Assembly (NCBI GenBank): GCA_031275035.1
Contig: JAISPH010000152.1
Location: 1 to 5,273, forward strand
Origin: Treponema sp.
GTDB lineage: Bacteria; Spirochaetota; Spirochaetia; Treponematales; Breznakiellaceae
Direction of reading: 5' to 3'
Length of the DNA: 5,273 bases
The translations under genes and the position numbers were made by a program. Shown here piece after piece: positions 1 to 5,273 of the stretch. Numbering within the stretch: the stretch's first letter is position 1; each line of letters opens with the position of its first letter. The notes beneath the pieces were generated by a model, which saw only the letters and a list, made by a program, of their open reading frames with translations, was not told the origin of the DNA and did not search any database.

Positions 1-18
1 TGGAACAGCTTCTTACCC

Positions 19-80
19 TTGGAGAAAATTGCATAAGCCGTAAATGCTTACCTTATAAGAAATTAGCAATTTTCTCCCAA
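19..80. repeat. Inverted repeat with 33-base interior
   Basis: The left arm at 19-32 (TTGGAGAAAATTGC) is the reverse complement of the right arm at 66-80 except for one extra G in the right arm. The 33 bases between them contain smaller self-complementary pieces, such as TAAGC at 34-38 and GCTTA at 46-50. The right arm directly abuts the hairpin at 81-117, and the first ten bases of the window (TGGAACAGCT) resemble the 3' arm of that hairpin (TGGAACAGGCT). The block therefore looks like a composite of palindromic intergenic repeats cut by the window edge. No coding sequence is evident in bases 1-185. Confidence 0.6.
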
Positions 81-117
81 AGCCTGTTCTAAAACCAACC
101 GGGTTTTGGAACAGGCT
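81..117. repeat. 16-bp-stem hairpin, possible terminator of an upstream gene
   Basis: AGCCTGTTCTAAAACC at 81-96 pairs with GGTTTTGGAACAGGCT at 102-117 over 16 positions, with one T-G wobble and a five-base loop (97-101). A run of five T residues lies a few bases after the stem (within 121-127), so the structure could stop transcription arriving from a plus-strand gene left of the window. The core TTCYAAAAC...GTTTTGGAA resembles the hairpins at 4328-4358 and 5234-5264, which suggests a dispersed palindromic repeat family more than a dedicated terminator. The two roles are compatible. Confidence 0.65.
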
Positions 118-134
118 CAAATTTTTAGAGTTTA

Positions 135-164
135 TTGGACAAAACGCCGGAAATATAGTAAAAT
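135..164 (+). promoter_or_regulatory. Candidate sigma-70 promoter for the M20-like/gpgS operon
   Basis: TTGGAC at 135-140 and TAAAAT at 159-164 are separated by 18 bases and resemble the -35 and -10 hexamers with two and one mismatches. An overlapping alternative -10, TATAGT at 154-159, lacks a good -35 at the right distance. Transcription would begin near 171, leaving about 15 untranslated bases before the GTG at 186. This is the only promoter-like sequence I see between the upstream hairpin and the first gene. Confidence 0.45.
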
Positions 165-185
165 TCTTGCGGGGGACAGAAACAA

Positions 186-1397
186 GTGAATATTTTTACC
201 CGGATGCCCAAAACAATAGGGCGGAGTATTCGCGTCCTGATAGGCAAGGCCGCCAAGTTGTTTCACCGGCCCAAAAAGCCGATTTCTCCCCTGGCGGACA
301 GGCTCCTGGCGGATGCCCTGCGGCTGGCGGAGATCCCTTCCCCGACCCGGCGGGAGGAACAGCGGGCCGCTTTTGTGCTGGAACGGCTCAACACCCTGGG
401 ACTCGTTCCCCGGGTCGATGAAAACGGCAATATCCTGGTGCGGATCCATTCGGCGGAGCTCGTGGATGAACCGCCCCTGCTCCTGTTCACCGATCTCGGC
501 TCAAGCCGCTGGCACCCCCTGGAGAGCCTCTCCCGGCTGGACGCGGTCCAGGCCGCCGGGGCGGGGTTGGGGGACGTTCTGGGCGTCGCGGCGCTGCTGT
601 CCGTGGCGGAAACGGTGGCCGGCGGCCGGAACATCTGCCGCCGGGATCTGCTCCTCCTCTTCGCGGCCCGGTCCTTTGATGATCCTGAGACGGATGTTTT
701 TTATTCCGTTACCGAAATCCCCATAAACCGCCCCTGCGCCGCCATCGGGGTCCGGGGTTTTACCCTCGGGTCGGTACGGACCCATACCCACGGAACCTAC
801 CAGATCAACATTTCCTTTTCCATGGATACCAAAAAGGAACCCGACAACGCCGGGCTCTGCAATGAGGCGAATGTGGTGGTGGACGCCCTGTTGTCAACCG
901 CCCAGAAACTCTCCCGGATTACCGGAGCGACCAATAATGCCGTCCATTTATACACGCGCCGCCTTGAGGCCGGCACCGGATTCGGCCGTACCCCGTCGGA
1001 GGGGCTCCTGGAGATTGAGCTGGAGTCCTCCGACGCTTCCCTGCTGGATAACACCATGAACCAGGTCAAGACCACCGCGGAGAGCGCCGGGGACGGAAAA
1101 CTCCTCAAAATCGCCGTAAATGTTACCTCCTTTATTCCCGTGGGGGATCCCGCGATCAACGCGGAGCTTTTCCTGGAGGTCCGGGAGATTATGAGGGAAC
1201 TGCGGATCAAAATGAACGAAGAAACCAGCTCCGACCCCTCGGCGTTCCTCTCCAACCAGGGTATTCCCGCCTTATCCCTGGGAATGGTGAACGGCCAGGA
1301 AGGGCTTCTTAAAGATCATATCGAGATTGGCTCCATAGAAAAGGGGCGCTTATTGCTTGAAAAAATAATAACCCGGATACCAAAGGAAAAAAGGTGA
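186..1397 (+). CDS. Degenerate M20-family peptidase-like protein, probably not a metallopeptidase
   Basis: The 403-residue protein has the layout of M20 (peptidase T/ArgE-type) enzymes. It has an N-terminal segment LRLAEIPSPTRREEQ (residues 45-59), a glycine-rich turn GAGLGDVLGVAALL (125-138), a central region that should correspond to the lid domain, and a C-terminal SSDPSAF...GIPALSLG stretch (348-366). By eye alignment, the usual HxD ligand motif reads FTD (101-103), the EE motif lies where residues read RSF (162-164), and the C-terminal metal-binding His is replaced by Leu near 374-375. Asp103 and the bridging Asp130 remain. A zinc-dependent hydrolase therefore looks unlikely, and a binding or structural role is inferred. 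Residues 10-32 are basic, with no clear signal peptide or membrane segment. The GTG start is chosen because GGGGGA (171-176) precedes it at suitable distance; an ATG at 204 has no such site. The gene overlaps gpgS by GTGA, so the two are probably translationally coupled. Confidence 0.75.
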   Translation: MNIFTRMPKTIGRSIRVLIGKAAKLFHRPKKPISPLADRLLADALRLAEIPSPTRREEQRAAFVLERLNTLGLVPRVDENGNILVRIHSAELVDEPPLLLFTDLGSSRWHPLESLSRLDAVQAAGAGLGDVLGVAALLSVAETVAGGRNICRRDLLLLFAARSFDDPETDVFYSVTEIPINRPCAAIGVRGFTLGSVRTHTHGTYQINISFSMDTKKEPDNAGLCNEANVVVDALLSTAQKLSRITGATNNAVHLYTRRLEAGTGFGRTPSEGLLEIELESSDASLLDNTMNQVKTTAESAGDGKLLKIAVNVTSFIPVGDPAINAELFLEVREIMRELRIKMNEETSSDPSAFLSNQGIPALSLGMVNGQEGLLKDHIEIGSIEKGRLLLEKIITRIPKEKR

Positions 1398-2371
1398 ATT
1401 CCCATACCAACGCCCTTTTGCGGAAAACCTGGCACCATTCCCGGTTTCAGGACATAAGCCGCTTGGTTAATTTAAAGGAAAAGAAAGGGCTCAGGATATC
1501 CCTCGCCTTTCCGACCCTGAACGAGGAATCCACCATCGGAAAGGAAATTTTGGTGATCCGTACCGAACTCATGGACCGCTACCCCCTGATCGATGAAATT
1601 GTGGTGATCGACTCCTCCTCCAGGGATAATACCCGGAAGGTGGCGGAACGGTTCGGCGCCCGGGTGTTTACCTCTAAAACCATACTGCCCAAATACGGCA
1701 CGTACCAGGGCAAGGGGGAAAATCTTTGGAAGAGCCTCTACGTTCTTGAGGGGGATATTATTGTCTGGGTTGACGCGGATATTTCCAACATTGCCCCCAA
1801 ATTTGTGTACGGCCTGGTGGGCCCCCTTTTGGAGGATGATAAAATCGGCTATGTCAAGGCCTTCTATGAACGGCCCCTCCGGTCCTCAGGGGGAATAACC
1901 TCCTCCGGGGGCGGCCGGGTTACGGAGATCCTGGTACGGCCCATCTTTTCCCTCTTTTATCCGGACCTGGCCCGGCTGATTCAGCCCCTCTCCGGGGAAT
2001 ATTCAGGCCGCCGGAAACTCCTGGAACAGCTTTCCTTTTCCGTAGGTTACGGGGTCGAGCTGGGGCACCTTATCGATATTTTTCACCTGGACGGGATAGA
2101 GGCCCTGGCCCAGGTCGATTTGGATATGCGGATCCACCGCAACCAGCCCACCGCCGCCCTGGGGAAAATGGCCTTCGGCATCCTCAATACCTTTTTGGCC
2201 CGGGTGGAAAAATACGGGACCGCCCGGATGCTCCGGGAGTTTCAGCGGGAGCATATCGCCCTTATCATGGAAAACAACATTCACAAAGTCCAAAAAACCC
2301 ATATTTCGGGGATTGAACGCCCCCCCATGATCGAAATCCCCGAATACCGGGAAAAATTCGCCGGCAGATAA
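1394..2371 (+). CDS. gpgS: Glucosyl-3-phosphoglycerate synthase (GT81 family)
   Basis: This 325-residue cytoplasmic glycosyltransferase should transfer glucose from an NDP-glucose donor to 3-phosphoglycerate, giving glucosyl-3-phosphoglycerate, the precursor of glucosylglycerate. Family hallmarks are visible in order: AFPTLNEEST (38-47) and DSSSRDNT (73-80) of the GT-A fold, the GKGENLWKSL stretch (106-115), the metal-binding DAD motif (D127, D129), YERP (158-161), the phosphoglycerate-binding GGGRVTE loop (172-178), the QPLSGEYSGRR stretch (197-207), GYGVELG (218-224), and His248, a likely second metal ligand. The length is normal for GT81. The GTG start overlaps the stop of the previous gene and is preceded by AAGGA (1383-1387). 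A mannosyl donor or product cannot be excluded by sequence alone, but the motifs are of GpgS type and not of GT55 MpgS. No GpgP-like phosphatase is present in the window. Confidence 0.92.
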   Translation: MNSHTNALLRKTWHHSRFQDISRLVNLKEKKGLRISLAFPTLNEESTIGKEILVIRTELMDRYPLIDEIVVIDSSSRDNTRKVAERFGARVFTSKTILPKYGTYQGKGENLWKSLYVLEGDIIVWVDADISNIAPKFVYGLVGPLLEDDKIGYVKAFYERPLRSSGGITSSGGGRVTEILVRPIFSLFYPDLARLIQPLSGEYSGRRKLLEQLSFSVGYGVELGHLIDIFHLDGIEALAQVDLDMRIHRNQPTAALGKMAFGILNTFLARVEKYGTARMLREFQREHIALIMENNIHKVQKTHISGIERPPMIEIPEYREKFAGR

Positions 2372-2406
2372 GTCCGGCAGACGCCGGGCGACGCGGGTCA
2401 TCCCGC
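2372..2406 (+). other. Two tandem small hairpins in the gpgS-flavoprotein gap
   Basis: The 48-base gap contains GTCCGGC (2372-2378) pairing with GCCGGGC (2383-2389) around the loop AGAC, with one wobble pair. It is followed by GCGGG (2393-2397) pairing with CCCGC (2402-2406) around TCAT. The second stem ends exactly where the Shine-Dalgarno sequence AAGGAGG (2407-2413) begins. No T-run follows either stem, so these are not classic terminators. They could mark an mRNA processing or stability point, or tune translation of the downstream gene. Confidence 0.5.
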
Positions 2407-2419
2407 AAGGAGGCATTTT

Positions 2420-3061
2420 ATGGATACTATGGCATTACGGAACCTGAGCTACGGCATGTTCGTCCTGGGGACGAAAGACGGAGGCCGGCCCACGGGCTGT
2501 ACGGTGAATTCGGTTATCCAGGTTACGTCGGAACCCGCGCTCATCATGGCCTGCGTCAACCACCGGAATTTCACCAACCAGTGCATCAAACAATCGAAGG
2601 GCTTTTCCGTATCGATCCTCTCCGAAGAAGCGTCCGGGGCGCTCATCGGAACTTTCGGTTTCCGCTCCGGCCGGGATACGGATAAATTTGCCTCCGTCCC
2701 CTACGGCCTTACGGGGCAGGGGTATCCCGTATTAAAGCTCCACACCTGCGGCTGGCTGGAATGTACCCTGGAATCCTTTACGGACCTTGAAACCCATACC
2801 CTCTTTATCGGCAGCCTGACCGGCGCGGAATCCGCGGTGGGAAACCCCATGACCTACGCCTACTATCACCGGGTGGTCAAGGGAAAGGCCCCGGTAAACG
2901 CCCCCATCTTTGAAAAGCCCCTGGACAGCCTCTGGACCTGCCCGATCTGCGGCTATCAGTACGATGGATCCGCCGGCCCCTTTGAGGATCTGCCCAACTC
3001 ATGGAGGTGCCCGATCTGCGGCGCCGAAAAGGGCATATTCAAACTCATATCGAGTCGATAA
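2420..3061 (+). CDS. Flavin reductase-rubredoxin fusion (high-molecular-weight rubredoxin type)
   Basis: The 213-residue protein joins an FMN-binding flavin-reductase-like domain (about 1-155) to a C-terminal rubredoxin domain (about 172-209). The first part has the family's start LSYGMFVLGTKDGGRPTGCT (9-28), followed by SEPALIMACVNHRNFTNQ (37-54) and FSVSILSEEA (62-71). The second has two CPICG iron-binding motifs (Cys174, Cys177, Cys197, Cys200) and the typical PFEDLPNSW segment (187-195). The spacing between the two Cys pairs is about ten residues shorter than in free-standing rubredoxins, as in other short rubredoxin modules. Proteins with this architecture, such as Hrb of Moorella, pass electrons from NAD(P)H to flavodiiron proteins that reduce NO or oxygen. 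That role is inferred here because no flavodiiron gene is in the window. The ATG at 2420 has AAGGAGG at 2407-2413, an ideal spacing. It may be co-transcribed with gpgS. Its 3' end overlaps the convergent ROK gene. Confidence 0.9.
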   Translation: MDTMALRNLSYGMFVLGTKDGGRPTGCTVNSVIQVTSEPALIMACVNHRNFTNQCIKQSKGFSVSILSEEASGALIGTFGFRSGRDTDKFASVPYGLTGQGYPVLKLHTCGWLECTLESFTDLETHTLFIGSLTGAESAVGNPMTYAYYHRVVKGKAPVNAPIFEKPLDSLWTCPICGYQYDGSAGPFEDLPNSWRCPICGAEKGIFKLISSR

Positions 3062-4172
3062 ATTCCGAGCTGAAGGTAAGGGCCGCGCCGGCGGCAATTG
3101 ACCATATTTTATAGCGGCATATATCAAGATAATCCGCGTCGTGTTCAAAAGAATTGAGGGCGGCGGCCCGCTTTTTCAATTCCGGCATATATTTTTCTAT
3201 ATACTCAGCGATATAACCGCCTAAAATGACCGTACAGTCAAACAGCTGCTGAACATTATTAACCGTCATGGCCAGATCGTCAAGATAGGCGTTCCACAGG
3301 GCGGCGGCGTTTTTATTGTTTTCTCCAAGGAGCTTGAAAAAGGCGGACAGATCGCCGCCCGTTGAATCCGATAAAACCGTCGCCGCGAGATAGGCGTCAA
3401 CACAGCCCCGCTGACCGCAGTAACATTGCTTGCCGCCGGGGTGGAGCGTCAGGTGCCCGATTTCGCCGGTGTGGTAATGGCGGCCGTTCAGTATCCGGTT
3501 TTCTATCATCACCGCGCCGCCGATGTTGTTGCTTAAACTGATATAAAAAGCGCTGCCCGACTTTCCGTGGATCCAGAATTCGCCGAAACCCGCGGCGCTG
3601 GCATCGTTAAGGAGCGCTGTTTTATACGGAATGTACTTAGAAAACGCGGTACGGGTTGCCCCGGTGAATTTGAGGATCTCCCCGTAAAAGACCCTTTCCC
3701 TGTCTTCCGTTACCAGCCCGGGCACCCCAATACCCGCCCCGAGGATACGGCTCTCGTCGGGATTGACATTTTTGACGACATTTTCCACCACGGCGCCCAG
3801 CTTTTTATAGTAGGCGTCGCTCAGCGTGAATTTACACCACCTTTGCGTCCGGTAGATTATTTCGCCGGCCAGATCCACCGCCACGGCGATTACATAATCC
3901 CTGGTAATATCCAGGCCGACGGCGATGCGGGCGTCTTTGGCCATGGTCCAGGTTTTGGCGCGCCTGCCCCCGGTATGGCCTACGATCCCTTCCTCTTTTA
4001 TAAGCCCCTCGCCCTGAAGGGTGGTAATATTATTGACAACCGTCGGGAGGGACAGGCCAAGCTGATGGACAATATTCTGTTTCGTAAGGCCCTGCCCCTG
4101 CCTGAGCAGCTGGTACACATTGGTCCGGTTGATTTTTTGAATGTCCAGATTCAATGGTTTTGTTTTTTTCAC
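3045..4172 (-). CDS. ROK-family transcriptional regulator (NagC/XylR type)
   Basis: This 375-residue protein has an N-terminal winged helix-turn-helix (about 11-62; INRTNVYQLLRQGQGLTKQN and SLPTVVNNITTL) followed by a sugar-kinase-like ROK domain. The ROK zinc motif is intact: GEIGH (236-240) and CYCGQRGC (250-257), giving His240 and Cys250/252/257, with Asp259 at the usual Glu position. The LLNDASAAGFGE segment (187-198) and NNIGGA (215-220) match the sugar-binding region. The N-terminal ATP phosphate loop of true ROK kinases (DxGxT) is absent after GLDIT (86-90), so this is a sensor and not a kinase. Such proteins usually repress sugar-use genes and are released by a sugar. The start is GTG at 4172-4170; no Shine-Dalgarno is visible, and the -10 box lies only eight bases upstream. 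The gene is divergent from the hydrolase, its likely target, and converges with the flavoprotein gene with a 17-base overlap and no terminator between them. Confidence 0.92.
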   Translation of the reverse strand: MKKTKPLNLDIQKINRTNVYQLLRQGQGLTKQNIVHQLGLSLPTVVNNITTLQGEGLIKEEGIVGHTGGRRAKTWTMAKDARIAVGLDITRDYVIAVAVDLAGEIIYRTQRWCKFTLSDAYYKKLGAVVENVVKNVNPDESRILGAGIGVPGLVTEDRERVFYGEILKFTGATRTAFSKYIPYKTALLNDASAAGFGEFWIHGKSGSAFYISLSNNIGGAVMIENRILNGRHYHTGEIGHLTLHPGGKQCYCGQRGCVDAYLAATVLSDSTGGDLSAFFKLLGENNKNAAALWNAYLDDLAMTVNNVQQLFDCTVILGGYIAEYIEKYMPELKKRAAALNSFEHDADYLDICRYKIWSIAAGAALTFSSEFIDSI

Positions 4173-4180
4173 GGTACCAG

Positions 4181-4210
4181 ATTATAGATTGCAGCGGAGT
4201 TCAATGTCAA
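4181..4210 (-). promoter_or_regulatory. Promoter of the ROK regulator gene
   Basis: Read on the minus strand, TTGACA (4210-4205) and TATAAT (4186-4181) are both perfect consensus hexamers with an 18-base spacer. The -10 ends eight bases before the GTG start at 4172, so transcription should start within about two bases of that codon. The mRNA would be leaderless or nearly so, which agrees with the lack of a ribosome binding site. Confidence 0.75.
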
Positions 4211-4233
4211 TGCTGCCCCTTAGTCCCTGGCGG

Positions 4234-4258
4234 TTTGAATTTTAGAAAAAAATTCAAA
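4234..4258. promoter_or_regulatory. Candidate ROK operator 1 (upstream palindrome)
   Basis: TTTGAATTTT at 4234-4243 and AAAATTCAAA at 4249-4258 form a perfect 10-base inverted repeat around the five bases AGAAA. It lies between the two divergent promoters, ending seven bases before the hydrolase -35. Within it, TTTTAGAAAA (4240-4249) recurs exactly in the second palindrome at 4303-4312. AT-rich palindromes of this kind are known ROK-regulator targets; binding here is inferred. It could also act as an UP element for the hydrolase promoter. Confidence 0.55.
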
Positions 4259-4265
4259 ATTTTTG

Positions 4266-4293
4266 TTGACAGACCGGGAAACCATGGTATAAT
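4266..4293 (+). promoter_or_regulatory. Promoter of the alpha/beta hydrolase gene
   Basis: TTGACA at 4266-4271 and TATAAT at 4288-4293 are perfect sigma-70 hexamers with a 16-base spacer. The predicted start near 4300 gives a leader of about 97 bases that includes operator 2 and the left repeat arm. So strong a match suggests a promoter held in check by a repressor. Confidence 0.8.
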
Positions 4294-4301
4294 AACAATC
4301 G

Positions 4302-4313
4302 GTTTTAGAAAAC
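4302..4313. promoter_or_regulatory. Candidate ROK operator 2 (at the transcription start)
   Basis: GTTTTAGAAAAC is a palindrome of two five-base arms around AG, placed just downstream of the hydrolase -10, from about +2 to +14 of the transcript. That is a classic repression position. Its core TTTTAGAAAA starts exactly 63 bases after the same ten bases in operator 1, about six helical turns, which would suit cooperative or looped repressor binding. Confidence 0.6.
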
Positions 4314-4327
4314 GATCTGATATTGGA

Positions 4328-4367
4328 GCATTTCCAAAAACTGAAGTTTTGGGAAAGCCTCATTGTA
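4328..4367 (+). repeat. Left copy of the hairpin repeat flanking the hydrolase gene
   Basis: Bases 4334-4367 are a perfect 34-base reverse complement of 5225-5258. The copy consists of an imperfect hairpin (GC-TTTCC-AAAA side at 4328-4339, TTTTGGGAAAGC at 4347-4358) and a non-palindromic tail CCTCATTGTA ending at 4367. The left stem carries an A insertion at 4330 and one fewer C than the right copy, so the hairpin here is bulged. It lies in the hydrolase leader, 15 bases before the Shine-Dalgarno sequence. Confidence 0.85.
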
Positions 4368-4396
4368 ATTTCCTAAAAAGGCAGGAGAGATAAACC

Positions 4397-5221
4397 GTGA
4401 AAAAGAATATACAAATAGAGGCGGAAGATCTACTGATAGCCATGGCTGACGGCATAGTGTATGCCCAGCGCCCGGATTTTTGCGATATAACTTTCAGGCA
4501 GCTGCGCTTAAGCCTTTTGAAGCCCCGTACTTATTTTGATTATGATAAACGAGTAATATGGCCGGTCATTGTATTTATATGCGGCGGCGGCTTTACCGAA
4601 ATGGACCGGAACGCGTGGGTTCCGGAATTGTCATGGTTTGCAAAGCGGGGATACGTAGTGGCCAGTGTAGATTATACCACCCGAACCCGTTCCCGATTCC
4701 CGGAGCAATTAATAGATATAAAAGAAGCCATACGGTTTCTGCGGGCTCATGCGGCTGAATTCGGCCTGGATCCCGCGCGGTTTGCCGTGATGGGGGAGTC
4801 CGCCGGAGGCTACTTAAGCGCCATTACCGGTGTTACCGGAAAAACGCGGGAGTTTGACACGGGTGGTAATCTGGAGCAGTCAAGTGAAGTCCAGGCAGCG
4901 ATTCCATGGTATCCTCCGGTGAATCTTGGGGGTATTAAATTCGAGGATTTTATGCTCCCCATTTTGCCCCAGGGCTTGAAGGACTATCCCAATATACTGG
5001 ATTTTGTGCATAAAGAAGCGCCCCCCTATATGATCCTGCATGGCACCGCCGACACTCAGGTGCCGGTTTCCGAAAGTGAGGCGCTGTACGATGCGCTCCA
5101 AAAGGCGGGGGTAGATGCGGATCTGATTATTTTTGAAGGCGTGGAACATGCCGAAGCTCACTTTGTACAGCCCCAGGTTAAACAGATGATGCTGGATTTT
5201 CTCAACAGGCACCTGAAATAA
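4397..5221 (+). CDS. Alpha/beta hydrolase, BD-FAE-like carbohydrate esterase candidate
   Basis: The 274-residue protein is a serine hydrolase of the type that includes bacterial acetyl-xylan and feruloyl esterases. Its order is clear: the strand WPVIVFICGGGF (55-66) holding the oxyanion-hole glycines, with Cys62 where many relatives have His; ELSWFAKRGYVVASVDY (77-93); the FPEQLIDIKEAIRFLRAHA helix (101-119); the nucleophile elbow GESAGG with Ser135; HGTADTQVPV with the probable acid Asp219; and GVEHAEAH with His251 (or His255) as the catalytic base. No signal peptide is visible, so it likely acts in the cytoplasm on imported esters, perhaps acetylated oligosaccharides. The substrate is inferred from the family and the sugar-type regulator next door. 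GTG is chosen because AGGAGAGA (4383-4390) precedes it. The 34-base inverted repeats flank the gene but leave its promoter outside. Its base composition looks more AT-rich than the 186-3061 genes (for example 23 G+C in 4501-4560). Confidence 0.88.
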   Translation: MKKNIQIEAEDLLIAMADGIVYAQRPDFCDITFRQLRLSLLKPRTYFDYDKRVIWPVIVFICGGGFTEMDRNAWVPELSWFAKRGYVVASVDYTTRTRSRFPEQLIDIKEAIRFLRAHAAEFGLDPARFAVMGESAGGYLSAITGVTGKTREFDTGGNLEQSSEVQAAIPWYPPVNLGGIKFEDFMLPILPQGLKDYPNILDFVHKEAPPYMILHGTADTQVPVSESEALYDALQKAGVDADLIIFEGVEHAEAHFVQPQVKQMMLDFLNRHLK

Positions 5222-5224
5222 TAA

Positions 5225-5264
5225 TACAATGAGGCTTTCCCAAAACTTCAGTTTTTGGGAAAGC
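5225..5264 (-). repeat. Right copy of the hairpin repeat flanking the hydrolase gene
   Basis: This copy starts three bases after the hydrolase stop with the tail TACAATGAGG. It continues into a strong hairpin: GCTTTCCCAAAAC at 5234-5246 pairs with 5251-5264 (one bulged T) around the loop TTCA. It is inverted relative to the left copy and its hairpin is more perfect. No T-run follows in the nine remaining bases, so it is at best an atypical terminator, though such a stem may protect the 3' end of the mRNA. Confidence 0.85.
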
Positions 5265-5273
5265 AACCTTAGA

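Follow-up and report, generated by a model that had tools for sequence, protein, structure and literature searches.

MITEs are small non-coding repeats with terminal inverted repeats and are presumed to be mobilised in trans. REP elements carry a tetranucleotide tag, GTAG or CGTC, which stands unpaired at one end, and in the sections of the source cited here the Spirochaetes are named among the phyla that have the CGTC repeats (PMC3733652). The BOX elements of Streptococcus pneumoniae are presented, in the cited part of their description, as a composite interspersed repeat that is thought to be parasitic (PMC3049150). Integrons are a further point of comparison for single genes lying beside palindromes; according to the passages cited here from PMC3607928, the two cultured termite treponemes, T. 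azotonutricium and T. primitia, show no trace of them.

Here we describe a window of 5,273 nucleotides from Treponema sp. (the window being the whole stretch of DNA that was analysed), in which an esterase gene lies between two inverted repeats (Table 1). A repeat search of the window returned arms of 40 nt that are 95% complementary, with 857 nt between them, and the 34-nt perfect inverted repeat described in a first-pass annotation of this DNA is indeed present. As that annotation also had it, one gene with a ribosome-binding-like site lies inside the repeats and a promoter-like site lies outside (sites assigned by eye). The 27-nt hairpin contained in the arms occurs at two places only in the window when up to three mismatches are allowed, and two matches were obtained in none of 200 shuffles of the window. 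No Rfam family reaches its gathering score in the window, and we found no description of such a hairpin repeat in Treponema in a literature search limited to open-licence PMC papers. The best solved relative of the esterase is 6nkf (E 4.1e-38).

Table 1. Features of the 5,273-nucleotide window.
Feature	Position	Strand	Remarks
Third element copy, class B three-hairpin element	1..118	+	first hairpin mostly lost at window start; ends ..GGCTC
Peptidase-like gene	186-1397		named by eye, no family hit
Glucosyl-3-phosphoglycerate synthase	1394-2371		NF010496, 383 bits, cut-off 262
ROK-family regulator	3045..4172	-	divergent from esterase; 88% identical to G043
Promoter-like TTGACA-16-TATAAT	4266..4293	+	by eye; boxes 4266-4271 and 4288-4293; outside repeat pair
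Left element copy, single-hairpin form	about 4326..4361	-	5' GAGGCTTTCCCAAAACTTCAGTTTTTGGAAATGCTC 3' on minus strand
Inverted repeat arms	4328-4367 / 5225-5264		40 nt
Exact part of inverted repeat	4334-4367 / 5225-5258		34 nt
Shine-Dalgarno-like AGGAG	4383-4387		by eye; inside repeat pair
Alpha/beta hydrolase, BD-FAE esterase type (PF20434), 274 aa	4397..5221	+	GTG start 4397, stop 5221
TACAAT	5225..5230	+	6 nt of exact repeat beyond element consensus; partner 4362-4367, minus strand
Right element copy, class A start	5231..5273	+	GAGGC-hairpin-GCAACCTTAGA; window end cuts three-hairpin element

The hairpin element is a dispersed, mostly intergenic and modular repeat of the Treponema family. 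A search of related genomes, which the first-pass annotation had proposed as a check, found the 27-nt hairpin at up to two mismatches in 84 of the 195 family genomes, with as many as 66 copies in one of them (G107), and a reversed-pattern control gave 0 in every row. Seven of the 392 genomes in a sample of the phylum had a match; five of these are among the 17 that are also on the family list, and the remaining two, out of 375 others, have one copy each with two mismatches. Scanning with the esterase protein led to three contigs, two of them from Treponema sp. MAGs whose isolate names point to an origin in termite guts. The 27-nt hairpin is present in both MAG genomes and, at up to three mismatches, in all four genomes of the genus of one of these MAGs. 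A 19-nt core gave 6 to 96 matches per genome, compared with 0 to 2 for its reversed control. No exact match to the 27-nt hairpin was found in the IMG/VR viral contigs, and searching plasmids with window positions 4300-5273 returned two short matches only, both within the hydrolase gene.

From the fetched loci we collected 144 readings of the element, representing 139 places, with five near-symmetric copies read on both strands; two of the 144 are the window's own copies. Readings centred in an open reading frame of at least 120 aa numbered 29 of 106, compared with 1303 of 2120 random positions (61%) in the same loci. The element starts with GAGGC and continues into an imperfect stem-loop (..CCAAAACTTCAGTTTTTGG..). 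After this first hairpin it either ends, in ..GCTC or in the symmetric ..GCCTC, or runs on through a central stem-loop and a terminal hairpin that ends in ..GGCTC. The GAGG stands at -9, a fixed distance 5' of the hairpin, in 94 of the 144 readings; it lies opposite a 3' CCTC in symmetric copies, and the flank on its 5' side is AT-rich without strong sequence. The single-hairpin form is about 36 nt long. Pattern extraction yielded 38 longer copies, which were grouped into class A (12), class B (9) and class C (11), with six left unclassed. Since a rough sorting of the 144 readings gave 76 multi-part, 28 single and 40 that were neither, the forms of the element are not sharply bounded.

Pairing in the outer stem takes several forms, TTTC/GAAA being seen in 68 readings, TGTT/AACA in 18 and the mixed TTTC/AACA in two, the rest having other combinations. 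Co-variation was scored over 90 distinct sequences with 500 shuffles, and positions -3 and -1 of the stem were above all shuffles. At -3 the pairs are T-A (52), G-C (26) and C-G (1), so that 79 of 90 sequences are paired compared with a shuffle maximum of 59; at -1, 74 of 90 are paired compared with a maximum of 67. Position -4 equals its shuffle maximum and the remaining outer positions are near their shuffles. This co-variation of the outer pairs supports, rather than proves, a selected stem, the copies being related to one another.

The forms of the element on the two sides of the esterase gene differ, the left copy stopping after one hairpin (..GCTC) and the right copy running on into the class A sequence. 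The left copy lies between the promoter-like site and the Shine-Dalgarno-like site of the esterase gene, its predicted fold reaches into the GAGG, and its layout, GAGGC-hairpin-..GCTC, recurs in other genomes (for example at loci L025 and L217). When aligned with the 12 class A copies, the right copy agrees with them across all 43 nt left in the window, and positions 5230-5273 match a copy in G099 without a difference (100%) and several others at 98% identity. At the other end of the window, positions 1-118 were aligned with the nine class B copies and share 86-89% identity with copies in G025, G177, G050 and G088. A start and an end within element copies suggest that the contig was broken off at repeats on both sides, as expected of a short-read contig, and the repeat copies may account for where the contig begins and ends. 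A fold-back of the assembly at the contig end was considered and ruled out, as past the right arm the sequence (AACCTTAGA) continues the class A element instead of complementing the sequence past the left arm.

The exact identity of the arms had been taken in the first-pass annotation as a sign of recent origin or ongoing conversion. Neither is needed, since the 28-mer GAGGCTTTCCCAAAACTTCAGTTTTTGG is common: it is exact in 54 of the 144 readings, and in 52 of 142 when the window's own copies are left out. The ten-base tail that had been placed outside the hairpin is in part the GAGG, which the 94 readings noted above show to be conserved within the element, and in part TACAAT, which does not belong to the element consensus. 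Equal runs of at least six flank bases were seen in 8 of 4371 pairs of readings, or about 0.2%; since TACAAT matches as well, the window's two copies may not be wholly independent of each other.

The right hairpin is strong on its own in folding predictions (−15.3 kcal/mol, z −5.0), as might be anticipated if the hairpins were two similar intrinsic terminators or processing sites of the esterase gene. However, neither copy is followed by a T run, the left copy precedes the gene, and the same hairpin adjoins unrelated genes, and we find this explanation hardly credible.

The reading that we prefer, and to which we assign a probability of just under nine in ten, is that the inverted repeat consists of two oppositely oriented and separate copies of the dispersed modular hairpin element. 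One copy lies in the leader of the esterase gene and the other behind the gene. The copies would move as non-autonomous elements, mobilised in trans, probably by a host enzyme or one belonging to an insertion sequence, and those lying within transcripts would act as hairpins, possibly tuning RNA stability or expression. Two copies of a palindromic element on either side of the gene had been one of the two possibilities put forward in the first-pass annotation, and it draws support from the dispersal, from the differing forms, from an orientation that is not favoured among close copies, from the lack of framed loci among the esterase homologues and from the differing element content of corresponding gaps (see below), as well as from the frequency of the exact 28-mer.

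Y1 transposases are candidates for the mobilising enzyme. Matches to them are present in 119 of the 195 family genomes. The hairpin, at up to three substitutions, was seen in 3 of the 56 Y1 loci read, many of which are cut by contig ends, and a Y1 match was lacking in 7 of the 22 element-bearing genomes searched. Neither these Y1 loci nor these genomes yielded a mobilising enzyme. We also note one 2.0 Mb MAG (G068) with 47 Y1 transposase matches, in which the hairpin occurs 51 times; for the 20 hairpins listed of these 51, transposase matches and hairpins mostly occupy different places.

Close copies were compared in the six genomes for which the coordinates of all matches (252 in total) were listed. 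Neighbours within 1500 bp numbered 16, compared with 8.9 expected from uniform placement, a slight clustering that could be explained by restriction of the copies to gaps between genes. Nine of the 16 pairs are tandem, five are divergent, which is the arrangement in the window, and two are convergent; the orientation of the window's pair is not favoured among close copies in these six genomes. Two other divergent pairs that were read in detail enclose coaD (G048; TIGR01510) and the gene for an NHL-repeat protein (G050).

Corresponding gaps in related genomes differ in their element content. At the coaD locus, G048 has first hairpins on both sides of the gene; in G050, with coaD in the same place, there are terminal-hairpin-like stretches without a first hairpin; and in G034, again with coaD in the same place, neither a first hairpin nor a terminal-hairpin-like stretch was found. 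The gap upstream of the peptidase-like gene is occupied in the window by a class B element; at the corresponding place G050 has a first hairpin, G049 has a terminal-hairpin-like stretch alone, and G048 has neither. Our claim from these gap alignments, which are rough and leave the exact ends outside it, is that element content appears to change around a stationary gene. In the gaps compared, neither an exact empty site nor a target duplication could be made out, and the right-hand junction of the window's own pair lies past the window end. The repeat family provides pairs of related loci that differ by the presence of a hairpin in a leader or an operon gap.

The genes surrounding these gaps gave some further observations. 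The window's peptidase-like, glycosyltransferase and flavin-reductase genes share 84-86% DNA identity with those of G050. The peptidase-like gene adjoins that for glucosyl-3-phosphoglycerate synthase, and the two are likewise paired in G048, G049 and G050. On contig G050:C229 (L163, about 4275-4340) only the last part of a ROK gene is present, beside the flavin-reductase gene, and this remnant is followed by zinc alcohol dehydrogenase-like, FGGY kinase-like and L-ribulose-5-phosphate 3-epimerase-type genes. Upstream of the flavin-reductase gene in G048:C44 (L166, about 5330-5800) a GGGGTCAGACC-like unit is, by eye, repeated many times in tandem over a long stretch.

Homologues of the esterase at E≤1e-20 were found at 23 loci in 20 of the 195 genomes, with a best identity of 56%. 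At none of the 23 loci do hairpins frame the gene within the flanks that were fetched, and the sole locus with a hairpin in those flanks (L070) has it at two places on the same side. In G043, where the window's ROK gene and promoter have their nearest relative, no homologue of the window's esterase was found at E≤1e-20. Window positions 4240-4306 are 84% identical to the region of G043 that precedes a set of ABC-transporter genes, so that the promoter stretch is shared. There it is followed by the sugar-transporter genes (a binding protein, PF13407, and an ATPase and permease similar to those of G001), and these by an esterase of another family (PF00756) that has no BLAST similarity to that of the window (E 1.1). 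Synteny between the window and G043 ends between 4306 and about 4328, near the left hairpin, and 4307-4325 aligns poorly. Two of the ABC sugar-transport gene sets in G001 begin with a homologue of the esterase, so the esterase in the window may be the first gene of a ROK-controlled operon, with transporter genes past position 5273.

The second possibility in the first-pass annotation was a gene cassette moved by its terminal hairpins, in which the esterase and both hairpins would have moved as one unit into the leader of the ROK-controlled operon. The transporter genes lying directly behind the shared promoter stretch in G043, the loss of synteny close to the left hairpin, and the lack of an apparent promoter between the repeats 5' of the gene would all fit such a movement. 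Yet the two elements are of different forms, none of the homologous esterase loci is framed, and the absence of any esterase above 56% identity in the 195 genomes means that there is no second copy of the block in them. Divergent pairs, moreover, are not in excess (5 of 16), and the two others that were read in detail enclose unrelated genes. We therefore regard a cassette as very unlikely. The first-pass annotation had itself named two observations that would speak against a cassette, dispersed copies of the element and conservation of the esterase at this locus without the repeats; the first was made, and the second was not, since G043 lacks the esterase. A false lead, that of a hairpin-ended gene cassette, is thereby removed and is replaced by a repeat family occurring in 84 of 195 related genomes.

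The same loss of synteny near the left element might instead mark a breakpoint, at which recombination between copies joined an old promoter to a different gene. Such a repeat-mediated rearrangement would be favoured by the large number of copies, which often share an identical stretch of 28 nt, by the position of both window ends within copies, and by the first place that homologues of the esterase take in sugar-transport gene sets of G001. The promoter stretch, however, is shared with one relative only and the junction is blurred by the poorly aligned positions, while what looks like a leftover GGAG may just as well be the end of the element itself (GAGC). On balance we hold a rearrangement to be unlikely. 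The idea that positions 4325-4328 are what remains of the ribosome binding site of a displaced operon was rejected, as the GAG there can belong to the end of the element. In a wider picture, GAGG-tagged mobile repeats of one or three hairpins would pervade one spirochaete family, be moved by an enzyme and serve as recombination points that swap genes behind promoters, the esterase included; this we offer as a doubtful conjecture.

Under the preferred reading of two separate copies, the locus can be set beside the systems described at the outset. In a MITE the inverted repeats bound a single element, whereas those of the window are parts of two, and no target duplication was made out for them. 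A promoterless single gene beside imperfect palindromes is reminiscent of an integron cassette with its attC site, at least as these are described in the part of the source cited (PMC3607928), but here the copies are dispersed and inverted rather than forming a directly repeated array, a distinction made on geometry and description. Like inverted ends around the same cargo at more than one site, as in a cassette or composite transposon, were not found among the 23 homologous esterase loci, and the two ends in the window are of different forms.

The closer likenesses are to REP and BOX elements, which the Treponema element resembles in being small, structured, mostly extragenic and presumably non-autonomous. 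With REP elements, as set out in the cited sections, the Treponema element shares short imperfect palindromes (within 20-40 nt) that are dispersed and mostly extragenic, and a conserved tetranucleotide at one foot of the hairpin (PMC3733652). However, the tag is GAGG, again in 94 of 144 readings, rather than an unpaired GTAG or CGTC, it can pair in symmetric copies, three-hairpin forms exist, and no regular nearness to Y1 transposase genes was seen (3 of 56 Y1 loci, many of them cut by contig ends). With BOX elements, in the cited part of their description, it has in common fixed 5' and 3' modules around a variable middle and stable predicted folds (PMC3049150); in Treponema the middle falls into three classes or, in single-hairpin copies, is absent. 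Unlike in BOX, the single-hairpin form is common, and the phylum is a different one; the two are likened by build and not by sequence. The clear forms and ends of the repeat family offer material for studying how such repeats move. With GAGG as its tag and Y1 genes not regularly seen beside it, the element is not classed here as a classical REP, and it is best filed as a REP/BOX-like repeat family.
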